Below are positions 1 to 64,000 of a DNA stretch of 64,000 bases, piece after piece. The position numbers and the translations under genes are program-made. Below the pieces are notes generated by a model. The model saw nothing but the letters and a program-made list of their open reading frames with translations, had not been told where the DNA came from and did no database searches. Numbering within the stretch: the first letter of the stretch is position 1; every line of letters starts with the position of its first letter. The DNA comes from Parvimonas micra (GTDB lineage Bacteria > Bacillota > Clostridia > Tissierellales > Peptoniphilaceae), in assembly GCF_037482165.1 (NCBI RefSeq), contig NZ_CP148048.1, positions 62,001 through 126,000 on the forward strand, in the 5' to 3' direction.

Positions 1-1
1 T

Positions 2-3000
2 AGAGATAATGAATTTGTATCTATTCTTGGTCCGAGTGGTAGTGGAAAATCTACTCTGTTAAATATAATAGGTGGATTGGATAAGTATGAACAAGGTGAG
101 CTTTTAATTGATGGAATATCAACAAAAAAATATAAAAATGAAGATTGGGACAGCTATAGGAATCATACAATAGGTTTTGTTTTTCAAAGTTATAATTTAA
201 TTTCTCATCAGACTATTTTGGCCAATGTGGAATTGGCTTTAACTATTTCTGGAATTTCTAAGGCTGAAAGAGAACAAAGAGCTATAGATGTACTGGATAA
301 GGTTGGGCTTAAAAGTCAAATGCACAAAAAGCCTAATCAGTTATCAGGTGGACAAATGCAAAGAGTTGCTATAGCAAGGGCTCTTGTAAATAATCCTAGC
401 ATTGTACTTGCGGACGAACCGACAGGTGCGCTCGATTCGGAAACGAGTGTTCAAGTAATGGAGTTACTTAAAGAGGTAGCCAAGGATAGACTTGTAATAA
501 TGGTTACTCATAATCCTAAGTTGGCAAATGAATATTCGACTAGAATTGTTGAATTAAATGACGGACGAATTATTTCTGATACTAATCCTTTTGTTTTAGA
601 GAATGAAAGTGAAGGGGTTCATAAAAATTTTGGAAAGTCTTCAATGTCATATCTAACAAGTATAGCTTTAAGTTTTAATAATTTAAAAACTAAATTCAAA
701 AGAACTCTAATGGTAGCAATAGCTGGATCAATTGGAATAATTGGGATAGCTTTAATTTTAGGCCTATCCAATGGAGTAAATCAGTTTATTAAAGATACAG
801 AAGAGGAAACAATGATTTCTTATCCAATAGAGATTGATAAAAGTAGTTTTTCTATGGGTAGAATGTTTGAAACATCAAGTGGAGAAAATAATGATGGAGA
901 TATAACAGAAATCAAAATTATTCAAAAGATGTTATCAGCAATTAATAAAAATGATTTATCTTCTTTAAAAGAATATTTTGAAAATGACGGAAAATCAATC
1001 AATAATTATGCTAAGACAATAGAATACAAATATGATATTACGCCTGTAATTTATACTTTAAATAAAGAAAAATATGTTAAAGTAAATCCTAATGAGGCAA
1101 TGAAATCAATGGGTTTTTCTTCAAATAATTTTCTTTTTTCAAGTAATTCTATGAAAGCATTTAATAAATTACCTAAGAATGATAGTCTGTATAAGGATCA
1201 ATATACTTTAAAATATGGCTCTTGGCCAAGTAACGAAAATGAAGCGATAGTAATAACTAACTCAAAGGGTTATCTATCTGATTTTATTTTTTATTCACTG
1301 GGGCTTCGTGATAATGATGAGCTTTTAAAAATGGTAAAAAAATTTGCAAATAGAGAAAAAACTGATGTAGAAGAGGATAACATCTCTTGGAAGTACGAAG
1401 ATATTGTGGGTAGAGAGTTCAAAGTTTTAAGTAGCTCACAGCTTTATTCATATGACTCTAAAAATAAGGTTTATATAGAAAATTCTATGGATAGTACATT
1501 TGTAGAAAATCTTTTGAAAAATAATTCAAAAAAAATAAAAATAGTTGGAATAGCGTCTCCAAATAGTGACGAAAGTACACTCATTTTAAAACCTGGTATT
1601 TGGTATACGGATGACTTAGAAACAAATTTAAGAAAAATATCAAAAGAAAGTGAAGTTGTAAAGGCACAAAAAGAAAGCCCAGATGTTAATGTTTTAACAA
1701 ATACTCCTTTTGGAGAAAAAATCAAACAAAATTTAGACTTTGCAAAGTTGTTTTCGATAGATCAGAAAAAACTGTTTGAAGCTTTTAAAATAGATATTTC
1801 TAAATTAAATTTTGATGCTAATTCAATGAAAAATATTGATTTTTCAAAATATTTAAATACTAGTTCAGATGTTGATTTTTTTAAAAATTTAGATATAAAA
1901 CTCGATTCGGATAAATTAATTGGATTAATAAGTAATATTCTAAAAGGATATTTAGATTATTCTTCTAAAGATCCTTCGACTAATTATAGCGAATTGTCTA
2001 GCTCATTTTATGAATTTATGAAAACAGATTCTGCTAAAAATATTCTAAAAGAATTTTTTTCTAAGATGATTTCTAAAAATAGTGGAACTTTAATCACAAA
2101 TGAAAAGATAACTGAAATAATGAAATCCATTATGTCAGGATATCCTGAATTTGCAAAAAAGAACAACTACACAGATCCTAATAAATTTAATCAATATTTA
2201 CTAGAGTATTTGAAAAGTCCAGAAGCGAGAGAAAAAGTTTCAGCTGAAACTAGAAAGCTATTAAATTCTTTGAGAGAAAATTTAAAAATAGATAATAAAG
2301 ATATATCAGAATTAGCAGAAGCTTTATCAAATGGATATTTGAAATATGCTAAAGAAAATAACAAGCCTGATCCATCTAAATTAAAAGATTCTTTTAATTC
2401 TTATATTGCAACTGATGAAGCAAAAAATATGATTTCTTCGGGAGTGAATGACTTAATAAAAGGTAGTTTAAAAGGAAATCAAAATTCTTCACAAAGTTTT
2501 GTGGAAAATTTGATGAAAAATATATCAACTGCAATAGCCGATAATATTAAAAATGTTCTAACATCTTCTATGAAAAATTTACCACAGGCAATATCCATAG
2601 ATCCAAGTAAATTCGGAAATGCCTTTTCAATGAATTTAAATGAAGAAGAAATAAAATCTTTTATTATGGCTATGGCTAATAGTAATGAAAGTTCGTATGA
2701 GAATAATATGAAATTATTTAACTATGCGGAAGATAATGATATTTCTAAAATTAGTATATATCCTAAAGATTTTGAAGCTAAAAAATCAATAATTTCTTTG
2801 TTAGATAGCTATAATGAGATGAGGAAAAACAATTTCGAAGAGGATAAAATGATAACCTATACAGATTTAGTTGGAGCAATACTTTCTTCCGTAACTACAA
2901 TTATAAATGTAATAAGTTATGTATTAATTGCTTTCGTATCCATATCGCTTATTGTTTCTTCAATTATGATTGGGGTTATAACCTATATAAGTGTGCTCGA

Positions 3001-3316
3001 AAGAAAGAAAGAGATTGGAATTTTAAGATCTATTGGGGCTTCGAAGAAAAATATATCACAAGTCTTTAATGCGGAAACTGGAATAATAGGCTTGTTCGCA
3101 GGACTACTTGGAGTTGGAATAACATATTTATTACTAATACCGATAAATATTGTAATAAGAAAAGTTACTGAAATGCCGAATATAACGGCTTATTTATCCG
3201 TTCCGCAGGCTATAACCTTAATCTTAATTAGTATGATTTTGACTTTAATTGGTGGATTTATTCCTTCAAAGAGCGCTGCAAAACAAAATCCAGTTGAAGC
3301 TTTAAGAACAGAATAA
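2..3316 (+). CDS. ABC transporter ATP-binding/permease fusion (MacB-like), 5' truncated
   Basis: The gene enters from the window edge; frame 2 is open from base 2, so 1104 residues are visible. An N-terminal ABC ATPase shows Walker A GPSGSGKST (visible residues 10-18), the signature LSGGQ near 114-118 and Walker B with ADEPT near 136-140. A membrane segment follows near 236-256, then a roughly 700-residue predicted external domain, then three C-terminal membrane helices with the FtsX/MacB motif ERKKEIGILRSIGAS. This order is that of MacB-type exporters that move peptides, drugs or envelope substrates. The external domain is much larger than usual for the family and contains three repeats of about 64 residues (about bases 1904-2480). 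The substrate is unknown. A terminator follows directly. Confidence 0.93.
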   Translation, partial: RDNEFVSILGPSGSGKSTLLNIIGGLDKYEQGELLIDGISTKKYKNEDWDSYRNHTIGFVFQSYNLISHQTILANVELALTISGISKAEREQRAIDVLDKVGLKSQMHKKPNQLSGGQMQRVAIARALVNNPSIVLADEPTGALDSETSVQVMELLKEVAKDRLVIMVTHNPKLANEYSTRIVELNDGRIISDTNPFVLENESEGVHKNFGKSSMSYLTSIALSFNNLKTKFKRTLMVAIAGSIGIIGIALILGLSNGVNQFIKDTEEETMISYPIEIDKSSFSMGRMFETSSGENNDGDITEIKIIQKMLSAINKNDLSSLKEYFENDGKSINNYAKTIEYKYDITPVIYTLNKEKYVKVNPNEAMKSMGFSSNNFLFSSNSMKAFNKLPKNDSLYKDQYTLKYGSWPSNENEAIVITNSKGYLSDFIFYSLGLRDNDELLKMVKKFANREKTDVEEDNISWKYEDIVGREFKVLSSSQLYSYDSKNKVYIENSMDSTFVENLLKNNSKKIKIVGIASPNSDESTLILKPGIWYTDDLETNLRKISKESEVVKAQKESPDVNVLTNTPFGEKIKQNLDFAKLFSIDQKKLFEAFKIDISKLNFDANSMKNIDFSKYLNTSSDVDFFKNLDIKLDSDKLIGLISNILKGYLDYSSKDPSTNYSELSSSFYEFMKTDSAKNILKEFFSKMISKNSGTLITNEKITEIMKSIMSGYPEFAKKNNYTDPNKFNQYLLEYLKSPEAREKVSAETRKLLNSLRENLKIDNKDISELAEALSNGYLKYAKENNKPDPSKLKDSFNSYIATDEAKNMISSGVNDLIKGSLKGNQNSSQSFVENLMKNISTAIADNIKNVLTSSMKNLPQAISIDPSKFGNAFSMNLNEEEIKSFIMAMANSNESSYENNMKLFNYAEDNDISKISIYPKDFEAKKSIISLLDSYNEMRKNNFEEDKMITYTDLVGAILSSVTTIINVISYVLIAFVSISLIVSSIMIGVITYISVLERKKEIGILRSIGASKKNISQVFNAETGIIGLFAGLLGVGITYLLLIPINIVIRKVTEMPNITAYLSVPQAITLILISMILTLIGGFIPSKSAAKQNPVEALRTE

Positions 3317-3330
3317 TAAAATTAGTATAA

Positions 3331-3359
3331 AACTAAGGAGATTATCCTTAGTTTTTTTT
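3331..3359 (+). terminator. Rho-independent terminator after the ABC transporter
   Basis: The hairpin AACTAAGGA / TCCTTAGTT with a short loop is followed by a run of T. It lies 15 bases past the stop codon. Bases 3360-3634 are very AT-rich with no supported gene. Confidence 0.9.
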
Positions 3360-3634
3360 ATATTCCATTGTTTTAATAATTTATATAAAAATACTTTTGC
3401 TTTTAAAATTGATTAAAAATTTGATTTTTAGACTATATTTATTGTATAAAAATAAATTTTTTTGATAAATTATTAAGACAACGATATTTTTAGTGACAAA
3501 CAAGATTAATATACGATTAGAAGATTTATTGTTTTAAAAAAGATTTTGTGATTTTTGCTTTATTATTATAATACTATTTGAATTATTTATACTCTTATAC
3601 CTTGTAAAAATATTAATTTTTTTAATATAAGGTG

Positions 3635-3663
3635 TTGTAAAGTAATTAAAATTGATGTATAAT
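3635..3663 (+). promoter_or_regulatory. Sigma-A promoter of the threonine catabolism operon
   Basis: TTGTAA, a 17-base spacer and a perfect TATAAT lie about 50 bases before the tdh start; AAGGAG at 3701-3706 is the ribosome binding site. Confidence 0.75.
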
Positions 3664-3714
3664 ACATCTGGATGGTAAAAATTTTACTCAGTTATTTTGA
3701 AAGGAGATTGAATA

Positions 3715-4662
3715 ATGAAAAGGATTTTAATGACAGGAGCACTTGGACAAATCGGTACAGAATTGGCTCTTTATTTGGGGGACATTTATGGAAGAGAAAA
3801 TATCTTAGCTACAGATTGCTCAGATGCAAACAAAGCGGCTATCGAAGATATTCGTTTTGAAACATTAGACGTTACTGATCCAAAAAGAATGTTTGAATTA
3901 GCTAAAGAATTTAAAGCTGATACTATAGTAAATTTAGCAGCAATACTTTCTGCTAGAGGAGAAAGTATGCCACAATTAACTTGGAAGGTTAATGTTGACG
4001 GAGTTGTAAATACTTTAGAAGTTGCAAGAGAATTAAATGCAAAAGTATTTGTACCTTCATCAATAGCAGCATTTGGAGCAGGAACTCCACTTGATAATAC
4101 ACCACAAGTTACTATTCAAAGACCTAATACTATGTATGGAGTAACAAAAGTTTCAGGAGAACTTTTATGCGATTACTATTTTAATAAATTTGGAGTTGAC
4201 GTAAGAGGAGTTCGTTATCCAGGAATTATTTCTTATAAAACATTACCTGGTGCAGGAACAACTGACTATGCAGTTCATATTTATTATGAAGCAATTAAAA
4301 ATAAAGCTTACACTTCTTATATAGGTAAAGGAACTCAAATGGATATGCTTTATATGCCAGATGCACTTAAAGCAGTTGTTGATTTAATGGAAGCTGATCC
4401 TTCAAAACTTAAAGACAGAAATGCTTTCAATATTACAGCTATGAGTTTAACTCCAGAAATTTTAGAAGAAAGCATTAAAAAATATATGCCTGAATTTAAA
4501 TTAAGCTACGATGTAGATCCAATCAGACAAGCTATAGCTGAAAGCTGGCCAAATTCATTAGATGACTCTGCAGCAAGAGAACAATGGGGTTGGAAACCAA
4601 GCTTTGATTTGGATAAGATGACAGTAGATATGTTAGAAAACTTAAGTAAAAAATTAAAATAG
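3715..4662 (+). CDS. tdh: L-threonine 3-dehydrogenase, SDR/epimerase type
   Basis: This 315-aa protein of the extended short-chain dehydrogenase family probably oxidises L-threonine to 2-amino-3-ketobutyrate with NAD. It begins with the Rossmann motif GALGQIGTE (about residues 7-15) and has the catalytic YGVTK (Tyr-xxx-Lys) near 142-146. The family also contains UDP-sugar epimerases. The threonine assignment rests on the next gene, kbl, 22 bases downstream, whose product consumes 2-amino-3-ketobutyrate. The two form one operon with one promoter and one terminator. Start chosen at the ATG 8 bases after AAGGAG. Confidence 0.86.
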   Translation: MKRILMTGALGQIGTELALYLGDIYGRENILATDCSDANKAAIEDIRFETLDVTDPKRMFELAKEFKADTIVNLAAILSARGESMPQLTWKVNVDGVVNTLEVARELNAKVFVPSSIAAFGAGTPLDNTPQVTIQRPNTMYGVTKVSGELLCDYYFNKFGVDVRGVRYPGIISYKTLPGAGTTDYAVHIYYEAIKNKAYTSYIGKGTQMDMLYMPDALKAVVDLMEADPSKLKDRNAFNITAMSLTPEILEESIKKYMPEFKLSYDVDPIRQAIAESWPNSLDDSAAREQWGWKPSFDLDKMTVDMLENLSKKLK

Positions 4663-4684
4663 TTATAGATAGGAGAATAAAGAT

Positions 4685-5869
4685 ATGAGTATTCATGATT
4701 TAAAATTTTTACAAGAAAAAGTTAATAAGTTAAAAGAAGACGGAGTTTACCGTAAATTACCTGTATTAAATGGAAAGAATTCATCAACAATTGTTCTTGA
4801 TGGAAAAGAAATGGTAAATTTATCTGCAAACAACTATTTAGGACTTGCTAATAATCCAGTTTTAAAGAAAAAAGCTCAAGAAGCTATTGAAAAATATGGT
4901 GTAGGTGCTGGTGCAGTAAGAACTATCATCGGAAATATGGATTTACACGAAGAATTGGAAAAGAAATTAGCAACTTTCAAAAAATCTCCAAGAGCATTTA
5001 TATTCCAATCAGGTTATGATTGTAATATAGGAACTATCCAAGCAATTACAGAAAAAGGTGATTTAATTATCTCTGATGAATTAAACCACGCTTCAATTAT
5101 AGACGGTATTAGAATGACTAAAGCTGATAAAGCAGTTTTCAAACACAGTGATATGGAAGATCTTGAAAGAGTTTTAGTTGAAGCTCAAGGAAAATATAAA
5201 ACAATCTTAATTATTACTGACGGTGTTTTCTCAATGGACGGAGACCTTGCAAAATTACCTGAAATTGTAAAATTAGCTGAAAAATATAATGCTTTAACTT
5301 ATGTTGATGACGCTCATGGTTCAGGAGTAATGGGAAGCCACGGAAGAGGAACTGTAGATCATTTCGGGTTACATGATAAAGTTGACTTTGTTATCGGAAC
5401 TCTTTCAAAAGCAATCGGAGTTAAAGGTGGATATGTTGCTTGTAACGAAGTTGCTTACGAATGGTTAAACCATAGAGCAAGACCAGTTCTATTTAGTACA
5501 ACTTTATCTCCTGGAGATACTGCAGCTTGTATCGCATCTGTTGAAACTTTAATCGAATCAGATGAATTACAAAAGAAACTTTGGGATAATGCTAAATACT
5601 TTAAAGAACAATTAGGGAAATTAGGATTTAACACTGGTCATTCAGAAACTCCAATTACTCCAGTAATTATCGGAGATGAAGCTAAGACTATGGAATTTTC
5701 TAAAAAATTAAGAGAATACGGAGTATTCGGTTCAGCTATAGTATTCCCAACTGTACCAAGAGGAACAGGAAGAATTCGTTGTATGATTTCTGCAGCTCAT
5801 AGTAAAGAAGAATTAGACAAAGCTGTAAAAGCATTCGAATTAGCTGGAAAAGATATGGGAATTCTTTAA
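4685..5869 (+). CDS. kbl: Glycine C-acetyltransferase (2-amino-3-ketobutyrate CoA ligase)
   Basis: The 394-aa product is a fold-type I PLP enzyme of the alpha-oxoamine synthase family. It has the family N-terminus [13 protein letters not shown], the cofactor-contacting Asp/His in YVDDAHGSG near residue 205, and the Schiff-base lysine in GTLSKAIG near 240. It cleaves 2-amino-3-ketobutyrate with CoA to glycine and acetyl-CoA, the second step after the preceding threonine dehydrogenase. Length is typical. 8-amino-7-oxononanoate synthase is a close relative, but no biotin genes are nearby and the tdh neighbour decides. Confidence 0.92.
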
Positions 5870-5907
5870 GATTAAGCTTAGAAAATAGAGAAAAATAAAA
5901 AAATATT

Positions 5908-5935
5908 AAAGAGGAGAAAATTTCTCCTCTTTTTT
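5908..5935 (+). terminator. Terminator of the tdh-kbl operon
   Basis: A hairpin AAAGAGGAGAAA / TTTCTCCTCTTT ends in a T run. Downstream, an 11-bp imperfect inverted repeat (5969-5979 with 6006-6016, one G-T pair) of unknown role precedes the htrA promoter. Confidence 0.9.
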
Positions 5936-6093
5936 AACTTCATTTAAGTTTTTGTCGATATAATGTTAGCAGTTGATAGATGAAACAATAGAAAATACAA
6001 TTCTACTATTAACTGCAAAATTTATTTTTTGAATATATTTTTAAAAAATAAAAAATTTTTTAAAAAATTTTTTTCTTTAAGCTTACTTTAAGG

Positions 6094-6122
6094 TTGACAG
6101 TTTAAAATATATTCAAGATAAT
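6094..6122 (+). promoter_or_regulatory. Sigma-A promoter of htrA
   Basis: TTGACA, a 17-base spacer and GATAAT lie 30 bases before the start codon. Confidence 0.7.
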
Positions 6123-6151
6123 AAATGATATTAAAAAAGAGGTGATTTATT

Positions 6152-7692
6152 ATGGACGATAAAAGAGATAATATCTTCGATGAAAATGAAAATAATATAA
6201 AAAATGAAGAACATAAAGAAGAAACTTCAAGACAAAATGAAAATAATTTAAATGAAACGCAAAAATTGTTCAATGAAGAAGATATAAATAACTCAATCGA
6301 TGAGGATTATGGAGAATATACTGAAGATCCATATGATTATTATAAACAACAAGAAATTTATGATGAACCATATATGGAAGATTCAAATACGCAAGATAAA
6401 AAATTTGAATCTTATGTTGATGGTATTGTTCAAAAAGAATTTGAAAAAGAAAAAAAGCTAATAGATTTAAATCTTTTTCAAAATTCTTATTAGCTATAAT
6501 TTTAGCTAGTGCAATAAGTATAAGTGGAACTAGTTTCTACTTAAAGAGTAATAGTGGAAAGTCACTTTTAAATAATTCTTCAAATGATAAAGAAGCGACT
6601 GCAACAACTATTAATACTTCTGAAAATCCAAATGTTGAAAAAGCAGTTGCACAAAAATCAATGCAATCAGTTGTAGGTATAACAACTGTTGGGGTTTCTG
6701 AAGATATGTTTTCCACTCAAAAACAAACAAAGGGACTTGGTTCAGGGGTTATAGTAAGTAAAGATGGTTACATTTTAACAAATAACCACGTTGTTGACCC
6801 TTCAAAAACAAAATCTGTAACAGTAATACTAAGCGACGGAACTAAAAGAGAAGCCAAAGTCTTATGGAGTGACAAAACTTTAGACTTAGCAGTTATCAAG
6901 ATAGATCCAAGCGGTCTTAATTTAAAACCAGTTGAATTTGGGGACAGTTCTCAAGTTTCAATAGGTGATAAAGCTATAGCAATTGGTAATCCACTTGGTA
7001 TAAATTTAAAATCAACTTTAACTTCTGGTTATATTTCAGGAAAAGATAGAGTTATTACTTTACAAGATGGATCTACTATGGAAGGTTTATTCCAAACAGA
7101 TGCAGCAATAAACCCAGGAAATAGTGGTGGTGGATTATTTAATGATAAAGGACAACTTATCGGAATAAATACAGCAAAAGCTGGTAATAGTGACGGAATC
7201 GGATTTGCAATTCCTTCGAATTTGGCAAAACCTATTTTGGAACAAATAATTAAAAACGGTAAGTTCGAAAGTGTAACACTAGGTATAAAAGGTATAGATG
7301 TTTCACGATATAATGTCTTAGGACAAACAAAATTACCTGTTGACTCAGGTGTATATATTCATGAAGTTCTATCAGGTTCTCCAGCAGAATCTGCAGGACT
7401 AAAACCGAAAGATATTATTACTAAAGTTGGAGATACTAAAGTTACATCTAACTCAAGTTTAAAAGCAGCTTTATTGAACTACAAGATAGGTGATAAAGTT
7501 AAACTTGAAGTTTATAGAGATGGAAAAGCAACTACAATAGAAGTTAAATTTGAAAAATTTAATCTAGAAAATAGTAGTAATGACAGTAAGAACAACAATA
7601 GTAAAAAATATAACAAGAATTTTAACGGAAATAATTTCGGTAACGACAATGAAGACGGTAGCGATAATTATGACGGAAATGATGATAATTAA
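6152..7692 (+). pseudogene. htrA: HtrA/DegP-family membrane-anchored serine protease, split by a -1 frameshift
   Basis: Two reading frames encode one HtrA protein. Bases 6152-6493 give an acidic cytoplasmic N-terminus and stop at TAG 6491. From about 6451 the -1 frame continues into a basic stretch, a membrane anchor (LLAIILASAISISG), the trypsin-like domain and a PDZ domain, ending with an Asn/Asp/Gly-rich tail. The catalytic triad is intact: His in TNNHVVD, Asp in TLDLAV, Ser in NPGNSGGG. HtrA proteases degrade or refold misfolded envelope proteins. The frames join exactly at A_AAA_AAG (6451-6457), in register for -1 slippage, inside an A7 run. It may be a pseudogene, a programmed frameshift, a phase-variable gene or a sequencing error. 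Without a frameshift the protease part lacks its anchor and could start only at internal codons such as 6661. Confidence 0.85.
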
Positions 7693-7746
7693 TTAGCATA
7701 TTAGTAGAGATTTTTTTATAAATCCTCCGTAAAAATAAATAAATGC

Positions 7747-7782
7747 AAAAAAAGCTATGAATTATATTCATAGCTTTTTTTG
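7747..7782 (+). terminator. Terminator after htrA
   Basis: AAAAAAGCTATGAAT pairs with ATTCATAGCTTTTTT. It is A/T-flanked on both sides and could also serve the convergent lipoprotein gene. Confidence 0.88.
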
Positions 7783-7811
7783 TTACTCTATTTAAGAGTA
7801 GTATTTATAAA

Positions 7812-8204
7812 TTATTTGTAAATATTTTCTTTAGACAGTTTAAATTCATAATTATCATCTTCATCAATTATTGTTTCATCATCAACAAATGAAAGTTTGT
7901 ATTCTAACTTATTTGCTGTTAAATATTTTTTATCACCTTTTTTTACTATTTTAGGATTATCAAATGAAGTGGCATTTTCTTTTTTGATTTTATCTTTAGC
8001 CTTATTAACATCATCAGGAGTTGAATTTGGATTTATTTTGCTTGGTTCTCCTGAATATATAAGAACTTTTTCGGTAATTACAATTTCTCCGCCATTTTTA
8101 CCAACAAATTTTTTTCCATAATAATTTTTAACTTCATTATTCCCCGTACAAGCAGTTAAAAGTAAAATCATAAAACATAATAATACTTTACTAATTTTTT
8201 TCAT
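7812..8204 (-). CDS. Small lipoprotein of unknown function
   Basis: The 130-aa product begins with a lipoprotein signal peptide: MKKISK, a hydrophobic core and lipobox LTAC with the lipidated Cys at residue 19. The mature part is Lys/Asp-rich with predicted beta strands and no motif I recognise. It resembles small secreted lipoproteins that monitor or bind envelope components, but nothing visible assigns a role. It is a single gene, convergent with htrA. Between it and the next gene, bases 8205-8444 hold nothing I can identify. Confidence 0.75.
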   Translation of the reverse strand: MKKISKVLLCFMILLLTACTGNNEVKNYYGKKFVGKNGGEIVITEKVLIYSGEPSKINPNSTPDDVNKAKDKIKKENATSFDNPKIVKKGDKKYLTANKLEYKLSFVDDETIIDEDDNYEFKLSKENIYK

Positions 8205-8444
8205 ACTTTACCTCCAATTAAATAATATAATATGTAAATAGATAGAATCTAAAATTTTAAATAATCTCCATTCTTGTACCTACTAGGGTAAAAATAAAAC
8301 ATACTGCCCTCCAAAATCTTTTTTACAATATTAAACTAAATTGATTTCTCAATACTATATTATCAAAAAAAAAAATAAAGTCAATATATATTTGAATAAA
8401 TGTAAATTTTATAAAAAATTAATGAAGTATATTTATTATTCCCA

Positions 8445-8489
8445 AGTTATCCACATTTTTTGTGGATAACTGTAGTAAATTGTGGATTT
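8445..8489. other. Inverted pair of DnaA-box sequences plus a degenerate third
   Basis: TTATCCACA at 8447-8455 exactly matches the consensus DnaA box and is followed after five T by its reverse complement TGTGGATAA (8461-8469). The arms extend to 11 bp (8445-8455 and 8461-8471). A weaker TGTGGATTT lies at 8481-8489, just before the promoter of the helicase gene. The match is seen; binding by DnaA is inference. The structure could also act as an RNA hairpin. Confidence 0.5.
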
Positions 8490-8492
8490 AAG

Positions 8493-8522
8493 TTGAAAGT
8501 TGGACTGTATTTATGATATAAT
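8493..8522 (+). promoter_or_regulatory. Promoter of the DEAD-box helicase gene
   Basis: TTGAAA, an 18-base spacer and TATAAT. The predicted start point gives a leader of about 120 nt before the ATG at 8652, as is common for cold-inducible RNA helicases. Confidence 0.65.
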
Positions 8523-8651
8523 ATATCGTTGAGTTATAAAAAAGAACTAAAATATAACTCATAATATGTCGTGATGTTTAATGTATAGTTTGTTTTTGTC
8601 TTTTTCTTTCGGAACTAACGTTAAGGTTCACGATAAAAGAAAGGGAAAAAT

Positions 8652-10391
8652 ATGATAGAAAATTTTAATGATTTTAATTTGTCGAAGGAAGTTTTAAAAG
8701 CCGTTGTTGAAATGGGCTTTGAAGAACCTTCTCCAATTCAAAAACAAGCAATTCCGACTATGTTAAACAACGAGGATATAATCGGTCAAGCACAAACGGG
8801 AACAGGAAAGACAGCATCGTTCGGTATTCCTATAGTAGAAAAAGTAAATAAAAACAGTAAGACAACTCAGGCTATGGTACTATGTCCAACAAGAGAATTG
8901 TCAATTCAAGTTGCAGAAGAAATTTCGAAACTTGCAAAGTATAAGGGAGTAACAGTTGTTCCAATCTATGGAGGTCAACCTATAGAAAGACAAATCCGTT
9001 CTCTAAAAATGGGAGTTCAAGTTATTGTCGGAACTCCAGGACGTGTTATAGACCATATTAAGAGAAAAACTTTAAAAACTGAAAATATTAAAACTTTTGT
9101 ATTGGACGAAGCGGATGAAATGTTTGATATGGGCTTTAGAGAAGATATTGAAAAAATTATAGGCTTTTTACCTTATGAAAGACAAACAACTTTCTTCTCT
9201 GCTACAATGGATCATGAAATGATGGATTTTGCTGCAAGATACCAAAGCGAACCAAGACTTATAAAAGTCGTACCAAAGGAATTAACAGTTCCAAAGGTAA
9301 CTCAATACTATTTTGCACTTAAGCATAATATGAAACTTGAAATTCTATCCCGTATTTTAGATGTTCAAAATCCAAAACTTACAGTAGTTTTTTGTAATAC
9401 TAAAAAAATGGTTGATGACTTAACTGCAGGGCTTCAATCTCGTGGATATTTTGCGGATGGACTTCATGGAGATTTAAAACAAATCCAAAGAGATGGGGTA
9501 ATGAATAAATTTAGAAATTCCACAATAGATATCTTGGTTGCGACAGATGTTGCTGCTCGTGGAATAGATGTTGACGATGTAGATTTAGTTATAAATTACG
9601 ATATGCCTCAAGATGTGGAATACTATGTTCACAGAATAGGTAGAACTGCAAGAGCAGGTAGAGAGGGAACTGCAATAAGTTTTGTTTCTCCAAGGGAAAT
9701 GAATACTTTATCTCAAATTCAAAAATACACAAAAACTAAAATAGAAAAAAGAGATATGCCAACTCTTAAAGACTTGATTAAAAGACATGAAGAAAGATTT
9801 ATGGAAGACATCAAGGAAGAAATCAATAAAAATGAACATACAAAAGAGTTAAATCTTATAAATATTCTAATGAGTGAAGACTATTCTCCGATTGATATAG
9901 CTGCTTGTCTTTTAAAACATTATAATGAGAATAATAAACTTAACAATCACGAAGAGCTTATAGACGTGGATATTAAGAAGAATAAGAAAAAGGGAAATGA
10001 CAAGACTTCTATTTCAAACAAGGCTGGAAAGTCAAATGTTACTGAAAAGAATTCCGGAAGAATTTATATTAACATTGGTTCAAGAAAGGGAGTTTCTCAA
10101 AGACATATAGTTTCTGCACTTTGTAATGATGCGAATATAAGCGCAAGAGATATTGGAGATATCGAAATTTTTGAAAAGTTCAGTTTTGTAAATATTCATA
10201 AAAACGCACTTAAAGATGCAGTAAATAACCTAAATAATGCTCATATTAAGGGCTTTAAGGTTTTAGTTGAACTTGCGAACAAAAAGGAAGACTCTTCAAA
10301 ATTTTCTGCAAAATCTAAAGATAAGAAAAATAAAAAGGATAAAAAAGACAAAAAGGTTGAAAAATCTAAACGTGATAAAAAGAGAAGATAA
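8652..10391 (+). CDS. deaD: DEAD-box ATP-dependent RNA helicase with DbpA-type RNA-binding domain
   Basis: The 579-aa protein has all superfamily 2 helicase motifs in order: Q motif (EPSPIQKQAIP), motif I AQTGTGKT near 46-53, Ia PTREL, Ib TPGR, II DEAD near 152, III SAT near 183, V ATDVAARGID and VI HRIGRTARAG. A linker is followed by a DbpA/CsdA RNA-binding domain (about 465-545, starting GRIYINIGSRKG) and a Lys-rich tail. Such enzymes unwind structured RNA in ribosome assembly and mRNA decay, especially in the cold. It is followed 27 bases later by an rRNA/tRNA methyltransferase-like gene, consistent with an RNA-maturation operon. Confidence 0.93.
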   Translation: MIENFNDFNLSKEVLKAVVEMGFEEPSPIQKQAIPTMLNNEDIIGQAQTGTGKTASFGIPIVEKVNKNSKTTQAMVLCPTRELSIQVAEEISKLAKYKGVTVVPIYGGQPIERQIRSLKMGVQVIVGTPGRVIDHIKRKTLKTENIKTFVLDEADEMFDMGFREDIEKIIGFLPYERQTTFFSATMDHEMMDFAARYQSEPRLIKVVPKELTVPKVTQYYFALKHNMKLEILSRILDVQNPKLTVVFCNTKKMVDDLTAGLQSRGYFADGLHGDLKQIQRDGVMNKFRNSTIDILVATDVAARGIDVDDVDLVINYDMPQDVEYYVHRIGRTARAGREGTAISFVSPREMNTLSQIQKYTKTKIEKRDMPTLKDLIKRHEERFMEDIKEEINKNEHTKELNLINILMSEDYSPIDIAACLLKHYNENNKLNNHEELIDVDIKKNKKKGNDKTSISNKAGKSNVTEKNSGRIYINIGSRKGVSQRHIVSALCNDANISARDIGDIEIFEKFSFVNIHKNALKDAVNNLNNAHIKGFKVLVELANKKEDSSKFSAKSKDKKNKKDKKDKKVEKSKRDKKRR

Positions 10392-10418
10392 TTTTTCAAG
10401 AAAATTAAGGTAAATTTT

Positions 10419-11123
10419 ATGGAATTTTGTAAATATAAAAAAGATTTGAATTTTTCATACACAATGGGAGCTTTCCCAACGATTGAGCTTTTACAGTCAA
10501 AAAATTACAAGATTATATCAGTTTTGGTACATTCAAAATATGACGACAAAGCAGGTCTTGAAAAAATTTGTGATGAAAAAGGAATTAATTTAATTTATAA
10601 TGATAAAATTGTAAATAAACTTCAAAACAAAGAAAACACATTTGTTATTGGAGTTTTTGAAAAAAACTTTGCAAAGATAAAAAAAGACAATCACATACTA
10701 TTATGTGAGCCGAGAGATAAGGGAAATTTAGGGACAATTTTACGAACTGCATTGGGTTTCGGATTTAAAAATATTGCAATAATAGACGGTTGTGATATTT
10801 TTGATCCTAAAACTGTTAGAGCTTCAATGGGAGCAATCTTTAAAATGAATGTAGAAATTTTTAAAAATTTTGAAGACTACAAAAAAACTTTTGAAGAAAA
10901 TAATATTTACTCTTTCATTTTAAATAAGGATTCAGTGTCTCTAAAAAATGTAGAGATTAAAAAGCCTTTTACATTGATGTTCGGAAACGAATCACATGGA
11001 CTTGAAAACTTTGACTTAAGTGGAACAACTTCCGTATTCATAGAACAGAGCGAAGACATAGATAGCTTTAATTTACCAATTGCAAGTTCAATAGCAATGT
11101 ATAAATTTATGGAAAAAGAATAA
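10419..11123 (+). CDS. TrmH/SpoU-family RNA 2'-O-methyltransferase
   Basis: The 234-aa protein carries the three SPOUT motifs: NLGTILRTALGFG (motif 1, near 102), MFGNESHGL (motif 2, near 188) and SFNLPIASSIAMY (motif 3, near 217), which form the knotted SAM-binding fold. It methylates the 2'-O of a ribose in rRNA or tRNA; the target cannot be told from the sequence. The N-terminal substrate-recognition part is weakly conserved. It follows the helicase on the same strand and is closed by a terminator. Confidence 0.87.
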   Translation: MEFCKYKKDLNFSYTMGAFPTIELLQSKNYKIISVLVHSKYDDKAGLEKICDEKGINLIYNDKIVNKLQNKENTFVIGVFEKNFAKIKKDNHILLCEPRDKGNLGTILRTALGFGFKNIAIIDGCDIFDPKTVRASMGAIFKMNVEIFKNFEDYKKTFEENNIYSFILNKDSVSLKNVEIKKPFTLMFGNESHGLENFDLSGTTSVFIEQSEDIDSFNLPIASSIAMYKFMEKE

Positions 11124-11134
11124 AAAATATAAGT

Positions 11135-11162
11135 AAAAAGCAGGGGAAATCCCTGCTTTTTT
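11135..11162 (+). terminator. Terminator after the methyltransferase gene (copy 1)
   Basis: AAAAAGCAGGG, a short loop, then CCCTGCTTTTTT. Nearly the same hairpin recurs at 11581-11607 on the far side of the repeat element. Confidence 0.9.
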
Positions 11163-11204
11163 GATACATTGACTCCTGAAATCTCATAGCATAAAAATTA
11201 ACAA

Positions 11205-11505
11205 TATTTGAAGTTTATTTACTGTTCACGTTTATCTGCTAATCGAAGTTATTTCTTTATACGTCATTTCGAGCGAAGTCGAGAAATCTCATAGTTTTGC
11301 TTGCAAACAAGCAAAACTAAATGTATCGAAGATACATACAATGTAAAAGACTTATTTATTAAAAGTCTTTAAGATAATTTCATATGAATTATATAAATAT
11401 TATAGTTTTTATACAAGTCCTTTACAGGACTTACTATTATTTGTAAACAAATAATAGTAGTGGGATCTTTCGACTTCGCTCAAGATGACGTGTTGGTGGC
11501 TTTTC
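11205..11505. repeat. Intergenic imperfect-palindromic repeat, copy A
   Basis: The element starts with a leader resembling GAAGTTTATTTACTGTTCAC, then TACGTCATTTCGAGCGAAG at 11260, and ends with CTTCGCTCAAGATGACGTG at about 11474-11492, an inverted copy. Inside are hairpins: 11293-11303 with 11308-11318 (11 bp), ATGTATC/GATACAT at 11321-11337, and two more near 11410-11460. Related copies lie near 28.1-28.5 and 40.2-40.6 kb. There is no coding capacity; it looks like a non-autonomous mobile or hairpin element. Confidence 0.8.
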
Positions 11506-11580
11506 TTCTCAAAATGCTATGACGTGAAATATTTCGTTTTATATATGATATTTAATAAACCATATTGTTTTACCAAAGTA

Positions 11581-11607
11581 AAAAAGCAGGGAAGTCCCTG
11601 CTTTTTT
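11581..11607. terminator. Terminator after the DUF1858 gene (copy 2 of the same hairpin)
   Basis: AAAAAGCAGGG / CCCTGCTTTTTT, A/T-flanked so usable from either strand. It faces the minus-strand gene 11626-11844. Confidence 0.85.
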
Positions 11608-11625
11608 GTCTTAGTATGGATGCAT

Positions 11626-11844
11626 TTAAGCATTAATAAAGTTTTCTAACTTTTCTTTTAATTCGTCAAATTCAAATCCACCTTTAATAGCAATCATTTC
11701 AAGAGTTGCAATATCTTTCATCATTGCAAATAATTCTGGATTATCAAGATTTGAATATTCTGGACTTAAAGTCTTTAAGAAGTTTTTAACTTCTGGATAT
11801 TTTTCAACTAATTCACCAATTTTTGTACTTTTTTCTAATTTCAT
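11626..11844 (-). CDS. DUF1858-like small protein
   Basis: The 72-aa protein has the look of the DUF1858 domain: TKIGELVEKYPEVKNFL at the N-terminus and a helical C-terminus ATLEMIAIKGGFEFDELKEKL. The domain occurs alone or fused to redox and hemerythrin-like proteins in anaerobes, and its function is not established. This copy lacks cysteines, so a redox-disulfide role is unlikely. A good SD (AAGGAG) precedes the ATG. Confidence 0.75.
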   Translation of the reverse strand: MKLEKSTKIGELVEKYPEVKNFLKTLSPEYSNLDNPELFAMMKDIATLEMIAIKGGFEFDELKEKLENFINA

Positions 11845-11982
11845 AGTATTTCTCCTTTTCTCTAATCAATTTAATAATTTTATATATGATTTATTTTTTA
11901 TGTTAATAATATTATAGCATAATTTGTATTGAAAATCTGTTGCATTTGAAACAAAAGAAAAAATTTTTAAAATTTTTTACAT

Positions 11983-12017
11983 AAAAAAAAATTCCTATGA
12001 GTAAAACCCATAGGAAT
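11983..12017 (-). terminator. Terminator of tRNA-Pro
   Basis: On the minus strand TTCCTATG / CATAGGAA is followed by eight or more T, directly after the tRNA 3' end. Confidence 0.85.
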
Positions 12018-12094
12018 TGGTCGGGGTGAGAAGATTCGAACTCCCGGCCCCATGGTCCCAAACCACGTGCGCTACCAAACTGCGCTACACCCCG
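12018..12094 (-). tRNA. tRNA-Pro (anticodon TGG)
   Basis: Read on the minus strand, the acceptor stem CGGGGTG pairs with CACCCCG. The D arm has AGCGCAGTTTGGTAGCGC, the anticodon loop contains TGG in GGTTTGGGACC, and the T arm contains GTTCGAATC. CCA is encoded. Confidence 0.95.
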
Positions 12095-12214
12095 ATACGA
12101 TTACCTAAATATTATATAACTTTTATTATACTTTGTCAACACTTTTTTTGAAAATTTTTGTGTTAAGAAGTCATTTTTAGAGTGTTATTATACTATATAG
12201 GTTAAATCGTAAAT

Positions 12215-12817
12215 TTAATTATTCTTTTGATGTAAATTTTTTATATCTTCTGCTGTAGGTTTATCAAATAGAAAAGTCTTTACAACTGCTAAAGTCTCTC
12301 TAACATTTGAAGCTATAACTGCCCCAAATGGAGTCTTTGCTGGAACAGTCCTTGCTAAAATTCCAAATCTATAAAGAATAAGTTTTGCCCTAAATAAATG
12401 ATAGTCTGAAGAGATTACCATTATTTCTGATGGCTTTTTATCTAGCTTTTCTAATGCAAATTTTACATTTTCAAAAGTATTCTTGCTTTTTGTTTCAACG
12501 ATAAGTCTTTCTTTATTAATTCCTTTTTCTACTAAATATTTTTGCATAAATTCTGCTTCAGAAAGTTCATTATTTTTTTCTTTTCCTCCACATAAAACAG
12601 CTTTTGCAGTCTTATGTTTATTTAAATATTCTACAGTAGTATCTAGTCTATTAATCAATGTTTTTGAAAGTTTTCCATTATTTGCCTCAGCTCCAAGCAC
12701 TAAGACATAATTTTCATAAGTATCTATTTCATTCTTTTTAGAATGATAGATTAAAGATTGAATTAAGACGACTAAACACAAGCATAAGAATAGAAAAAAT
12801 TTAAAAAGTTTTTTCAT
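12215..12817 (-). CDS. DUF218 (YdcF/SanA-like) membrane-anchored protein
   Basis: The 200-aa protein has one N-terminal hydrophobic segment (about residues 4-24) and then a DUF218 domain. Characteristic motifs are VLGAEANNGKLS, the CGG turn and SDYHLFRAK, which make a Rossmann-like pocket. Members of the YdcF/SanA/ElyC group act at the envelope, and some influence vancomycin sensitivity or peptidoglycan lipid carrier use; the biochemical reaction is unsettled. It sits 9 bases after the methionine sulfoxide reductase gene, probably in one transcript. An SD AGGAGGT precedes the ATG. Confidence 0.84.
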   Translation of the reverse strand: MKKLFKFFLFLCLCLVVLIQSLIYHSKKNEIDTYENYVLVLGAEANNGKLSKTLINRLDTTVEYLNKHKTAKAVLCGGKEKNNELSEAEFMQKYLVEKGINKERLIVETKSKNTFENVKFALEKLDKKPSEIMVISSDYHLFRAKLILYRFGILARTVPAKTPFGAVIASNVRETLAVVKTFLFDKPTAEDIKNLHQKNN

Positions 12818-12826
12818 ATTTACCTC

Positions 12827-13312
12827 CTATATGTGAGTTTCTAGCTGTTTGACAAATGCCTCTAGATAAGTTTGTTCTTCCTTTGAAAATCTATTAAAAA
12901 TAGGGGAGTCTATATCCAAAACTCCAAAAAGTTTTTCGTTTTTAAAAATAGGAATAACAATCTCTGAATTACTTTTTCCATCGCAGGCAATGTGTCCTTC
13001 AAAATTATGAACATTTTCAACATTCAAAGTCTTTTTAAGACTTGCACTTGTTCCACAAACCCCTTCTCCGTTTTGTATTCTAACACAGGCAGGAAGCCCC
13101 TGAAAAGGTCCAAGAACTAGAGTGTTTGTCTTTTCATCTAAAAGATAAAATCCGACCCAATTAATTTTTTCTAAAAAGAAATTTAATAGGGCAGAAGCGT
13201 TTGATAAATTAGCTATTGTATTTTCTTCGCTATTGCATAATTCATACAAATCTTTTATTAAATAAGAGTATTGTTCTCCCAAGCTACCTTCGTATTTAAT
13301 TTGATTAAACAT
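12827..13312 (-). CDS. msrC: Free methionine-(R)-sulfoxide reductase (GAF domain)
   Basis: The 161-aa GAF-domain protein matches the fRMsr family that reduces free methionine-R-sulfoxide. Three conserved cysteines lie in GLPACVRI, GEGVCGTSA and HIACDGKSN, as in the yeast and E. coli enzymes, and NWVGFYL and IPIF motifs are present. A longer reading frame starts at 13324, but GGAGG (13318-13322 on the minus strand) lies inside it and directs initiation at 13312. The gene belongs to a minus-strand cluster with a DUF6483-like gene upstream and a DUF218 gene downstream. Confidence 0.9.
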   Translation of the reverse strand: MFNQIKYEGSLGEQYSYLIKDLYELCNSEENTIANLSNASALLNFFLEKINWVGFYLLDEKTNTLVLGPFQGLPACVRIQNGEGVCGTSASLKKTLNVENVHNFEGHIACDGKSNSEIVIPIFKNEKLFGVLDIDSPIFNRFSKEEQTYLEAFVKQLETHI

Positions 13313-13339
13313 TAATACCTCCATGTTGTCAAAATATTT

Positions 13340-13711
13340 CTAAATCAAGTCTGATAAATTATTCATATTAAATTCTTTTAATAAGTCTTTTATTCCTGTT
13401 TTTATCTCATCTCTTTCAAAATCATGTTCATTTAAAAATTTAGAATCTTTTTCGTTGAGATATGAGTAAAAAAGGAGACCTATTAACAAACTATCTTGAG
13501 TTTTATATTTCAACATTTTAAATAAAGAATCTTCAGCTTCATTTATATTTCCATTGTCGATTTTTGATTTTAAATTTTTTAAAATTTCCTTGCTTTCTTC
13601 TAATTTTAATAGTTTTTCAGGCGAAGAACTTTTGTCGATTTTAAAGACAAATTCTAAAATCATACTTATCCATTCTTCAATTTTTCTCATTATATAATCA
13701 TTTTTTAACAT
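13340..13711 (-). CDS. DUF6483-like protein of unknown function
   Basis: The 123-aa soluble, helical, charged protein starts MLKNDYIMRKIEEW, a beginning I associate with the DUF6483 family of Firmicutes. No catalytic motif is visible. It has an SD GGAGA before the ATG and lies 9 bases after the small membrane gene cluster, so it is probably in the same transcript. Confidence 0.65.
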   Translation of the reverse strand: MLKNDYIMRKIEEWISMILEFVFKIDKSSSPEKLLKLEESKEILKNLKSKIDNGNINEAEDSLFKMLKYKTQDSLLIGLLFYSYLNEKDSKFLNEHDFERDEIKTGIKDLLKEFNMNNLSDLI

Positions 13712-13719
13712 ATTTTCTC

Positions 13720-13995
13720 CTAATCAATTACTTCAAGATATGATAGGTAAAAGTATGCAGTTGAGCATATTAACCCCAAGTTTAAAAATATCCATAAACC
13801 TGTAGTTTTTGCATATCTTGAAAAATAAGCGCCTATTGCTCCAACTATCTGTGGGAAAAAGAATCCTAAGTATCCAATATAATTTGGTAGGTGAATTCCT
13901 TGTTCTGTTTTGAAGGATTTTACATATAGTAATAGAACTGATTCTACTACGGCGCCAATTAAAAAAAGTATTGTTGATAAATTTTCTTTTTTCAT
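13720..13995 (-). CDS. Small membrane protein, copy A of a duplicated pair
   Basis: The 91-aa protein has three hydrophobic segments and the conserved core LLLYVKSFKTEQGI followed by FPQIVGAIGAYFSRYAK. It is a paralogue of the protein encoded at 14311-14565. The ATG overlaps the stop of the preceding gene as ATGA (13992-13995), so translation is coupled. Function unknown. Confidence 0.7.
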   Translation of the reverse strand: MKKENLSTILFLIGAVVESVLLLYVKSFKTEQGIHLPNYIGYLGFFFPQIVGAIGAYFSRYAKTTGLWIFLNLGLICSTAYFYLSYLEVID

Positions 13996-14270
13996 ATTAA
14001 AACTCCATAAACCAATATAAAATACATTATATGTTCAAGATTAAATGTAATCAAGAAAAGAATTAAACTTATTATAGAGTAAATTTTATTAGAGTTACTC
14101 GTAAAATACATTGATAATCCAAGTAAAATTAAAGTTATAGGTTGTAAAGCCAATAAAATTTTTACATTTAAGTTTGAAAAGTGAACTGTAACACCCCAGA
14201 AAGCTGTGATGCAAAATGAAATCAAAGATAGTGTAAAAACTATTTTTGGTAAATTTTTATTTGATACCAT
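13992..14270 (-). CDS. Small membrane protein, copy B of a duplicated pair
   Basis: The 92-aa protein has three predicted membrane helices, starts near NLPKIVFTLSLISFCIT and ends with KIYSIISLILFLITFN-EHIM. It is a paralogue of the product of 14582-14872. AAGGAGGT precedes the ATG. With the overlapping downstream gene it forms one B-A module. Function unknown. Confidence 0.7.
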   Translation of the reverse strand: MVSNKNLPKIVFTLSLISFCITAFWGVTVHFSNLNVKILLALQPITLILLGLSMYFTSNSNKIYSIISLILFLITFNLEHIMYFILVYGVLI

Positions 14271-14310
14271 ATTGACCTCCTTATTTATATTAATAAGTAA
14301 GTTTTTTCTC

Positions 14311-14565
14311 CTAGCCGACTACTTCAATGAATGCTGCATAAAAGTAAAGAGCGGAAAGCATTAAACCTATATTTAAGAATAACCACAATATTTGTATTTT
14401 TGCATGTCTTGAATAAAAAGCACCAATTGCTCCCATTACTTGTGGGAAAATCAGTCCAAAATATTTAAGATAATTAGAAAGTTGAATTCCTTGTCCAGTT
14501 TTAAAGGATTTTACATATAGTAACAAAATTATTTCTACCACAGTACCAAATAAATAAATTATCAT
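14311..14565 (-). CDS. Small membrane protein, copy A', start region frameshifted
   Basis: The 84-aa open frame is a paralogue of 13720-13995 (LLLYVKSFKTGQGI, FPQVMGAIGAFYSRHAK). The SD at 14592-14596 and the ATG at 14585 match copy A, but the A-run after ATGAAAAA is A5 here against A6 in copy A. That start therefore yields only MKKKIYL and a stop. The stop TGA overlaps an internal ATG at 14565, so the protein could be made by coupled reinitiation, lacking about seven N-terminal residues. Otherwise it is a frameshift mutation or a sequencing error. Confidence 0.6.
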   Translation of the reverse strand: MIIYLFGTVVEIILLLYVKSFKTGQGIQLSNYLKYFGLIFPQVMGAIGAFYSRHAKIQILWLFLNIGLMLSALYFYAAFIEVVG

Positions 14566-14581
14566 AGATAGATTTTCTTTT

Positions 14582-14872
14582 TCATATCTTACCTCCTAAG
14601 ACCAATAAAAAAGTCATTATGTGTTTAATATTAAATGTAATTAAGAAAAGAATCACATTTATTATAGAGTAAATTTTACTTAATTTTCTTGTAAAATACA
14701 TTGAAAATGCAAGTAAAATAAGAGTTGTCATAGATAATACAAGAAAATATATACCATCTAAATTATCTACTAAGTCTGTAAAATAATTTACAGAAAATAA
14801 TAGTATTGTGATACAAAATGAAATCAAAGATAGTGTAAAAACTATTTTTGGTAAAGTGTTTTTTGTTTCCAT
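14582..14872 (-). CDS. Small membrane protein, copy B' of a duplicated pair
   Basis: The 96-aa protein has three membrane helices and shares TLPKIVFTLSLISFCIT and SKIYSIINVILFLITFN with copy B. Its stop overlaps the start of the A' copy as ATGA, the same architecture as the downstream pair, showing that a two-gene unit was duplicated. AAGGAGGT precedes the ATG. Confidence 0.7.
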   Translation of the reverse strand: METKNTLPKIVFTLSLISFCITILLFSVNYFTDLVDNLDGIYFLVLSMTTLILLAFSMYFTRKLSKIYSIINVILFLITFNIKHIMTFLLVLGGKI

Positions 14873-14897
14873 AGCTACCTCCTTTATTTAGAGAAAT

Positions 14898-15839
14898 CTA
14901 AAAAAGTTTTTTAAATTCCTCTTGTGCTAAAATAAGCTCATGAGTCATTGCAGGATCAAAAGAAGTATGACCTGAGATAGGGAAAATCAATTTTGAATTA
15001 TTTAGTTTTTCATGCAATAAATAAGCTCCAATAGGTCTGCAATCTACATCATATCTACCATGAACTATTATTGTAGGAATATCCTTTATTTTTTCAACAT
15101 TATTTAAAATGTAATTTTCTTCAAAGAAGCAATGATTTACAAAGTAGTGGCATTCCATAATCGCCATTGAAATATCTTCATCAGTGATTTCTTCTGAAAT
15201 AACTCTCGGTTCAAGAGCAACTACTGAATTTTCAAACGCACTAAAAGACTTTCCGTATTTTTTCTTTGTTTCATAGTCATCTGAAGTTAAGTATTTGTAA
15301 TAACTTTGAACATAATCTTTTCTCTCTTCTTCGTTAAAAGGAGATTTAAAGATTTCAAAGGTCTCAGGGAAAAACATTCCTGCTCCACCTTGATACAACC
15401 ACTTAATATCTTCATCTCTTCCCAAGAAAATGCCTCTAAGAATTAAACCTACAACACTTTGTGGATAATTTTCTGCATAGTATAAGGAAAGAGTAGTTCC
15501 CCAAGAACCACCATAAACAAGCCATTTATCTATCTTTAAATGTTCTCTTATCTTTTCCATATCCTTTGCAAGATTTTGTGTATTATTATCTTTTAATTCC
15601 AAAAATGGTTTACTTTTACCACAACCTCTTTGATCAATTGTTACTATTCTATAAAAAGATGGATCTAAAAATCTTTTAGATTTGTCGCCACAACCACAAC
15701 CTGGCCCGCCGTGAACAAATACAACTGGGGCTCCATTTGGATTTCCTGATTGTTCGTAATAAACTTCGTGAACATCATCAACTTTTAGATGTCCTTTGTC
15801 GAATGATTCAAATTCGGGAAAAAGTGTTTTATATTCCAT
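14898..15839 (-). CDS. pip: Proline iminopeptidase (S33 alpha/beta hydrolase)
   Basis: The 313-aa cytoplasmic enzyme releases N-terminal proline from peptides. It shows the oxyanion-hole motif HGGPGCGCG near residue 44, DQRGCGKS near 72, the nucleophile elbow GGSWG near 108, and the C-terminal Asp (GRYDVD) and His (SGHTS). Length and motifs are typical. The frame opens at 15851, but AACCTCC (minus-strand GGAGGTT) at 15844-15849 supports initiation at 15839. It is the first gene of the minus-strand cluster. Confidence 0.93.
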   Translation of the reverse strand: MEYKTLFPEFESFDKGHLKVDDVHEVYYEQSGNPNGAPVVFVHGGPGCGCGDKSKRFLDPSFYRIVTIDQRGCGKSKPFLELKDNNTQNLAKDMEKIREHLKIDKWLVYGGSWGTTLSLYYAENYPQSVVGLILRGIFLGRDEDIKWLYQGGAGMFFPETFEIFKSPFNEEERKDYVQSYYKYLTSDDYETKKKYGKSFSAFENSVVALEPRVISEEITDEDISMAIMECHYFVNHCFFEENYILNNVEKIKDIPTIIVHGRYDVDCRPIGAYLLHEKLNNSKLIFPISGHTSFDPAMTHELILAQEEFKKLF

Positions 15840-15958
15840 ATTAACCTCCAAAATAATATATCTATTTAGTCTATACTATATTAAATAAGTTCATTTGTCA
15901 AGTTGTATTTTATAGTCAAAATATGGTAAAATCATTAAATGAGATATTAGGAGGTTTT

Positions 15959-16198
15959 ATGATAGGAATAGTAGCTGCTTGCCTTACAACATTTGCGTTT
16001 GCACCGCAAGTTATAAAGGTAATAAAAGATAAAAATACACAATCTCTTTCACTAATTATGTGTCTTATGCAAACAACTGGAATTTTTCTTTGGTTGATCC
16101 ATGGTTTGATTATAAAAGACTTTGCACTTATTTTTGCCAACAGCATTTCATTTGTTTTAGTTTTAATTATACTTTTACATAAAATTAAATATAAATAG
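15959..16198 (+). CDS. SemiSWEET / PQ-loop sugar transporter
   Basis: The 79-aa, three-helix protein has the PQ-loop FAPQVIKVIKDKNTQSLSL and a later Asn (ANSISF) typical of SemiSWEETs, which dimerise to move sugars across the membrane. AGGAGG at 15950-15954 directs the ATG at 15959. A second SemiSWEET-like gene is at 32784. Confidence 0.85.
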   Translation: MIGIVAACLTTFAFAPQVIKVIKDKNTQSLSLIMCLMQTTGIFLWLIHGLIIKDFALIFANSISFVLVLIILLHKIKYK

Positions 16199-16214
16199 AT
16201 TTATATACAAAAAC

Positions 16215-16255
16215 TTGACTTACGTAATAACACGTGTTACAATATATTACGTAAG
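16215..16255 (+). promoter_or_regulatory. hicAB promoter inside nested palindromes
   Basis: TTGACT (16215-16220), 17 bases, TACAAT (16238-16243). The promoter is enclosed by a perfect 11-bp inverted repeat CTTACGTAATA (16219-16229) / TATTACGTAAG (16245-16255), with a second palindrome AACACGTGTT at 16229-16238. This is an expected autorepression site for HicB. Confidence 0.8.
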
Positions 16256-16269
16256 GAGGTAGAGTGCAC

Positions 16270-16458
16270 ATGCCACTTACTGGGAAAGAAATGCTTAAGC
16301 TCCTAAAGAAAAATGGTTGGAAAGAATTAAGGCAAGAGGGCTCGCATCATATTTTAGAAAAAGATGGTGCAATAATTGTAGTGCCAGTTCATGGGAACCA
16401 AGATTTAGGAAAAGGTCTTGAGCAGAGAATCTTAAAAGATACAGGACTAAAGAAATAG
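16270..16458 (+). CDS. hicA: HicA-family mRNA interferase toxin
   Basis: The 62-aa protein has the HicA double-stranded RNA-binding-like fold signature: GKEMLKLLKKNGW, then the catalytic His in GSHHIL and VPVHGNQDLGKGL. It is expected to cleave mRNA and to be neutralised by the HicB encoded 31 bases downstream. A GTG at 16264 is only 4 bases from GGAGG. The ATG at 16270 gives the usual family start MPLTGKEM, and I prefer it. Confidence 0.92.
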   Translation: MPLTGKEMLKLLKKNGWKELRQEGSHHILEKDGAIIVVPVHGNQDLGKGLEQRILKDTGLKK

Positions 16459-16489
16459 TCCTGTATTTGAAAATTTAAGGAGTGATTTT

Positions 16490-16873
16490 ATGTTTGTAGT
16501 TTATCCATTTGTATTTAAAAAAGAAAGTCCACAAGGTTATTTTATTGAGAGTGTAGATATAAAAGAAGCTTATACAGGAATAAATATCGATGATATTTCT
16601 TTTGGTATTTCAATGGCAGAAGAAGTATTAGGACTTGTTTTATCTGAATATGTAGAAAGAGGAATTGAGCTACCAAAAGCCACTCCAATAAAAAATGTAA
16701 AGACAAAGAATGATGAATTTGTTACTTTAATAAAGATAGATTTAGAAAAATTTCTAAAAGATACATCTTTAGTTAAAAAGACTTTATCAATACCTAAATG
16801 GGCGAATGATAAAGGAACAAGGTTGGGTATAAATTTTTCAAAAGTTCTAACTGAGAGTATATTAAAAATGTAA
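16490..16873 (+). CDS. hicB: HicB-family antitoxin
   Basis: The 127-aa protein has an N-terminal degenerate RNase H-like HicB domain (YFIESVDIKEAYTGINI, with SMAEEVLGLVL) and a C-terminal DNA-binding segment (LSIPKWANDKGTRLGINFSKVLTESI). It binds HicA and should repress the operon through the palindromes at 16219-16255. SD AAGGAG precedes the ATG. Confidence 0.9.
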   Translation: MFVVYPFVFKKESPQGYFIESVDIKEAYTGINIDDISFGISMAEEVLGLVLSEYVERGIELPKATPIKNVKTKNDEFVTLIKIDLEKFLKDTSLVKKTLSIPKWANDKGTRLGINFSKVLTESILKM

Positions 16874-16883
16874 ATAAATTATT

Positions 16884-16918
16884 AAAAGGCAATTATCAAG
16901 ATGATAGTTGCTTTTTTA
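16884..16918 (+). terminator. Terminator of hicAB
   Basis: AAAGGCAATTATCA / TGATAGTTGCTTTTTT with a three-base loop (one G-T pair). Confidence 0.88.
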
Positions 16919-16963
16919 TACCAATTAAGTAAAAAAATATTAAAAAATAAATAATTTATGAGT

Positions 16964-16992
16964 TTGTTAAATTACTTTAAATATGATAAAAT
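16964..16992 (+). promoter_or_regulatory. Promoter of the class I aldolase gene
   Basis: TTGTTA, 17 bases, TAAAAT, with an extended -10 TGA directly upstream. Confidence 0.65.
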
Positions 16993-17037
16993 ATAGCTAG
17001 AGTAAAATTTACTTAATAATTTTTAAGGAGCGAAGAT

Positions 17038-17925
17038 ATGGATTTACAAAAATTTAACAGAATCAAAAACGATGAAGGTTTTATAGCAGCTTTGGATCAA
17101 AGTGGTGGAAGTACACCAAAAGCACTTAGATTATATGGTGTAAATGAAGATGCTTATTCAAATGAAGCTGAAATGTTCGATTTAATTCACGAAATGCGTA
17201 CAAGAATTGTTACTTCAAAGGCTTTTACTAAAGAACGTATATTAGGGGCGATTTTATTTGAAATGACAATGGAAAGAAAAGTTAACGGTAAATTCACTCC
17301 GGATTATTTATGGAATGAAAAAGGCATTGTTTCATTTTTAAAAGTTGATAAGGGCTTAGCAGAAGAAAAAAATGGTGTTCAACTTATGAAAGAAATTCCA
17401 AATTTAGCTGAAATTGTAAAAAAAGGTGTTGAATATGGAGTTTTCGGAACAAAAATGCGTTCAGTAATTAAAAAAGCAAATGAAGAAGCTATCAAAAAAG
17501 TAGTTGATCAACAATTCGACTTTGCAAAACAAATTATCGCAGGTGGACTTGTTCCAATTGTTGAACCTGAAGTTGATATAAATTCAGCAGAAAAGGAAAA
17601 ATGCGAAGAAATTTTAAAAAGAGAAATTTTAAAAGAACTTGATAAATTAGAAGAAGGACAAGAAGTAATGTTAAAACTTACTTTACCAACTATTCCTAAC
17701 TTCTACAAAGAATTAGTTGATCATAAGAGAGTTGTAAGAGTTGTTGCTCTTTCAGGTGGATATTCAAGAGAAGAATCAAATGAACTTCTTGCTAAAAACC
17801 ACGGAGTTATAGCAAGTTTCTCAAGAGCTTTAACAGAAGGACTTAATGTAAATCAAACTGGGGAAGAATTTGACAAAATGTTAGACAGCTCAATTCAAAG
17901 CATATTTGAAGCATCAAGAAAATAG
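17038..17925 (+). CDS. fda: Fructose-bisphosphate aldolase class I
   Basis: The 295-aa protein matches the bacterial class I aldolase that splits fructose-1,6-bisphosphate through a lysine Schiff base. Seen motifs: [13 protein letters not shown] near residue 18, [10 protein letters not shown] near 172, and the Schiff-base Lys in [10 protein letters not shown] near 210. A metal-free enzyme suits glycolysis or gluconeogenesis, and glpX and a transaldolase lie at 36.6-38.3 kb. It is a single gene with its own promoter and terminator. Confidence 0.92.
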
Positions 17926-17933
17926 TTTTTAAT

Positions 17934-17959
17934 ACAGCCGAGGAATCGGCTGTTTTTTT
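17934..17959 (+). terminator. Terminator of fda
   Basis: ACAGCCGA / TCGGCTGT with a four-base loop followed by seven T. Confidence 0.92.
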
Positions 17960-17990
17960 GTGGGGAGATTTAAGAAAGATCAAAAAAATG

Positions 17991-18041
17991 TTGACACATA
18001 TATCGAGGTGTGATATACTATATATACATCGAGATACGATA
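17991..18041 (+). promoter_or_regulatory. Promoter and candidate operator of the PadR gene
   Basis: TTGACA, 17 bases, TATACT. Two direct copies of ATCGAGnTnnGATA lie at 18002-18015 and 18028-18041, 26 bp apart, overlapping the -10 and start point. Confidence 0.7.
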
Positions 18042-18069
18042 CACAATAGTTTGATATAAGGAGTTAAAT

Positions 18070-18393
18070 ATGGATTTAAAATTAAAGAAAATATATGCGC
18101 CTATGTCGGAAACTGCTTTTTATATTCTGTTTAGTTTACAAGTTCCTAATCATGGATATGGTATAGGTCAGGAAGTCAAAAAAATGACTCAAAATGAAAT
18201 AACTATCAGTCCGGGAACAATGTATGGAACTTTGTCGAAAATGGAAAAAGACGGACTTATAAGTTTTGTTAGAGAAGAAGAAAAAAGAAAAATATATTTA
18301 ATAACTGAAATAGGTAGAGAAATATTAAATTTGGAATTGGAAAGAATAAAAAGATTGTATAAAAATAGCATTGGAGATGAATATTATGGCTAG
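18070..18393 (+). CDS. PadR-family transcriptional regulator
   Basis: The 107-aa protein has a winged-helix domain with the PadR signature: FYILFSLQVPNHGYGI, then ISPGTMYGTLSKMEKDGLI and EEEKRKIYLITEIG. It probably represses its own operon through the repeats at its promoter. The last 8 bases overlap the start of the DUF2812 gene, a common PadR partner whose amount it presumably controls. Confidence 0.9.
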   Translation: MDLKLKKIYAPMSETAFYILFSLQVPNHGYGIGQEVKKMTQNEITISPGTMYGTLSKMEKDGLISFVREEEKRKIYLITEIGREILNLELERIKRLYKNSIGDEYYG

Positions 18394-18937
18394 AAGAAAA
18401 ACAAAAATAAGGTTTTTTACAGTTAGTGACTATGTAGATGAAGAAAAATGGTTAGAGAATAATCATAAAAGCGGCTGGAAGTTAGTTAATTTTATACCAC
18501 CTTGTTTTTTTGTCTTTGAAGAATGTAATTCTGAGGAAGTAATTTATAAGTTAGACTATGAAAATAAAAAAGCTTCAGGAGATTATATACAAATGTATAA
18601 GGACTATGGTTGGGAATATTTATGTTCAGGTTTAGGATGGAATTATTTTAGAAAAGTAAATACAAATAGTATTACAGAATCAGAAAAAGAAATATTTTCA
18701 GACTCTCAATCTAAGTTAAATATGATTAATCATATTTATAAGACTAGGATGTTTCCATTATTTATTATATTTTTAGTTACTCTTATTCCTCAATTTTCGA
18801 AATTCGTCAAAGATACACATAGAAGTATAGATATATATTTCGGAGGAATTTTTATGGTTTTCTTCTTTGTATATTTATATATTTTTATTCACTGTGGATT
18901 TAAGTTAAGAAAGTTGAAAAAAGAATTAGAAAGATAA
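18386..18937 (+). CDS. DUF2812 membrane protein
   Basis: The 183-aa protein has an N-terminal DUF2812 domain (FFTVSDYVDEEKWLENNHKSGWKL, later YKDYGWEYL) and two C-terminal membrane helices (about 115-135 and 145-165). The ATG at 18386 lies 9 bases after GGAG (18373-18376) and inside the end of padR, so the two are coupled. DUF2812 proteins usually accompany PadR regulators; their biochemical role is not known. Confidence 0.83.
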   Translation: MARRKTKIRFFTVSDYVDEEKWLENNHKSGWKLVNFIPPCFFVFEECNSEEVIYKLDYENKKASGDYIQMYKDYGWEYLCSGLGWNYFRKVNTNSITESEKEIFSDSQSKLNMINHIYKTRMFPLFIIFLVTLIPQFSKFVKDTHRSIDIYFGGIFMVFFFVYLYIFIHCGFKLRKLKKELER

Positions 18938-19038
18938 AAATTAAAAATACATTGTACGAATGGTGCTGAAGACCATTGCATAATTGATTATTGTTGTAAT
19001 AAATTATAATTCTTATATTAATAAACTAATATTAAAAT

Positions 19039-19070
19039 AGGACTGTGAATCTGATTTCACAGTCCTTTTT
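19039..19070 (+). terminator. Terminator of the padR operon
   Basis: AGGACTGTGAA / TTCACAGTCCT followed by five T. Confidence 0.9.
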
Positions 19071-19083
19071 ATTGTGGAATTAA

Positions 19084-19112
19084 TTGAAATATTAGCTTAT
19101 ATAATGTAAAAT
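19084..19112 (+). promoter_or_regulatory. Promoter of the S51 peptidase gene (conserved promoter family 1)
   Basis: TTGAAA, 17 bases, TAAAAT. The sequence around it is nearly the same as at 19832, 23232 and 23624. Confidence 0.7.
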
Positions 19113-19167
19113 ATAAAGTGTAAACTATAATTATAATCTTGTATTAAAATTTTAGGAGGGTATAAGT

Positions 19168-19767
19168 ATGAATTTATTTTTATGTTCACATTTTTCTCAA
19201 GTTGGGAATTTAATTAAAGAAGAAATTGAAAATAAAAAAGTAGTTTTTATTCCAACAGCTTCAATAAATGAGGGTTATACTGGTTATGTAGGGTCAGCAA
19301 GAAAACTATTTAAAAAAATGGGAGCAAATCTAACAGAAATTGATATTTCAAAGGAAGATTTTAAAACAATAGAAGCTGTATTTGAAGAAACGGATATTAT
19401 CTATTTTACAGGTGGTAATTCATTTTTCCTTATTGACCAATTGCGTAAAACAGGAGTTGATAAATTATTAAAAAAAGAACTAAAAAAAGGTAAACTTATG
19501 ATTGGAGAATCAGCTGGTTCTGTTATATGTGCACCAAGTATATCTTATATTGAAATAATGGATGAAAAACCAGAAGATTATTCACAAATTGATGATAATG
19601 GACTTAATTTAATTGATTTCTATGTTTTACCTCATTATCTTACTTCACCATTCAAGAAAATTACTGCTACTATTTTAAAGAAATTTTCAGATTTGAAGAT
19701 ATGTCCTATTAATAATCATCAAGCTATTATGGTTAATGGTAAAGAATCAAAAATAATTGAAAAGTAA
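19168..19767 (+). CDS. Peptidase E-like (S51) family protein
   Basis: The 199-aa protein resembles the S51 peptidase/cyanophycinase group. The nucleophile elbow GESAGS lies near residue 113, an upstream YFTGGNSFFLIDQLRKTG forms the substrate pocket, and LPHYL with a late NNHQAI is also typical. Family members are serine hydrolases cleaving Asp- or Gly-containing dipeptides; the substrate here is unknown. SD AGGAGGG precedes the ATG. The gene is a single unit with promoter and terminator. Confidence 0.85.
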   Translation: MNLFLCSHFSQVGNLIKEEIENKKVVFIPTASINEGYTGYVGSARKLFKKMGANLTEIDISKEDFKTIEAVFEETDIIYFTGGNSFFLIDQLRKTGVDKLLKKELKKGKLMIGESAGSVICAPSISYIEIMDEKPEDYSQIDDNGLNLIDFYVLPHYLTSPFKKITATILKKFSDLKICPINNHQAIMVNGKESKIIEK

Positions 19768-19788
19768 TCAAATATAAGTTAAATTACT

Positions 19789-19821
19789 AAACAGCAAGTC
19801 AAATTGACTTGCTGTTTTTTA
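19789..19821 (+). terminator. Terminator, conserved linker family
   Basis: AAACAGCAAGTCAA / TTGACTTGCTGTTTTTT. The sequence is related to the terminators at 23194, 23588, 28021 and 32403. Confidence 0.9.
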
Positions 19822-19831
19822 TAAAATAAAA

Positions 19832-19860
19832 TTGAAATATTGCTAAATATAATGTAAAAT
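19832..19860 (+). promoter_or_regulatory. Promoter, conserved family 2
   Basis: TTGAAA, 17 bases, TAAAAT, placed directly after the terminator. Confidence 0.7.
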
Positions 19861-19905
19861 ATAGATTAACAAATGTTTTATATTATATAAGGAAGAGAAT
19901 TTAAA

Positions 19906-20433
19906 ATGAGAAAAATAAATTTTAGATATAATAAAAATACTCCGATTATGTTATATATTATGCTTATAATTGGAATAGCAGTAGGTTTTTTTCTTTATTA
20001 TGAGTTCCTTATTTATTCTGGAATTGTAAGTACAAATGAGTTACAGTATTTTAAAGAACATCCCAACCATGCTATTTATTTGATTTTCTTATTAATTCCA
20101 GTTACCATGTTTTTATCTACTTGGATTGTCTTTAAATTTTGGAGTAGAGAAGATGAAGAAGCAGAGCTTGAATTATACGATGATTATGCAATTTTAAAAA
20201 TGAGAAATGAAAAAATTAAAATCCAAGAAGGAGAATTGGAGATTAAATTTCCACAACCACAGGCAATTTTATATACGACATATATATTAAAATTACCTAA
20301 CCAGAAAATTGTCTTTGTAGGCTCTTTAAAAGAAAAGAAAAAATCAAAGCTATCTTTAAACATTGCAATAAAAGAGCTATCTGCTTATAAAAGGAGAAAA
20401 TATTTAAAGAAGATAAATTTATTTAAACAGTAG
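19906..20433 (+). CDS. Two-helix membrane protein of unknown function
   Basis: The 175-aa protein has two membrane helices (about residues 13-35 and 57-78) and then a charged cytoplasmic beta-rich domain of about 90 residues, an arrangement resembling YcxB/PH-like membrane proteins. I do not recognise the family. It has its own promoter, and its stop codon lies in the stem of its terminator. Confidence 0.7.
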   Translation: MRKINFRYNKNTPIMLYIMLIIGIAVGFFLYYEFLIYSGIVSTNELQYFKEHPNHAIYLIFLLIPVTMFLSTWIVFKFWSREDEEAELELYDDYAILKMRNEKIKIQEGELEIKFPQPQAILYTTYILKLPNQKIVFVGSLKEKKKSKLSLNIAIKELSAYKRRKYLKKINLFKQ

Positions 20434-20458
20434 AAATTAAAAAGCTACTGTTTTTTTA
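20425..20458 (+). terminator. Terminator overlapping the stop codon
   Basis: ACAGTAG / CTACTGT followed by seven T; the TAG stop at 20431-20433 is part of the stem. Confidence 0.8.
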
Positions 20459-20465
20459 TTGTGAT

Positions 20466-20519
20466 TTGCTTTTTTAATTTCAATGTAGTATAATAAGTAT
20501 GAAAAAACATACTTATTAT
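20466..20519 (+). promoter_or_regulatory. Promoter with 12-bp palindromic operator of the AbrB gene
   Basis: TTGCTT, 17 bases, TATAAT (20489-20494). A perfect inverted repeat ATAATAAGTATG (20490-20501) / CATACTTATTAT (20508-20519) with an A6 centre covers the -10 and start point. It probably binds the AbrB-like protein encoded next. Confidence 0.75.
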
Positions 20520-20531
20520 ACGGAGGTAATT

Positions 20532-20753
20532 ATGAAAAGTAAAAAAGATGGAAAATTACATGCTTGGACTGCAAAGGTAGGATCTAAGGGTCAGATTGTT
20601 ATTCCAAAAGAGGCAAGAAAAATTTTCTCCATAGAAACTGGAGATAATTTATTAATTCTTGGAGATGAAAGAAGAGGGTTAGCCATTATGAATGGAGATG
20701 TGGCAACAAAAGTTTTGATGAATATTCAAGGAGATTTAAGCGATGAAGATTAA
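20532..20753 (+). CDS. AbrB/SpoVT-type transcriptional regulator
   Basis: The 73-aa protein carries the swapped-hairpin AbrB DNA-binding domain: AKVGSKGQIVIPKEARKIFSIETGDNLLIL. An in-frame ATG at 20499 lies inside the operator palindrome, whereas GGAGG at 20522-20526 points to 20532. The gene overlaps the following hydrolase gene by 11 bases, so the regulator probably controls itself and that enzyme. Confidence 0.88.
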   Translation: MKSKKDGKLHAWTAKVGSKGQIVIPKEARKIFSIETGDNLLILGDERRGLAIMNGDVATKVLMNIQGDLSDED

Positions 20754-21873
20754 GATATTAAAATTTATAGTGATAATACTTTTAGTTGTAATTGTTTCTG
20801 TTGCAATCTATGCAATTTATAATCTAAATTATGACTATTCTGGTGAAAAGTTCAGGAAAAACAAGGCTTCAAGTTTAGGCTTGGAAGAAAAACAATTTAA
20901 TCTAAAAAATGGGAATGTAATAAATTATGTTGAAGGTCCAAATAATGGTCCGGCTATTTTATTATTACATGGACAAATGGTAGATTGGAAAGATTATCGT
21001 ACTGTATTTCCTGAATTAGTAAAAAAGTATCATGTATTTGCACTTGATTATTATGGACATGGAAAGTCAAGTAAAAATCCTGATTTATATAATATTGAAA
21101 GCATAGGGTCCGATATTGCATCATTTATTCAAGAAAAAATTGGAGAAAAAACAATTATTTCGGGGCATTCTTCAGGTGCCTTAATTACTGCATATATCGG
21201 TGCTAAATTTCCACAAAATGTAAAAGCGATTATTTTGGAAGACGGACCATTTTTTGCAACAGAAAAAGGACGTGCTGGAAATACATTTTCTTATAAAAAT
21301 TTCGAAAATATTCACAATTATTTAACTGAAAAACCTAATACTACTTATTTTGAACATGATCTAAAAAATGATCCGATGCGAAAACTGTTTAATAAAAATG
21401 GAGAAGATAATTGGGATAAAATTGTAGCTAAACCTGCAATGAAAAGATTTCAAAAGGATAAGACTAAAATACCGGTTATTTGGTATTATCCACCAAAGTT
21501 AGGAATTAATACCTTACTGCAATTAACTGCGAATTTACAAGATAAAACGGGCGATTATGACTTAAGATTTGGGGATACATTCTATGATTTCAGTTTCTTT
21601 AAGGGAATTAAACAAGAAGAATTATTGAAAGAAATTAAGGTTCCGACTTGTATTTTTCATGTAAAGGCACCAAAAAATACAGCTCCTTCATATTATAGTG
21701 AAGATGGAATTTTGCTTTCTGCAATGGATGAAAAAGATGCAAAGCGTGTTAATGAATTGATTAAAGGTAGTACTTTAATTGAGGGATTCGATTCTATGCA
21801 CGACATTCACAGGGATCAGCCAAAAGCATATTTGGAAAAAGTAGAAGAATTTTTAGATGATATAGAAAAGTAA
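20743..21873 (+). CDS. Membrane-anchored alpha/beta hydrolase
   Basis: The 376-aa protein starts with one membrane helix (about residues 6-26) followed by an alpha/beta hydrolase: LLLHGQMVDW (oxyanion region, near 75), LDYYGHGKSS near 101, nucleophile elbow GHSSGA near 141 and a final His in DSMHDIH. It may act on lipid or peptide substrates at the cell surface; the substrate is unknown. It is translated from an ATG within the end of the AbrB gene. Confidence 0.83.
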   Translation: MKIKILKFIVIILLVVIVSVAIYAIYNLNYDYSGEKFRKNKASSLGLEEKQFNLKNGNVINYVEGPNNGPAILLLHGQMVDWKDYRTVFPELVKKYHVFALDYYGHGKSSKNPDLYNIESIGSDIASFIQEKIGEKTIISGHSSGALITAYIGAKFPQNVKAIILEDGPFFATEKGRAGNTFSYKNFENIHNYLTEKPNTTYFEHDLKNDPMRKLFNKNGEDNWDKIVAKPAMKRFQKDKTKIPVIWYYPPKLGINTLLQLTANLQDKTGDYDLRFGDTFYDFSFFKGIKQEELLKEIKVPTCIFHVKAPKNTAPSYYSEDGILLSAMDEKDAKRVNELIKGSTLIEGFDSMHDIHRDQPKAYLEKVEEFLDDIEK

Positions 21874-21905
21874 AATTGGTAGATTAGAATTCATTGGAGG
21901 AATAT

Positions 21906-22663
21906 ATGATAGGCATTTATTTAAGTGGAACAGGAAACACGAAACATTGTGTTGAAAAACTTGTAAATTTGATAGATGATAAGTCAAAATGTGTTCCTTT
22001 AGAATTTCCACTGATTATAGATTTATTAAAAGAAGAGGATGTAATTTTTTTAGGCTACCCAACTCAATTTTCCAATGCTCCATTTATGGTACGAGATTTT
22101 ATTAAGAAAAATAGTTCTCTTTGGAAAGGTAAAAAAGTTTTTTGTATAAATACAATGGGACTTTTCAGTGGAGATGGAGCGGGATGTACTGCAAGAATTT
22201 TAAAAAAATATGGAGCAGAAAGTCTGGGAGGCATACAGATAAAAATGCCTGACTCCGTTTGCGACAGTAAGCTTTTGAAAAAATCTATTGAAGAAAATAG
22301 GCAAATAGTAAAAAATGCAGATAAGCGATTAGAAGAAGTTGCAGAACAGATTAAAAATGGAAAATATCCAAGAGAAGGACTATCTTTCATATCACATTTG
22401 AAGGGACTTTTTGGTCAAAGATTATGGTTTTATCGAAAACTATGGGATATACTGATAAATTAAAAATAAACGATGATTGTAATGGTTGTGGTTTATGTAG
22501 TAGGGTTTGTCCGATGAAAAATATCCGCATAAAAGATAAAAAGGCAGTTCCTGAAAACAAATGCACAATGTGTTATAGATGTATAAGTCTATGTCCACAA
22601 AAGGCAATTACTTTGCTTGGAGATAAGGTAATTGAACAGTCTAGGTTTGAAAAATATGTATAA
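21906..22663 (+). pseudogene. EFR1-family flavodoxin-ferredoxin, split by frameshift
   Basis: Bases 21906-22463 encode a flavodoxin-like domain (SGTGNTKHC FMN loop, GYPTQFSNAP, NTMGLFSGDGAG). Bases 22424-22663 in the -1 frame encode a two-cluster ferredoxin (CNGCGLCSRVCP and CTMCYRCISLCP). In EFR1 proteins these are one chain of about 250 residues. Here the frames join at CGA AAA CT (about 22436-22443): one extra A restores a single protein through RLWFYRKTMGYTDKLK. Either the gene is broken or two overlapping proteins are made, the second perhaps from ATG 22445. Predicted role: anaerobic electron transfer. GGAGG at 21896-21900 sets the start. Confidence 0.8.
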
Positions 22664-22717
22664 TAATGTGATGATGAATATAAAATATGAAATAAGTTGA
22701 GATTGTAGGATAAAATT

Positions 22718-23161
22718 ATGAAGATATTGGAAATTAGAAAAAACAAAAAGCAGTATATGGAGCTTCTGCTTCTTGCTGATGAACAAGAAGATATGATTGA
22801 CAAATATATTGATAGAGGAATAATGTTTATTTTAGAGGATAATGGTGTTAAATCTGAATGTGTAGTTACTGATGAGGGAAATGGAGTTCTTGAAATAAAA
22901 AATATTGCTACAAACCCTAACTTTCAAAGAATGGGTTACGGAAAAATTCTAATTGATTTTGTTGTTATTAAATATAAAAATCAATTTTCTACATTACAAG
23001 TTGGTACGGGAGATAGTCCTAAAACTATTGATTTTTATTTGAAATGTGGATTTTCTCGCTCGCATATTGTCAAAAATTTTTTTACGGATAATTATAATCA
23101 ACCAATATATGAAGACGGTATCCAATTGGTAGATATGATTTATTTGCGTAGAGATTTATAA
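22718..23161 (+). CDS. GNAT-family N-acetyltransferase
   Basis: The 147-aa protein has the GNAT acetyl-CoA loop NFQRMGYGKILI near residue 70 and the preceding beta strand EIKNIATNP. It transfers an acetyl group to an unknown amine. A weak SD (AGGA) precedes the ATG. It follows the EFR1 gene and is closed by a linker-type terminator. Confidence 0.88.
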   Translation: MKILEIRKNKKQYMELLLLADEQEDMIDKYIDRGIMFILEDNGVKSECVVTDEGNGVLEIKNIATNPNFQRMGYGKILIDFVVIKYKNQFSTLQVGTGDSPKTIDFYLKCGFSRSHIVKNFFTDNYNQPIYEDGIQLVDMIYLRRDL

Positions 23162-23193
23162 ATTTGGTTTTGTTCAAGCTAAAATACAGCAGT

Positions 23194-23228
23194 TTAACAG
23201 TAAGTCAATATGATTTACTGTTTTTTTA
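23194..23228 (+). terminator. Terminator, conserved linker family
   Basis: AACAGTAA / TTTACTGTT with a 10-base loop, then a T run. It is identical in the core to 23588-23619. Confidence 0.88.
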
Positions 23229-23231
23229 TAT

Positions 23232-23260
23232 TTGAATTATCAATAAATATGATGTAAAAT
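23232..23260 (+). promoter_or_regulatory. Promoter, conserved family 3
   Basis: TTGAAT, 17 bases, TAAAAT, directly behind the terminator. Confidence 0.7.
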
Positions 23261-23299
23261 ATAAATTAGCAAATAAAAGTGGAATTTAAGGAGGCAAAT

Positions 23300-23575
23300 A
23301 TGTGGTTAATAATTGGTATTGGAGCGATAATTTTTGCAGTATTGAATATTGTATTTTCATTTAATAATAAAAATTCAAAATGGTTAGGGTTTATAAGTTT
23401 ATCACTAACAGCATTGACTGTATGTGCATTTTATTCTGAAGCTTCAAGCTATGTCCTTAAAGAAGATTGGAGTGCACTTATGGATGTTATTCCAACTGTT
23501 AGTAAGATATTATGGTTTTGCGTTTTTATGTCAATTTTAGTAAATGCGATTCCACTTTTTAGAGATAAGAAATAG
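23300..23575 (+). CDS. Three-helix small membrane protein, tandem copy 1
   Basis: The 91-aa protein has three predicted membrane helices and starts MWLIIGIGAI after AAGGAGG. It is a paralogue of the product of 23688-23972 (shared MWLIIxIxxI start and a C-terminal VN-x-(I/V)P-x-F motif). Gene, promoter and terminator were duplicated together. Function unknown. Confidence 0.72.
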   Translation: MWLIIGIGAIIFAVLNIVFSFNNKNSKWLGFISLSLTALTVCAFYSEASSYVLKEDWSALMDVIPTVSKILWFCVFMSILVNAIPLFRDKK

Positions 23576-23587
23576 AAAAATGATTTA

Positions 23588-23619
23588 AACAGTAAGTCAA
23601 TATGATTTACTGTTTTTTT
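23588..23619 (+). terminator. Terminator, conserved linker family
   Basis: AACAGTAA / TTTACTGTT followed by seven T. Confidence 0.88.
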
Positions 23620-23623
23620 ATAT

Positions 23624-23652
23624 TTGAAATATCAATAAATATGATGTAAAAT
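23624..23652 (+). promoter_or_regulatory. Promoter, conserved family 4
   Basis: TTGAAA, 17 bases, TAAAAT, nearly identical to the promoter at 23232. Confidence 0.7.
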
Positions 23653-23687
23653 ATAAAATAATAAGAAAATATTTTTAGGAGGCAGAT

Positions 23688-23972
23688 ATGTGGTTAATAA
23701 TTGCAATTGCAGGAATTAATTTTGCCTTAATAGGTCGTGTTAAGGAATTTCGAGATGAAAATTTCATAGTTTTTAAAAGGATAAGTTTGTTGATAACTGC
23801 ATTATGTTCTATTAATTTTATATATTCCGCTATAATTTATAATTCCTATTTTTCCAATACTAGTTGGAGAATGTTTTTAGAGACAATGCCTGGAGATTCT
23901 AAAAATGTATTAATTTGCATTGGCCTTTCTATTTATGTAAATTTTGTTCCGATTTCTATTTTTAGAAAATAG
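23688..23972 (+). CDS. Three-helix small membrane protein, tandem copy 2
   Basis: The 94-aa paralogue of the preceding gene starts MWLIIAIAGI, has three membrane helices and ends VNFVPISIFRK. AGGAGG precedes the ATG. Divergence in the middle is high while the upstream linker is nearly unchanged. Function unknown. Confidence 0.7.
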   Translation: MWLIIAIAGINFALIGRVKEFRDENFIVFKRISLLITALCSINFIYSAIIYNSYFSNTSWRMFLETMPGDSKNVLICIGLSIYVNFVPISIFRK

Positions 23973-24002
23973 TCAAAATATAATAAAATAAATTTGAATT
24001 TA

Positions 24003-24044
24003 TAGAGGATCTCTTTGTATAAATTTTGAGAATCCTCTTTTTTT
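24003..24044 (+). terminator. Terminator after the tandem membrane genes
   Basis: AGAGGAT-CTC / GAGAATCCTCT (one bulge) followed by a T run. Confidence 0.75.
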
Positions 24045-24150
24045 ATAATATAATCTAAAGTAGGAAAGTAATATAATAGGTAAAAATCATAAAATATTTG
24101 GATGATTAGAAAAAATAGCATGAAAATAAGAATATAATATTAATATGTAG

Positions 24151-24198
24151 TTGACATTTTTGGATAATTATGTTATTTTGTTAAGTAGGTTAACAAAA
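24151..24198 (+). promoter_or_regulatory. MarR-gene promoter with palindromic operator
   Basis: TTGACA at 24151, 17 bases, TATTTT. A perfect 9-bp inverted repeat TTTTGTTAA (24176-24184) / TTAACAAAA (24190-24198) overlaps the -10 and the start point, as expected for MarR autorepression. Confidence 0.75.
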
Positions 24199-24210
24199 GG
24201 AGATGATAAA

Positions 24211-24645
24211 ATGAATTATGAAAAATTTTTATATGATTTTCAAAATTTCATAAGGTTATATCATAGTTTAGAATACAAACAACATAAAATTTTTGACTTA
24301 AATTTATCAGAAGTACATTTATTAAAAATGGCTGAACATAATCCTAATTATACACTTGTTGAATATGCTGAAAAATTAAATATAAGCCGAAGCGCAATTT
24401 CGCAAGTAGTTAATATATTGGAAAAAAAAGAATGTGTCAAAAAAAATAAGATTAATAAGAAAAGTATTGTGCTTGAGCTAACCACAAAGGGACAAATAGT
24501 ATGTGCTAAACACGATGAAGAGCATAAAAAAATTGAAAAAAATTTGAAGATAATTTTTAGTAAATATGATGATTATTTTTTTGAACAATTAAGTGAGTTA
24601 ATGTCTGATATTGTAATTGTTTGGGAGGGATATGATGAGCTGTAA
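24211..24645 (+). CDS. MarR-family transcriptional regulator
   Basis: The 144-aa winged-helix protein contains LSEVHLLKMAEHNPNYTLVEYAEKLNISRSA (split here as helix and recognition helix SRSAISQVVNILEKKE) and the wing KKSIVLELTTKGQ. It probably represses itself and the overlapping hydrolase gene via the 24176-24198 palindrome, with a small ligand as inducer. The frame opens at 24151 but the promoter lies there; AAAGGAG sets the ATG at 24211. Confidence 0.88.
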   Translation: MNYEKFLYDFQNFIRLYHSLEYKQHKIFDLNLSEVHLLKMAEHNPNYTLVEYAEKLNISRSAISQVVNILEKKECVKKNKINKKSIVLELTTKGQIVCAKHDEEHKKIEKNLKIIFSKYDDYFFEQLSELMSDIVIVWEGYDEL

Positions 24646-25873
24646 AATAATAATCGAAGATAGTAATAAAATTATGGATTCAAAGATTAATATATGTATT
24701 CAAGGACTAAAAAGATTTGAAGAAGTTAAAATTATTTTAGAAACAAGTTGTTTTTACAATATCAATGCTCCTATGAGTTGGTCAGAAAATACGCTTTGGA
24801 GGGCTGAGGCTGTTTTTCTCAGTGATTCAAATGGTACTGTATCTCTTAAAAATTCACCGTCTAAAGGTGGAGATTATATAGGTTTTAGAAATATGGGGTT
24901 ATTTGAATCTCTCAAAGCTGTATCAATTACTAATAAAAAACGTATTAGAGACTTAAAAAAATTACCTTTAAATGATGTTGTTACTTATCAAATTTCAATT
25001 ATGTCGGATGAAAAATTACTTGCTAAAACAACCTTTAATAGATTTTATAAAGATTTTAATATAGATTATTATGATATAATCAGAAAAAATTGGCAAGGAA
25101 GAATGTTTTATAAAAATGATAATAACAAAAAGCCAGCTATTATAGTATTATCAGGTAGTGATGGAGGAATTGAAAAAGCACAAAACATTGCGATGTTATT
25201 AGCTAATCATGGCTTTACAACATTAGCTATAAGTTATTTTGGGATGAATAACCAAAATTCAAATTTAGATAGAATACCACTTGAAAATATTGATGAGGCA
25301 TTAAAGTATCTACAAAAGCTATCTTTTGTTGATTCTTCCAAAATTGGAATTTATGGTAGGTCAAAGGGTGCTGAGTATGGATTAATGTTTCTATCTAAAT
25401 ACAATGCTATTAGATGTGCAGTTTTAAATTCTCCAAGTGACAGGGTTTATGAAGGATTAAAAGGAAAAAGAAATTCTAAGCATTCTTCTTGGACATATGG
25501 TGGTGAAGAAATAGAATATAAACCATTTAAGATAAAGGATTTTATTATGAATATGTTAATAAAAAAATCAAGTACTGATAATTCTGGAGTTATAGATATA
25601 AAAAGCATCACTTGCCCTCTTCTATTAATTACATCTACAAAAGATGAAATATGGGATTCTTATAGAGCTTCAATCAACATTATGAAAAATATAAGATCTA
25701 GCGAAAAGAATATTGTATTAACTACAGCGTTAGGACATATGAATACAATTCCATATCTTCCAAATCTCCGCTATAAAAAGAATAAAACAGATGATATATA
25801 TTATGAAACGGTTATATCATGGGAAAATACAATATCTTGGTTTGTTAAATATTTAAAAAAAGAAAAAGTATAG
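24632..25873 (+). CDS. BAAT/acyl-CoA thioester hydrolase-family protein
   Basis: The 413-aa protein has an N-terminal beta domain of the acyl-CoA thioesterase/bile-acid amino transferase N type (about 1-130) and an alpha/beta hydrolase domain. Motifs are VLSGSDGGIEKAQ, nucleophile elbow GRSKGAEYGL (Ser near 250), TKDEIW and the final His in GHMNTIPYLP. It may hydrolyse acyl-CoA or activated esters. It overlaps the marR gene by 14 bases; GGGAGG precedes the ATG at 24632. Confidence 0.85.
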   Translation: MMSCKIIIEDSNKIMDSKINICIQGLKRFEEVKIILETSCFYNINAPMSWSENTLWRAEAVFLSDSNGTVSLKNSPSKGGDYIGFRNMGLFESLKAVSITNKKRIRDLKKLPLNDVVTYQISIMSDEKLLAKTTFNRFYKDFNIDYYDIIRKNWQGRMFYKNDNNKKPAIIVLSGSDGGIEKAQNIAMLLANHGFTTLAISYFGMNNQNSNLDRIPLENIDEALKYLQKLSFVDSSKIGIYGRSKGAEYGLMFLSKYNAIRCAVLNSPSDRVYEGLKGKRNSKHSSWTYGGEEIEYKPFKIKDFIMNMLIKKSSTDNSGVIDIKSITCPLLLITSTKDEIWDSYRASINIMKNIRSSEKNIVLTTALGHMNTIPYLPNLRYKKNKTDDIYYETVISWENTISWFVKYLKKEKV

Positions 25874-26012
25874 TTTTAATATAAAATTTATGATATAAAC
25901 TATATATTATACAATTGATATAATTTTACTAGTAAAAGGAGAAAACTGCATCATGGTTGTTAAAGTTCTTTAATTCTTATGAAAATAAATTTAAATTTAT
26001 GGAGGTAGAATT

Positions 26013-26423
26013 ATGAAATATATATGGAATAATTGGTTAAAACAGGCTACTTTTCTTTACTCGGTGCTATATACCATTGCGACTATTTTTAATAGTGTGC
26101 TGTATCTTTTGAATGGAAAGTATGAAGACCCAAATGGAAATTGGCATGAAATTGATAGAGCGATTATTGTATTTATAATAGTTCTTGCATATATATTGAT
26201 TAAAAATTTGAAACTTAAAAATTATTGGCTAAAGGCTATCATAATCTACATTCCAACTCTTTTATTAGTGTTTGGATATATTTGGCTAACTGGACTTAGA
26301 GAGCCTTTGGCAAAATCTGCTTATAGAGATATCTTTATAAATTACACAATAGGATATCTTGGGGCTTCGCTAATTGGTTGGGGAAAAACTTTTTTCAAGC
26401 CAAAGAATACAGAAAATAAATAA
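26013..26423 (+). CDS. Four-helix membrane protein of unknown function
   Basis: The 136-aa protein has four predicted membrane helices (about 12-32, 49-66, 74-93, 110-125) with a polar loop GKYEDPNGNWHEIDRA after the first. I tentatively associate it with small uncharacterised Firmicutes membrane families (DUF6608-like). SD GGAGGT precedes the ATG. Bases 25874-26012 hold only a short remnant-like frame. Confidence 0.68.
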   Translation: MKYIWNNWLKQATFLYSVLYTIATIFNSVLYLLNGKYEDPNGNWHEIDRAIIVFIIVLAYILIKNLKLKNYWLKAIIIYIPTLLLVFGYIWLTGLREPLAKSAYRDIFINYTIGYLGASLIGWGKTFFKPKNTENK

Positions 26424-26449
26424 AATTCATTTAAAAGGGGGATATAATA

Positions 26450-26941
26450 TTGGCTAGTTGGAGCGGTATAAGGAAAAAACTTGAAAAAGAATATCTTGCT
26501 GAAAGCCTACAAGGGCATATTCAATATTTTGCTACAACTTATAGCAAAAGTCCAGATCATGAGGGACGAACAGCAATAAGATATGACGGAAAAGAAATCA
26601 TCAAAGGTTGTTTTTGGAATAACTGGTTTAAAGCCGATTTATTTCCTAAAGATGAAAAATACGAAGAAAGAATGAAAAAAGAAAATGCATTTATGGACGA
26701 TACAGCTTTAAAATTGGGAGTATTTGACCAACGTTGTTTTTATAAAGCCTTTGCAGAATTTGACAATCAAAGCATAGAAATAAGCCTAAAAAGTGAAAAT
26801 TTACTAGTAAGAATTTTTGCGATTTTAGATAGACGAGTTGGAAAAAGAAAGTTGATTCAAATGAAAGAAACAATAGAAAATGAGCCGGATACATTTCAGG
26901 AGTTCTATGCAATTCGTATGAATGCTGAAGGACTTATTTAA
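26450..26941 (+). CDS. SF0329-like family protein of unknown function
   Basis: The 163-aa soluble protein starts SWSGIRKKLEKEYLAESLQGHIQYFATTY (read in pieces), a beginning I associate with the SF0329 family. It has mixed alpha/beta character and no visible active site. No ATG lies near the start; TTG at 26450 after AGGGGGA is the only suitable initiation codon. It belongs to a run of four closely spaced genes ending with the DJ-1 gene. Confidence 0.72.
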   Translation: MASWSGIRKKLEKEYLAESLQGHIQYFATTYSKSPDHEGRTAIRYDGKEIIKGCFWNNWFKADLFPKDEKYEERMKKENAFMDDTALKLGVFDQRCFYKAFAEFDNQSIEISLKSENLLVRIFAILDRRVGKRKLIQMKETIENEPDTFQEFYAIRMNAEGLI

Positions 26942-26970
26942 GTTTAAATAAATTTGGAGGAGAAGAGATT

Positions 26971-27357
26971 ATGTTATTATTGGGCGTAAAAAAAGAAAAT
27001 GATTGGCTTTTAGCTGAATATAATTTGACATATAAAGTTGGCTGGGAGAATATTTGTAAAGCAGTTAGTTTAGCATACGAATATTATGATAATGTAGAAA
27101 TTCTAGTTGATAATAATAAGGTGAATATCAATTCAAAAGAAGAAATTTTACAATTGGATGAAGCAAGAACAATGACTATTAGAGGAGTTTCAAAGATTAT
27201 TCAAGTTCCATTAATGATAACATTCTTTAATCAATTACAAACTGTAAGAGTTTCCGTTGCCTGTGCAACAGATGAGTTCAAATATGCAGACTATAAGAAA
27301 TTCAATATGTCATTAGGGCAATACATGGATAGCATAGAATTGGCTATGTATAGGTAA
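26971..27357 (+). CDS. Hypothetical soluble protein
   Basis: The 128-aa protein has alternating strands and helices and no recognised domain. SD GGAGGAG precedes the ATG. Spacing of 29 bases from the gene before and 25 from the gene after suggests co-transcription with the SF0329-like and DJ-1 genes. Confidence 0.68.
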   Translation: MLLLGVKKENDWLLAEYNLTYKVGWENICKAVSLAYEYYDNVEILVDNNKVNINSKEEILQLDEARTMTIRGVSKIIQVPLMITFFNQLQTVRVSVACATDEFKYADYKKFNMSLGQYMDSIELAMYR

Positions 27358-27382
27358 AAAGAAAAAAATGGAGGTATAGGAA

Positions 27383-28021
27383 ATGAAAAAAAGAATTGCA
27401 TTATTGGTTTATCCTGATTTTAGTTTGCAAGAAGTTGCAAATCTAATGTATGTATTTCGTTGGTATTTTGATACTTTTACCGATGTAATATATACAGAAT
27501 TAAGCCCCGTTAGGAGTGAAGAAGGAATTTTGATAAATCCGGTAAAAACTTGTTCTGAGTTTTGTAAAGATGATTATGATTGCCTGATTCTTTCAGGATG
27601 TAGCGACTTAAGACAACCAATACGAAATAAAAAAATCAAAGAATTTTTAGAAAGCTTTGTAAATGATGATAGTTTTGTTATTGGTGCAATTTGCTCCAGT
27701 CCGATATTTTTAGCACAAGCAGGTTTGTTGAAAGGTAAAAAATATACGGATTCTTTATTTGTTGAAATGAGAGAATCATTTGCTTTCGTTGAAGAAAAAA
27801 ATTTTTTACCACAGTCGGTAGTTGAAGATGGAAATATTATAACAGCTGTTGGAAATGCATTTAACGAATTTGCAGTACATGTTGCAAAAAAACTTGGTTA
27901 TGATTGTCCGGATAAAATATTAAGTGGTTATACTGACTCAAATGACGTTAATGACTATATACATCATCTTCCTGAAGATGAAATATTAGAATTTAAAGAA
28001 GAATTTAAAGAATTCTTTTAA
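27383..28021 (+). CDS. DJ-1/PfpI-family protein
   Basis: The 212-aa protein has the DJ-1 fold with the nucleophile elbow GAICSSP (Cys near residue 101) and ALLVYPDFSLQEVANLMYVF at the N-terminus. The family includes glyoxalases, deglycases and stress proteins; the precise activity is not determined by the motifs. Its stop overlaps the stem of a linker-type terminator. Confidence 0.87.
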   Translation: MKKRIALLVYPDFSLQEVANLMYVFRWYFDTFTDVIYTELSPVRSEEGILINPVKTCSEFCKDDYDCLILSGCSDLRQPIRNKKIKEFLESFVNDDSFVIGAICSSPIFLAQAGLLKGKKYTDSLFVEMRESFAFVEEKNFLPQSVVEDGNIITAVGNAFNEFAVHVAKKLGYDCPDKILSGYTDSNDVNDYIHHLPEDEILEFKEEFKEFF

Positions 28022-28048
28022 ACAGTAAGTCGTAAGATTTACTGTTTT
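28021..28048 (+). terminator. Terminator, conserved linker family
   Basis: AACAGTAAGTC / GATTTACTGTT followed by six T. Confidence 0.88.
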
Positions 28049-28137
28049 TTGCTGTATAGAGTTTGAATTTTATTTATTAAAAAGTAATTACAAGGCGATA
28101 GAAATATCATCTTTTTCTATAATAAAATATGAGATTT

Positions 28138-28475
28138 CCAGAGTAATTGTATCTAAAGATACAATTACCCCGTCAGACCTACTTTTGTTTACAAGTAAAC
28201 AAAGTTAGGGCTAGATTCGCTCCATTCGTTTCACTCATTTCGGTCGAGATGACGTGTTAGAGGCGTTGTTTTGCTTGATATCGTCGCGTGAATTATATTA
28301 TTTTTTATGCAATTTTTAAATTCATTTTTAATAATATTTGAAGTTTATTTACTTTTAACGTTAAGCCCATAATCAAAGTTTATTCCTTATACGTCATCTT
28401 GAGCGAAACGTAGTGTAGTCGAAAGATCTCATACTTTTGCTTTAGCAAAAGTAAATGTATCGAAGATACTTAAAA
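28138..28475. repeat. Intergenic imperfect-palindromic repeats, copies B1 and B2
   Basis: B1 (about 28138-28260) contains the hairpin GAGTAATTGTATC / GATACAATTAC and ends TCGAGATGACGTGTTAG. B2 (about 28340-28475) repeats the leader GAAGTTTATTTACTTTTAAC, then TACGTCATCTTGAGCGAA, a hairpin of ACTTTTGCT / AGCAAAAGT and TGTATCGAAGATAC. The gap 28022-28605 is otherwise free of genes apart from a candidate promoter near 28540. Confidence 0.78.
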
Positions 28476-28605
28476 TATCTAAATCTCATAAGCTCACAAG
28501 CATATCAACTTAAATTGAATGAAATATATACTTATGATATAATCATAATAAAGTATTAGCAATGAAAATTTAGATATAATCTTCTTAAATAGAAGGGAGT
28601 AAAAA

Positions 28606-29382
28606 ATGGTTTTAAATGAAAAACAATTAATATACGGTTATGATTATTACTTCAAAAATGAAAATAGACCTAGAAGTATTGTAGAGGTTTCTGAATATAA
28701 TGGAGAAAGTGCAATTATAATAAATTGTACTCAATTGGATGATAGTTCTAATTCAAAGTACAAAACTGCAAAGTCAAGAAAAAATGTTGTAAATGAATGG
28801 TGTGATTTTTTAATTAAAAATCCAACGGCTTTTACAGAACTTACATTTTGTACAAGAATGCCACAAGAGTTGTTTAATGCGGTTTGTTCACAACAAAATC
28901 TTAAAAAATTATATATTAAGTGGGGAGTTTATCCTGATATTTCTAAGATTTCAAATCTTGTAAATCTTGAATATTTGCATTTAGGCTCAGGTTCAAGTGT
29001 GGGAAGTATTGAACCAATTTCGAAATTAGAAAATTTAGTAACTTTAACAGTTGAAAATTTTCAAAAAATTGACGATTATAGTCCACTTACAAAACTTAAA
29101 AAATTGGAAAGTCTTACAATTGAGGGGGATTGCTTTGCTCCGAAAAATATTCATATAGATTCTATTGATTTTTTGAAAGATATGAAGCAATTAAGATTTT
29201 TTAGATTTTTTACAAGTATTGTAAAAAGTAAGGATTACACTCCACTTTTAAGTCTTGAAAATATAGAACATTTATCTATTAAGCCGTTTAAAGAAGTTAA
29301 TAAATTATATGATGAGATAATTAAATTACCTAAATTAAAATATGGAACAATTGTATTTAATCCCGAATTTTATAAAAAATAG
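28606..29382 (+). CDS. Leucine-rich-repeat protein
   Basis: The 258-aa protein has an N-terminal part without recognised motif (1-95) and about five LRR units: LKKLYIKWGVYPDISKI, NLEYLHLGSGSSVGSIE, NLVTLTVENFQKIDD, KLESLTIEGD and NIEHLSIKPF. There is no signal peptide, so it is probably cytoplasmic and protein-binding. SD GGGAG precedes the ATG. It overlaps nothing but is only 10 bases before the hydrolase gene. Confidence 0.8.
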   Translation: MVLNEKQLIYGYDYYFKNENRPRSIVEVSEYNGESAIIINCTQLDDSSNSKYKTAKSRKNVVNEWCDFLIKNPTAFTELTFCTRMPQELFNAVCSQQNLKKLYIKWGVYPDISKISNLVNLEYLHLGSGSSVGSIEPISKLENLVTLTVENFQKIDDYSPLTKLKKLESLTIEGDCFAPKNIHIDSIDFLKDMKQLRFFRFFTSIVKSKDYTPLLSLENIEHLSIKPFKEVNKLYDEIIKLPKLKYGTIVFNPEFYKK

Positions 29383-29392
29383 AGGTGTTATA

Positions 29393-29995
29393 ATGAAAAA
29401 TGCAGTTATATACATACATGGGAAAGGCGGAAATTCTGTTGAAGCAGAACATTATAAAAAATTTTTTAGTGATGAATATAAAATTATTGGCTTTGATTAC
29501 AAATCTGAATTTCCTTGGGATGCCAAGGTAGAATTTTCAAAGTTTTTTGATTCCATAGTCTCTGAATATGATGATATTTACTTAATAGCAAATAGTTTGG
29601 GAGCTTATTATTCTATGCTTGCATTATCGGATAAAAAAATTAAAAAAGCTATGTTTATTTCTCCAATTGTAGATATGGAAAAACTAATTTTAAATATGAT
29701 GAAAATGTCTAATGTTTCAGAGGAAGAGTTATATAAAGAAAAAGAAATTGCAACATCCTTTAGTGAAACTTTGTCTTGGGAATATCTTACTTATGTTAGG
29801 AATAATCCAATAGAATGGAATGTACCAACAGATATTCTCTATGCAGAAAATGACCTTCTAACTTCTTTGGATACTATGACGAATTTTGCAAATAAAACTA
29901 ATTCTAGTCTTACTATTATGAAAAATGGAGAGCATTATTTTCACACTGAAGAACAAATGAATTTTTTGGATAATTGGTTTAGTGAATTTATATAG
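29393..29995 (+). CDS. Small alpha/beta hydrolase (YqiA/RBBP9-like)
   Basis: The 200-aa protein has YIHGKGGN near residue 8, the nucleophile elbow ANSLGAYY near 70, an Asp in ENDLLTS and a late His in GEHYFH. These features are typical of short esterase-like hydrolases. SD AGAGGTG precedes ATG 29393; the longer frame from 29342 runs through the LRR gene. A degraded copy of its 3' end occurs at 32582-32692. Confidence 0.85.
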   Translation: MKNAVIYIHGKGGNSVEAEHYKKFFSDEYKIIGFDYKSEFPWDAKVEFSKFFDSIVSEYDDIYLIANSLGAYYSMLALSDKKIKKAMFISPIVDMEKLILNMMKMSNVSEEELYKEKEIATSFSETLSWEYLTYVRNNPIEWNVPTDILYAENDLLTSLDTMTNFANKTNSSLTIMKNGEHYFHTEEQMNFLDNWFSEFI

Positions 29996-30065
29996 TATTA
30001 GCTTAAGTTTGGTCGAATTTGAGAGGATTAAGTCAGAAGTTGTGTATAATAAATTTACAAAAATG

Positions 30066-30094
30066 CTACTAAGATATTAATTAGTAGGTTTTTG
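30066..30094 (+). terminator. Probable terminator after the hydrolase gene
   Basis: CTACTAA (30066-30072) / TTAGTAG (30081-30087) followed by GTTTTTG. Confidence 0.65.
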
Positions 30095-30184
30095 TTTTAA
30101 AATAATATAAAGTAAATGCTGAATATATTGAATAGAATATGTTATTATGATATGGTTTAATAAAATTTAAACAAAATTAATGTT

Positions 30185-30271
30185 ATGTTAATACGAAATT
30201 ATAAATTTAAAGATATGAATGTTTTGAAAATGAAGAGAGATAGAATTTTAGAAAAACTAAGAAATTCTTAA
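30185..30271 (+). pseudogene. Possible remnant of a GNAT gene start
   Basis: A 28-codon frame begins MLIRNYKFKDMNVL, like many GNAT acetyltransferases (MxIRxYxxxD), then stops. It lacks the acetyl-CoA loop. It may be a gene fragment left in this 460-base intergenic stretch (29996-30456), or chance. Confidence 0.25.
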
Positions 30272-30296
30272 ATAGAAAAATTTAAAAATTGGACGA

Positions 30297-30335
30297 GAAG
30301 ACTATTTATCGGAAGTAGATAAGTAGTCTTTTTTA
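30297..30335 (+). terminator. Hairpin terminator in the gap before tetR
   Basis: AGACTATTTATC pairs with GATAAGTAGTCT and is followed by a T run. No complete gene precedes it, which supports decay of a former gene here. Confidence 0.7.
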
Positions 30336-30391
30336 TGTGAACAAAAAGTTATTATTTATTTGTTTATTATGATTTTTGTAGTATTAAGGTA

Positions 30392-30446
30392 TTGACAATT
30401 AAGTTAGTTAGTGTTAATCTATTGTTACCGAGAGTTATGTCGGTAA
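30392..30446 (+). promoter_or_regulatory. tetR promoter and palindromic operator
   Basis: TTGACA, 17 bases, TAATCT. A perfect inverted repeat TTACCGA (30425-30431) / TCGGTAA (30440-30446) sits at the start of the message and abuts the SD AAGGAGG. Confidence 0.7.
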
Positions 30447-30456
30447 GGAGGGCAAA

Positions 30457-31050
30457 ATGACTAGAGAACGACTAACATCAAGAGAAAGAAAATTGAAAAT
30501 ACAAAATATTGCATTAGATGTTTTTACAAGAAAAGGATATAAAAACACAAGTATGTATGATTTAGTACAAGCTACTGGACTGTCTACAGGAGGTTTGTAT
30601 CACTACTATAAAAGTACAACTGAAATTCTATACGATTTGATGTTAAGAGGTTGTAAATATCGAGAAGACATTATTGAAAAAAAGATATGTGAAATTTCTA
30701 AGCCTTTAAGTGTAGAGTTATTAGCTGAAATTACTGTTGATAGGGCACTTTCTACTAATATATTTATTCCAATATATGTTATGTTTTTGCAGTCAATGAA
30801 GGAAGATGAAGACTTACAGGAACTTTATAAAAAATTACAGGACAGTTATATCAAAAATTTTAAACGAATGCTAGATGAATATGACTATGGAGAAATTTGT
30901 GAAGAATCTTTGAAATTACTCAATGATTTACTTAATACTATTATCTTGAGTTGTGAGACATTGGGAATTAGGGAACATTTAGTTTCACAACGTCAAGTTC
31001 TTGAGAAAATGATAATTGATGTTTTAATGATAAATAGAGAAGAGGTGTAA
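30457..31050 (+). CDS. TetR-family transcriptional regulator
   Basis: The 197-aa protein has a TetR helix-turn-helix: IQNIALDVFTRKGYKNTSMYDL, then ATGLSTGGLYHYYKST (about residues 12-55), and a variable helical ligand domain. It lies 4 bases before the MATE efflux gene and presumably represses both until a toxic compound binds. AAGGAGG precedes the ATG. Confidence 0.92.
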   Translation: MTRERLTSRERKLKIQNIALDVFTRKGYKNTSMYDLVQATGLSTGGLYHYYKSTTEILYDLMLRGCKYREDIIEKKICEISKPLSVELLAEITVDRALSTNIFIPIYVMFLQSMKEDEDLQELYKKLQDSYIKNFKRMLDEYDYGEICEESLKLLNDLLNTIILSCETLGIREHLVSQRQVLEKMIIDVLMINREEV

Positions 31051-31054
31051 TTAG

Positions 31055-32392
31055 ATGAATAAAGATAGTAAAGAGCTCTTAACAGCTAAACCGTTACAAA
31101 TATTAATTAAACTTTCATTACCGGCAATATTAGGGATGATTGTTATCGGCTTATATCCGCTAATGGATGGGATTTTTGCCGGCCAGATACTTGGAGAGAA
31201 AGCTATGACCGCTGTAGGAATTGCCACTCCGTTCACATATATCAATACGGGTATCGCAACTTTAATTGGGGTAGGTTCAGCGTCACTATTATCCAGAGCC
31301 ATTGGAGAAGGAAATCAAAAAATAATAGATAAAGTTATGGGAAATCTTTGTTTTTGGATTCTAACATTGTCAACAATTGTTACTGTTTTAGGGATCATAT
31401 TTTGCCAACAATTACTTAGTGTATTTGGTGCAAAAGGAGAACTTTTAAATCTTTCTACTCGTTATTTACGAATTATTTTTATAGGGTCTATTTTTGTAAA
31501 TTTCGCGCAGGCAGCAAATATGGTTATGCGTGGCGAGGGGTTGATGAAACGAGCAATGCTTATTATGGGAATTGGTGCAGGTATAAATATATTGTTGGAT
31601 CCGATTCTTATGATACTATTTAGAGAGCGTGGTATTGAAGGTGCTGCTGTCGCTACGATAACAGCACAATTTGTTCAGGCAATTTTTACTCTTTGGTATT
31701 TTAAGAAAAAAAGTAAAGTTGTAAAAATTGAGATGATTAGAAAAGAAGGGGATATAACCGGAGATATGTTTTCCGTAGGTGTTTCTGCTATGCTTATGCA
31801 GGTGTTAACTATTATTCAGCAGAGTTTTCTTTATAGTCAAGCTTTTCGTTATGGTGGAGAAACATCCGCAGCAATTATGGCGGCTATCTTAAGAATACAG
31901 GCTTTTTCATTCATTCCTCTTTGGGGAATGAGCCAAGGATTACAACCTGCTATTGGTGCCAATTTTGGAGCAGAGCAGTATGATAGGGTCAAAAAAATAT
32001 TCAATGTTTTCGCTATCAGTTCTATTATATTAGCTGCTTGTTTTTGGCTACCTTCAGAAATTTTTGCTAAACCAATTCTTGGATTATTTGGATTATCCGA
32101 TGAAACACTATTTTTAGCTATTCCGAATTTCCGCATAATGTACAGTATTTTCATTGCTTATGGGGTAATGATTATGACTATAACATTTTTTCAAGCGATT
32201 GGAGATGGTAAAACAGCCGGTATTTTAGTTATGTTAAGACAGATAATTTTGTTTATTCCAGCTGTAATTTTATTACCTCGTATGATTGGAGCACAGAGTC
32301 TTTGGTACGTTTTGCCAATAATTGATGGAGTCGTTGTGTTACTGGGAATTCAGAGATATTTTATGGCAGTAAAAAAAATGGAGAAAAAATAG
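31055..32392 (+). CDS. MATE-family multidrug efflux transporter
   Basis: The 445-aa protein has about twelve membrane helices. The N-terminal helix carries PAILGMIVIGLYPLMDGIFAG and the repeat half SVGVSAMLMQVL. MATE proteins export cationic drugs by Na+ or H+ antiport; the closest style is MepA. Codon use looks somewhat richer in G and C than the neighbours, which hints at transfer together with tetR. It is closed by a linker-type terminator. Confidence 0.92.
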   Translation: MNKDSKELLTAKPLQILIKLSLPAILGMIVIGLYPLMDGIFAGQILGEKAMTAVGIATPFTYINTGIATLIGVGSASLLSRAIGEGNQKIIDKVMGNLCFWILTLSTIVTVLGIIFCQQLLSVFGAKGELLNLSTRYLRIIFIGSIFVNFAQAANMVMRGEGLMKRAMLIMGIGAGINILLDPILMILFRERGIEGAAVATITAQFVQAIFTLWYFKKKSKVVKIEMIRKEGDITGDMFSVGVSAMLMQVLTIIQQSFLYSQAFRYGGETSAAIMAAILRIQAFSFIPLWGMSQGLQPAIGANFGAEQYDRVKKIFNVFAISSIILAACFWLPSEIFAKPILGLFGLSDETLFLAIPNFRIMYSIFIAYGVMIMTITFFQAIGDGKTAGILVMLRQIILFIPAVILLPRMIGAQSLWYVLPIIDGVVVLLGIQRYFMAVKKMEKK

Positions 32393-32402
32393 ATTATATA
32401 GA

Positions 32403-32438
32403 AAAACGGTAAATTGTGAATGATTTACTGTTTTTTAT
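32403..32438 (+). terminator. Terminator after the MATE gene
   Basis: ACGGTAAA / TTTACTGT (one G-T pair) followed by six T, related to the linker family. Confidence 0.82.
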
Positions 32439-32451
32439 TGTGAAACAACAA

Positions 32452-32500
32452 GGTTCCCGGGAACCCACCCGATGCGAAGCATCGTGGAAGGGTGGGGTTC
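32452..32500. repeat. GC-rich nested palindrome
   Basis: GGTTCCCGGGAACC (32452-32465) is a perfect palindrome. GAACCCACCC (32461-32470) pairs with GGGTGGGGTTC (32490-32500, one bulge), enclosing the hairpin CGATGC-GAA-GCATCG. Its base composition is far above the surroundings, suggesting a foreign REP-like or recombination element. Confidence 0.65.
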
Positions 32501-32581
32501 TTATTGATGAAAATAAAAGATAATATATTATGTAATTGAAAAAATTAGTCGAAAAATTGAAAAATCCAAAAAAAAAGATAA

Positions 32582-32692
32582 AAAACTAATTCGAGTATTA
32601 CTATTATGAAAAATGGAGAGCATTATTTTCGTACTTAAGAACAAATGAATTTCTTGGATAATTGGTTTAGTGAATTTATAAAAAGTGAGTAA
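32582..32692 (+). pseudogene. Fragment duplicating the 3' end of the small hydrolase gene
   Basis: Bases 32582-32680 match 29894-29992 over 99 bases with six substitutions. The reading frame is kept but has a nonsense codon TAA inside (GAA to TAA), and the last codons differ (FIKSE before the stop). It is the remnant of a paralogue on the far side of the tetR-MATE unit. Confidence 0.8.
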
Positions 32693-32783
32693 AATAATTT
32701 CACTAAAATAGATATTTTAAGCTGAAAATATGATATAATTATATATGCTATTAAAACATTGAATATAGAAAGAGGAAAATTTT

Positions 32784-33041
32784 ATGAATCAAAAAATACT
32801 TAAAATCTTAGGTTGGGTAGCAACTTGTACCGCAATGCTTATGTATATATCCTATTTTCCACAAATTATTAATAACTTACACGGAAATAAAAGTGGTTTT
32901 TTACAACCTATGGTTGCAGCAATTAACTGTACTTTGTGGGTTAGCTACGGATTTTTCCAAAAGAAAAAAGATTGGCCGATTATTGTTGCAAATATACCGG
33001 GTGTAATTTTTGGAACAATCGCTGCTTTAACAGCTTTATAA
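32784..33041 (+). CDS. SemiSWEET-family transporter
   Basis: The 85-aa, three-helix protein has the PQ motif YFPQIINNLHGNKSGF and a conserved Trp/Asn pair (TLWVSYG, VANIPG). It is a likely sugar carrier that works as a dimer. It differs clearly from the one at 15959. The gene lies 16 bases before a DUF421 gene and is probably co-transcribed. Confidence 0.85.
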   Translation: MNQKILKILGWVATCTAMLMYISYFPQIINNLHGNKSGFLQPMVAAINCTLWVSYGFFQKKKDWPIIVANIPGVIFGTIAALTAL

Positions 33042-33057
33042 AAATTTAGGGGGAATA

Positions 33058-33690
33058 ATGAATCCATTTCTTTTAGTAGCTATAAAATTATTAATCGGAT
33101 TTTTAGCTTTAATAACTATAATAAACATTTCAGGAAAAGGAAACTTAGCACCGAATTCGGCAAGTGATCAAGTTCAAAATTATGTACTTGGAGGAATAAT
33201 TGGTGGTGTAATTTATAATAATAGTATTAAGATACTTGACTTCATCGGTATTCTATGCATTTGGTGTGCTCTTGTATTAGGCTTAAAATGGCTTAAACAA
33301 CATGTTGTAAAAGTAAAACAAGTTATAGATGGAAAAGCATTGATAATTATTGATGAAGGTAAAATTAATATAGAAAATTGTAGAAAAGTAGGCCTATCTG
33401 CTCATGATGTATCTTTTAAACTTAGAACGAATAATGTTTATTCAATAAAAGATGTTAAAAGAGCCATTGTTGAACAAAATGGTCAACTTATAATTATTCA
33501 TTATGGAGAAGAAAATCCAAAGTTCCCACTGATAACAGACGGACATTTACAAACTGATATTTTAGAAACAATAGGAAAAGACGAATATTGGTTAATTGAA
33601 GAAATTAAAAAACAAGGATTAGAAAAATATAGCGATGTATTTTTAGGAGAATATGTAGATGGAAAGTTAATTCTAGCTCCTTATAATTAA
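33058..33690 (+). CDS. DUF421 (YetF/YcaP-like) membrane protein
   Basis: The 210-aa protein has three N-terminal membrane helices with LAPNSASDQVQNYVLGGIIGG, then a two-part cytoplasmic DUF421 region (DGKALIIIDEGKI, SAHDVSFKLRTNNVYSIKDVKRAI). DUF421 proteins often pair with DUF3290; here the partner is a SemiSWEET instead. The function of the family is not established. SD AGGGGGA precedes the ATG. Confidence 0.86.
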   Translation: MNPFLLVAIKLLIGFLALITIINISGKGNLAPNSASDQVQNYVLGGIIGGVIYNNSIKILDFIGILCIWCALVLGLKWLKQHVVKVKQVIDGKALIIIDEGKINIENCRKVGLSAHDVSFKLRTNNVYSIKDVKRAIVEQNGQLIIIHYGEENPKFPLITDGHLQTDILETIGKDEYWLIEEIKKQGLEKYSDVFLGEYVDGKLILAPYN

Positions 33691-33705
33691 TAGTTACAGA
33701 AGTAA

Positions 33706-33734
33706 AACAGATAGCAGAAAAGCTATCTTTTTTG
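33706..33734 (+). terminator. Terminator after the DUF421 gene
   Basis: AGATAGC / GCTATCT with a short A-rich loop, then six T. Confidence 0.87.
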
Positions 33735-33880
33735 TTTGTAAATTTATGAAATAATTAGTTATATTGAATTAAATAAACTACTATGGTATACTATCGATGA
33801 ATTAAGATATAGAAAATATTGATAATAATTCAAAAAAATTATATTTAAATAAAAAACAGTATTTATGAATGGAGAAAATT

Positions 33881-35068
33881 ATGAGCAAAGAGTTTTTACA
33901 AGAAATTTTAGAAGAAAAAATTGGAGAATCTGATGTTTTGGAATTTAAAGATTATTATTTTGAAAATGGAAAATTAAGCGAATTAAATCAGAAAAATTTA
34001 AATGATTTATTTAAAGAAATATGTTCGTTTGCGAATTATAATGGTGGGAAAATAATTCTAGGATTAAAAGAAGATGAAAAACATAATCCTTCTAAGTTTT
34101 CTGATGTGGGAGTTAATAAAGATAGATTTGAAACTTGGGAGCAATCTTTTAGAAATAAGATTTTGGTTAATACAATCCCTGCTCTTTATGGACTAAAATT
34201 AGAACATATTTCTATTGACGAAAATACAAATTGTATCATAATTGAAGTACCAAGAAGTGAATTGAGACCTCATGCATTTAATACAGGAAGCAATCACGAA
34301 TTTTATATTAGAAATGGTAATACTTGTGCTAAAATGAAATATAACGATTTAAAAAATAGTTTCAATGAATTTGCTTTTAAACAAGAACGAATAAAAAGGT
34401 TTATAGATGAAAGAATAGTTTTTATTCTTAATGGAAATTTAGAGGAAAGTTTAACTACTAACAGCTCTTTAGTATTGCATCTAATACCTGAGTGGTCATT
34501 AGATGAGTCTAATTTTCTAAACTTGAGTTCTTTACAATACAAAAAAAGTTTTACGGTTTTTAGTCCTCCGGATATTTTAGGAACTACTTTATATAATTCA
34601 GATGGTTTAATAAGGGTTTATGGGAATAATATTAGAAATATTCAGTCTTATACTCAATTATTCTCTAACTCTTGTATTGAATCAGTAGAAATTAGATTAT
34701 TAAATGACTATAATGATGGAACTATTTATAAGTGGAATGTATTAGAAAAATTTTTGGTAGAGAAAATACATGCATTTTTAATTGATTTAGAAAAAATCGA
34801 TATTTTTGGAGGAATATATATTACTGTTACATTACTAAATGTAAGAGATAAACAGGTATTATGTAACGAGTGGTGTGATAAATCAGAAAAGATATCTCAT
34901 AACATTGTAAAAACTCCAATATTGAAATGGACGACTGAACAAGACTTCCCAGAATTTCTATATCCAATTCTAACTTCTCTAGCTTATACTTGTGGATTAA
35001 ATCATTCATCTTATTATGATAAAGATGGGAACCCAATTAAAGAAAAGTTTGATTTTCTTCAAAATTAA
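33881..35068 (+). CDS. AlbA_2 (Schlafen-type) DNA-binding-domain protein
   Basis: The 395-aa protein has an N-terminal AlbA_2/Schlafen domain: VLEFKDYYFENGK near 20, ICSFANYNGGKIILGLKED near 45-65, and EVPRSELRPHAFN with FYIRNGNTCAKM near 125-150. The C-terminal 230 residues are not recognised and lack the usual HATPase or wHTH partner. AlbA_2 proteins occur in regulation and in phage defence. GGAG at 33871 favours the ATG at 33881 over 33869. A membrane-anchored gene follows, broken by an amber codon. Confidence 0.82.
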   Translation: MSKEFLQEILEEKIGESDVLEFKDYYFENGKLSELNQKNLNDLFKEICSFANYNGGKIILGLKEDEKHNPSKFSDVGVNKDRFETWEQSFRNKILVNTIPALYGLKLEHISIDENTNCIIIEVPRSELRPHAFNTGSNHEFYIRNGNTCAKMKYNDLKNSFNEFAFKQERIKRFIDERIVFILNGNLEESLTTNSSLVLHLIPEWSLDESNFLNLSSLQYKKSFTVFSPPDILGTTLYNSDGLIRVYGNNIRNIQSYTQLFSNSCIESVEIRLLNDYNDGTIYKWNVLEKFLVEKIHAFLIDLEKIDIFGGIYITVTLLNVRDKQVLCNEWCDKSEKISHNIVKTPILKWTTEQDFPEFLYPILTSLAYTCGLNHSSYYDKDGNPIKEKFDFLQN

Positions 35069-35123
35069 ATAATTTTTACAATTTTTTATATTACAATTCA
35101 AATTATTAAATGGAGATATTATT

Positions 35124-35765
35124 ATGAATGAAATAACACAAAAATTTGAATTTAAAGAGTAGATTACAACTATTATACCAATTTGTTCGTTTGTGTTTTC
35201 TATCTTATCATATTTTAGAACCGAAAGAATAAAGCGAGAAAATGAACAAAGGGCAAAAGAATTTGAACTTTATAAGGAAGCAAAAAGACAACAAGACGCA
35301 ATGATTACTAGTTTATTAATGAAACAAAGTACAAGAGCATCTGTTGTTCCATATTTTAACATTGTTTTAAGAGATGAAAGAATTATTGAAAGTAATGATA
35401 AAATAACTCTAGGAATAGGAGTTATTAATATAGGAAAAGAAAGTACCACAAATGTACAATTGGTACCTAAGATATCAGAACGGGGATTAAATGAATATTT
35501 TGATAGTGATAAAGGATATAAATATGGTATTTCTGAATATTTAAATAGATATTATGCAAGACCGGGAGAAGAAATAATTTTCTATATAAGAATTTTAAAA
35601 AAAGAAAGCATCTCTGATTTTCTTAATTTCAAAATAAAATATTATGACTTAATAGGAAATTGTTATATACAAGAATTTAGATTTGGATTTGATAATTATT
35701 TACTAAACGGATACTACTTAGATAATGCCTCATATGTTCCTAAATTGGTAAAAAATGATAAATAA
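35124..35765 (+). pseudogene. Membrane-anchored coiled-coil protein interrupted by an in-frame amber codon
   Basis: The frame from ATG 35124 (after GGAG) reads MNEITQKFEFKE, stops at TAG 35160-35162, and continues in the same frame to 35765. The continuation has a membrane helix (TTIIPICSFVFSILSYF), a charged coiled coil (RTERIKRENEQRAKEFELYKE, in pieces) and a beta-rich domain. A GTG at 35193 could restart translation inside the helix. It is probably a point-mutated partner of the AlbA_2 gene; suppression of TAG is possible. Confidence 0.65.
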
Positions 35766-35776
35766 TTACTAAAAAA

Positions 35777-35805
35777 CAAACCTACTCATTACGAGTAGGT
35801 TTTTA
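35777..35805. terminator. Bidirectional terminator between convergent genes
   Basis: AAACCTACTC / GAGTAGGTTT flanked by A and T runs; it serves both the membrane gene and the minus-strand methyltransferase. Confidence 0.88.
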
Positions 35806-35810
35806 TCTAT

Positions 35811-36503
35811 CTATTTACTTATTACAAATACTACTGACGGAGAGTTTTCTTCGTCGAATTTGTCTTTTTTGAAGTTTCCGTAGATTTCGTATTTTAGTCC
35901 GAGTCTGTTTACAAATGAAATTAGGTCATCAACTAGTAGTGGAACTAGAAGTTGTGTATTTTCAAAGCTCTCATTTTTAGTCGTAAGAACTGTGTTGAAA
36001 CGGATTTTGCTGTTTTCTCTGTAATAGTTTCTTGTAAATTTTACTTTTGTTCCAAGAGTCGGTAAGGCTCCAAGGAATAGGTCGTTTTTAAGAATGAAAG
36101 GTTTGAAGTTTACCCAGCTTAAGACTAATTTTCCGTTTTCTTTTAGTAAACCCATAGTTTTTAGGATGAAGCTACAGATTTGGTTTATGTCTTCCAAATG
36201 TGCAATTGTTGTTCCAATGCAATAGCAGACGTCAAATTTTTCTTCAAAGTCCAATTCTAACATATTTTTTTCATATACTTTGAGTCCTTTTTTTCTTGCT
36301 TCTTCTACCATGCTTTGTTCTAAGTCAATACATATTACATTTTTCCCTAAGTTTTCCAAGTTTTTTGCAACGAGTCCTGTTGCACAGCCTATATCTAAAT
36401 AGTCTTTTCCATCTGATATATTATTTAAAAAATTTAGTTGTGCTTCATTTGTTGGGAAAATATCTTCGTAGTATTTACATATTTCTTTATAAAATTTATT
36501 CAT
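35811..36503 (-). CDS. Class I SAM-dependent methyltransferase
   Basis: The 230-aa protein has SAM motif I YLDIGCATGLVAKNL near residue 37, VICIDLEQSMVEEA (motif post I) and FDVCYCIGTTIAHL. The substrate is unknown. The frame opens at 36584, but minus-strand GGAGG just before 36503 sets the start at MNKFYKEI. Confidence 0.87.
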   Translation of the reverse strand: MNKFYKEICKYYEDIFPTNEAQLNFLNNISDGKDYLDIGCATGLVAKNLENLGKNVICIDLEQSMVEEARKKGLKVYEKNMLELDFEEKFDVCYCIGTTIAHLEDINQICSFILKTMGLLKENGKLVLSWVNFKPFILKNDLFLGALPTLGTKVKFTRNYYRENSKIRFNTVLTTKNESFENTQLLVPLLVDDLISFVNRLGLKYEIYGNFKKDKFDEENSPSVVFVISK

Positions 36504-36644
36504 AGAAGCCTCCATTCTAAAAAATATAATGTTATAATTGATTATACCCAAATTTTTTAAAACAACTTTTTGTTTAGTTAGCATTTTGCATTGTTTTGTG
36601 GTAAAATATATTCGAATAGATTAATTATATTTAGGAGGCAATTG

Positions 36645-37286
36645 ATGAAATTTTTTATTGACACAGCTAATGTTGATGAGATAAGAGAGATAAGTAAATG
36701 GGGCATTCTTGACGGCGTTACTACGAATCCATCTTTGATAGCGAAAGAGGGAAGAGATTTTGTTGAAGTTATAACTGAAATCACTTCAATCGTTGACGGT
36801 CCTATTTCAGCGGAAGTTATCAGTCTTGAAGCGGAAGGAATGGTAAAAGAAGCTAGAGAACTTTGTAAGATAAATAAGAATATTGTAATAAAAATTCCTA
36901 TGACTGAAGAGGGATTAAAGGCAGTTAATGTTTTGAGCAAAGACGGAATAAAGACAAATGTTACTTTGATTTTCTCAGCAACTCAAGCACTTCTTGCAGC
37001 AAAGGCAGGAGCGACTTATGTAAGTCCTTTTTTAGGAAGACTTGATGATATTAGCTCTGAAGGAATGATTTTAATTGAAGATATTTTTGAAATTTTCAGT
37101 AATTATGCGATTACAACTGAAATCATTGCCGCATCTGTAAGAACTCCAATGCATGTTCTTCAAATTGCAAAGAGTGGAGCGGATATTGCAACAGTACCTT
37201 ATAAGGTGTTCAAACAAATGTTAAAACATCCACTAACTGATATAGGAATTGAAAAGTTTTTAAAAGATTGGGAAAGTGTTAAATAG
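36645..37286 (+). CDS. fsa: Transaldolase / fructose-6-phosphate aldolase-like (short type)
   Basis: The 213-aa protein is the short transaldolase form: [14 protein letters not shown] at the N-terminus, [13 protein letters not shown], Schiff-base Lys in [10 protein letters not shown] near 85, and [29 protein letters not shown]. It belongs to the non-oxidative pentose phosphate pathway. AGGAGG precedes the ATG, and an extended -10 (TGGTAAAAT) lies near 36597. It heads an operon with glpX and rho. Confidence 0.92.
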
Positions 37287-37298
37287 TAGGAGGAAATT

Positions 37299-38279
37299 AT
37301 GGATAGAAATTTAACTTTAAATTTAGTAAGAGTTACAGAAGCTGCGGCAATTCGTTCTTCATATTTTTTAGGAAAAGGCGATAAAAATGGTGCAGATGGA
37401 GCGGCTGTTGAAGCAATGAGATCAATGTTCAATGAACTTCCAATGGAAGGAACTGTTGTTATCGGTGAAGGAGAAATGGACGAAGCTCCTATGTTATATA
37501 TCGGCGAAGTTGTAGGAAATGGACAAGAAGGGGTCGCAAAGGTTGATATTGCAGTTGATCCTGTTGATGGAACTTCCCTTGTAGCAAATGGATTGCCAAA
37601 TGCAATTGCAGTTGCTGCTTGTGCACCTGCAGGTTGTTTATTACATGCTCCAGATATGTATATGGATAAGATTGCAGCTGGTCCTTTGGCTGTTGATTGC
37701 ATACATATTGATTTACCTATCGAAATGAATATAAGAAGACTTGCGAGAGCTTTAGGAAAAGAAGTTGGAGAAGTTACAGTTAGTATTTTAAATAGAGAAA
37801 GACATCAAGATATTATAGATAGAGTTAGAAAACTTGGTGCGAGAATAAAACTTTTTGAAGCCGGAGATATTGCTCAAGCCATTGCAACTTGTATTGATAA
37901 TAGTGGTTGTGATTTAATGGTTGGAATCGGTGGGGCACCTGAAGGTGTTTTAGCTGCTGCGGCAATTAAAGCATTGGGTGGAGTTTTCCAAGGAAGACTT
38001 GTTCCTGCTGATGAAGAAGAATTTAGAAGATGTGAAGCTATGGGACTTGAAGATCCGCTAAAAGTTTTAGAAATGAATGACTTAGTAAAGGGCGATGAAG
38101 TTTTATTTGCTGCAACAGGTGTAACTGACGGCGAACTTATTAACGGAGTTAGACATATAGGTAATGATAGAGTTAAGACTTACTCTGTTGTTATGAGAGC
38201 AGAAACAGGAACAATTAGAAATATTGAAGCAACTCATAGAATTTCTAAAAAACCTGAATATGCAAAGATAAAGAGATAG
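37299..38279 (+). CDS. glpX: Fructose-1,6-bisphosphatase class II
   Basis: The 326-aa protein matches GlpX: the metal-binding motif GEGEMDEAPMLYIGE near residue 58, DPVDGTSL near 88 and GIGGAPEGVLAAAAIKALGG near 208. It hydrolyses fructose-1,6-bisphosphate in gluconeogenesis. It lies 12 bases after the transaldolase and 1 base before rho, so the three are co-transcribed. Together with fda at 17 kb it completes sugar-phosphate interconversion. Confidence 0.95.
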   Translation: MDRNLTLNLVRVTEAAAIRSSYFLGKGDKNGADGAAVEAMRSMFNELPMEGTVVIGEGEMDEAPMLYIGEVVGNGQEGVAKVDIAVDPVDGTSLVANGLPNAIAVAACAPAGCLLHAPDMYMDKIAAGPLAVDCIHIDLPIEMNIRRLARALGKEVGEVTVSILNRERHQDIIDRVRKLGARIKLFEAGDIAQAIATCIDNSGCDLMVGIGGAPEGVLAAAAIKALGGVFQGRLVPADEEEFRRCEAMGLEDPLKVLEMNDLVKGDEVLFAATGVTDGELINGVRHIGNDRVKTYSVVMRAETGTIRNIEATHRISKKPEYAKIKR

Positions 38280-38280
38280 T

Positions 38281-39591
38281 ATGAATATAGAACTTTTAAA
38301 AGGAAAATATCTTGATGAATTAAAAACTATTGCAAAGTCTTATGGAATTGCAAATGTTTCAAAGTATAAAAAGAATGAATTGATATCTGAAATTTTAAAG
38401 GCGGATAATGGCTTTGAAAGTGAAGAGTCTGAACGAGTTAATATAAATGAGCCCGTTGAAAATGAAAATGACTCAAAGACTAATACAAAAACAGTTTGTG
38501 GGCTTATTGATATTACTGCAGATGGTTATGGTTTTTTGCGCTCAAATGGCTATGACTCAGGAGAAGAAGACATTTATGTCTCACCAACTCAGATAAGAAG
38601 ATTTAGGCTTAAAAAGGGAGATAAAATTTTAGGCTTAACTAGAGAAAGTAAAGAAACTGAAAAATTTTCTCCACTTATCTATATAAATGAAATAAATGAT
38701 ATTAAGGTTTCAGAATTAAAAACTAGAAAAGATTTTGACGATTTAATTCCGATTTATCCGAATGAAAAATATACTTTAGAAACTGAAAAGAACGAAGTTT
38801 CAACTAGAATAATTGACTTTTTAGTACCTATTGGAAAGGGACAGAGAGCTTTAATTGTTGCTCCTCCAAAGGCGGGAAAGACAAGCCTACTTCGTTCAAT
38901 TTTAAAAGGCATAGAACTCAATAATCCAAAGAGCAAGATTTTTGTTTTACTTATTGGAGAAAGACCAGAAGAAGTTACAGAAATGAAGAGATTTACAAAA
39001 GCGGAAGTAATAGCTTCAACTTTTGATGAATTACCTCAAAATCATATAAGACTTGCAGAATTTGTACTTGAAAGAGCAAAAAGACTTGTAGAGCTTGGAG
39101 AAGATGTTGTTATTTTGGTTGACAGTATAACAAGACTTTCAAGAGCCTACAATGTAAATACACCGTCCTCCGGAAAAACTCTTACGGGTGGACTTGATCC
39201 TTTTGCTTTGCATAAGCCGAAAAGATTTTTTGGATCTGCGAGAAATGTTGAAAATGGTGGAAGTTTAACTATAATAGCAACAACTCTTGTAGATACGGGA
39301 AGTAAAATGGACGATATGATTTATGAAGAATTTAAGGGAACGGGAAATATGGAAATTCATTTGAGTAGAAAACTTTCGGAACTTAGAATTTTCCCTGCCA
39401 TTGATATTTATAAATCAGGAACTAGAAAAGACGATTTACTTTTGACAGAAGAAGAAATACAATCTGCAAATTTAATTCGTAGAAAACTTTCAAATACAAA
39501 TACTAACGAAATTATGGAAAATTTAGTAAAAAACATAAAGAAAACTGAAAACAACAAGGAATTTTTCAAAGCTATCTTAAAAAATAATTAA
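38281..39591 (+). CDS. rho: Transcription termination factor Rho
   Basis: The 436-aa protein has the Rho N-terminal helical domain ([10 protein letters not shown]), a cold-shock-like RNA-binding domain ([24 protein letters not shown], in pieces) near 85-110, and the RecA-type ATPase with Walker [10 protein letters not shown] near 195, [12 protein letters not shown] and [12 protein letters not shown], plus the Q and R loops ([19 protein letters not shown]). Length is slightly shorter than usual because the N-terminal insert is small. Placement behind glpX is typical of clostridia. Confidence 0.95.
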
Positions 39592-39629
39592 AAATTAAAG
39601 TTTCGATTTGAAACTTGAAGGAGATTTAA

Positions 39630-40091
39630 ATGAAAATTTTAGTTGTGTATTATTCCTATTCAGGAATAACTAGAAAATTAGCGGAAGATATCGCTTTAAT
39701 TACAGATGGAGATTTGTTGGAATTAAAACCGCTAAGACCTTATTCATTTTCATATAACACAGCTGTAAAAGAAGCTAGAATTGAAATTGAAAAGGGATAC
39801 TGTCCACCTTTAACTGAAGAAATAGGAAATATTGATGATGTAGATGTAGTTTTTATTGGCTCACCTAATTGGCTTAAGACTTTTGCACCACCAGTTCTTA
39901 CTTTTTTACGTAATGCAAATTTGGATGGTAAAACAATTATTCCATTCTGCACTCATGGTGGCGGAGGTTTTGGAAGAATGATTGATGATATCAAAAAAGA
40001 ATGTAAAAATTCTACAGTAAAAGATGGATTAGCATTAAGTGGATTTTATGATTTCGATGAATTACAAAAATGGATAGAAAATAATTTATAA
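39630..40091 (+). CDS. Flavodoxin
   Basis: The 153-aa protein has the FMN phosphate loop YYSYSGITRKLAEDI and GSPNWLKTFAPPVLTFL, then FCTHGGGGFG. It resembles the flavodoxin_4 group. It is a low-potential electron carrier with unknown partners. GAAGGAG precedes the ATG. Confidence 0.9.
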   Translation: MKILVVYYSYSGITRKLAEDIALITDGDLLELKPLRPYSFSYNTAVKEARIEIEKGYCPPLTEEIGNIDDVDVVFIGSPNWLKTFAPPVLTFLRNANLDGKTIIPFCTHGGGGFGRMIDDIKKECKNSTVKDGLALSGFYDFDELQKWIENNL

Positions 40092-40108
40092 AATTATGGA
40101 TTTTATAG

Positions 40109-40141
40109 AAAAACTCAACTTTGCGAAAAGTTGAGTTTTTA
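40109..40141 (+). terminator. Terminator after flavodoxin (copy 1)
   Basis: AAAACTCAACTTT-GCG-AAAAGTTGAGTTTTT. A near-identical hairpin is at 40656-40687 beyond the repeat element. Confidence 0.9.
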
Positions 40142-40159
40142 CTTTTTTCAAATAGTATT

Positions 40160-40575
40160 TAGAATTTATTTACTGTTCATGTGAAGCCCTTAATCGAAGT
40201 TTTCTATTTATATGTCATCTCGACCGAAGCTGAGCAGAGCGAGACGGAGTGAATCTAGCCCTAACTTTTGTTGTTTATTCATAAACAACAAAAAGTAGGC
40301 CTGACACAAAGATAGTAATGAGATCTCTCCGCTTCATTCGTTTCACTCATTTCGGTCGAGATGACGTGTTGGGGGCGTCGACTAGTTTGGTGTTGTGACG
40401 TAAAATTTTTGCTATTCTAATTTTTACTTTTTGATGTTTATTTACTATTAACGTTAAGCTAATAGGTGAAGATTATTTTTTATACGTCATTTCGACTGTA
40501 GCGATAGCGGAATGGAGAAATCTCATATTTTTGCTTGTAAACAAGCAAAAATAAATGTATCGAAGATACATTCAA
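40160..40575. repeat. Intergenic imperfect-palindromic repeats, copies C1 and C2
   Basis: C1 (about 40160-40370): leader, TATGTCATCTCGACCGAAG, the hairpin TTTGTTGTTTAT/ATAAACAACAAA and the inverted end TCGGTCGAGATGACGTGTTGG. C2 (about 40433-40571): leader GATGTTTATTTACTATTAAC, TACGTCATTTCGACTG, the hairpin TTTTTGCTTG / CAAGCAAAAA and ATGTATCGAAGATACAT. They are related to the repeats at 11.2 and 28.2 kb. Confidence 0.8.
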
Positions 40576-40655
40576 TAATGGAGATCTCAACTATTGCTTG
40601 TTTATATTTCTGAAATAAATCTTAACGAAAGTATTAATTAACTTTTTATAGAATT

Positions 40656-40687
40656 AAAAAACTCAACTTTGTGAAAAGTTGAGTTTT
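40656..40687 (-). terminator. Terminator of uraA (copy 2 of the same hairpin)
   Basis: AAAACTCAACTTT / AAAGTTGAGTTTT, serving the minus-strand permease. Confidence 0.85.
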
Positions 40688-40702
40688 GTTTTTGTCTGTT
40701 TT

Positions 40703-41968
40703 TTATTTATGATTTGAAAGTCCGAATTTGTTTAAGAAATGGAATATTAAACTTAATACTACTGCAACCATACTTGCAAGAACCATTCCTTTTAACTGCA
40801 TTCCAAAAAAATTAATTGAAATTCCACTAAGTCCTGTTACGAATACAACTGAAGTCAAAATCAAATTTTGGCTATTTGAGTAGTCAACTTTTGAATCAAC
40901 TAAAAGTCTTATTCCAGAAGTACCAATCATTCCGTAAAGTAAGAATGTTATTCCACCAATTACATTTCCTGGTATGCTTTGAATTAACATACTTAATGGT
41001 GCTATAAATGCCATACATATTGAGATTACCGCTGCACCGGCAATTACATAAACTGAATAAACTTTAGTGACTGCCATTACGCCGATGTTTTCTCCATAAG
41101 TTGTTGTTGGGACTCCGCCTACAAGAGCGGATAACATAGTTGAGAAGTTATCGGCAAAGATACTTCTGTGTAAGCCCGGATCTTCTAAAAGATTTTGACC
41201 GATTATATTACTTGTTACAACTTGATGACTTATATGTTCTGAAGTTATAACGAGTAATGCTGGAAGCATTATCAAACTTGCTTTGAAGTCGAAAATTGGA
41301 AATTGAAATTCCGGTATTGTAAATAATGTTGAAGATGTAACTGTAGAAAAGTCAATCATTCCAAAAGCTAAAGCTGCAATATATCCACAGATGATAGCAA
41401 TAAGGATTGGAATTGTTCCTAAAAATTTTCTAAATACAACTGAACCTAAAATCGCAACTGAAAGAGTGATTAAAAATACATAAACATCAGCATTAGTTGA
41501 AGTTTCAGTCAATATATTTGCGCCGATTTTTCCACCTCTTATTGTATTTCCTGCAAGTTCAAGGCCGATAAGGGAAACAACAGCACCCATTGCTGCAGGT
41601 GGAAGCACAATATTTATCCAATCTGTTCTGAATTTATAGATTAAATACGCTAAGATACAACCTAAAAATCCCGTTGTTGCAAATGCCCCAAGAGCATATC
41701 TATAACCCATAGTGTTTATAATAACAGTACCTACTCCTAAGAAGGCAAAACTTGAACCTAAATACGCAGGAGCCTTTCCCTTTGTAATAAAAATAAACAA
41801 CAATGTACCTATACCATTCATCAAAAGAACAATTCCTGGGTTCACATTAAATAAAATTGGAACTAAAACTGAAGCTCCAAACATAGCAAAAGTATGTTGT
41901 AAACTTAAAGGTATAAGCATAGTAACAGGAACTTTGTCCCTTACACCGATAATTTCTTTATTATTCAT
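40703..41968 (-). CDS. uraA: Uracil/xanthine permease (NCS2 family)
   Basis: The 421-aa protein has about 14 membrane segments. Motifs are LIPLSLQHTFAMFGASVLVP at the N-terminus, the conserved EHISHQV near residue 237 and the signature GGVPTTTYGENIGVMAVTK (in pieces) near 275-292, which line the nucleobase site. It imports uracil with protons. Minus-strand AAGGAGG before 41968 sets the start; the frame opens earlier but runs through a terminator. The gene is preceded by a leader peptide and a terminator hairpin. Confidence 0.93.
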   Translation of the reverse strand: MNNKEIIGVRDKVPVTMLIPLSLQHTFAMFGASVLVPILFNVNPGIVLLMNGIGTLLFIFITKGKAPAYLGSSFAFLGVGTVIINTMGYRYALGAFATTGFLGCILAYLIYKFRTDWINIVLPPAAMGAVVSLIGLELAGNTIRGGKIGANILTETSTNADVYVFLITLSVAILGSVVFRKFLGTIPILIAIICGYIAALAFGMIDFSTVTSSTLFTIPEFQFPIFDFKASLIMLPALLVITSEHISHQVVTSNIIGQNLLEDPGLHRSIFADNFSTMLSALVGGVPTTTYGENIGVMAVTKVYSVYVIAGAAVISICMAFIAPLSMLIQSIPGNVIGGITFLLYGMIGTSGIRLLVDSKVDYSNSQNLILTSVVFVTGLSGISINFFGMQLKGMVLASMVAVVLSLIFHFLNKFGLSNHK

Positions 41969-42000
41969 AAATCCTCCTTCTACTTTAGTCTTAAAAATAT

Positions 42001-42030
42001 AAAAAAAATGAAATAACAACAGTTATTTCA
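42001..42030 (-). terminator. Attenuator-like terminator in the uraA leader
   Basis: On the minus strand TGAAATAAC-TGTT-GTTATTTCA is followed by eight T, 33 bases before the uraA start and directly after the leader peptide stop codon. Confidence 0.72.
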
Positions 42031-42156
42031 TTAATAATTAAATACAATATTTTTTAAGACAATAAGTCCATTATTAAAATCAAAAAAGAGAGTCGTTAAA
42101 ACAAAATCAAAATAATTAAATATATTTTCTTTAGAAAACTTAATTAAATTTGTCAT
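42031..42156 (-). CDS. Possible uraA leader peptide (41 aa)
   Basis: ATG at 42156 is preceded by AAGGAGG on the minus strand and opens 41 codons rich in Phe, Asn, Leu and Ile (MTNLIKFSKENIFNYFDF...). It stops at TAA right at the foot of the terminator hairpin. The placement fits a leader whose translation controls hairpin formation. No similarity known to me. Confidence 0.5.
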   Translation of the reverse strand: MTNLIKFSKENIFNYFDFVLTTLFFDFNNGLIVLKNIVFNY

Positions 42157-42184
42157 AACATACCTCCTTAAATTTATCTTTAAA

Positions 42185-42213
42185 ATTATACAGCATAAAA
42201 CACAAAAAGTAAA
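42185..42213 (-). promoter_or_regulatory. Promoter of the uraA transcript
   Basis: On the minus strand TTTACT, 17 bases, TATAAT, giving a leader of about 210 nt. Confidence 0.65.
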
Positions 42214-42262
42214 GTCTTAAATTTCATAAATTTATTAAAAATTAAAGATTTCATTTTGATTT

Positions 42263-42322
42263 TTAGTATGATATAATTAAGTTTATCATAAACATTTCAA
42301 AAAGAGAACTTAATTTCATCAT
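42263..42322 (-). CDS. Small hydrophobic peptide, repeat unit 1 (possible type I toxin)
   Basis: The 19-aa frame MMKLSSLFEMFMINLIISY is preceded by GGAGGTT at 42328-42332 on the minus strand. Size, MMK start and hydrophobic body resemble Ibs toxins of enterobacteria, and the opposite strand has an extended -10 promoter reading through it. Expression is not shown. Confidence 0.42.
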   Translation of the reverse strand: MMKLSSLFEMFMINLIISY

Positions 42323-42461
42323 ACTTAACCTCCAAAAAAGTTATAGAAATGAAAAGCATGATATAATTATGTTTACCATAAACATTTTAAAAAGAGAACT
42401 TAATTTCATCATACTTAACCTCTAAAAAAGTTATAGAAATGAAAAGTATGATATAATTAAG
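42268..42461. repeat. 90-bp tandem repeat, two full units and a partial third
   Basis: Units start at 42268, 42358 and 42448 with ATGATATAATTA. Units 1 and 2 differ at only a few positions. Each carries TGATATAAT (extended -10) on the plus strand and an SD plus small reading frame on the minus strand. Confidence 0.9.
42341..42412 (-). CDS. Small hydrophobic peptide, repeat unit 2 (possible type I toxin)
   Basis: The 23-aa frame begins MMKLSSLFKMFMVNIIIS and ends CFSFL. AGAGGTT precedes it on the minus strand. It differs from unit 1 at three residues plus a longer tail. Confidence 0.42.
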   Translation of the reverse strand: MMKLSSLFKMFMVNIIISCFSFL

Positions 42462-42512
42462 TTGTGTAAAAAAGTGAATTATATTATTAAAATAATTATT
42501 TAGGAGTAAGAA

Positions 42513-44105
42513 ATGGAAGATTATTTATCTAAAGTTAAAAAATATATTATTCTTCAAGTAGTATTGGATTTTATTGGAGTTATTTGTTTAGCATTAACTC
42601 CATTGATTCAAAAGTGGTTATTTGATTATGGATTACAAAGCACGTCAAGTCAAATAATTTTAGCAATTCTATTATATGCTTTATTACTTGGAATTTATTC
42701 ATTAATGCAATATTTTTGTATTTTAGTAGCATTTAAATCAGGAATTTCATTTGAAACAAGACTTAAAAAGAATTTTTTTGATAAAATTTTTAATATGAAT
42801 AGTAAAGTTTTTCAAGAGAAGCCGATAGGGGAATATATTTCTATTCAATCAAATGATATTACTGCATTAGAACAAGATTATTTACAACCTATTGTAGATG
42901 TAATTCGTTCTGTAAATATGATGTTGATTTATGGGGTTATTATTTTTATGAATATCAACTATAAAATTGGACTAGTTGTAGTTTTATCTTCTATTTTTGC
43001 GATTTTTATTCCAAAAATATTTGGAAAAATGTTGGATAATAGCAGAAGTAAATACCAAAGACATCTTGGAAAATATACTTCAACTATTTCCGATTTGCTT
43101 GAAGGTTTTGGTTTAATAAATTCTAAAACGATTAAAAATATAAAAAATAGACATAATGAGATTTTACACAAAACAGCAGATAAAAGGTATGAATTTGGGA
43201 AGAAAAAGGCTCTTGTACTTGGAGTAAGTGATTTAATGACCAAAATGGTTAGGGCATTAACTTTTGCAATTATAGGATATTTATTCTATAAAAAAGAGAT
43301 AACAGTAGGTGTGGCAATAGCAACACTAAGCTATTCTTCTGCATTTATTGACCCTATTGATAGCTTGCTATATGACATTACAGCTATCCGTTCAGTAAAT
43401 TCTACAAAACAAAATATCATTTCATTTTTAAATCAAAAATCAGAAACAGAAAGCAAAAAAGAATTGGGAAATTTTAAAAATGAGCTGATTTTTGATAATG
43501 TAAATTTCACAGTTGATAAATTACAACTAGAAGATATAAATTTAAAAATAGAAAAAGGAAAAAAATATGCAATTATTGGTAAATCAGGTGCAGGAAAGTC
43601 AACTTTTTTAAATTTATTACTTGGAATATATAAGCCAAATCAGGGGAAAGTCATTATTGACGGAGAAAATGTAAAAGAGCTTAATTTATCAAATACATTG
43701 CTTTATATGAGTCAACATGAGCATATTTATCGTGCATCTGTAAAAGAAAATATAACTGTTTTTGATTCATATTCCTATGATTACATTCCTGATAATGCCC
43801 ATGAAATTGCTATGATAAAGGATATTCTTAATAGAAATACTGATGACTGTTCAAACTTTAGTGGTGGTGAAAAAAGAGTTCTTGCATTACTTCGTATATT
43901 GTGTAGAAAAGGAGAAATACTGGTTTTGGATGAACCTTTTACAGGGGTGGATACTGAAAGTGTTTCAAAATTAGAAGATATTTTATTGAAAACGGATCAA
44001 ACAGTTTTGATTGTAACACATAATACATCTATTGAGCATCTTAAAAAATTTGATAATATAATTAAGGTGATAGACAGAAAAGTTTTTATTGAAGATGTAA
44101 AGTAA
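42513..44105 (+). CDS. ABC transporter half-transporter (permease-ATPase)
   Basis: The 530-aa protein has six membrane helices (about 1-290) and an ATPase domain: Walker A GKSGAGKST near 361, Q loop YMSQHEHIY, signature FSGGE near 451 (degenerate from LSGGQ) and Walker B EILVLDEPF near 470. It is probably a homodimeric exporter. The partial third repeat unit supplies TGATATAAT 55 bases upstream, so its expression may be tied to the peptide repeats; small peptide export is one possibility. Confidence 0.9.
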   Translation: MEDYLSKVKKYIILQVVLDFIGVICLALTPLIQKWLFDYGLQSTSSQIILAILLYALLLGIYSLMQYFCILVAFKSGISFETRLKKNFFDKIFNMNSKVFQEKPIGEYISIQSNDITALEQDYLQPIVDVIRSVNMMLIYGVIIFMNINYKIGLVVVLSSIFAIFIPKIFGKMLDNSRSKYQRHLGKYTSTISDLLEGFGLINSKTIKNIKNRHNEILHKTADKRYEFGKKKALVLGVSDLMTKMVRALTFAIIGYLFYKKEITVGVAIATLSYSSAFIDPIDSLLYDITAIRSVNSTKQNIISFLNQKSETESKKELGNFKNELIFDNVNFTVDKLQLEDINLKIEKGKKYAIIGKSGAGKSTFLNLLLGIYKPNQGKVIIDGENVKELNLSNTLLYMSQHEHIYRASVKENITVFDSYSYDYIPDNAHEIAMIKDILNRNTDDCSNFSGGEKRVLALLRILCRKGEILVLDEPFTGVDTESVSKLEDILLKTDQTVLIVTHNTSIEHLKKFDNIIKVIDRKVFIEDVK

Positions 44106-44127
44106 AAATTTAAAAATAGTTTTATTA

Positions 44128-44156
44128 AAACGGCAAAATTAAAAGCCGTTTTTTTA
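44128..44156 (+). terminator. Terminator of the half-transporter
   Basis: AAACGGC / GCCGTTT with an A-rich loop and seven T. Bases 44157-44532 hold no gene or structure that I can support. Confidence 0.9.
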
Positions 44157-44532
44157 TGCATTTTTGAATTAATTCATTTGTACGAAAGAAAGTAAAAAAC
44201 TTTTTTAAATACGCAAAAGTTTTTTTACATAAATATAAAATAAGAAAAAATTGTCAAAGATACATATTTTAAAAGATGATATTATCAAAATATGCAAAAT
44301 AACGTCAACTCTTAAGCTGTGAATAAATGTTATATTAAAATTACTTATGAAAGTTTTTGCGTATAAATTTGTCATAGCATAACAATCTAACTTAAAAGTG
44401 ATGATACCTTTAGAATATGATATATATCACTATTATAAACTTAATTTTTTTATAAAAATTCAATATTTTGAATATATGGCTTAATTTTGAAAATCATACT
44501 CGATTAGAAATATAAAATTTTTTTATGATATG

Positions 44533-44561
44533 TTGACAGGACTGTGATTTTATGTTAAAAT
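44533..44561 (+). promoter_or_regulatory. Promoter of the YjeM gene
   Basis: TTGACA, 17 bases, TAAAAT with extended TG upstream of the -10. Confidence 0.78.
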
Positions 44562-44596
44562 TCAAAATGTAAAAAATAAATATTTGGAGGGATATT

Positions 44597-46093
44597 ATGT
44601 CTAAAAAGAAATTGAGTTTAAGAGCACTCGTTTTGATGGTGTTCACTTCTGTTTTTGGGTTTACTAACATCACAAGATCATATTATCTTATGGGATACGC
44701 AGCTATTCCTTGGTTTATTATTTCTTGTGTTGCATTCTTCTTGCCATTTGCATTTATGATTGCAGAATATGGCTCAGCTTTCAAAGATTCTGAGGGGGGA
44801 ATCTACTCATGGATGGAAGGAAGTTCAGGAAGTAAGTATGCATTTATGGTAACGTTTATGTGGTATGCATCTTACATTGTATGGATGGTAAATGTTGGTT
44901 CAGGTATTTGGATAGTTTTATCAAATGCAATTTTTGGGGTTGATAAAACTCAAAGTTGGTCATTATTTGGACTTGACTCTGTAAAAACATTAGGTATTCT
45001 TGCTATTATATGGATTGTATTTTTAACATTCATTTCTAACAAAGGTGTTGATAAAATTAAAAAGTTCACATCTTTTGGTGGTAGTGCCGTAGCATTGATT
45101 AATGTATTTTTATTTGTTGGCGGAATTTTAATGTTAATCCTTAATAAAGGTGGAGTTGGTGATCCAATAACTGTTGATGCTTTAGCTCATTCACCAAACC
45201 CTGCTTATGCTGGTGGTTTACAAGTATTATCATTCATAGTATATGCTATATTTGCTTATGGTGGTTTGGAAGTTGTAGGTGGACTTGTTGACCAAACTGA
45301 AAATCCTGAAAAGAACTTTCCAAAAGGTATAGTTATTTCAGCTATTGTTGTATCTTTAGGATACTCATTAGGTATTTTGATTTTTGGTACTTTTACTAAA
45401 TGGTCATTTGCATTTACACAATTTTCAACACAAAAAATCACTTTAGGTAATGTATCATATATTGCTATGAATCACATGGGATATCAATTAGGACTTGCTT
45501 TTGGTCTTGCTGAATCTGCTGCAAGAAATGTAGGACTTTGGGTTGCTCGTTATATGGGTATTTCAATGTTCCTTGCTTTAACTGGAGCATTCTTTACTCT
45601 TATTTATTCACCATTAAAACAATTAATTGGTGGAACTCCTAAAGAATTATGGCCAAAATCATGGACTGAACAAAAGAATGGAGTATATACTAAACCAATG
45701 ATATATCAAGCAATTTGTGTAGTTGTAATCATATTTATAGTATCATTTGGTGGAAAGAGTGCACAACAATTTTTCCAAATTTTAGTTTCCATGACTAATG
45801 TATCTATGACTTTACCTTATTTCTTCATTGCTTATTCATTCTTAGCATTTAGAAAAAATGAAAATATTGAAAGACCTTTTGTAAGATTTAAAACATATTC
45901 AACAGTTAAAGTTGTTGTAGCAGTTACTTGCTTTATAGTTGGTTTTGCAAACTTATTTACAGTTATTGAACCAGCTATTTCATCAGGAGATTGGTTAACA
46001 ACAATAATGTCAATCGCTGGACCATTATTATTCACTTTGATTGCATTATTACTTTATAGAAGAATGGAAAAAACAAAAGGAATAGAAAAATAA
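44597..46093 (+). CDS. yjeM: APC-superfamily amino acid transporter, YjeM type
   Basis: The 498-aa protein has about 12-13 membrane helices and the YjeM-like N-terminus LRALVLMVFTSVFGFTNITR, then SEGGIYSWME and GLEVVGGLVDQTENPEKNFPKG (in pieces). The YjeM group belongs to the glutamate/GABA antiporter branch; the exact substrate is unknown. TTTGGAGGG precedes the ATG. It is a single gene with strong promoter and terminator. Confidence 0.88.
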   Translation: MSKKKLSLRALVLMVFTSVFGFTNITRSYYLMGYAAIPWFIISCVAFFLPFAFMIAEYGSAFKDSEGGIYSWMEGSSGSKYAFMVTFMWYASYIVWMVNVGSGIWIVLSNAIFGVDKTQSWSLFGLDSVKTLGILAIIWIVFLTFISNKGVDKIKKFTSFGGSAVALINVFLFVGGILMLILNKGGVGDPITVDALAHSPNPAYAGGLQVLSFIVYAIFAYGGLEVVGGLVDQTENPEKNFPKGIVISAIVVSLGYSLGILIFGTFTKWSFAFTQFSTQKITLGNVSYIAMNHMGYQLGLAFGLAESAARNVGLWVARYMGISMFLALTGAFFTLIYSPLKQLIGGTPKELWPKSWTEQKNGVYTKPMIYQAICVVVIIFIVSFGGKSAQQFFQILVSMTNVSMTLPYFFIAYSFLAFRKNENIERPFVRFKTYSTVKVVVAVTCFIVGFANLFTVIEPAISSGDWLTTIMSIAGPLLFTLIALLLYRRMEKTKGIEK

Positions 46094-46108
46094 AATAAGA
46101 AATATAAA

Positions 46109-46137
46109 GAAACGGCAAATAAAATTTGCCGTTTTTT
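46109..46137 (+). terminator. Terminator of yjeM
   Basis: AAACGGCAAAT / ATTTGCCGTTT with six T. Confidence 0.9.
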
Positions 46138-46166
46138 GATGTATTTATTAAAAAAAGCATAGAGTT

Positions 46167-46769
46167 CTATGCTTTTCTTTTTAGTATTGGGGAAATTCTT
46201 TTATATAATAAAGATGTTAGAATTGACGTAACTGCTGTCTTAACTAAGTTAAAAGGTAGAACTGAAAAAACCATTAATGTAAAGTAACTTTTTACAAGAG
46301 GATTTATTTTTGCTACCATACCTACAAAAGAATTTAAGTCAATTTTTAACAACTTCGCATAAAGTGGGAATATAACAAAATAATTGCTCAAAGTTGCAAC
46401 TAAGGACATTGAAATACTACCTATTAGTAGTCCTAAAAGAGCTGACTTTTTACTTTTGTTATGCTTATAAATAAAAGCTGTCGTCAATACAAATGCTGAT
46501 GAAACTATAAGATTTGAAAGTTCTCCAACATAAAAAGTTTTTGTTCCATTAATTACAATATTAAGTAATATTTTTATACATACTATTAAAAATCCTGCTA
46601 GTGGTCCCATTGCAAATCCTCCGATTAATGCAGGAAGTTCTGCAATATCCATTTCCATAAATGTAGGTGCAAAAGGTAGTGGAATTTTAATAAACATTAA
46701 AAGTACAGATATTGATGCAAGAATTGCAATCTTTGTAATTTCTGAAATACCGAATTTTTTGTTATTCAT
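46167..46769 (-). CDS. ribU: Riboflavin ECF transporter S component
   Basis: The 200-aa protein has six membrane helices and the RibU-type motifs IPLPFAPTFMEMDIAELPALIGGFAMGP (in pieces) and IKILLN. It binds riboflavin and works with the shared ECF module EcfAAT encoded elsewhere. The FMN riboswitch upstream strongly supports the substrate. AGGAGG precedes the ATG. Confidence 0.92.
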   Translation of the reverse strand: MNNKKFGISEITKIAILASISVLLMFIKIPLPFAPTFMEMDIAELPALIGGFAMGPLAGFLIVCIKILLNIVINGTKTFYVGELSNLIVSSAFVLTTAFIYKHNKSKKSALLGLLIGSISMSLVATLSNYFVIFPLYAKLLKIDLNSFVGMVAKINPLVKSYFTLMVFSVLPFNLVKTAVTSILTSLLYKRISPILKRKA

Positions 46770-46789
46770 AATAACCTCCTAAAATTTAG

Positions 46790-46818
46790 CAAAAAAAAAT
46801 GCCATCTTTAGGGCATAA
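46790..46818 (-). terminator. Riboswitch-controlled terminator before ribU
   Basis: On the minus strand ATGCC-CTAAAGAT-GGCAT followed by nine T; it should form when FMN is bound. Confidence 0.8.
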
Positions 46819-46822
46819 AAAT

Positions 46823-46928
46823 CTCTTCTTTCATCCAGACTTTAACTGTCGGTATTGGAATTTCACCAATTCAGCATAATGCTCGCAGACTTTACTGCCG
46901 GTGAGGAAACGACCCTCGCCCTGAAGAC
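46823..46928 (-). ncRNA. FMN riboswitch (RFN element)
   Basis: The minus strand shows the conserved RFN blocks in order: CTTCAGGGCGAGGG, CACCGGCAGTAAAG, TCTGCGAGC, TTGGTGAAATTCCAA, ACCGACAGTTAAAGTCTGGA and ATGAAAGAAGA. It senses FMN and represses riboflavin uptake through the following terminator. Confidence 0.95.
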
Positions 46929-47029
46929 AAGTTGAGTATATCATAAATAATAAGTATTGTCAATAGGAAAAATTTTGTTTTAAGTTTAAGACTAAAGCAT
47001 ATTCTATATGTTTTTAATAAAGATTATTA

Positions 47030-47048
47030 ATGAATAATGATTATTCAT
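47030..47048. promoter_or_regulatory. 9-1-9 palindrome upstream of the surface protein promoter
   Basis: ATGAATAAT-G-ATTATTCAT is a perfect palindrome 29 bases before the -35. It loosely resembles a Fur/PerR-type box, but the regulator is unknown. Confidence 0.5.
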
Positions 47049-47076
47049 AAAAATTATTTATTCATTGATAAATTAT

Positions 47077-47105
47077 TTGCAAAAAAATTTTCTGTAATAT
47101 ATAAT
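47077..47105 (+). promoter_or_regulatory. Promoter of the surface protein gene
   Basis: TTGCAA, 17 bases, TATAAT. Confidence 0.75.
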
Positions 47106-47142
47106 CTATATGTTAGAAAATTTTTAAGGAGGTAGCATTAGA

Positions 47143-50100
47143 ATGAAAATGCTTAAAAAAATCTTTGCATTTGTACTTTTGTTTTCAATTGTATTTAGTT
47201 CTATTGGTATAAATACTTTTGCAAAAGAAACAAGTGCTTTAACTGATGTAGAAGATACAACTGTTATGTCTCCTACTGAGGACGGAAAGAGGACCTTTAC
47301 ACTTAAGGGTTCTGATTTAGAGGAAGAAGATATTAAGGCTAAAGTAGTACTTAAAGGCAGTACAGAACGTTTAACTGAAGTTGAAAAGTCAATAACTTTT
47401 TCTGAAGAAACAAAAGAAAACACAAGTAATAAAGTTGTTACTTTAACTTTTCCTAAAAATGAAACTGGAAAAATGCAACAATATGAAGTTTCTTTTAGTG
47501 TTAAAGGAGATGGTGAATCTTTTGTAGATGAGTTTAAAAAAGTTATAAGGATAAGAAAGAGTTCTTCAAGTGGTGGTGGAGCTGTTGTACCACCTGTAAA
47601 TCCTGAACAACCTAAACCTGTTGAAGAAAATGCAATTTTAAATGTAACAGCAGATACCGAAAACTTGCCAGCAGAAGGTGGAGAGGTGAATTTATCATTA
47701 TTTACTAAAAAAATTAATGATAAACATATATCTTCTAAAGATGTAAAACTTCAAGTATCTTTAGATGGAAATGTAACAGAATTAGGAAAAAATGTAGAAG
47801 TAAAAGGTGAAAAAGCAAAAAAGACTATAACTTTAAAGTTGCCTAAGAATAATACTTCTAAAGAGCAAGTTTATACTATAAAATTCAATACAAAAGGCTC
47901 AGAAACAGAATTTCAAGATAATCCAATAGTTGTTACTATTAAAGTTGCACCATCTGAGCAAAATAATGAAGAAAATGCGATTATTAGAGTAACACCTGAA
48001 AATCAAAACTTGCCAACGGAAGGTGGAGAAATAAATTTAGAATTAATTACTAAGAGAGTTAATGAAAATCATATTTCTGCTGAAAATGTTAAAGTACAAG
48101 TATTATTAAATAATATTCCTACTGATTTAGGAAAAAATGCAGTAGTTAAAGGAAATAAGGCTAGAAAGACAATTACTTTAAGTTTTCCTAAGAATGAAAC
48201 TTCTAAGGAACAAGTTTATACTATAAAGTTTAATACAAATGGATCTGAAACTGTATTTCAAGAAAATCCAACAGTTAAGATTACAGTTGAAGCTTCTGAG
48301 CAAAGTAAAATGCTTGTAAATGAACTTAGAGTTAAAACTCCTAATATGCCTAAGGCGGGGGGAGCTAATACTATTACTGTAAAAGGTGAAAATTTAGAGT
48401 CTGATAAACTTAATCTTGAAATTTTCAAAATTGAAAAAGGCATTGAAAATAAAATTAATATAGATTATACTTTTGCAGGAACAAGCGAAGTTCAAAGTGC
48501 AACTTTAAATTTCCCAAAAGCAAAATCTAATAACGAAGAAGTATATAAGATAAGATTAAAAGATAAAGAAGTTACTGTTACTGTAGGTGGCGAAGAAAGT
48601 GGAGAAGTAGTTGATTTAGTTCCAAGTAATGTTTATCTTAATAACAGTAAAACAAAAGTCACTTTAAAATTTGATGAAAAAATTTTTCCAGTAAAGGACA
48701 TTGAAAGTCTAAAATCTGGAATTTCTTATAAAAAATCTGTATCAGATAATTTTGAAAAGTTAAAGCCGGAAGATAAGGTTGAAGTGGTTGAAGATAGAAT
48801 TGTAATCACTTTAGCAAATCCAATTGAAATTAAAATGGGAGCAAAGATTAACTTTGCAGATAGAATAATCAAAGATGGAAAAGACAGAGAAAACAGAGCC
48901 TTTGAAAGATTTATTAATGATGCATTACCAACAGTAAATGAAGCTAATTTTGTTGAAGGAGAAATTTTAACAAAAGTAGGTGGAAATGCAAAAGTTAAGA
49001 TAATTGGAGAAAACTTAAAAGAAGCTCTTAAGGTTAAAATCTTAAAGAATAATAAAGATAAAACTTCTAATTCTGAAATAACAGAATCAGCGGATGTAAA
49101 AGTTGAAGTTATAAATAACAATCAACAAAATATATCTTTTAAATTACCGGCAAATAAAAGCTTAAAAGCAGAAACTTATTCAGTTATGGTATCTTTAGAT
49201 GGTGGAAAAACATATTCTTCAGCAATTGGAGTAAATATATTACAAAATAGAGCAAAAAGATTAGTTTCAACAGTTTTACCTACAGATAAAATAACAGACA
49301 AGCCAATTTTGAGCTTTATGTCAATTCAGTCCTATGGAACATCAGGCGGTGGTACTGAACAACCTGATGTAACTCATACTTATACTCCAGTTGGTCAAGA
49401 AAGTAAGAAAACTTGGGTTACTATGTTTGGTGCAAATTTTAATAAATCTTTAACGAAGATAAAAATTGTAGATGAAAATGGAATAGAATGGTACCCACTA
49501 CAAAATGAGGGAACATCTGATAGTATGGATAATTTCATAATGGTAAGTGCAGATGGAACTGGAATTTACGGAAATGGAAATACTCAAATGTTTGAACTTA
49601 TTTGTCCAAGAAATGTTACAATCCCAACAAATCCAAATGGAGATGTTACTTTTAAATATTTAGTTGCTGTTGATGGTGAAAATTTTGATGAAGAAGTTTT
49701 TGTAAAAGCAACTGTTGTAAATGATAAAGTTGGGAAAAAGGAAAATATGACAGCAGATGAAATATCTGAAGTAAAAGTAAAACATCAAACAGAAAATGGT
49801 AAAGTAGTTTCTAAAGAAATAACTGTAAAAGGTTATAAATGGTCTAAACTTAGATCTTTTAATGTAAGACCTATAGAAAATAATACGGATTTTGAAGCTG
49901 TAAAATATAAGATAGTAAGAGCTGATGGAAGTATTGAAGAAAAAGAAATAGGAAATATCCATGAAGAAAAAATTAGAGATATTAAAGAAGTAAAATTTAT
50001 CTATAAGAGCAAAATAAATCCAGATGAAGTAAAAACTCTTACTGATTCAGAAACTAAGATTTCTGTAACAGGGAAAAATTTAACTGGAAAAGAAATTGTA

Positions 50101-50898
50101 GTTAATAGATTATGTATAATTAAGTCAAAAGATGTTTCTGTATTCGATATTTACTTTGTAGATTCAGCTACAAAAGAAAAAGTTCAATTGCCAATGGACC
50201 AATATATGGTTAAAATTCCAAAAGAAAATGGTAGAGAAGCTCTTAAGGTATTTTATTTGAATGATAATAATGAAAATGAAGAGATTAAATTTACACAAGA
50301 TGAAAATTTTGTAACATTTAATACGACTCACTTCTCTAAATATGGTGTTGAATATAAGGCTAATAATCCAGAACAAACAGAAGTTTATGAATGGGTTAAA
50401 AATGATGATGGAACATGGACATATCAATCATCTGACGGGAAGTTAGTAGTAAAAGACAGCTGGAAATTTATAGACAATGAATGGTATAGATTTGACAAAG
50501 ACGGTAAAATGCTATCAAATAAATGGTTTGAAGAAAATGGAAAATGGTACTATATTGAAGAAAATGGAACAATGTCTAAAAACGAATGGATAATCGTTAA
50601 TGGAGAATGGTACTATGCAAATACAAGTGGAAGAATTTCACAAAATGAATGGGTACTAGTAAACGAAAATTGGTACTATGCAAATGCAAGTGGAAGAATT
50701 TCACAAAATGAATGGGTATTAGTAAATGGAAATTGGTACTATGCAAATGCAAGCGGACGTATAGCAGATAGCGAGTGGTTCATAATAGGAGACAAATGGT
50801 ATTATGCTGAAAAAGGCGGTCTAATTGCTCAAGGAAAAACACTAAAAATCAATAATGTAAATTATATATTTGATTCAAACGGTGTATTAGTTGAATAA
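47143..50898 (+). CDS. Secreted surface protein with Ig-like repeats and cell-wall-binding repeats
   Basis: The 1251-aa protein starts with a signal peptide (MKMLKKIFAF..., cleavage likely after TFA, residue 27). A proline-rich linker lies near 150-160, followed by two tandem domains of about 110 residues (about 161-272 and 276-383; shared ENLPAEGGEVNLSLFTK-like and EQVYTIKFNTKGSET-like segments). Further beta-sandwich regions follow to about 1090. The C-terminus (about 1096-1249) has seven WYY-containing cell-wall-binding repeats (for example NGNWYYANASGRI) of the choline-binding/glucan-binding type, which should hold it on the envelope. It is probably an adhesin or coat protein; no enzyme motif is visible. 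AAGGAGG precedes the ATG. Confidence 0.88.
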   Translation: MKMLKKIFAFVLLFSIVFSSIGINTFAKETSALTDVEDTTVMSPTEDGKRTFTLKGSDLEEEDIKAKVVLKGSTERLTEVEKSITFSEETKENTSNKVVTLTFPKNETGKMQQYEVSFSVKGDGESFVDEFKKVIRIRKSSSSGGGAVVPPVNPEQPKPVEENAILNVTADTENLPAEGGEVNLSLFTKKINDKHISSKDVKLQVSLDGNVTELGKNVEVKGEKAKKTITLKLPKNNTSKEQVYTIKFNTKGSETEFQDNPIVVTIKVAPSEQNNEENAIIRVTPENQNLPTEGGEINLELITKRVNENHISAENVKVQVLLNNIPTDLGKNAVVKGNKARKTITLSFPKNETSKEQVYTIKFNTNGSETVFQENPTVKITVEASEQSKMLVNELRVKTPNMPKAGGANTITVKGENLESDKLNLEIFKIEKGIENKINIDYTFAGTSEVQSATLNFPKAKSNNEEVYKIRLKDKEVTVTVGGEESGEVVDLVPSNVYLNNSKTKVTLKFDEKIFPVKDIESLKSGISYKKSVSDNFEKLKPEDKVEVVEDRIVITLANPIEIKMGAKINFADRIIKDGKDRENRAFERFINDALPTVNEANFVEGEILTKVGGNAKVKIIGENLKEALKVKILKNNKDKTSNSEITESADVKVEVINNNQQNISFKLPANKSLKAETYSVMVSLDGGKTYSSAIGVNILQNRAKRLVSTVLPTDKITDKPILSFMSIQSYGTSGGGTEQPDVTHTYTPVGQESKKTWVTMFGANFNKSLTKIKIVDENGIEWYPLQNEGTSDSMDNFIMVSADGTGIYGNGNTQMFELICPRNVTIPTNPNGDVTFKYLVAVDGENFDEEVFVKATVVNDKVGKKENMTADEISEVKVKHQTENGKVVSKEITVKGYKWSKLRSFNVRPIENNTDFEAVKYKIVRADGSIEEKEIGNIHEEKIRDIKEVKFIYKSKINPDEVKTLTDSETKISVTGKNLTGKEIVVNRLCIIKSKDVSVFDIYFVDSATKEKVQLPMDQYMVKIPKENGREALKVFYLNDNNENEEIKFTQDENFVTFNTTHFSKYGVEYKANNPEQTEVYEWVKNDDGTWTYQSSDGKLVVKDSWKFIDNEWYRFDKDGKMLSNKWFEENGKWYYIEENGTMSKNEWIIVNGEWYYANTSGRISQNEWVLVNENWYYANASGRISQNEWVLVNGNWYYANASGRIADSEWFIIGDKWYYAEKGGLIAQGKTLKINNVNYIFDSNGVLVE

Positions 50899-50919
50899 TA
50901 AAACAAATAATCTTATTAA

Positions 50920-50949
50920 AAACTCCGATAATATAATCGGAGTTTTTTT
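50920..50949 (+). terminator. Terminator of the surface protein gene
   Basis: AACTCCGAT / ATCGGAGTT followed by a T run. Confidence 0.92.
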
Positions 50950-51025
50950 ACATTTTTAATTGATAAATCGATATTCTACTATAAAATTTTATTATGAATA
51001 AAGAGTTTCAATTAGAAATTCTAAT

Positions 51026-51054
51026 TTTACTATACAAAATATATGTGATATAAT
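51026..51054 (+). promoter_or_regulatory. Promoter of the dehydratase/reductase locus
   Basis: TTTACT, 17 bases, TATAAT with extended TGA. It gives a leader of about 180 nt (51061-51241) that contains an SD-like TTGGAGGTG followed by a three-codon frame and a TGACTA / TAGTCA pair around it. Confidence 0.6.
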
Positions 51055-51241
51055 ACAAATATGACATTATGAGTTAGTGTGTTTGACTAAATGATAATAA
51101 AAAAATTTTATTACAGTTGGAGGTGAATAATTAAATAGTCAGATACAGTGTAAAAAGTAATTTTATCATAGAATTTCTTGAATAATATCTAAAGGATTAA
51201 ATAAAGAAAATTTGAGGAGATATGACTGGATAGAAAAAATT

Positions 51242-52057
51242 ATGGAAGATTTGAGAGAAGAAATTTTAGAACTTAGGCGAAATGCTTTTGTAGAAACAAT
51301 AATGGGTTTGGAGAATGAAATATACATAATAGGTTACTTGGGAAGAACTGTTCCAAAAGAGATATTTTACGGTTTTGACCTAGTGCCCTTACCTTTGGAC
51401 GGAGTAGATAAATACATATTGGAATATTCAAATGAAAAAGATTTGTGTAGCATAATTGATTCAACTTTGACTTATGCTATGACAAAAAAATGCCCTTTAC
51501 TTTATAATGCAAAATTGGTTGTTGTAGACAATTCCTGTCCTTTACTTTTAAAAATATTAAAAGATAATTTAAAGGACAAAATTTTTTTCTATGATGGTAA
51601 TATAAATAATTTAAAAAATAGAGTGGAGGACGTTTATAAAAGAGATTTTTCTGAAACAAATTTCTTAAAAGCCATTGAGTTATCTAAAAATATTTCTTCA
51701 AAATTGGAAAAACTTTCCAAAACCAATATTGATTCCAGATTTTTATACGAAGTAGAATTTTATACTCAATTTATTTTCTCTTTGGAAGAAAAAAATAATA
51801 TGATTGATAGAGTATTATCTCATTTTAAGGATGTAGATAAAAAAAGGCAGAAGCTATATGTTCCAAGAGCAATTCAGATTTTAGATTATATCGATGAAAA
51901 ATATAAGGACTATAAAATCATAGAAAATTTTTGTCTTGGAGAAGTTTTTAAGACTTATAAAAGTAGTGGTTATGAGTTTTTAAAAGAGAAGTATAATTCT
52001 AAAAAATCAGATAAATTAGATATTTTATTTCAAGATTGTCCCTATGATAATAAATAA
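51242..52057 (+). CDS. 2-hydroxyacyl-CoA dehydratase-family protein (HgdB-like)
   Basis: The 271-aa protein resembles one subunit of the 2-hydroxyacyl-CoA dehydratase D family: YLGRTVPKEIFYGFDLVPLPLDG near 35-57, Cys residues in KKCPLLY and DNSCPLLLK that could hold an iron-sulfur cluster, and a late Cys in FQDCPYD. It is shorter than the roughly 380-420 aa of classical subunits. It is followed 23 bases later by the double-cubane reductase gene. The start is uncertain: TTG 51212 or ATG 51242 in frame; the ATG at 51222 after GAGGAG is out of frame and stops after three codons. Confidence 0.75.
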   Translation: MEDLREEILELRRNAFVETIMGLENEIYIIGYLGRTVPKEIFYGFDLVPLPLDGVDKYILEYSNEKDLCSIIDSTLTYAMTKKCPLLYNAKLVVVDNSCPLLLKILKDNLKDKIFFYDGNINNLKNRVEDVYKRDFSETNFLKAIELSKNISSKLEKLSKTNIDSRFLYEVEFYTQFIFSLEEKNNMIDRVLSHFKDVDKKRQKLYVPRAIQILDYIDEKYKDYKIIENFCLGEVFKTYKSSGYEFLKEKYNSKKSDKLDILFQDCPYDNK

Positions 52058-52080
52058 AAATTTATTTTAGGAGGCAAGAA

Positions 52081-53356
52081 ATGGCTGATTACAGAAAAAT
52101 GTGGGAAGAATTAGATATGGACGTAAATACTCATGATATTTTATGTGAAGTGTTACCTGTCGCATTTGGGGATGTTTTTTTAAGTCAAGAGAACAGACCA
52201 GAGAGTATGGATTATTTTAATATGGTTGTTGCAGAAATTCATGGGATTAGACCTGCAGAACTTATTGAATTTCAAAAGAAGGGTGGAAAAGTTGTAGGCT
52301 CTTTCTGTATCCATGTTCCAGATGAAGTGGTAGTTGCTGCTGGAGCTATCGCAACAGGTTTATGTAGTGGATCTCAATTTTGGGTTCCAGGTGGAGAAAA
52401 GGTACTTCCAACTTCAACTTGTCCATTGATTAAGGCATCTTTAGGTGCAAGATTTGATAGAACTTGTCCTTTCTTTAGAATTGCTGACCTTTTTGTTGGA
52501 GAAACAACTTGTGATGGAAAGAAAAAAGCTTGGGAAATTTTAGCAAAAGATGCTCCAATGTATATAATGGATATTCCACAAATGAAGAGAGAAAAAGACT
52601 TTGTTAAGTGGAAAGAAGAAATAAAAGATTACATGGCTGAATTGGAGAAATTGACAGGAAATAAGATTACAGAAGAAAGCCTAAGAAAAAGCTATTGTAA
52701 CTATAAATAATAAGAGAAGGGCATTACAAAGATTAAATAGCTTTAGAAAACTTGAAAATGTACCTATTTCAGGAAGAGATGTACTACTTATTACACAAAT
52801 AGCATTTTATGATGACCCTGTAAGATTTACTGCACAGGTAAATAGACTTTGTGATGAACTTGAAGAAAGAGCAAAGAATAATGTAAGTGTATTTAAAAAA
52901 GATGCAAAGAGAATATTGTTGACTGGTACTCCACTTTCAATTCCAAACTGGAAAATTCATCAAATAGTTGAAAATATTGGGGGAATGATTGTCTGTGAAG
53001 AAATGTGTACAGGTAATAGATATTCTGAACATTTGGTAGATGAAAATGGAAAAACAATTGATGAAATGGTTGAAAATCTAACTCGTAGATATTTAGGAAG
53101 TATAAATTGTGCATGCTTTACTCCAAATACTGAAAGAGTTGAAGATATAATAAGATTAGTTAAAGAGTATAATATTGATGGAGTTATCGATGTAAACTTG
53201 AAGTTCTGTACACTTTATGACACAGAAGGAACTATAGTCGAAAAAGCATTGAAAGAAGCTAAAATTCCTGTTTTAGGAATTGAGACTGACTATACTGACT
53301 CAGACAGTGAACAATTAAAAACAAGAATTGGTGCATTCATAGAGATGTTAAGCTAA
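52081..53356 (+). pseudogene. Double-cubane-cluster anaerobic reductase (YjiM/HgdB family), frameshifted
   Basis: Bases 52081-52710 encode the N-terminal half (MADYRKMWEELDMD, GSFCIHVPDEVV, GLCSGSQFWVPGGEK, STCPLIKASLGAR, RTCPFFRIAD, ETTCDGKKKAWE). The +1 frame from about 52688 to 53356 encodes the rest (NKRRALQRLNSF, LTGTPLSIPNWKIH, EEMCTGNRY, NCACFTPN, LKFCTLYDTEG). Removing one A from the A5 run at 52686-52690 gives a continuous chain of about 425 residues, the family length. Members hold an [8Fe-9S] double-cubane cluster and perform low-potential reductions after ATP-dependent activation. AGGAGG precedes the ATG. It is either a true frameshift or a sequence error. Confidence 0.87.
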
Positions 53357-53610
53357 TGCTATATTATATATTCTTTAAAGATACCAAAAGTGGACAGGAG
53401 CTTTATAAATTAATGAGAGAAAATGGAATAAAATGCACAATAGCACCAACTCCAAAAACTGAAGATCACTGTTGCGGAATAAGTATTTTATTTTATGATA
53501 TTGAAGATAAAGCATTAATTAAAAAATTGATTTTTGAAAATGGTATCGAAATTTTAAAATTTTATGAAAAAGAGAAAGATATAAATCCGGATAGGATGAA
53601 ATTTTGTTAA
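53356..53610 (+). CDS. DUF3343 protein (putative Se/S carrier-like)
   Basis: The 84-aa protein starts YYIFFKDTKSGQELYKLMRENGIKC (in pieces) and has the conserved CCG motif in EDHCCGISI. This family often sits with selenium or sulfur handling and with 2-hydroxyacyl-CoA dehydratase-like genes in anaerobes. Its start overlaps the preceding stop (TAATG), so the two are coupled. Confidence 0.82.
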   Translation: MLYYIFFKDTKSGQELYKLMRENGIKCTIAPTPKTEDHCCGISILFYDIEDKALIKKLIFENGIEILKFYEKEKDINPDRMKFC

Positions 53611-53643
53611 AAAAACTTCGACAATTATGTCGAAGTTTTACTT
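53610..53643. terminator. Bidirectional terminator between convergent operons
   Basis: AAAACTTCGACA / GTCGAAGTTTT flanked by A and T runs. Confidence 0.88.
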
Positions 53644-53650
53644 TTTCTGA

Positions 53651-54103
53651 TTATCTTTCAACACTGAATTTAAAAGTTTCTTCATCTTTATCAAAAGTTA
53701 AAGAATAAGTTTTTCCTTTTTCAACTTCTAGTGAAAGTTTTGTAGGTCCCCAAGTTGTAGTTACATTTTTATGTAGAACTCCAGGTCTTGTATAGCTGTA
53801 AGTAAGTTCTACATCAACAGTTCCTGGTAATGCATAAATTACAGACTTAGTTCCTTCATAAGCGATTTTTGGATAAGCATTTGGACTTAAAATTGTTCCA
53901 GAAAGTGTTTTTGTAGTAATTGCATTAAAACCAGTATTTAAATAGATTTTAACCGCATCAGGATGATCTGAAAGCCATTTATCATATCCTTGTTTTCTTT
54001 TTTTCATCCAAATAATCATTCCAACAATGTAAACAATAAAAACAGCAGGAATGATATAAGCCATAATACCCATATTTTTAATCATTTGTGAAAAATTATT
54101 CAT
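53651..54103 (-). CDS. Single-helix membrane protein with beta-rich domain
   Basis: The 150-aa protein has one membrane helix (about residues 13-33) followed by a basic stretch and a beta-sandwich-like domain (DVELTYSYTRPG, KLSLEVEKGKTYSLTFD). I do not recognise the family. AGGAGG precedes the ATG. It is in the same minus-strand cluster as the next gene. Confidence 0.7.
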   Translation of the reverse strand: MNNFSQMIKNMGIMAYIIPAVFIVYIVGMIIWMKKRKQGYDKWLSDHPDAVKIYLNTGFNAITTKTLSGTILSPNAYPKIAYEGTKSVIYALPGTVDVELTYSYTRPGVLHKNVTTTWGPTKLSLEVEKGKTYSLTFDKDEETFKFSVER

Positions 54104-54120
54104 AATTTCCTCCTATATAT

Positions 54121-54552
54121 TTATTCCGCTTTAAGCGTAATTGATTCTGCTTTATCTCCGACTATACTAAGATCTTCAATAAGTTTTTGGAACTGATTGT
54201 AACCTAATAATGATAAATCATAACTTTTAGTGTTATCATTTGAATCGATAACATATAAAGTAAAAATATCATTCTTAACTCTAGCTTTAATTGCACATTC
54301 ATCTATTACATATTCATCAATTTTTTTACCTTTCACTATTGTGAGTGTTTCATCAGTAACTTTAACATATAACTTTCTGTCTCCAAGAGTCATAACTAAT
54401 GATGAAATAGCCACAATTGATACGATAATTACATTAACATAAAGTTGAACAAAAAATCGTAGAATAAATGCTAAAAATGCACAGGCTGCAACCAATATTA
54501 CTAATTCCTTTACAACTTGAAAAGAAGTTGATTTGTAAATTCTCTCGTTCAT
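54121..54552 (-). CDS. Two-helix membrane protein with PH-like domain
   Basis: The 143-aa protein has two membrane helices (about 14-34 and 38-55) followed by a beta-rich domain resembling bacterial PH domains (LYVKVTDETLTIVKGKK, TLYVIDSNDNTKSYDL). Function unknown. It lies 17 bases before the previous-listed gene on the minus strand and is probably co-transcribed with it. Confidence 0.7.
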   Translation of the reverse strand: MNERIYKSTSFQVVKELVILVAACAFLAFILRFFVQLYVNVIIVSIVAISSLVMTLGDRKLYVKVTDETLTIVKGKKIDEYVIDECAIKARVKNDIFTLYVIDSNDNTKSYDLSLLGYNQFQKLIEDLSIVGDKAESITLKAE

Positions 54553-54582
54553 AAAATCCTCCCTTGTAATTACATAATATAT

Positions 54583-55653
54583 CTATTTTAAATTCTTTCT
54601 AGTAAAAATCATTTTACCTGCGGGAGTTTGCAATATACTCGTTACAGTTGTTTCTATTGTTTGACCAATATAATCTTTCCCATCTTCAACTACAATCATA
54701 GTTCCGTCAGAAAGATAACCAAGACCTTGTTCAGGTTCTTTACCGCGATTGATAACTTCAACAATGAGCTTTTCACCTTGGATTACAACTGGTTTTACTG
54801 CAAGAGCAAGCTCATTTATATTAAGTATAGAAATTTTTTGAAGAGATGCAACTTTGTTCAAATTGTAGTCATTTGTAATAAGTTTTCCGTGATAATCTTC
54901 TGTCAATTTTAAAAGTTTATGGTCAACTTCTTTGATATTCTTGTAATCTTTATCTACAATTTTTATTTCAATATTTTTTTCATTTTGTAGTAAATCTAAA
55001 ATATCAAGTCCTCGTCTACCTCTTTGTCTTCTATTTGGGTCTTCAGAATCTGCAATATATTGCAATTCTTTAACCATAAACATAGCAATAATAATTGGAC
55101 CTTCTAAAAATCCAGTTTTTATTATATCGTAAATTCTTCCGTCAATTATAACAGAAGTATCTAAAATTTTAGGACAAGAGTGTCCTTTTTTAATATTTTT
55201 TTCTCTTGAAAAAAGTTTAAATTTCAATATTTCTTCTTTTTTGTCTCTTGCAATTTTAATTCCAATAAATCCAAGTGCGATATATATAAATATAGTAATT
55301 GTTGCACTTAGTAAATTTCCAATTACTGGAAATTTAATATTAGAAATTGGTAAAGAAATTAAAAAAGCTATAACTAATCCAATTATAAGTCCAACAATTG
55401 CAGAAACAATATCTGAAGTTGGAGTTTTTTGAACTTTTTTAATCATATCATCAAAATTATCTGTAAGTTTCTTAAAAATTATCGGGAATAATAAATAAAA
55501 AATAATACCAAAAATAATTGCAAAAATAGAATAAATTGAAACTAAAACAGATTTATTTAATTCTAATTCTGTTACTTGACCAAATGCGTAAGCTAATAAA
55601 ATTCCTATAAGCCCACCAAAAATAAGGGTCAAGTACCTTAAAATTTTAAGCAT
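54583..55653 (-). CDS. yacL: PIN/TRAM-domain membrane protein (YacL type)
   Basis: The 356-aa protein has four N-terminal membrane helices (about 1-135), a PIN nuclease-like domain starting LDTSVIIDGRI with further acidic residues (VKEL, RRGLDILD, TNDYNLNKVA) and a C-terminal TRAM RNA-binding domain (about 290-350). This is the YacL layout of Firmicutes. It sits 9 bases after carD, the usual partner. It is predicted to act on RNA at the membrane, but this has not been settled for the family. Confidence 0.9.
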   Translation of the reverse strand: MLKILRYLTLIFGGLIGILLAYAFGQVTELELNKSVLVSIYSIFAIIFGIIFYLLFPIIFKKLTDNFDDMIKKVQKTPTSDIVSAIVGLIIGLVIAFLISLPISNIKFPVIGNLLSATITIFIYIALGFIGIKIARDKKEEILKFKLFSREKNIKKGHSCPKILDTSVIIDGRIYDIIKTGFLEGPIIIAMFMVKELQYIADSEDPNRRQRGRRGLDILDLLQNEKNIEIKIVDKDYKNIKEVDHKLLKLTEDYHGKLITNDYNLNKVASLQKISILNINELALAVKPVVIQGEKLIVEVINRGKEPEQGLGYLSDGTMIVVEDGKDYIGQTIETTVTSILQTPAGKMIFTRKNLK

Positions 55654-55662
55654 ACCTTCCTC

Positions 55663-56142
55663 CTAGTGTTCCATAGAATAATCTATTATTTTGTTGATTT
55701 TGTTTTTCGGAAAACCGCTGACCATAACAAATTCAGAAATTAAAATTCGTCTTGCAAGGTTTAACATAAACAATTCTTTTAAAGAAAGTTTACCTTTCTC
55801 ATTTCTAATAGCTAAGCCTTTAAAGACATAAGCTATCTTAAAAATATCTGAAGACTTAAGTCTTTGTGTATTTTCTTTGTATCTTTGTACCCAATTATTA
55901 GGCATAGGGCAATCGACATCATTAAGATAATTGTAAACTTTATCAAGGGTATCTTCATTGACAAGTTGTCTAAACTCAAACTTATCAATATCTACTTCTT
56001 TAATAAATATATGCAAATTTTGCTCCATTGGAAGTTCAATCACATAAAATCGTTCGCAATCGTCACCTAAGTACTTGTTTTCTATACTTTTAATCAATCC
56101 TGCACCATGCATAGGATAAAATATTTTGTCTCCAACGTCCAT
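55663..56142 (-). CDS. carD: CarD/CdnL-family transcriptional regulator
   Basis: The 159-aa protein has an N-terminal RNA-polymerase-interacting domain (VGDKIFYPMHGAGLIKSIE, residues 2-20) and a helical C-terminal DNA-contacting domain (NWVQRYKENTQRLKSSDIFKIAYV). CarD stabilises open promoter complexes, often at rRNA promoters. AGGAG precedes the ATG. It forms an operon with yacL. Confidence 0.9.
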   Translation of the reverse strand: MDVGDKIFYPMHGAGLIKSIENKYLGDDCERFYVIELPMEQNLHIFIKEVDIDKFEFRQLVNEDTLDKVYNYLNDVDCPMPNNWVQRYKENTQRLKSSDIFKIAYVFKGLAIRNEKGKLSLKELFMLNLARRILISEFVMVSGFPKNKINKIIDYSMEH

Positions 56143-56244
56143 AGCAAACTCCTAAATTTCACCAACAACTACATAACAACCCTCCAATATTATTATACAC
56201 TAAAAGATGAAAAAATTAAAGGATTTTTTATCAATTTACCGAGA

Positions 56245-57147
56245 TTAAATTAAATTCAGTAAAAGGAGTAAATTTTCTTTAATTATTTTATTATTTTTTA
56301 TTATCAGAATAAAGTTTTCAGTTAAATTCTGAGATTTTTTAAATATCTTATTTTCATATTTTGATTTAAAAACTTTGGCTTTTATATTGTTTTCAATTAG
56401 ACCTTCTTCTAATTCTAAAGCTATTTTGATTTCATATTTATTGCTTGTAATACTGTAATTATTTTGATGAAAATTTATTTCTGCTTTTTCTATATTTGAA
56501 AGTCTAGCAATAAGATAATTTTTTTGAAGATAAATATTTTTTAAAATTCCTTTAAATTTTTTATTATTTATAGTCAAAATTTTATTTAAGATGCTTTCCT
56601 TGTATTCATAAATATAGCTTAAAACTTGCAAGTCAATATAATTGTGATAAATAAGTTTTGAAAGCATCTCCTTATCCTTAAGCTCTTGATACATTTTATA
56701 AATTTTAGGCATTTCCTGCTGATTAACATGGTCATGAACATCAAATCCAAGTCTTTTTCCTAAATTTATAGCTTTTAGACTAGGTTCATCAAGAAAAAAA
56801 TTTATTTTTTGGAATTGTCTATAAATATCTATATTCTCAAAGTCAACTTTTGAAATATTGTACTTTTCCATCTTTTTTCTAATAAATGGAAAATCAAACC
56901 TGTCTCCATTATATGAGATTACTTTTTTTGAATTTAAAAGCTCTTTTACCTTTAAAATGAGTTCTTTTTCTTCTGATTCATCTTCGATATAATATTGAGA
57001 ATAAATTAATTCTTTTCCCTTTTTTTCACAAATTCCAAACATATACATAAAATCTTTAGTTCTACTAAGACCAGTTGTTTCTATATCAAATAGGGTATAG
57101 TCTTCAAAATTAGAGTCTGTTTTTTCTATATTTATAACTTTTTTCAT
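56245..57147 (-). CDS. RNase H-like 3'-5' exonuclease domain protein (YprB type)
   Basis: The 300-aa protein has DEDD exonuclease motifs: Exo I FDIETTGLS near residue 20, Exo II SYNGDRFDFPFI near 98 and a late HNYIDLQVLSYI segment. The C-terminal 100 residues are charged and unassigned. It probably processes DNA or RNA ends; YprB proteins are uncharacterised. AAAGGAG precedes the ATG. Confidence 0.84.
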   Translation of the reverse strand: MKKVINIEKTDSNFEDYTLFDIETTGLSRTKDFMYMFGICEKKGKELIYSQYYIEDESEEKELILKVKELLNSKKVISYNGDRFDFPFIRKKMEKYNISKVDFENIDIYRQFQKINFFLDEPSLKAINLGKRLGFDVHDHVNQQEMPKIYKMYQELKDKEMLSKLIYHNYIDLQVLSYIYEYKESILNKILTINNKKFKGILKNIYLQKNYLIARLSNIEKAEINFHQNNYSITSNKYEIKIALELEEGLIENNIKAKVFKSKYENKIFKKSQNLTENFILIIKNNKIIKENLLLLLNLI

Positions 57148-57171
57148 AACAACTCCTTTTTTATTTTGTAA

Positions 57172-57205
57172 AGAAAAAAAGTAGAGTCAAAAACTCTACT
57201 TTTAA
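57172..57205 (-). terminator. Terminator of the tRNA pair
   Basis: AAAAGTAGAGT / ACTCTACTTTT followed on the minus strand by a T run. Confidence 0.87.
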
Positions 57206-57224
57206 ACTATTACAAATAGTAACA

Positions 57225-57308
57225 TGGTGCAGGAAAGAGGACTTGAACCCCCACGTCAATGACACTAGATCCTAAGTCTAGCGCGTCTGCCAGTTCCGCC
57301 ATTCCTGC
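57225..57308 (-). tRNA. tRNA-Leu (anticodon TAG)
   Basis: On the minus strand the acceptor GCAGGAA pairs with TTCCTGC. The anticodon arm is CTAGA-CTTAGGA-TCTAG (anticodon TAG), the variable arm is long (TGTCATTGACG region), the T arm is GGGGGTTCAAGTCC, and CCA is encoded. Confidence 0.95.
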
Positions 57309-57313
57309 ATATA

Positions 57314-57390
57314 TGGGGTGGATGATGGGATTCGAACCCATGACCTTCAGAGCCACAATCTGACGCCCTAACCAGCTAGGCCACACCCAC
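57314..57390 (-). tRNA. tRNA-His (anticodon GTG)
   Basis: On the minus strand the acceptor GTGGGTG pairs with CATCCAC, and a G lies one base upstream (57391) opposite C73, as needed for the extra G of tRNA-His. The anticodon arm is TCAGA-TTGTGGC-TCTGA, the T loop GTTCGAATC, and CCA is encoded. Confidence 0.95.
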
Positions 57391-57477
57391 CAAACTTTAC
57401 ATTCATATTAAATGCTTGTATATTATATCAATTTATAAAAACTTTGTCAAGTCTTTAATAATAATTTTTATAAATAA

Positions 57478-57978
57478 TTATATACAATGTTCATCTTTAC
57501 ATTTATGTTTACTATCTGGTTCTTTACTGGAATCTTTTATAAATTCCAATTCTTCTTTTGAAAGTTTTTTCTGACAACTTTTACAAATACCTTTGATTTC
57601 TAAATAATGACCTGTTACGATAAATTCTGTTTTATTTTCTATGTCATCGATTAAACTATGTATTGGGCAATGATTTATCGGTATTATTTTTTTGCATTTT
57701 TCACAAATTAAACTGTGAATATGTCCATTATTTAATTGATAATATGTAGTTCCATCTATTTCTGCAGTTCTTTTTGCAATATTTTTTTCGCAAAATTGAT
57801 TCAATGCTCTATATATACTTGAAATACTATATTTTTCGCCTTTTGTAGAGATTGCATTGTAAATATCTTCTGCTGTAGTAGGAACTTCTCTTTTTTCTAA
57901 TTCTTTAAGAATTGCCATTCTATTTTTTGTGATTTTTAAATCATTATCTTTTAGAGTTTTCAAAAAAGCCTTTTTCAT
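57478..57978 (-). CDS. zur: Fur-family regulator, probable zinc uptake regulator Zur
   Basis: The 166-aa protein has a winged helix (TKNRMAILKELEKREVPTTAEDIYNAIS, in pieces), the regulatory-site residues HIHSLICEKCKK and two CxxC pairs (CEKC, CKSC) for structural zinc. Its C-terminal tail ends HKCKDEHC, a possible extra metal site. Divergence from znuACB and the shared palindrome make Zur more likely than Fur or PerR. The frame opens at 58059, but AAAGGAGAG sets the ATG at 57978. Confidence 0.88.
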   Translation of the reverse strand: MKKAFLKTLKDNDLKITKNRMAILKELEKREVPTTAEDIYNAISTKGEKYSISSIYRALNQFCEKNIAKRTAEIDGTTYYQLNNGHIHSLICEKCKKIIPINHCPIHSLIDDIENKTEFIVTGHYLEIKGICKSCQKKLSKEELEFIKDSSKEPDSKHKCKDEHCI

Positions 57979-58044
57979 AAATACTCTCCTTTGCTTGATT
58001 TTTCGACAAAATGGGTATATAATATTCTGTATGTAAATGAGTGC

Positions 58045-58062
58045 TATTTGCAAATGCAAATA
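58045..58062. promoter_or_regulatory. Candidate Zur operator between zur and znuA
   Basis: A perfect inverted repeat TATTTGC-AAAT-GCAAATA in the 111-base divergent region, 28 bases before the znuA start. Confidence 0.6.
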
Positions 58063-58089
58063 ATATTGATTAATTAAAAAGGAGTCATT

Positions 58090-59046
58090 ATGAAAAAAAT
58101 CATAACTAAAATCATTTCCTTTGCCATTATTATATCACTTTTTACAGCCTGTGGCAAAGAAAAAGTAAAAAACAACGAAATGAACGAAGTAAAAGAAAAT
58201 AAAAAAGTAATATATACATCATTTTATCCATTACAAAGTATAACAAAGGAAATTGTTGGAAATAAAATGGAAGTTAGAAAATTAATTCCTAATGGGCAAG
58301 AAGTTCATCATTGGGAACCAACTGCCCAAGATATGAAAAATTTATCTGAAGGTAGTGTAATTTTAGTAAATGGCTTAGGCTTAGAAAGTTGGATGGATAA
58401 ATTCAAGGCATCTATTAAAGATTTAAATATTGTTGAAGTTTCAAAAGACGTTAATCTTTTGAAAGCGGAAGAAGAGCATGAAGAAAATGAAAATCATGAA
58501 AGCGAAGAAAAACATCATCATGGTGAATATGATCCACATATTTGGTTAAGTCTAAGAAATATGAAAGTTATTGCAAAAAATATTTGTGATCAAGTTGTTA
58601 AGATGGATAAAGACAATGAGACATATTATAGAGAAAATTTAGCCAAGGTTCAAAATAGACTTGATGATTTGGATAAAAAATATTCTGAACAGTTGCAAAA
58701 TGCAAAAATCAAGTCAATTATAACTTCCCATGAAGCTTTTGCTTATCTACTTAAGGACTATGGTTTAAAACAAATTCCGATTGAAAATTTAACTTCTGAT
58801 TCTGAACCTAATTTGGCAAAGATGAAAGAAGTTATAGAACTCGCAAAAAATGAGGGAATAAAATATGTTTTCTATGAAGAATTAAGTGAAAATAAGGTCG
58901 AAGAAACTATTGCTAAAGAAATTGGTGGAGAAGTTAAAATGCTTTATACAATAGAGGGACAAACAGAAGAACAAGCTAAGGAAAATAAAGATTATTTTGA
59001 ACTTATGGAAGAAAATTTAAAAGCTTTAGTTGAAGCTACAAAATAG
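58090..59046 (+). CDS. znuA: Zinc ABC transporter substrate-binding lipoprotein
   Basis: The 318-aa protein has a lipoprotein signal with lipobox FTAC (Cys 21), then the cluster A-1 fold: TSFYPLQSITKEIVG, zinc ligands in EVHHWEPT, a His-rich loop (HEENENHESEEKHHHG) before DPHIWLS, TSHEAFAYL and the final YEELSENK. The His-rich loop is typical of ZnuA rather than manganese binders. It captures Zn2+ for ZnuBC. AAAAAGGAG precedes the ATG. Confidence 0.93.
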   Translation: MKKIITKIISFAIIISLFTACGKEKVKNNEMNEVKENKKVIYTSFYPLQSITKEIVGNKMEVRKLIPNGQEVHHWEPTAQDMKNLSEGSVILVNGLGLESWMDKFKASIKDLNIVEVSKDVNLLKAEEEHEENENHESEEKHHHGEYDPHIWLSLRNMKVIAKNICDQVVKMDKDNETYYRENLAKVQNRLDDLDKKYSEQLQNAKIKSIITSHEAFAYLLKDYGLKQIPIENLTSDSEPNLAKMKEVIELAKNEGIKYVFYEELSENKVEETIAKEIGGEVKMLYTIEGQTEEQAKENKDYFELMEENLKALVEATK

Positions 59047-59053
59047 GAGAAGT

Positions 59054-59726
59054 ATGGATAATATTATTTCAATAAAAAATTTATCTTTTTCTTATAGTGG
59101 AGGTATTAATGTTTTAGAAAAATCTTTCTTTTGATATTAAAGAGAAAGATTTTATAGCTATAATTGGAGCAAATGGTAGTGGAAAATCCACTTTGTTAAA
59201 ACTCATTTTAAAAGAACTTAATCCTTCAAGTGGAGAGATATTTATATCAAATACAAATATTAAAAATTTTAAAGAATGGAATACAATTGGATATGTTCCA
59301 CAGATAAATGCAAGTAATATTCCTAACTTTCCGATAACTGCTTTAGAGATTGTAACTTTAAATCTTTATGAAAAAATGGGCTTTTTCAAATTTTCTAGAA
59401 AAAGTCATAATGAACTTGCAAAAAGAGCATTATCTCAAGTTAATATGCTTGAGTTTGCAAATACACCTATAAATAAAATGAGTGGTGGACAACAACAAAG
59501 GATTATGATTGCAAAATCTTTGATTAATAACCCAAAGATTTTAATCTTTGATGAACCTACAACTGGTATTGACAAAGAAAGTAAAAATCAACTTTTTAAG
59601 ATTTTAACACATCTAAACAGAGTGCATGGAATTACAATTCTGCTTGTAACTCATGAGCTTGAGATTATGAAAGATAATTTGACAAAGGTTGTAGAAATAA
59701 AAGATAAGAAAGTGGTGGTAAGATAA
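59054..59726 (+). pseudogene. znuC: Zinc ABC transporter ATPase, frameshifted near the N-terminus
   Basis: ATG 59054 (after AGGAGAAG) opens MDNIISIKNLSFSYSGGINVLE and stops at TGA 59132. The +1 frame carries SFDIKEKDFIAIIGANGSGKST (Walker A), the signature MSGGQQQR and Walker B ILIFDEPT. Deleting one A from the A5 run 59118-59122 joins them as VLENLSFDIK. It ends in TAATG overlap with znuB. As printed, the ATPase would lack its first strand unless started internally, which would cripple zinc import; a sequence error is plausible. Confidence 0.87.
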
Positions 59727-60529
59727 TGTTTCAACTTGAATTTATGAGAAGAGCTTTTTTAGTTGGAATTATGCTATCCATTGTTATACCTTGCATTGGA
59801 GTTGTTATGGTAAATAAGAGAAATTCTATGATTGGAGATGCCTTGTCCCATGTTTCTCTTGCTGGTGTTACAATTGGTCTTATTTTTAGAGTAAATCCAA
59901 TTATAACTGCCATAATTTCCTGTGCAATTGCAAGTTTTTCTATTGAAATTATGAGAAGATATTTTCCGAAAAATTCGGATATATCAACAGCAATAATGAT
60001 GAGTTTAGGTATTGGGCTTGCAGCTGTTCTTTCTGATTTTGTAAAGGGAGCGGCTAATTTCAACAGCTTTTTATTTGGGAGCATTGTAGCAATTAGTGAT
60101 TTTGAAGTTATTTTAGTTACATTGGTATTTTTCATTGTAATAACAGTCTTTATAGTTTTATACAAAGCACTTTTATATGTTTCTTTTGATGAAGTCGGAG
60201 CAAGGCTTGCAGGAATTAAAGTTCAAACTGTAAATATAATTTTTACATTTTTGATTTCTCTTTCCATTTCAATAGCTTCAAGAACTGTTGGAGTTTTGAT
60301 GGTTTCATCACTTATGGTAGTTCCCGTCGCATGTGCATTAAGGATTTCAAAATCGTATTTTCAAACTGTTATTTACTCAGTACTATTTGGAATGGCATTT
60401 ACTATTGCTGGAATTGTTATATCTTTTTATCAGGGGTTAAAGCCTGGTGGAACAATGGTTTTAACTGGAATAGCAGTGCTTTTTACAATAGTAATAGTTC
60501 AAAACTTAAGAAAGTTATTAAAAATTTAA
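59726..60529 (+). CDS. znuB: Zinc ABC transporter permease
   Basis: The 267-aa protein has eight or so membrane helices of the ABC-3 family, with VMVNKRNSMIGDALSHVSLAGV near residue 27-48 and DEVGARLAGI near 152. It forms the channel of the ZnuABC complex. Its ATG overlaps the znuC stop by one base. Weak hairpin termination lies near 60530-60559. Confidence 0.92.
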   Translation: MFQLEFMRRAFLVGIMLSIVIPCIGVVMVNKRNSMIGDALSHVSLAGVTIGLIFRVNPIITAIISCAIASFSIEIMRRYFPKNSDISTAIMMSLGIGLAAVLSDFVKGAANFNSFLFGSIVAISDFEVILVTLVFFIVITVFIVLYKALLYVSFDEVGARLAGIKVQTVNIIFTFLISLSISIASRTVGVLMVSSLMVVPVACALRISKSYFQTVIYSVLFGMAFTIAGIVISFYQGLKPGGTMVLTGIAVLFTIVIVQNLRKLLKI

Positions 60530-60626
60530 AGAAAATCATTTTGGTTTTCTTTTTTTGTGCACTATTTTTATAACTTATTTTGTGGTAAAATATAGTTAAG
60601 TTAAAATTAATTTATGGAGAAATATT

Positions 60627-61613
60627 ATGATTTTTGTTGAAAATAAAAATTTTGATCCTGCATTAAATCACGCAATCGAGCTTTATCTAATGGAAAATTA
60701 TGATGAAGATATTTTTATGCTTTGGAGAAATAGACCTTGTATTTTGATTGGGAGATATCAAAATATTGATTTAGAAGTAAATTTAAATTTTACAAATGCA
60801 AATAATATGGATGTAATCAGAAGATTATCCGGTGGTGGTGCAATATATTGCGATACGGAAAATATGCAATATAGTTTTATAACCAAAAAAACTGGTGATG
60901 ATGTAGATTCATCTTTTAAAAAATTTGCAAAACCCGTTGTTAATTTCTTAAATTCTTTGGGACTTAATGCAGAATTCACAGGAAGAAATGACATTCAAAT
61001 AGATGGGGCAAAGGTAAGTGGAAATGCCCAATATCAAAATAAAGAAAAAATCCTACATCATGGAACTTTTTTGTTTAAGGCAAATTTATATAATCTAACT
61101 AATTCTTTAAAATCAAGAGATATTAAATTTAAAGGAAAAGCTGTTCAATCCGTAAGATCTAGAGTTGGATTTATTGGTGATATGATTGATATGGATGTCG
61201 AAAGCTTTATGGATAAAGCAATTGAATACATAAAAAAAGAATATAATATAACTGATACTACGATTTTAACTGAAGAAGAGATGAAAAAAATCTATGAAAT
61301 AAGAGATTCCCTTTTTGCAACAAAAGATTGGAATTATGGAAATGGCTCTTTAAAGAAAAATAGAAAGGCTGAAAAGTATTCTTGTGGAGTTGTGGAAATA
61401 GGCATTGATGTTGAAAATGGAAGAATCAAAGACATTTCGATAGAAGGGGATTTCTTTAGTGAATTGGGTATAGATAAATTATGTAGTATATTAAAAGGAG
61501 TTCAATGTTCTAAAGAAGCTGTTGAAGAAGCTCTTAAGGATATTGAAATTGATAGATACATTAAGTCAATGGATAAAAAAGTTTTTATTGATGATATAAT
61601 TAAATTATTTTAA
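60627..61613 (+). CDS. lplA: Lipoate-protein ligase A
   Basis: The 328-aa protein has the LplA signature RRLSGGGAIYCD near residue 71, GRNDIQIDGAKVSGNAQ with the catalytic Lys near 128, HHGTFLF, and a C-terminal accessory domain (about 240-325). It attaches free lipoate to E2 or GcvH proteins. The ATG follows GGAG and an extended -10 (TGGTAAAAT) at 60583-60591. It is 10 bases before lipA. Confidence 0.93.
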   Translation: MIFVENKNFDPALNHAIELYLMENYDEDIFMLWRNRPCILIGRYQNIDLEVNLNFTNANNMDVIRRLSGGGAIYCDTENMQYSFITKKTGDDVDSSFKKFAKPVVNFLNSLGLNAEFTGRNDIQIDGAKVSGNAQYQNKEKILHHGTFLFKANLYNLTNSLKSRDIKFKGKAVQSVRSRVGFIGDMIDMDVESFMDKAIEYIKKEYNITDTTILTEEEMKKIYEIRDSLFATKDWNYGNGSLKKNRKAEKYSCGVVEIGIDVENGRIKDISIEGDFFSELGIDKLCSILKGVQCSKEAVEEALKDIEIDRYIKSMDKKVFIDDIIKLF

Positions 61614-61623
61614 GAGGTGTAAT

Positions 61624-62478
61624 ATGCTAAGAAAAAAAGCAGAAATAATGAGAAAGCCTGAATGGTTAAAATTAAAAATTCAGGGAGATAAAAATACAAC
61701 AGATGTTGAAAGTATGATTGAAGGTTTAAACTTACATACTGTTTGTCATGAAGCAAATTGTCCTAACAAGATGGAATGTTATTCAAGAAGGACTGCAACT
61801 TTTATGATTTTAGGGAGAAACTGTACAAGAAACTGTACTTTTTGCAATGTAACAAGACATGCACCTGATCCCGTTGATTTAAATGAACCTGAAAATCTTG
61901 CTAAAGCTGTTCAAATTTTAGGATTAAAACATGCTGTTGTAACATCAGTAACAAGAGATGATTTGCCTGATGAAGGTGCAAATCAATTTGCTGAGGTCGT
62001 AAGACAATGTAGAAAGTACAATCCTGAAACTACTATAGAACTTTTGATTCCAGATATGTCAGGAAGAAAAGAATTAATGGATATAATCTATGAAACAAAG
62101 CCTGATGTGTTAAACCATAACGTTGAAACAATTCCTGCATTTTATCCAAAAGTTAGACCTGCTGCAAACTTCCAAAGAAGTTTAGAGGTATTAAGATATG
62201 CAAAGGAATGTGGACTTAAAACAAAATCAGGACTTATGGTAGGCTTTGGAGAAACTGAAGAACAAGTTGTTGAAGTTTTCAAAGCACTCAGAGATGTTGG
62301 ATGCGATATGGTAACTGTGGGACAATATTTGCAACCTACAAAGTTCCATATTGCTGTTAAAGAATATGTACATCCTCAACAATTTGATAGATATAGAGAT
62401 ATAGCTTTTGACATGGGCTTTTTAAGAGTAAACTCAGGTCCGTTGGTAAGAAGTTCATATCATGCAGAATCACTTTAA
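61624..62478 (+). CDS. lipA: Lipoyl synthase
   Basis: The 284-aa radical SAM enzyme has the LipA-specific auxiliary cluster motif CHEANCPNKMEC near residue 41, the radical SAM CTRNCTFC near 66 and the C-terminal RSSYHAE. It inserts two sulfurs into octanoyl chains on carrier proteins. With lplA in the same transcript the cell can both make and salvage lipoyl groups. Confidence 0.95.
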   Translation: MLRKKAEIMRKPEWLKLKIQGDKNTTDVESMIEGLNLHTVCHEANCPNKMECYSRRTATFMILGRNCTRNCTFCNVTRHAPDPVDLNEPENLAKAVQILGLKHAVVTSVTRDDLPDEGANQFAEVVRQCRKYNPETTIELLIPDMSGRKELMDIIYETKPDVLNHNVETIPAFYPKVRPAANFQRSLEVLRYAKECGLKTKSGLMVGFGETEEQVVEVFKALRDVGCDMVTVGQYLQPTKFHIAVKEYVHPQQFDRYRDIAFDMGFLRVNSGPLVRSSYHAESL

Positions 62479-62482
62479 TTTT

Positions 62483-62519
62483 TAAACTCATTTTTACATT
62501 TGTAGAAATGAGTTTTTTT
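62483..62519 (+). terminator. Terminator of lplA-lipA
   Basis: AACTCATTT / AAATGAGTT with a 12-base loop, then seven T. Confidence 0.85.
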
Positions 62520-62580
62520 AACTATATTTATTTAGCAATTTGTGGTAAAATAAATATATATTGTGATTACGGGGTGTTTT

Positions 62581-63510
62581 ATGAAAGAATTTTATATATA
62601 TTCAAGTCTTGACAATAAAAAATTATGCTGCATCGACTTTTCTGAAAATTTAAAAAATCCGAAAATAGTTCTGCAAATTTGTCACGGAATGGCTGAACAT
62701 ATAAGAAGGTATAAAGACTTTGCTCTGTTCTTGGAAAAACATGGAATCAGAGTTTTTGGAATGGATAATAGAGGACATGGAAAAACTTGTGAAGACGAAG
62801 AAGAGAAAGGTCATATTGCTGATAAGGAAGGTAATATAAAACTTGTCGAAGATGTTTACGACCTTAATAAATATATAAAAGGGCAATTTCCTAATAAAAA
62901 AGTTGTAATATTTGGACATAGTATGGGCTCAGTTATAGTTAGAAATTTTTTAAATAAATATTCTGACTCGGTTGACGGAGCAATAATTTGTGGAACGACT
63001 GAACAATATGGAATGAAACACAGATTTGCAATGTTATTAGCTAGAATTTTATCGAGAAAAAATGGAACTAAAAAAAGTGAATTTGTAAATAGACTGGGCT
63101 TTAAAGGATATAATTCTAGAATTAAAAATAAAAATACAGATTTTGATTGGCTGACAAGAGATGAAAAAGTTGTTGATAACTATATTTTAGATAAAGATTG
63201 TGGTTTTCTTTGTACAAATACTTTTTTTCTAGATTTGTTGACTTTAATAAAAGAAGCATCTAATAAAAATAATATTGAAAAAATAAATAAAAAATTACCG
63301 ATTTTGTTTATTTCAGGTAAAGCTGATCCTGTTGGTGGTTATGGAAAAGGAGTTTTAAAGGGCTATAGAAAATATAAAAAAGTCAGATTAAAAAATATAA
63401 AAATAAAACTTTATGCACAAATGCGTCATGAAGTTTTAAATGAAATTGATAAAGATAAAGTTTATCTTGATATCTATAAATTTTTAGAAAATATATATGA
63501 AAATAACTAA
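62581..63510 (+). CDS. Alpha/beta hydrolase, lysophospholipase/monoacylglycerol lipase-like
   Basis: The 309-aa protein has ICHGMAEHIRRY near residue 31, MDNRGHGKT near 61, nucleophile elbow GHSMGS near 115, Asp in GKADPVGG and His in MRHEVLNE. These are the serine aminopeptidase-like S33 / PldB features. It probably cleaves lysophospholipids or monoacylglycerols. The ATG at 62581 follows GGGGTG; an extended -10 (TGGTAAAAT) lies at 62543-62551. Confidence 0.88.
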   Translation: MKEFYIYSSLDNKKLCCIDFSENLKNPKIVLQICHGMAEHIRRYKDFALFLEKHGIRVFGMDNRGHGKTCEDEEEKGHIADKEGNIKLVEDVYDLNKYIKGQFPNKKVVIFGHSMGSVIVRNFLNKYSDSVDGAIICGTTEQYGMKHRFAMLLARILSRKNGTKKSEFVNRLGFKGYNSRIKNKNTDFDWLTRDEKVVDNYILDKDCGFLCTNTFFLDLLTLIKEASNKNNIEKINKKLPILFISGKADPVGGYGKGVLKGYRKYKKVRLKNIKIKLYAQMRHEVLNEIDKDKVYLDIYKFLENIYENN

Positions 63511-63545
63511 GAGAGAATAAAGATGATTTTTAAGGAGGAAAAACA

Positions 63546-64000
63546 TTGACAAAAAGACCGGAGTTTCAAGAAATTAAAACGTTTGAAGAATTTTGTAAAT
63601 ATTATTGGTATCGTGAAGAACTTTCTCAAATATGTAAATTACTAGGTTTAGAATATAGAGGGACAAAACAAGAACTTAATTGTACTATTGAGGAGTATTT
63701 TAAAGGAAATATCATTAAAAAGACTGTAATAAAAAAAGAAAAGAAGAAAGTGGAAAATATTACTTTAGATACGCCATTACTTGAGTGTGGTTTTTCCTTT
63801 AATGCAAAGTTTAGAGAATACTTTTCTAATTTAACAGGAATTTCACCATTTAAATTTAATGCTGATATGGCGACATCTTGGAGAAAAGTAAAAAAAGACA
63901 AAGATTTGAATTTTACAATTCAGGATATGCTAAATGTGTATTATGGAAAATCGGATTATGCAAAGTATGATAATTCAGTATGTGAATGGAATCAATTTTT
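63546..64000 (+). CDS. SAP-domain-containing protein, 3' truncated by the window
   Basis: A TTG start 7 bases after AAGGAGG opens 151 codons that run off the window. The N-terminus (KTFEEFCKYYWYREELSQICK, in pieces, and GLEYRGTKQELNCTIEEYFKG) is a SAP-like helical motif, followed by a basic linker and an unassigned domain with FRYF-like aromatic residues. SAP motifs often bind nucleic acid; the role here is unknown. Confidence 0.78.
   Translation, partial: MTKRPEFQEIKTFEEFCKYYWYREELSQICKLLGLEYRGTKQELNCTIEEYFKGNIIKKTVIKKEKKKVENITLDTPLLECGFSFNAKFREYFSNLTGISPFKFNADMATSWRKVKKDKDLNFTIQDMLNVYYGKSDYAKYDNSVCEWNQF

What the first reader, a model, noticed from the sequence alone, without database searches (positions are those of the whole stretch)
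33881..35765. AlbA_2/Schlafen gene paired with an amber-interrupted membrane coiled-coil gene
AlbA_2 proteins occur in regulatory and defence settings. Here the usual C-terminal module is replaced by about 230 unrecognised residues, and the neighbour is a membrane-anchored coiled-coil plus beta domain. The neighbour's frame is intact except for TAG at 35160-35162. The pair sits in the accessory region. A two-gene defence or signalling unit, inactivated or TAG-suppressed in this strain, is plausible.
Basis: inference. Interest (0 to 1): 0.55.

Follow-up and report, generated by a model that had tools for sequence, protein, structure and literature searches.

The report
Stray mobile-element gene beside broken neighbour
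A bacterial gene related to the animal antiviral Schlafen enzymes, usually carried on transferable DNA that also holds anti-phage genes, sits next to a broken membrane-protein gene; the two look like neighbours by accident, not a working pair.

Summary
In detail: an intact SLFN_AlbA_2 gene (33869/33881-35068) is followed by a membrane coiled-coil/beta frame (35124-35765) with one TAG at 35160-35162. The reading as a two-gene unit is not supported. In 130 genomes of the bacterial family, full-length AlbA_2 relatives occur in 7 and the second gene in 3; they coincide only here. All 7 other full-length AlbA_2 loci lie directly beside MobC and a MobA relaxase, near a conserved oriT-like block; three of these elements, screened, carry Lamassu, restriction-modification, TIR/caspase or Tmn genes. 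The second gene belongs to another cassette: in a sister species it stands intact at the same site behind a KilA-N gene. Homology breaks at 33742 and resumes at about 35225, inside the second gene. Since that exchange it has changed without visible constraint. Best mechanism: the AlbA_2 protein is a Schlafen/SAMD9-type RNase left behind by a mobilizable element. Fold and aligned acidic residues support this; activity is inferred. The 'unrecognised' C-terminal module is an unnamed but conserved domain found in bacteria, archaea and phage contigs. TAG is an ordinary stop here (19 of 59 long ORFs), so suppression is unlikely.

The parts
33869..35068 (+). SLFN_AlbA_2 protein gene, intact (399 aa; likely start at ATG 33881, 395 aa)
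   Evidence: full-length relatives at 41-49% identity
33926..34336 (+). AlbA_2 (Schlafen-type) domain, residues 16-152
   Evidence: Pfam PF04326 E 1.3e-15; fold like SAMD9 tRNase domain, Z 11.9, rmsd 3.5 over 153, and SLFN12, Z 10.0, rmsd 2.8 over 120
33926..33928 (+). codon of E16, aligned with rSLFN13 E205
   Evidence: HMMER alignment to 5yd0; catalytic role of E205 from PMC5862951 (passages)
33941..33943 (+). codon of E21, aligned with rSLFN13 E210
   Evidence: invariant in A5, E or D in A6
34070..34072 (+). codon of E64, at the place of rSLFN13 D248
   Evidence: invariant E in A5; E in most, A in two of the 8 phage-contig relatives
34376..35065 (+). unnamed C-terminal alpha/beta domain, residues 166-395
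   Evidence: conserved along its length; model pLDDT 82.9 overall; only weak fold matches (Z about 6)
33709..33728 (+). terminator-like hairpin after yetF; left edge of the exchanged cassette lies just behind it (homology to G004 ends at 33742)
35112..35115 (+). ribosome-binding-site-like GGAG before the second gene; this stretch and the start are shared with the G004 copy
35124..35765 (+). second gene, membrane/coiled-coil/beta protein, broken by TAG at codon 13
   Evidence: relatives G004 and G028
35160..35162 (+). in-frame TAG
   Evidence: intact copies exist in G004 and G028
35225..35236 (+). junction: near-identity with the G004 copy begins here, inside the second gene
   Evidence: blastn, alignment, exact edge
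35778..35802 (.). terminator-like hairpin reading both ways between the second gene and the convergent methyltransferase gene

Best explanation
Two unrelated cargo genes lie side by side after recombination. Gene 1 encodes a Schlafen/SAMD9-type AlbA_2 protein, most likely a metal-dependent RNase acting on tRNA or rRNA, with its own C-terminal control domain. In its close relatives the gene travels on mobilizable elements, beside the oriT-like block, MobC and the MobA relaxase, together with anti-phage cargo; here it is a stray copy without that machinery. Gene 2 belongs to another cassette that also moves between species; an exchange inside gene 2 brought gene 1 and a foreign N-terminus up to an old C-terminal part, and gene 2 is now broken by TAG. 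Shown by sequence: the family, the absence of the pair elsewhere, the linkage to mobilization genes, the exchange and the stop. Inferred: RNase activity, its role in defence or element competition, and loss of gene 2 function.
For: Pair not recurrent: AlbA_2 full-length profile in 7 of 130 family genomes, second gene in 3 of 130, both only in the window's genome; no second-gene profile match among 492 neighbour ORFs of 94 other AlbA_2 genes. Mobilization linkage: 7 of 7 other full-length AlbA_2 loci (6 genomes) have MobC and MobA directly downstream, with a conserved non-coding block between or upstream. Cargo behind the relaxase in the three elements screened: LmuA/LmuB with a type II R-M system (L034), type IIG with TIR and caspase genes (L052), Tmn (L035). 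RNase: best sequence matches in PDB are CbCash and Schlafens; fold Z 11.9 to the SAMD9 tRNase domain and 9-10 to SLFN11/12/13/14; E16, E21, E64 fall on rSLFN13 E205, E210, D248, whose mutation removes or lowers cleavage. Exchange and decay: homology break at 33742 and resumption at 35225; the shared 525 nt differ at 6 sites, 1 synonymous and 5 not (dS 0.010, dN 0.012), while yetF and the methyltransferase beside them have dS 0.19-0.20 and dN 0.010.
Against: The window shows no oriT-like block or Mob genes, so its own copy is not shown to have come on such an element. The third acidic residue is E, not D, and is missing in two of eight phage-contig relatives; the E-x4-E-x-K motif may also serve non-nuclease AlbA_2 proteins. 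The window protein matches no PADLOC model at E <= 1. AlbA_2 is rare beside this relaxase: 1 of 30 top-scoring MobA loci, with MobA in 78 of 130 genomes. The neutral-looking changes in gene 2 rest on 6 differences. In G022 a distant relative of gene 2 does lie about 1.8 kb behind a broken AlbA_2 gene of another type (L037).
Confidence: 0.7

Rival explanations
1. A modular two-gene system: the membrane coiled-coil/beta protein is a fixed sensor or anchor, and the gene before it (AlbA_2 here, KilA-N plus a 182-aa protein in the sister species) is a swappable effector; the first membrane segment is exchanged with the effector.
For: Same chromosomal site, same order and shared ribosome-binding site and start in G000 and G004. 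The exchanged piece includes the membrane segment, as co-adaptation would predict. The KilA-N gene matches PADLOC candidate PDC-S22, E 5.5e-106. G022 has a broken AlbA_2 gene and a distant gene-2 relative about 1.8 kb apart.
Against: The window copy is broken; the A. porci copy stands in a conjugative element with no ORF of 60 aa or more in the kilobase before it; none of 94 other AlbA_2 genes has a gene-2 relative within three ORFs.
Confidence: 0.12
2. A functional anti-phage pair in which the TAG is read through or suppressed, or translation restarts downstream.
For: The frame behind the TAG is intact for 200 codons.
Against: TAG ends 19 of 59 long ORFs in the window, so general suppression would be costly. 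The next GTG (35193) lies inside the membrane segment and no Shine-Dalgarno sequence is visible before it. Changes since the exchange look neutral.
Confidence: 0.05
3. The AlbA_2 protein is not a nuclease but a DNA-binding regulator (as the annotation 'ATP-binding protein' and the phrase 'DNA-binding domain' suggest), controlling mobilization or cargo genes.
For: PF04326 is described as a DNA-binding domain in pAgo work (PMC6299218 passages). The gene is transcribed toward the oriT-like block and MobC in its relatives.
Against: No HATPase or winged-helix Pfam domain in it or in 8 relatives; closest folds include an RNase domain (SAMD9) and Schlafen nucleases, with the acidic residues kept. Most loci of this relaxase work without it.
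Confidence: 0.25
4. The TAG is an assembly or sequencing error and gene 2 is intact.
For: A single codon; the rest of the frame is open. No reads were available.
Against: The genome is one contig, 99.41% complete. Would not rescue the pair, which is absent elsewhere.
Confidence: 0.1

Closest known systems
Schlafen N-terminal nuclease core (SLFN11/12/13/14; rSLFN13 5yd0)
   Same: AlbA_2 fold, Z 9-10 over about 120 residues; E16/E21/E64 on E205/E210/D248
   Different: Only one AlbA_2 domain is found by Pfam, where SLFN13-N is a pseudo-dimer (PMC5862951 abstract in the listing); the rest is an unrelated C-terminal domain; third residue is E
SAMD9 tRNase domain (9o0d, 7ksp)
   Same: Best-covered fold match in the PDB, Z 11.8-11.9 over 153-170 residues
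   Different: SAMD9 is a large animal multidomain protein; identity 13-15%
CbCash (PDB 9ylu, 9ylv, 9ylx)
   Same: Best sequence match among solved structures, E 7e-10 over the AlbA_2 domain
   Different: 297 aa; the C-terminal domain does not align. I do not know what 'Cash' stands for; one search found no paper
Bacterial Schlafen RNases linked to BREX and anti-phage defence
   [quoted passage not shown] the preprint itself was not readable)
   [quoted passage not shown] this one does not
Integrative and mobilizable elements with MobC/NikA-like protein and MobA-type relaxase
   Same: All 7 other full-length AlbA_2 loci lie in this module
   Different: The window has no such module beside its copy
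PADLOC PDC-S22 (KilA-N candidate)
   Same: Stands before gene 2 at the same site in G004
   Different: Absent from the window; a candidate only

Membership tests
Pfam SLFN_AlbA_2 (PF04326) | Score above the curated cut-off | tested here: met
   58.4 bits against 25.3; 9 of 9 members of A6 match
Schlafen-type endoribonuclease | Two essential glutamates at the place of rSLFN13 E205 and E210 | tested here: met
   E16 and E21 by HMMER alignment; invariant in 7 of 7 family members
Schlafen-type endoribonuclease | Third acidic residue at the place of D248 | tested here: inconclusive
   E64 in all 7 of A5, but A in 2 of 8 phage-contig relatives
Schlafen-type endoribonuclease | Pseudo-dimer of two lobes, active site in the second | tested here: inconclusive
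   Pfam finds one AlbA_2 stretch; the C-terminal half gives only weak fold matches
Schlafen-type endoribonuclease | Cleavage of tRNA or rRNA | not testable with these tools
   needs protein
BREX-linked Schlafen RNase with histidine kinase and wHTH | C-terminal kinase-like and wHTH domains | tested here: not met
   no such Pfam match in any of 9 members
Known or candidate anti-phage system in PADLOC 2.0.0 | Match of the protein to a model | tested here: not met
   no match for AlbA_2 protein or gene 2 at E <= 1; relatives: 4 of 9 members of A6 match PDC-S50, best E 4.8e-8
Conserved two-gene unit AlbA_2 + gene 2 | Both genes adjacent in other genomes | tested here: not met
   1 of 130 family genomes, the own one; 0 of 94 other AlbA_2 genes
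Cargo of a MobC/MobA mobilizable element | MobC and relaxase beside the gene | tested here: not met
   window: none; relatives: 7 of 7
Suppressed (read-through) gene | Organism-wide reading of TAG as a residue | tested here: not met
   TAG ends 19 of 59 long ORFs; suppressor tRNA of the whole genome not searched

The most novel reading that the evidence does not exclude
A single-domain Schlafen-type RNase with a new C-terminal control domain is carried beside the transfer origin of defence-laden mobilizable elements, on the side opposite MobC and the relaxase, and acts on entry into a new cell or against rival elements and phages; the window holds a captured chromosomal copy. In animals the same fold is an antiviral tRNase.
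Probability: 0.15. Interest if true: 0.6.

Novelty: new member of a known kind. Interest (0 to 1): 0.3.

Why it matters
It turns a supposed two-gene defence unit into something more ordinary: a mobile cargo gene and a broken neighbour, joined by recombination. The part with value is the link between a Schlafen-type protein, an oriT-like block, MobC/MobA and known defence genes; no paper in the library holds both 'Schlafen' and 'relaxase'. If the protein is a tRNase, mobilizable elements carry the bacterial counterpart of an animal antiviral enzyme next to their transfer origin, which can be tested in laboratory strains.

Tried and rejected
Conserved pair: rejected. Phage origin: gene 2 and the AlbA_2 protein have no match in phage records by tblastn; the profile of the AlbA_2 protein finds 11 loci in viral contigs, the single protein none, gene 2 none. 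Plasmids: gene 2 none, AlbA_2 in 6 records; no MobC or relaxase is annotated beside it in the five annotated ones, the sixth has no annotation. Class and phylum searches with the narrow profile: 3 of 391 and 3 of 398 genomes, own included, so the narrow subfamily is rare. Fold of the C-terminal domain: AdoMetDC/spermine-synthase-like rows at Z about 6 and weak Foldseek rows for RnlA and TBP are below the level that the tool calls trustworthy; not used. That CbCash is missing from the fold rows proves nothing. Gene 2 fold: model too weak, Foldseek rows to Ig-like domains at E >= 0.02, not used. Promoter scan: 16 found against 18.0 expected, no information. Viral fold library: one clear row, a Catovirus 'Divergent AAA domain' protein. 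The talC row was computed in a shifted frame and is dropped. One search failed by a script error and was repeated. One of the 8 other matches (G027:C1:941492) aligns only over the AlbA_2 domain and has no MobC beside it; it is left out of '7 of 7 full-length'. The neighbour survey uses a crude ORF caller, three ORFs to each side; the G022 case lies just outside that reach. The 97 places were transcribed by me from the list; 3 had no ORF of 55 aa or more at the place. The genus is not named by any search; one family member is Anaerococcus porci, and Parvimonas is only my guess.

Full report
What is there. The window is part of a 1.55-Mb single-contig genome. At 33869-35068 lies an intact ORF whose residues 16-152 (counted from ATG 33881) match Pfam SLFN_AlbA_2. 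After 55 bases follows a second frame, 35124-35765, with a good ribosome-binding site, a TAG at codon 13 and an otherwise open frame.

Is it a pair? In 61 relatives the AlbA_2 protein matched 6 genomes and gene 2 matched 4, own included. With profiles over 130 genomes of the family, the AlbA_2 protein is in 7 and gene 2 in 3 (own, G004, G028); only the own genome has both. I then took 97 other SLFN_AlbA_2 places of the family (61 of 130 genomes have one). Of these, 94 had an ORF; among 492 ORFs within three on each side none matches the profile of gene 2 at E <= 10. One near miss: in G022 a distant gene-2 relative lies about 1.8 kb behind a broken AlbA_2 gene of another type. So the pair is not a conserved unit in what could be searched.

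Where AlbA_2 belongs. Every other full-length relative in the family (7 loci in 6 genomes; one truncated by a contig end) has MobC and a MobA relaxase directly downstream. Between them, or before MobC where AlbA_2 is absent, lies a conserved non-coding block with inverted repeats, oriT-like in place and form; oriT function is inferred. Three of these elements were screened for cargo behind the relaxase: LmuA and LmuB of Lamassu with a type II R-M pair (L034), a type IIG enzyme with TIR and caspase genes (L052), and Tmn (L035). The relaxase itself is common (78 of 130 genomes) and mostly has no AlbA_2 beside it (1 of 30 top loci), so AlbA_2 is optional cargo. The window copy has neither block nor Mob genes beside it; the own genome keeps a decayed relaxase elsewhere. 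More distant full-length relatives lie on plasmids of Burkholderia, Paraburkholderia, Rhizobium and Haloplanus, with a shorter match in Rubrobacter and a partial one in Micrococcus, and on phage contigs. The 'unrecognised' C-terminal residues are therefore a widespread, unnamed domain.

Where gene 2 belongs. In G004, a species 95-96% identical at the DNA level around this site, gene 2 is intact at the same place, but behind a KilA-N gene (PADLOC PDC-S22) and a 182-aa gene. Homology between the two genomes stops at 33742, just behind the yetF terminator, and resumes at about 35225, inside gene 2. The shared 525 nt differ at 6 sites (1 synonymous, 5 not), although the genes on either side differ with dS 0.19-0.20. 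So this part was exchanged recently between the species, and its changes since then look unconstrained; the numbers are small. In Anaerococcus porci a gene-2 relative lies alone in a conjugative element. G002 and G005 lack both genes at this site.

How it most likely works. The AlbA_2 model is good (pLDDT 82.9). Its N-terminal domain resembles DIP2311 (Z 12.5), the SAMD9 tRNase domain (Z 11.9, rmsd 3.5 over 153) and Schlafens (Z 9-10); by sequence the best solved relatives are CbCash and Schlafens. E16, E21 and E64 fall on E205, E210 and D248 of rat SLFN13, of which the first two are essential for cleavage (PMC5862951, passages). I infer a tRNA- or rRNA-directed RNase with a separate C-terminal control domain, used in defence or element competition. 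A 2026 survey reports Schlafen RNases linked to BREX and cites a preprint on bacterial Schlafens in anti-phage defence (PMC12839542, passages; preprint not read). The fold alone does not prove activity, and the third acidic residue varies.

The stop codon. TAG ends 19 of 59 long ORFs in the window, so it is an ordinary stop. Downstream starts would cut the membrane segment. Gene 2 is most likely dead here. A sequencing error cannot be excluded without reads.

Verdict.

Noticed in passing
window 28079-28330 (L032:9575-10877; L161): In G002 (L032) and G005 (L161) a different AlbA_2-like gene (249 and 276 aa) is followed 53 bases later by a membrane protein with at least two predicted helices (166 and 238 aa). 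This AlbA_2-membrane pair recurs in two species and may be a better candidate unit than the one in the window.
   Followed up: partly
window 11204-11468, 28121-28478, 40312-40577: Similar intergenic repeats of about 100-280 bases at several places, seen as cross-matches in blastn with sister genomes.
   Followed up: no
window 29894-29992 and 32582-32711: A direct repeat flanks the TetR and MATE genes (30457-32392); in G002 the block is missing and one repeat copy remains, which suggests gain or loss by recombination between repeats.
   Followed up: no
L082 (G000:C1:1228000-1238000): The own genome has a MobC gene and a relaxase broken by stops, with the oriT-like block before MobC but no AlbA_2.
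   Followed up: partly
L152 (G000:C1:800500-807500): A short AlbA_2 remnant (112 aa) next to a transposase-like fragment; a third AlbA_2 gene (502 aa) lies at G000:C1:346460.
   Followed up: no
L037:7526-10320: In G022 an AlbA_2 gene split over two ORFs and, 1.8 kb on, a membrane coiled-coil protein distantly like gene 2.
   Followed up: partly
L033:9175-14593: In G005 the neighbourhood of this site holds large repeat-rich surface-protein-like genes with LPKTG-type ends instead of the cassette.
   Followed up: no
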